Below, in pieces: positions 1 through 10,000 of a stretch of DNA of 10,000 bases. The notes beneath the pieces are model-generated. The model did not search any database. It saw only the letters and a list, made by a program, of their open reading frames with translations, and had not been told where the DNA came from. Source of the stretch: Acropora yongei (taxonomy: Eukaryota > Cnidaria > Anthozoa > Scleractinia > Acroporidae). Each line of letters opens with the position of its first letter. Within the stretch, counting starts at the first letter, position 1. The position numbers were made by a program, and so were the translations under genes. The stretch covers positions 142,249-152,248 of the forward strand of contig BLFN01000004.1 of the NCBI GenBank assembly GCA_014634225.1, written 5' to 3'.

Positions 1-2
1 GG

Positions 3-107
3 ACATGCGAGACCTTTTGGGAAATGCAGATCTTCAAGCTACGCTCTGTTGATCCCCATTGCCCGCTGAGTATTATTATTCCGAAGGAGAAAGAGACAAA
101 ATCTTAA
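3..107 (+). CDS. possible terminal coding segment, open at left edge
   Basis: One frame is open from the first bases of the window to a TAA at 105-107, about 34 codons. It begins TCETFWEMQIFKL and ends in a charged stretch, PKEKETKS. The other two plus frames stop earlier. Its composition looks more protein-like than the AT-rich sequence that follows, and an AATAAA lies at 780-785, so it could be the last coding exon of a plus-strand host gene with a long 3' untranslated region. No domain is recognised, no splice acceptor can be seen because the segment runs off the window, and a chance open frame of this length is possible. Confidence 0.25.
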   Translation, partial: TCETFWEMQIFKLRSVDPHCPLSIIIPKEKETKS

Positions 108-657
108 AAATTAAATTACACGCATAACCTGCACATTACAAAAACTGTTACTATTGTGACAGCCTTATTTTAATCATCGCAGAATATTAAAAATATTTAC
201 ACTGTAAGGTCATATTTTAATACTGTAGCAATATTTTGTAACTTATCAGTACAGTATAGCCATCTCGAGGGTATGTCAACCAGCAACTTTGCAAAATTCA
301 TGAATGACACTTAACCACTCCTACAATGCTGAAGTGGAGATCCCAATTTGCAGGAATGGTGTAATAAATTCAAATACCCTTACTCATTTAGGACATACAC
401 AGTTCAGTTTGAAAATGCTGTATTTACAAAGTCGTCAGCTCTATCCTCACTGAGGTTTCCCCCTTATCTGCTGATGTTTTTCTAAATGCGGGACACTTCC
501 AGCTTGGGGAATGGTGGCACTTTGTGTATGATATGTTATGGTGTAAATTTCTTCTTGGTTTGAACTGTTTGGAACCAGTTAAAGCTAAACCAGTGTAAAG
601 TTTTTTAGTCTGTCCTAACTTTATTGTAAACTCTTGATATTCTTTGATTGTTCCTTT

Positions 658-669
658 GGGGGGGGGGGG
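658..669 (+). repeat. G12 homopolymer
   Basis: Twelve consecutive G follow TTCCTTT and precede ATTG. It is the only long G run in an AT-rich window and could be a sequencing or assembly weak point. Confidence 0.9.
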
Positions 670-779
670 ATTGTTTATTTAATGAGATTCAGTGGCAAAG
701 AGCAGTGTAATACAGCTGCTGTAAAGTAATTTGATTACTTTAATGTAAAGTGATGATTATTATTTTAAGTGTTACATTG

Positions 780-785
780 AATAAA
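780..785 (+). promoter_or_regulatory. candidate polyadenylation signal AATAAA
   Basis: A canonical AATAAA hexamer lies downstream of the short open frame that ends at 107. The hexamer is frequent by chance in AT-rich DNA, and no clear downstream GT-rich element was identified. Confidence 0.25.
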
Positions 786-995
786 CTACAATATAATTTG
801 AAAGGAAATGATTCGTTTTGGGTTTTTGAAGAATCCACAGTATTTATTGATAACTCAGTTGATAGTGCTATCCTCTGTTAAGAATGAAAACATTCAAAAC
901 ATACAAGATAGACAAAACTTGTTCTTGGTTTGTTTCTTTACAAGGAATTCTTGGGATTTATAATTTTTTCTCACTAAATGTAGTTGGTTGAGTTG

Positions 996-1034
996 CAGAT
1001 GCCAGACTTGCCAGACTTGCAGATGCCAGACTTG
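996..1034. repeat. 15-9-15 bp tandem duplication at the element 2 RNase H break
   Basis: The unit CAGATGCCAGACTTG occurs at 996-1010 and 1020-1034, with its 9-bp end CCAGACTTG repeated between them at 1011-1019. Read on the minus strand it adds 13 codons (LQVWHLQVWQVWHLQ-like) directly after the RNase H motif VRSDHK, exactly where element 2 homology ends. It looks like slippage or microhomology repair at the breakpoint. Confidence 0.85.
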
Positions 1035-1728
1035 CAGTTTGTGGTCACTTCTCACCAAGGCAGGTTGTCCAAAGGTGTAATGGTACAACATCTCTAGAGA
1101 GAACACCACTACTGCCACCAATTCTTTTTCTATTTGTGCACATCTTGTCTCAGTATTGGTCAAGGCACAGCTAGCACAAGCAATCTGCTTTCCACTTCGT
1201 AGTAGAGCAGACTTTTTTGGCAGGCATCACACTGGATCATGAGTTCTGCTTTGTGGTCATAATAAGTAAGAATATCATCTGTAGTGTTAGTGGGGCCATA
1301 TGCTGGGATGTTATCTGCTCCTTCCAAGCATTCTAGAGCTCAGTTTCTGCCTTTCTGGAAAATCTCAGATGATACCTGTAAGCCAAACTGCACAAGTAAT
1401 ATTTTCTGAATAGTATTGGAAATGTGATCAGCATGGTGGGCTCATTGTGTAATATTTGGTGCTTTTATCTGAATGCAATTCTGTGTTGGAGAAAAACTTT
1501 GCCTCCTCGTCCAGGACAGGTGTCTGGTATGTTTCCCTCTTAAAGCACCCTATTTCGTGGTCTTGGATCAATGCATTCTCTCAGAGCACCTGACTTCTTG
1601 GTGGGAACTGCTTAAGTGCTAAGGTAAGGGGTTGGCAAGTATTCTACGATCAACATAACTGGTCAGCTCATCTTTCAATTTGTTTTCAGTGCTTTAGGGA
1701 CTCTGCATGTTGGGGTGATCATAGGTTT
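1035..1728 (-). pseudogene. pol: element 2 (Ty3/gypsy) RT and RNase H remnant
   Basis: This is the RT and RNase H part of a decayed Ty3/gypsy polyprotein, read across several frames. In order on the minus strand: PMITPTCRVPKALK (about 1725-1685), LKDELTSYVDRRILA (about 1680-1635), KKSGALRECIDPRPRN (about 1600-1550), SSEIFQK (near 1365), LECLEGADNI (about 1340-1310), ILTYYDHKAELMIQCDA (about 1270-1220), then TNTETRCAQIEKELVAVV and HYTFGQPALVRSDHK down to 1035. The RNase H acidic residues in QCDA, IEKE and SDH are visible. RT is internally deleted: an Asp pair follows GADNIPAYGPTNTT, but much of the palm, the thumb and the connection region are missing. Frames break several times, and no integrase follows. 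The protein features are diagnostic for Ty3/gypsy pol. The linker that should precede this RT lies at 7467-7949, beyond two nested insertions. Confidence 0.85.
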
Positions 1729-1760
1729 GTTTTATTTATTTTATTTTTTTTATTTTATTA
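1729..1760 (-). repeat. A-rich 3' tail of LINE-1
   Basis: On the minus strand this is a (TAAAA/TAAA)n tract that abuts element 2 sequence at 1728. It is the expected 3' end of a target-primed LINE insertion and marks the 3' junction. No clear target-site duplication was found between this end and the 5' end near 7466. Confidence 0.7.
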
Positions 1761-2135
1761 GCCTTGTGTTAAATACTGAAACACTTAACGAAATAAATAA
1801 TAAATAAAGAAATAAATTGAGTGAGGCTGGAACCCGCAACGGCATAAGCCAATTACTCCGGGACCAGGGTATCCTAAAAGGCTAAAAAACACTTGAGTAC
1901 ATAAACATAACTAAAAGGGAGAAAGAAACACCCAGAAGCAGCAAGTAAGATTTGCATTTAAGTGGCCTGCGGTGTTGCCTGACAGACAAATGGTCTTCCA
2001 GGTTCATGGGTCTTCTGTTCAGTTAGGACTGCTGAAAAGTGGGAGTTTTGCATATGCACACCTGGTAATGAACAGATGCTGGATTGCTGCTTGACCTAGT
2101 ATGGCGCACGTTGCGAATGGGAGGCATTATGGATG

Positions 2136-2139
2136 GATT
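2136..2139. repeat. target-site duplication, left copy (GATT)
   Basis: GATT lies directly before the TG of the left LTR and recurs directly after the CA of the right LTR at 7123-7126. Four bp is within the Ty3/gypsy range. Both copies sit inside LINE-1, and the LINE-1 frame is continuous if one copy is dropped. Confidence 0.85.
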
Positions 2140-2282
2140 TGTAATAAGCGGCAGCCTGTTATAGAATGTGGAACAAACAAACTAACATTTTAATCACTAT
2201 CAAGATGGTGGCTTGGCCAAAACATGAGGTACAATTGAAAAGCACTATGGGTAACCTTGTGCATGACGCATGACTGGTAACA
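2140..2282 (-). repeat. 3' LTR of element 1
   Basis: This 143-bp repeat starts TGTAATAAGCGG and ends GGTAACA on the plus strand, giving TG...CA ends on both strands. It matches 6980-7122 with no indels and nine substitutions (seven transitions, two transversions), about 94% identity. It is the 3' LTR because the coding strand is minus. At least three of the differences are CpG to TpG/CpA changes in this copy. Confidence 0.95.
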
Positions 2283-2561
2283 TGCATTCATTTCTTTGTT
2301 TTTTTGTTTTAAATCACATCCTTTCTAATCAAAAGAACAACAACAAGAGCAATAACTAAGACAAAAAAACAAAGTAACATCATTGTCTGAGACAGTGCCA
2401 AATGGACGGTCCAGTTCACACTAAAATAAAAACGTGTCATGAGTTGCCAGTGTCGGCATCATGTGCGGTCACATGCATCAGTTCCATAGTTGGCGTTCTT
2501 TCTGTACTTACAGGAGTGGATAGTGCTCGCCACCTGCAATGGAAGGTCGTATAATCAATTA
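2283..2561 (-). other. element 1 3' untranslated region with weak polypurine tract
   Basis: No reading frame is supported here. Next to the 3' LTR the minus strand is A-rich and purine-rich (AAAGAAATGAATGCA and an AAAACAAAAAAACAAAG stretch, about 2283-2310). That is where the plus-strand primer of an LTR element should lie, but it is interrupted by C and T, so it is only a weak polypurine tract. Further A-rich sequence lies at 2320-2375 on the plus strand. There is no env-like coding. Confidence 0.4.
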
Positions 2562-4062
2562 TCAGTCAGAGAAGTGGGCAGGTTTTCGAACCACTTGGCC
2601 ACTAGGGTAACGATTGGGGGTTTGTGAAGACAGGGTGGTGTTGGGGTGTCAGGGGCTGATTGGGGCTGATTCAAAGTTGAGCTGGAAACTGTTGACGGCA
2701 GAGGAGATGGATCGACATCATCGGGTGCTGCTGTGGGAGTGGCAGATGAAGCAAATGATGAAGTAGGGTTTGGAGAATAGGATTGCAGTTTGTCAGGAAG
2801 ATTTGGAGGGGGAGAGGAGTTGGTGTCTGTCTCAGGTAGTGGTTCAACATTGTTTAAGGGAGGTGCCAGTTGCACTTCAACATGGTTTCGTCTGATTTGT
2901 CTGGTGCCAGTTTTGAAGTAGTAGGATCGATGGCCAGCAGAGCCTATGATCTTTCCAGGGACCCAGGCCTTTGACCGTGAATTGGGGGAAGGCTTAGCAA
3001 AGACATAGCTACTAGGTGGGAAGTTGGGAAGAAGATGCCTTGCATGTTTATCATAAGCTTGCTTTTGTTGTAGTTTACAGTGTAAGTGGTTGGATACCAC
3101 TATGTCATGAGGAGAATGGCAAGGCTCCAAAGTAGTTATTGGTTGAGGTAAATTGCTGCGGAGAACACGGTAAAACAATCTTTGAGCAGGAGAGAATGTG
3201 TGACCAGCTGGTGGAGTGTTACCTACTGAAAGGAGTGCCAGGTCAACATCTTTAGCTGTGCGAAGGATGTTTTGACTGACTTTACAGCCGCTTCAGCTCG
3301 TCCATTGGATTGTGACCAGGAAGGAGATGATGTGATGTGGTTGAACTTGTATGTTTTGGCAAATTCCTTGAATAAATCAGAGGTGTATTGAGATCCATTA
3401 TCTGTTAATAAGGTGTGTGGGATTCCGTGATGGCCAAAATGCTGCTTAGGTGCCTGTACTACAGCAGATGACTGGATGGAGGGAAGGTGATCGATTTCAC
3501 TGAAGTGGTCAACGGTGACCAAATAAGCAGCACCATTAAGTTCAAATAAGTCTTGCGATACCAGGTGCCACGGTAAGGTAGGCACAGGGTATGGTTGAAG
3601 GGGTTCACGAGGGTGCTGTTGCCTGTATTGAGCACAGATAGCGCAGGTTTTACGCAAGTCTGTAACCTGGCTGTTTATCCCTGGCCAGAAGACACATCTA
3701 CGGGCGTGTCGAATGGTGATCTCAGGACCACGATGAGCAGCATGTAGCTTGTGGAGGATAGTGGGACGAGATGAGGAGGGAACAATGACACGCCCCTGTT
3801 TAGACAGGAGCCCATCATGTGAAGTTAGTTCGTGACGAAAAGTCCAGTATGGGCGTGCTAGTTCAGAGACTGCTGCCTTGTCATTGAGCCAACCGGCTTC
3901 AACAAGATATCGCAAAGTTCTCTGTTCAGGGTCAGTGAGGGCAGCAACTCTTATCTCCTGTAGTGTTGCATCTTGAAAACCAGAGAGGTCAGGGTGTTCA
4001 GCTTCAAGTTCTACACAATAAACCAGCTCATCCTGAATTTGCTTGTGTGAGGTGATGGGTAG
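2562..4062 (-). pseudogene. int: element 1 integrase
   Basis: Integrase inserts the retrotransposon cDNA into the host genome. The N-terminal zinc-binding part shows HKLHAAHRG (His at about 3744 and 3735) and CAIC (3645-3634). The catalytic core keeps D in SQDLF (3550-3552), D in LTDNGSQ (3400-3402) and E in GRAEAA (3292-3294). Exactly 35 residues separate the second Asp and the Glu, the canonical D,D-35-E spacing. A frameshift falls at an A4 run near 3270; the next frame continues through HTFSPAQRLF and a GPY/F-like module (WVPGKIIG...RSYYF...QIRRNHVEV) into a Pro/Ser-rich tail. A second frameshift near 2590, in a C-rich run, separates the tail from its likely true end (SGQVVRKPAHFSD, stop at 2562-2564). 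The active site is intact but the reading frame is not. Confidence 0.9.
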
Positions 4063-4133
4063 AGGAGCCCGAGAGACAGTTTCAGCAATGTGGAGTGTTG
4101 ACCCCTTGCGGTATTTAACTGTGAATGCGTAGC

Positions 4134-4155
4134 ACTGAAGAGTAACTGAAGAGTA
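4134..4155. repeat. 11-bp tandem duplication in RNase H
   Basis: ACTGAAGAGTA occurs twice in a row (4134-4144 and 4145-4155). The copy nearer integrase lies in the resumed RNase H frame; the other is at the edge of the unrelated insert. It may be a repair product at the insertion edge. Confidence 0.8.
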
Positions 4156-4156
4156 A

Positions 4157-4328
4157 CCCTTGGCTCAACTCTGCGGCTGTGCTTGTATATAGTCAACTGG
4201 TTTGCCTCCTGCCAGTTGGGATTCTTAACCAGTTAAGTTTGTGTCAAAGTGGAGTGCCTGTGAGCAAGCTTGACAGCTAAGTGCACTTCCGCTATTAATA
4301 AAGAATTTGGATTTTGATTTTAGATTTG
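4157..4328 (+). mobile_element. probable short retroposon (SINE-like) inside RNase H
   Basis: About 170 bp interrupts RNase H between minus-strand LQS and LQCYAF. On the plus strand it ends with an AATAAA (4297-4302) followed by a simple T/G-rich tail, ATTTGGATTTTGATTTTAGATTTG, the kind of tail left by a LINE-mobilised short element. Near its start are small inverted pieces, CAACTGG...CCAGTTG and CAACTGGTT...AACCAGTT (about 4194-4236). I see no confident A and B box and no target duplication, so a truncated LINE end or another insert is possible. It carries an in-frame TGA (4165-4167) relative to integrase. Confidence 0.5.
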
Positions 4329-4650
4329 GATGCTTTGGAGACATCGAGGTGCGTCAGCAAGAGGACATTTAAAAATTATCTCTAAAGGTTTGTGGTCAAC
4401 GTGAACTACCACATCAGCCTTGCTGAAGAGGAATTGGTCAAACTTGTGGAATGTATGAACGATAGCCAGTCTCTTTTTTCAGTCTGGGCATATCTTTGTT
4501 CTGTTGGGCTGAGGAAGCTTGAGCTGTAGGCTACAGGTTGCCACAAGATGTCAGTGGAGTTGGCTGAATGGGTAGCTGGTTGTCGCAATGCGGCACCAAG
4601 GCCGCATTCAGACGCATCAACCACTGGGGCGTTGACATCAAAATAGCGAA

Positions 4651-5545
4651 GGCAAAGTGTTTGCGATAGTAGTTCCTTTTCTTGTCGGAAAGCTTCAGTG
4701 TGTTGGTCAGCCCACAGAAACTCCTGATTCAGATGGGTGAGGTCCTGAAGAGGACGAACTACCTCACTAAGGTGAGGGCGGAACTTTGACAGATAGGTGA
4801 TAGTGCCCAGGAAACACGGTGTAGCTGCTTTGTCATGAGGTCGAGGCATACTTAGGACTGCATTGGCAATCTCGGAGCTTGGTTTTAGGCCTTCAGGCGT
4901 AAGGATGAGTCCCATGAAGGGTGCAGTGCAAGTTTTAAACTTGATTTTGTCTGAGTCCCTGCAGCAAGAGACAATCCATGAGTTCTATTACAGTGCGGTC
5001 ATGATCATGTGTTGCCTCAGACAGAGTTTTACCCCGACCAACCACTATGATGTCATCAGCTATGTTAATGGCACCTTCCAGACCACAGAGGACATCGTGA
5101 ATGTGACACTGAAACTCCTCAGGGGCTGAACTAATAACAAAGGGAAGAGGGTGTATGCATGGTAGTCAAGAGGGAAGACTCCTCTGTTAGCTTGATTGTT
5201 TGAAAGGTGTCTTTGATGTCAAAGGTTGAGAAGATCTTCGCTTGACGAAAGTGATGTAGATTTGCTTTCAAAGTAGTGATGGGGTAAACGGGCCTGAGTA
5301 TTGCTTTGTTGACTGTCTGGGAAGGATCTAAGCAGATACAAACTTTAGTAGCCTTTGTTGTGGTTGCTGGTCGTTCGCGTACTACCGTGTTTGATATCCA
5401 CGGGGTTGGGTGCATTCACTCGGATCAGTTGGCCCGTGTGGATGAGTTTGGCTAGGGCATCTTTGATAGTGGGTCGCTTTGGAGCAGCATAGCAGTGTGG
5501 AGCAGCTTGGATGGGCCTGATGGTGGGATCCACGGTTAGTTCACC
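4651..5545 (-). pseudogene. RT: element 1 reverse transcriptase
   Basis: RT copies the element RNA to DNA. It starts near LTVDPTIRPIQAAPH (5539). A frameshift in a C-rich run near 5405 moves the frame; then come WISNTVVRERP, VCICLDPSQTVNKA (5340-5300) and FSTFDIKDTFQ, with the first catalytic Asp at 5218-5220. Near 5150 a short deletion removes residues between the TTMHTP and LPFVISSAPEEF motifs and shifts the frame. The catalytic box is NIADDIIVVG with the Asp pair at 5052-5057; Ala in place of the Tyr position is a natural variant in some gypsy lineages. A further shift near 4980 leads to DKIKFKTCTAPFMGLILTP and TITYLSKFRPHLSEV, the thumb and connection region. The three catalytic Asp residues survive, but four frame segments are needed. 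Confidence 0.88.
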
Positions 5546-5639
5546 CAGCCCCTCAAATAAATGTGAATAGTTACGTTTAATTGATTCAAGTGTCAACTCA
5601 CCGAGAGGTGGCGGAGAGGCTGTAGAAAAGGCCTGAAGT

Positions 5640-5958
5640 TGATTGACAGCGTCAAAGTCATAATTTAAGATGCCCATGTGAGTACTATCAGCCAAGCCCA
5701 GGAGAGGTGCATAGTTCTCTGCGGTTATGATTTGGACTACCACGTCATAAGGCTTGCCTCGGGGAGTGCAACAGTGTGGCTTGACCTCCAGTTGGAATGA
5801 TGGTTTTGGAGTAGTCAAGGAGGCGAACACTGGAAAGTGTCTACAAAGATGCCTCTGGATGCAGACTGAACTTGGGCTACATGATGAGTTGTGACATAAG
5901 CGCATCTGGGTTCAAAATCAGTGTCGACTGCTTGGGTCACTGTGTTGGCAGTGGATGC
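5640..5958 (-). pseudogene. PR: element 1 protease, active site deleted
   Basis: The retropepsin should cut the Gag-Pol polyprotein. What is seen is the start, IFVDTF (about 5850), in the gag frame, and the C-terminal half in another frame: SFQLEVKPH, GKPYDVVVQIITAENYAP and PLLGLADSTHMGILNYD (LLG at 5696-5704). No DTG or DSG triad appears in any frame between the zinc knuckle and LLG. About 87 codons separate these landmarks, shorter than I would expect for this lineage. The simplest reading is an internal deletion that removed the catalytic loop and joined two frames. The linker after LLG leads into RT. Confidence 0.7.
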
Positions 5959-6790
5959 TCAGCAAACTTGTTGCCAGTGACCCTGTTTACCACAGCGGTG
6001 ACAGGTGTCATTGGCGGCAGGACAATCACAACGGGCTGCATGTGGTGTTCATCCGCACCCGAAGCAGCCAAGGGCGCCTTGTGGTTTGGAGGAACGCCGG
6101 GGGGTTTTGGATTTGACTGCATTGGGTGTCACTTTGTATGCTGTATCCTCACCGGCTGTAACCTGGTATACTGATTCTTCAAGTTGTCTGGTAATAGCAG
6201 ATTCAGTGTTGAGGCTAACCTCAAAGTCATGAGCCTTACTGATTACTTGGGCAAAAGTTAGAGTGGTCAGGTTCTCCCGAGAAGTGAGGTTGCTTCTGAA
6301 GGATTTAAAGGTGTCATTGAGGCCAATTAGAAAAATGTCTCTCTGCAGCCTGTCGTCCACTGCTGATGGGAAATTGCATTTCTGATACTCTAGTCTCACT
6401 GACGTGTGCCACTGTTGAATGGTCGTCCCTGGATCTTGTTTTAAAAGACGAAGAAAATTGTGAGTGGACTGTATGACAGGCTCCTCTCTGAGATAGTGGC
6501 TGGAAAGTTGAGCCAGCCATCTGGCAGGATGTTGCTCTTCCTTATCGATGATTTGTGAGTCGATGGTTGTGGTTAGGAAATCCCATTTTAGCTTGAGGGA
6601 AAGCTCGTCGAAGAGCTGCCATGGCCTTAGGTTGTTTCGCAGATATCCAATAATCGTCGCTGTCGATATCCTTAGCAGGATTCACATAGTCCTCCATGAT
6701 GCAGAAGTCTCTAAAATTAGTGAGGAAAAACTTGAATGCCCTATGGCAGTCTTCCGAGTCGTCATCGAAGACTGGTGGATCTTTGCCCAT
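5959..6790 (-). pseudogene. gag: element 1 gag: capsid and zinc knuckles
   Basis: Gag builds the virus-like particle and binds the element RNA. The likely start is the ATG at 6790 (MGKDPPVFDDDSED), about 190 bp below the 5' LTR. Capsid-like sequence continues as DIDSDDYWISAKQPKAMAAL, then the frame changes at an A4 run (plus 6586-6589). The following frame holds HPARWLAQLSSHYLREE, QQWHTSVRLEYQKCNFP and LQRDIFLIGLND. A C-terminal nucleocapsid has two Cys-rich units. The first (CFGCG...) is cut by TGA at 6049-6051. The second, CHRCGKQGHWQQVC, is a perfect CX2CX4HX4C knuckle, followed directly by another TGA at 5959-5961. Both stops could be CGA to TGA changes at CpG. Confidence 0.88.
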
Positions 6791-6962
6791 GATGTCTGAG
6801 AGAGAGACTAGTAGTGAGCCAATTTTGTTACGTGCAAAGTTGAATTGACTAGTTGATTGATGAGAGGTGACAAGGGTCGATCGCTGAGTTTATGGTGTTG
6901 AGAATAAAGTTCGGGCAAAGTCACTGAAGAACGAGCAGGTTCAGTAGATGAAGACTCGGGTT
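6791..6962 (-). other. element 1 5' leader
   Basis: This untranslated stretch lies between the primer-binding site and the likely gag start. A 70-codon minus frame running from the LTR through the primer-binding site to about 6808 has no gag-like sequence and is not believed to be translated. Confidence 0.6.
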
Positions 6963-6979
6963 CCAAACTTCTGACACCA
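6963..6979 (-). promoter_or_regulatory. primer-binding site, tRNA-Leu-like
   Basis: Directly after the 5' LTR the minus strand reads TGGTGTCAGAAGTTTGG. TGG is the complement of the tRNA CCA end, and its position touching the LTR is diagnostic. The next bases TGTCAG fit a discriminator A plus the GTCAG-type acceptor stem of metazoan tRNA-Leu. The tRNA identity is from memory and should be treated as likely rather than certain. Confidence 0.75.
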
Positions 6980-7122
6980 TGTAATAAGCGGCAGCTTGTT
7001 ATAGAATGTGGAATAAACAAACTAACATTTTAGTCACTATCAAGATGGCGGCTTGGCCAAAACATGAGGTACAATTGAGAAGCACTATGTGTAACCTAGT
7101 GCGTGACGCGTGACTGGTAACA
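6980..7122 (-). repeat. 5' LTR of element 1
   Basis: This 143-bp partner of 2140-2282 has TG...CA ends. It is the 5' LTR because gag lies just below it on the minus strand. It should hold the element's promoter. A TCTATAACAAG stretch on the minus strand could be a TATA-like element. It keeps three CpGs that have decayed in the other LTR. Confidence 0.95.
7041..7052 (-). promoter_or_regulatory. YY1-like motif in the 5' LTR
   Basis: The minus strand reads GCCGCCATCTTG, a match to the classic animal YY1 site (core CCAT in a GCCGCCATNTTG context). In the 3' LTR the same site is GCCACCATCTTG, one change at the CpG. Function is inferred only. Confidence 0.4.
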
Positions 7123-7126
7123 GATT
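7123..7126. repeat. target-site duplication, right copy (GATT)
   Basis: This GATT directly follows the CA of the right LTR and is identical to 2136-2139. It is AATC in LINE-1's coding sense. Confidence 0.85.
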
Positions 7127-7466
7127 TATCTTAACAAATTTGTTCACTAACTTGTAGAAGTACGCTATGTCTAGATATTGGTGCCAGTAGCTCAAGGGGA
7201 GCATGTTGAGCCTAACTAATCTTTCCTGATACGACACGTTGCATCTAAAAGGTAGACTTAAGATAAACTTTATAGCTTGGCGCTGTACTCATTCTACCTG
7301 TCTCATCAGTTCTTTAGATTGTGGCGCCCACACCTGTATTGCATAGCCGAGGTGAGGGCGCACAAGAGCAAGGTAGATGCATCTTCTAATCCTAGAATTT
7401 TAGATGGTTCTAGTGTTCCTCCAGGCAAATCCGACTAATTTGTTTGCCTTGGAGCAAGCCTCTGCC
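7127..7466 (-). pseudogene. LINE-1 5' half: RT C-terminal region
   Basis: This is the upstream half of a 5'-truncated LINE. Minus-strand motifs in order: AEACSKANKLVGFAWRNTR, a TAA, RRCIYLALVRPHLGYAIQV, WAPQSKELMRQVE, a TGA (7289-7291, probably a CGA to TGA change), VQRQAIKFILSLPFRC, NMLPLSYWHQYLDIAYF and KLVNKFVKI. This is the familiar region after the RT catalytic core of CR1/L2/jockey-like ORF2 proteins. Apart from the two stops it stays in one frame, and it continues in frame at 2139 as NPSIMPP. The LINE boundary near 7466 is where element 2 sequence (...FEIRSTV) ends. Confidence 0.85.
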
Positions 7467-7949
7467 AACAGTGCTTCTGATTTCAAAACATACTTCCCCA
7501 GGTAGTGTTCAAATGTGACAGTTGAATACATTAGTACTGTTGAATGAGCTCTTCAGCAGTCAGTTGTTTAGCCTGAGGTTTGCGAACTTGGATGTCGGAG
7601 AGGACCTTAGGAAGTTTTCATTATGAACTGAGATTAATTCCATCTTATGTACTGCTCTCACACTGATCAGCAAATTCTATGGGGTATTTCTTTCAAGTCT
7701 GGGGTTGTACAAGAGGATTCTAGTTGTCCTGATAGGCTGTGTTTGAGATCCATTCCACATGCGTTGTGTTTTTGTGCTCATATGCAGTTTGTGACCAGTT
7801 GTGGGAGGTTCAGGGATAATGTTGACTGACATGCCACAGTGAATGTGAATGTTGAGCTTTCTAACATTGATAAGCAAATAAGCGTAATTTGCAGATTGGA
7901 CGGCATGGATTTCACAGTAATGTCTGCCAGAAGCTCAGTTGCTTTTTTG
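7467..7949 (-). pseudogene. PR: element 2 (Ty3/gypsy) nucleocapsid end, protease and linker
   Basis: Minus-strand order: a damaged zinc-knuckle-like KSN*ASGRHYC (about 7930-7900); HAVQSANYAYLLINVRK; the protease site IHCGMSVNIIPE (about 7835-7800); TTGHKLHMSTKTQRMWNG; ILLYNPRLERN; then VRAVHKMELISVHNENF. A frameshift follows, then VLSDIQVRKPQAKQLTAEEL, a stop and another shift, then TLPGEVCFEIRSTV ending at 7467. IHCG occupies the place of the catalytic Asp loop (D[TSC]GASVN), so His replaces the essential Asp. The linker text is what normally precedes gypsy RT, and the matching RT begins at 1728. The protein is inactive, with stops and frameshifts throughout. Confidence 0.8.
7834..7870. repeat. 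direct repeat, copy in the protease region
   Basis: CCACAGTGAATG(TGAATG)TTGAGCTTTCTAACATTGA here matches CCACAGTTAATGTTGAACTTTCTAACATTTA at 8098-8128 except for a 6-bp insertion and a few substitutions. In element 2 terms it encodes NVRKLNI.CG. The pair brackets the misplaced RNase H piece. Confidence 0.7.
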
Positions 7950-8076
7950 AACATCTTTAGAGAGAACATGCATCACTACTGCCACCAATTCTTTTTCTAT
8001 TTGTGCATATCTTGTCTCGGTATTGGTCAAGGCACGGCAAGCACAAGCGATCTGCTTTCCACTTCGTAGTAGAGCA
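7950..8076 (-). pseudogene. misplaced second copy of element 2 RNase H
   Basis: This 127-bp piece reads ALTNTETRYAQIEKELVAVV on the minus strand and matches 1086-1208 at roughly 93% identity with a 4-bp insertion. In a normal element RNase H follows RT; here it sits upstream of nucleocapsid and protease, fused to it in one frame. It ends abruptly at both sides, so it is either a rearranged copy of this element or a scrap of another copy of the same family. Confidence 0.8.
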
Positions 8077-8097
8077 AAAATCTTAAATCACTTGAAA

Positions 8098-8128
8098 CCA
8101 CAGTTAATGTTGAACTTTCTAACATTTA
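8098..8128. repeat. direct repeat, outer copy
   Basis: This is the partner of 7834-7870. It lies between the misplaced RNase H piece and the 5' edge of LINE-2. Confidence 0.7.
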
Positions 8129-8129
8129 G

Positions 8130-8990
8130 GACTGATTAACTGCTAATAAGCCATCTTTAAACATCAAGAAATCTAGTTTTGTTTTCTTCTGGCCTAGATA
8201 GACAGAAGAGACTAAATTATGAAGTCAACTTGAAAGTGAACTTGAAAGTATTTGATCATTATACCAACACACATATCATTTCCTTAGAACGTAAGAGTCA
8301 TGGAAATATCATATTGTCCACTTATCTTCAAAAAGAAGTAAAACAATTTGCTTTGTTGCTAGATGAAGACATTTCCTACCCTTAGCTACTTTATATTGCA
8401 TATACATCTTACGTACCCAGCCTTATCTATTGTATGGTATAGTTGCGTGGGGCCAAGCTGCCAAGACTCGGTGAATCAAATTTCTTATTCTCCAAAAATG
8501 TGCCCTCTGCCTGATGCACTTTGGTGACACAAATCTCTTGCTGTACCCTACTTTCTTTCTTCTGGTGTTCTTCCTCTTGATTTTCTGAACTTTAAGTCAG
8601 TTGCTGTTCTGATGCATGACATATCTAACAACATATTGTCTGCTAATATTTGCAATTTATTTCTAAGAAAGCATTCATTCACATAACAAAATGTTATATT
8701 CAAGAGGTGACTATTTTGTTAAACCCTCAAGACTTGACAAAAAAATTAAATTACCTTCAAGGTAGGGTGTAAAAATTTTGAATAGTTTACCTTGTGAAAT
8801 CTGTCATTTATCCAAAAACAATTTAAAAAATTAAAATCCACAATATACTCCATTGATTCTCAGAAGAAAATTACTTAATTTATTTGTCTTAATTAAAAAA
8901 ATATGGTGATACTTTAGTAGCTTCTCATATTTTGTATTTTGTACTGATTTGATTCTATCTGATATTTACTTATTTGACTGCATACTTTGT
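8130..8990 (+). pseudogene. LINE-2: non-LTR retrotransposon RT C-terminal remnant
   Basis: A second LINE, opposite in orientation to everything to its left. Plus-strand motifs in order, spread over several frames: TANKPSLNIKKSSFVFF (about 8138-8188), KRLNYEVNLKVNLKVFDHYT (8200s), SLERKSH, LLLDEDIS (about 8356-8380), a probable internal deletion, then LTYPALSIVW, AWGQAAKTR, ILQKCALCLMHFGD, RGDYFVKPSRLDKK (about 8704-8748) and GVKILNSLPCEI (about 8766-8801). This order fits the end of the RT domain and the C-terminus of CR1/L2/jockey-type ORF2. Stops and frameshifts are frequent. The element is 5'-truncated at about 8130; its 3' end is uncertain and may run to the (GAATTT)n tail near 9275. Confidence 0.75.
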
Positions 8991-9016
8991 ACTCCATATA
9001 TTTATTTATTTGCCCC

Positions 9017-9087
9017 TTTTATAATGTATTGTTTGTAAAATGTACAATACATTATATTATTCGTTTTATAATGTATTGTTTGTAAAA
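9017..9087. repeat. 24-bp direct repeat with hairpin
   Basis: TTTTATAATGTATTGTTTGT plus four A is found at 9017-9040 and again at 9064-9087, perfect and 47 bp apart. Between them ACAATACATTAT (9044-9055) is the exact inverse of ATAATGTATTGT (9021-9032), so the RNA or single strand can form a 12-bp hairpin. It may be part of the LINE-2 3' end. Confidence 0.85.
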
Positions 9088-9220
9088 CACAATTCAGTCT
9101 TTAATTGATAATATTTTTGAAATGTTTTAAGGAGAATGGTCCATGCTATGTAGCCAATTTATTACATCATACAACTTAGAGCAGTGGTCTAAATGTATTA
9201 CAAACTTCATATAATAGTAG

Positions 9221-9260
9221 ATTCTCATACACGCATATAATCATATACGTATATGAGAAT
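9221..9260. repeat. 40-bp imperfect palindrome
   Basis: ATTCTCATA (9221-9229) pairs with TATGAGAAT (9252-9260), with further partial pairing inside (ACGCATATAA...CATATACGT). It abuts the (GAATTT)n tract. Confidence 0.8.
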
Positions 9261-9275
9261 TTGAATTTGAATTTG
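9257..9275 (+). repeat. (GAATTT)3 tract
   Basis: Three GAATTT units plus one base. Short tandem hexamers of this type commonly end LINE or SINE copies, so this may be the 3' terminus of LINE-2 or of a separate short element. Confidence 0.7.
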
Positions 9276-9289
9276 GTTCCTTGTTCTTT

Positions 9290-9531
9290 CCTCGAATTTT
9301 GCAATTTTGCCTGAATTATACGAGTTGAGGTCAGTTATGGGAAAAGTTGCGATTTGAGGTCAATTATGCAAAATCGCAACATCGCAGAATATCAGAAGCC
9401 CTGAAATAATAACTATAATTTAATATCGGTCAAAAACTTTTACCATGAACCTCTAGCTCCAAGGATTGGAAGACCAGCCCCTGAGTAATTTTACCTAAAA
9501 TAAATTATCTTTATCTTATCTTAATAACCCT
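9290..9531 (+). repeat. repeat-rich spacer ending in a (TTATC/TTATCTT)n tail
   Basis: No coding is seen. A 29-bp unit, TTGAGGTCA(G/A)TTATG..., is tandemly repeated imperfectly at 9325-9353 and 9354-9382. GTTGCGATTT (9346-9355) and AAATCGCAAC (9371-9380) form a 10-bp inverted pair. The stretch ends AATAAATTATCTTTATCTTATC at about 9498-9520, a typical retroposon tail, directly next to where the YqaJ homology stops. It is probably a short retroposon on the plus strand whose 5' limit I cannot fix. Confidence 0.5.
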
Positions 9532-10000
9532 CATGAGTCAGTTTTATCTATAATTTCATGGACTTTGCCATCTGGACTTGCTCCAAGGAAGCCATGAGTA
9601 GGACTTAAAAAAAGCCACATTCTTATACAGAGACACATATACCCTTCTTTGCTTTCTTTTTAGCGTATTCTTTGATAATAACTGGTTCCTGAGAAAGGCC
9701 AGCTTTCATGGCAGCAGTTGCTTTGATATCCTTTGATCCTAATACCTCCTCAACAGCTTTTGTAGGTGATGGTGATTCTTGGAGTGAGGCACACCAGTAA
9801 GTCGTGGATGCAGTGATGTAGTATTTCCTGTGAAATCATTCTTACAACTTGATTGCTCCCTTGTTTCCAGCTCAACTTTATGTATCTCTTGCTCTGTTAG
9901 CTGCAGTTTCCCCTTTACAGACTTACAATGGTACTGGATTTTTGGCAGACATGCACACTGGATGTACTTTGATAGGGGATATCAATAATCACTGGTATTT
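9532..10000 (-). pseudogene. YqaJ-like PD-(D/E)XK nuclease fragment
   Basis: YqaJ-family proteins are exonuclease/recombinases of the PD-(D/E)XK fold, and animal genomes carry many. The minus strand reads, across frames: LQLTEQEIHKVELETREQSS (about 9905-9845); after a frameshift, FHRKYYITASTTYWCASL (about 9837-9784), TKAVEEVLGSKDIKATAA, then GLSQEP with the conserved Glu at 9686-9688, IIKEYAKKK and CVSV; then stops, a frame change and THGFLGASPDGKVHEIIDK, with the conserved Asp of SPDG at 9570-9572. The order (ITAS, GLxxEP, CGFF, ASPDG) is that of the family. The final ExK motif is missing because homology ends near 9532 at a retroposon-like tail. The 5' end lies outside the window. It could be a broken host gene or cargo of a mobile element. 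The match is from remembered family motifs. Confidence 0.7.

What the first reader, a model, noticed from the sequence alone, without database searches (positions are those of the whole stretch)
1035..8076. Three-layer nest: LTR element inside LINE inside older Ty3/gypsy element
The LINE reading frame stops at 7127 (KFVKI) and resumes at 2139 (NPSIMPP) with no base missing once element 1 and one GATT are removed. Likewise element 2's linker ends ...FEIRSTV at 7467, and its RT starts KPMITPTCRVP at 1728, in the order expected of one gypsy polyprotein. This fixes the relative ages: element 2 oldest, then LINE-1, then element 1.
Basis: seen in the sequence. Interest (0 to 1): 0.75.

Follow-up and report, generated by a model that had tools for sequence, protein, structure and literature searches.

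The report
Four-layer nest of decayed retrotransposons
In what looks like a coral or other cnidarian genome, jumping elements landed inside one another like Russian dolls, and the layers show which arrived first; this is an ordinary kind of genomic fossil, neatly documented here.

Summary
A second LINE copy in the same genome (L003) runs straight through the point where element 1 sits and has one GATT where the window has two. Of 42 LINE proteins that match both LINE pieces, 19 place them with zero gap and 39 within 5 residues. Around the LINE, element 2's linker end falls exactly before its RT start in relatives: that site ranks 1, 8, 2, 1 and 6 among 408-886 windows in the 5 relatives used.

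Amendments. (1) A fourth layer: a 5'-truncated, tRNA-derived SINE (about 4158-4320, + strand) lies inside element 1. (2) The LINE is 5'-truncated near 7467, lacks about 125 bp near 2016 and shows no target-site duplication. (3) Element 2 is only a pol fragment without visible LTRs or integrase; its RT seems to lack about 350 nt, and an extra 91%-identical RNase H piece lies upstream of its protease, so "one gypsy polyprotein" is only partly right.

The relative ages follow from containment; divergence does not contradict them. Nested retrotransposons are well known, so interest is low.

The parts
7467..7949 (-). Element 2 (oldest layer), upstream piece: degenerate protease region and protease-RT linker, ending ...FEIRSTV at 7467
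   Evidence: The site exactly before the RT start ranks 1, 8, 2, 1, 6 among 408-886 windows in 5 relatives. No Pfam hit for the piece, no protein relative; one search reports no DNA match outside the window.
1037..1728 (-). Element 2, downstream piece: start of RT (KPMITPTCRVP), rest of a damaged RT with apparently about 350 nt missing, RNase H
   Evidence: RT_RNaseH 35.8 bits, cutoff 24.8; ordered matches to relatives, some weak (L026: E 0.003 and 0.62), with 363 nt between them in L026 against 9 nt here; one search reports no DNA match outside the window.
7950..8076 (-). Second copy of the RNase H piece, out of order (upstream of the protease)
   Evidence: 91% identical to 1087-1209 over 127 columns; RT_RNaseH 25.5 bits, cutoff 24.8.
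8078..8151 (-). Weak second copy of the protease stretch (matches 7817-7883)
   Evidence: Local alignment score 55 against a maximum of 46 in 200 shuffles.
7127..7466 (-). LINE, 5' piece (C-terminal part of the RT protein, ends ...KFVKI); 5'-truncated relative to L003
   Evidence: 89% identical to L003, whose frame goes on upstream; 111 of 120 LINE proteins match this piece at E up to 10. Base 7467 could belong to either side.
1729..2139 (-). LINE, 3' piece (starts NPSIMPP), with an A-rich 3' end at about 1729-1765 and about 125 bp missing near 2016
   Evidence: 86-88% identical to L003 in two stretches, between which L003 has about 125 bp more.
2136..2139 (.). Target-site copy GATT, left side of element 1
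   Evidence: Single copy in L003 at the same LINE position.
7123..7126 (.). Target-site copy GATT, right side of element 1
   Evidence: Single copy in L003. The next base is T on both sides, so 4 or 5 bp; 4 bp if the LTR is TG...CA.
2140..7122 (-). Element 1: Ty3/gypsy LTR element with broken frames
   Evidence: 143-nt LTRs; a CCHC motif at about 5962-6003 seen in translation (the gag-side frame 6049-6681 has no Pfam hit); RT, RNase H and integrase in gypsy order.
2140..2282 (-). Element 1, 3' LTR
   Evidence: 94% identical to the other LTR.
6980..7122 (-). Element 1, 5' LTR; the stretch just inside it (minus strand, from 6979) lies where a primer-binding site is expected
   Evidence: the primer tRNA was not tested.
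3223..4146 (-). Element 1 integrase region
   Evidence: Integrase_H2C2 44.3 bits, cutoff 25.5; rve 30.0, below its cutoff of 32.6; best protein relative 98% identical.
4323..4984 (-). Element 1 RNase H region and the end of its RT
   Evidence: RT_RNaseH_2 47.3 bits, cutoff 29.8.
4158..4320 (+). Fourth layer: 5'-truncated SINE copy inside element 1
   Evidence: Splits RNase H from integrase; 16 of 21 spanning proteins abut at one residue; 39 scored places outside the window (40 with it; 63 candidates); fuller copies extend upstream into a tRNA-Ser-like head.

Best explanation
A series of independent retrotransposon insertions in a cnidarian-like genome. A Ty3/gypsy element (element 2) decayed. 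A 5'-truncated LINE was reverse-transcribed into the codon boundary between its protease-RT linker and its RT (inferred: target-primed reverse transcription at a TT/AAA site, with no visible target duplication). A second Ty3/gypsy element (element 1) was integrated into the LINE by its integrase, duplicating GATT. A 5'-truncated tRNA-derived SINE landed in element 1. Shown: the four units, their containment, both junctions, and the GATT duplication with a single-copy counterpart. Inferred: the enzymology of each insertion, and that all were separate events over time.
For: Uninterrupted LINE paralogue with one GATT. Protein relatives keep the two LINE pieces adjacent: zero gap in 19 of 42, within 5 residues in 39 of 42. 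Element 2: the 14 codons before the LINE, scored apart, rank 1, 8, 2, 1 and 6 of 555, 852, 605, 886 and 408 windows at exactly the place just before the best match of the 14 codons after it, in 5 relatives. LTR pair. SINE: 16 of 21 spanning proteins abut, repeat family, tRNA-Ser call in L048, 1 of 8 loci scanned.
Against: No target duplication is visible for the LINE or the SINE. Element 2 has no visible LTRs or defined ends, so its own insertion is inferred from coding remains only. The RNase H piece lies on both sides of the nest, and its copies differ by K 0.051, no more than the LTRs of element 1 (K 0.066), which a simple 'oldest layer' story does not explain. With 11 codons the element 2 test gave ranks 1, 21, 474, 1 and 13; the 474 (L031) arises where two downstream sites tied. 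With 14 codons the overall best upstream site lay elsewhere in 3 of 5 relatives. Three of 42 LINE proteins gave gaps of -7, -186 and -189.
Confidence: 0.94

Rival explanations
1. The 'element 2' pieces are remains of two or more copies of the same gypsy family lying in tandem, each with large deletions, rather than one element.
For: An RNase H piece and a weak protease piece both recur upstream of the protease. The order along the minus strand is protease', RNase H', protease, linker, LINE, RT, RNase H.
Against: The two repeated pieces differ unequally: RNase H copies 91% alike, protease copies much less, with gaps, so one tandem duplication does not fit well. A local 127-bp duplication needs fewer steps. 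It does not touch the LINE-in-element-2 junction.
Confidence: 0.3
2. Assembly artefact: the nest is a misjoin of separate repeat copies.
For: Repeats are where assemblies misjoin; no reads can be inspected here.
Against: Both GATT copies, the exact codon boundaries at both junctions and the single-copy counterpart in L003 are what real insertions leave. The contig is 1.86 Mb.
Confidence: 0.02
3. The LINE pieces are two independent truncated LINE insertions that happen to flank element 1.
For: LINE fragments are common (recalled) and no target duplication marks the LINE.
Against: The two pieces meet at the same codon in L003 and with zero gap in 19 of 42 proteins, with GATT on both sides.
Confidence: 0.01

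Closest known systems
Ty3/gypsy LTR retrotransposons (Metaviridae), cnidarian copies such as proteins named K02A2.6-like in Acropora and Actinia (listing)
   Same: Element 1: LTRs, CCHC motif, RT-RNase H-integrase order, integrase domain; the ten best protein relatives are 66-98% identical over the integrase frame. Element 2: RT and RNase H pieces.
   Different: Both are decayed. Element 1 carries a SINE; element 2 has no visible LTRs or integrase and carries a rearranged RNase H piece.
LINE of the wide CR1/jockey kind (clade not determined; the group name is recalled)
   Same: RVT_1 in the longer paralogue, 5' truncation, A-rich 3' end.
   Different: Endonuclease not examined; no target duplication seen.
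tRNA-derived SINEs
   Same: tRNA-Ser nt upstream of the shared body in one fuller copy, shared body, short A/T-rich tail, dispersed copies.
   Different: The window copy lacks the head.
Nested LTR retrotransposons as surveyed in plants (PMC6911290 and PMC7251063; outline and abstract seen)
   Same: Younger element inside older ones; the order of insertion can be read from containment.
   Different: Here LTR, LINE and SINE kinds are mixed, in a cnidarian-like genome.

Membership tests
Ty3/gypsy, element 1 | Pair of LTRs, TG...CA, with short target duplication | tested here: met
   143-nt LTRs, 9 of 143 differences; GATT on both sides and once in L003.
Ty3/gypsy, element 1 | Order RT - RNase H - integrase | tested here: met
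   Along the minus strand: RT matches 5385-4944, end of RT and RNase H 4984-4323, integrase 4146-3223. RVT_1 itself scores 23.8, below its cutoff of 29.6.
Ty3/gypsy, element 1 | tRNA primer-binding site next to the 5' LTR | tested here: inconclusive
   A candidate stretch starts directly at 6979; no tRNA was matched.
Ty3/gypsy, element 2 | Protease-RT-RNase H of gypsy type in order | tested here: inconclusive
   Linker and RT start side by side as in relatives, RNase H after RT, but a second RNase H piece precedes the protease; the protease has no Pfam hit.
Ty3/gypsy, element 2 | LTRs, integrase | tested here: not met
   Self-comparison of the 18 kb C3:140000-158000 shows no further direct-repeat pair at E 1e-4 besides the element 1 LTRs and the RNase H copies; all 24 matches outside element 1 of the 120 proteins (kin of element 1) are in RNase H. 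It is therefore called a gypsy pol fragment, not an element.
LINE | LINE-type reverse transcriptase | tested here: met
   L003 extension hits RVT_1 at 61.5 bits, cutoff 29.6; the window piece matches 111 of 120 such proteins but has no Pfam hit by itself.
LINE | A-rich or simple-repeat 3' end and 5' truncation | tested here: met
   Tail at about 1729-1765; L003 frame continues beyond window 7467.
LINE | Target-site duplication | tested here: not met
   None visible at 7467/1728 by eye; LINEs can insert without one (recalled).
tRNA-derived SINE | tRNA-like head with pol III boxes | tested here: inconclusive
   The window copy lacks it; ARAGORN calls tRNA-Ser 26 nt upstream of the shared body in L048, 1 of 8 loci scanned.
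tRNA-derived SINE | Dispersed short repeat without coding capacity | tested here: met
   39 scored places outside the window, of 63 candidates (40 scored in all).

The most novel reading that the evidence does not exclude
The RNase H piece on the far side of the nest was copied there, across the insertions, by repair synthesis, or kept alike by gene conversion, at about the time element 1 arrived: its two copies differ no more (K 0.051) than the LTRs of element 1 (K 0.066), although they lie in the oldest layer.
Probability: 0.2. Interest if true: 0.3.

Novelty: new member of a known kind. Interest (0 to 1): 0.17.

Why it matters
It is a clean, self-ordering stack of four insertions of three kinds in one locus and gives a relative order for one LINE, two gypsy copies and one SINE copy in this genome. 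It changes no general picture: nesting of this kind is common and long known.

Tried and rejected
Element 2's protease-linker piece found no relative in the protein database (11 candidates, none at E 0.001 or better) and no reported DNA match outside the window (the tool scores only its best candidates and skips very common words), so the test was moved to relatives found with the RNase H protein (16 matches, 2 of them the window's own). Of the 10 stretches then fetched, 5 were used (L026, L027, L031, L033, L034). Of the other 5, L029, L030 and L032 read N over the linker; L028 and L035 were not translated there and not used.

Rfam on the window gave 0 matches at gathering scores and ARAGORN 0 tRNAs. 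The Rfam match in L041 is far below its gathering score and was set aside. The CTGAAGAGTAA doublet at 4135-4156 was considered as a SINE target duplication and rejected because both copies lie on the same side. Orthologous empty sites could not be sought. Literature: four searches (1 paper; 10 listed of 16; none; 8 listed of 517) listed no paper whose title or abstract start concerns this locus; beyond listings only the outlines and abstracts of PMC7251063 and PMC6911290 were seen.

Full report
What was checked. The window is G000:C3:142249-152248 of a 405-Mb genome in 365 contigs. Of the few protein relatives whose listing names an organism, 5 of 8 for element 1 are cnidarian (Acropora twice, Actinostola, Paramuricea, Actinia; the other three are a fish, a mosquito and a prawn) and 3 of 3 for the LINE (Paramuricea). 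The host is probably a cnidarian, perhaps a coral; this is inference. I tested contiguity without deleting anything, by placing the pieces apart on uninterrupted relatives.

Element 1 in the LINE. The repeats 2140-2282 and 6980-7122 are 143 nt and 94% identical, begin TG and end CA on the minus strand, and differ at 9 of 143 positions (7 transitions, 2 transversions, K2P 0.066). GATT stands on both outer sides (2136-2139, 7123-7126). A second copy of the LINE, L003 on contig C318, matches window 7123-7467 (89%) and 2015-2140 (88%), and the two matches meet in L003 at 2943-2947 with a single GATT. This is a paralogous uninterrupted site. As a further test, the 120 listed LINE proteins (of 1043 found with an L003 stretch that ends before the junction) were compared with the two pieces separately, at E up to 10: 111 match the first piece, 43 the second, 42 both. 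The implied gap is 0 residues in 19, 1 in 8, and within 5 in 39 of 42; three (-7, -186, -189) disagree.

The LINE in element 2. L003 continues as LINE reading frame upstream of the point where the window's copy stops, so the window copy is 5'-truncated at about 7467. Its 3' end is A-rich (about 1729-1765). It also lacks about 125 bp that L003 has as open frame near window 2016. Relatives of element 2 outside the window were found only by protein (16 matches, 2 of them the window's own, best outside match 50%). Ten stretches upstream of RNase H matches were fetched and 5 used. The 14 codons ending at 7467 and the 14 starting at 1728 were scored apart: the window directly before the best downstream site ranks 1 of 555 (L026), 8 of 852 (L027), 2 of 605 (L031), 1 of 886 (L034) and 6 of 408 (L033) for the upstream piece. 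In L027, L031 and L033 another place scored higher for the upstream piece. With 11 codons the ranks were 1, 21, 474, 1 and 13; the 474 arises because two downstream sites of L031 tied. L026 and L034 look close to each other, so the five are not independent. The LINE thus sits between two codons (GTT and AAA) of the linker-RT boundary. No target duplication is visible. A nick at TT/AAA with blunt resolution is the simplest reading, as inference.

A fourth layer. Protein relatives of element 1 show that about 176 nt between 4146 and 4323 do not belong: 21 of 120 proteins have matches on both sides and in 16 of these the two matches abut at the same residue. The extra DNA is a dispersed repeat: 40 places were scored of 63 candidates, one of them the window itself; 28 of the other 39 start at query 54-63 (window 4153-4162), where the window's copy begins. 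Eleven copies were examined: they share up to about 100 bp more upstream in pairwise matches, L047 only in parts and L050 at an offset. In L048 ARAGORN calls a tRNA-Ser there (1 of 8 loci scanned), 26 nt upstream of the shared body. It is therefore taken as a 5'-truncated tRNA-derived SINE, + strand, about 4158-4320. Its divergence from 6 other copies is K 0.10-0.15, which dates the family rather than this insertion.

Element 2 is not a plain polyprotein. No LTR pair or integrase of its own was seen in C3:140000-158000 (the proteins used are kin of element 1, so sensitivity is limited). In its RT, window codons up to 144 and from 148 of one frame correspond to L026 up to 2088 and from 2452 (E 0.003 and 0.62, so weak), a loss of about 350 nt. 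A 127-column RNase H piece (7950-8076) lies upstream of the protease, 91% identical to 1087-1209, and a weak protease repeat lies upstream of that. Searches of the genome with either side report the other as the only further DNA match. The RNase H copies differ by K 0.051 (s.e. about 0.02; 6 of 123 positions plus 4 gap columns), similar to the element 1 LTRs, 0.066 (s.e. about 0.02), and less than LINE against L003, 0.11-0.15. So the duplication is a local event, possibly late, within an otherwise old fossil; gene conversion would also keep the copies alike.

Ages. Containment gives the order element 2, LINE, element 1, SINE. The divergences do not contradict it but rest on too few bases for dates. 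LTR divergence is a weak clock: the abstract of PMC7251063 (plants) reports that about a quarter of nested elements had more diverged LTRs than their hosts.

Low copy. A query of the 5' LTR plus 80 nt has one match outside the window, a lone LTR-like piece 87% alike over 108 nt (L038); the LINE piece has one. The tool calls such counts lower bounds.

Verdict. The structure is richer (four layers) and element 2 messier than described. The kind of thing is well known.

Noticed in passing
window 1087-1209 and 7950-8076: A 127-column RNase H piece, 91% identical, sits on both sides of the nest; its copies are as alike as the LTRs of the youngest LTR element.
   Followed up: partly
window 2015-2017 against L003 3068-3191: The window LINE lacks about 125 bp that L003 keeps as open reading frame; probably an internal deletion.
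   Followed up: partly
window about 8200-8600, + strand: Two LINE-protein matches at E 0.01 or better fall here on the + strand, so a further LINE remnant may flank the nest.
   Followed up: no
window 4135-4156: CTGAAGAGTAA occurs twice in tandem just before the SINE body; not a flanking target duplication, origin unknown.
   Followed up: no
window 9221-9260: A 40-nt palindrome (85% self-complementary) followed by a TTGAATTTGAATTTGG tail-like stretch.
   Followed up: no
L038 (G000:C337): Lone, diverged copy of element 1's LTR with no other match to the window in its 2.4 kb.
   Followed up: partly
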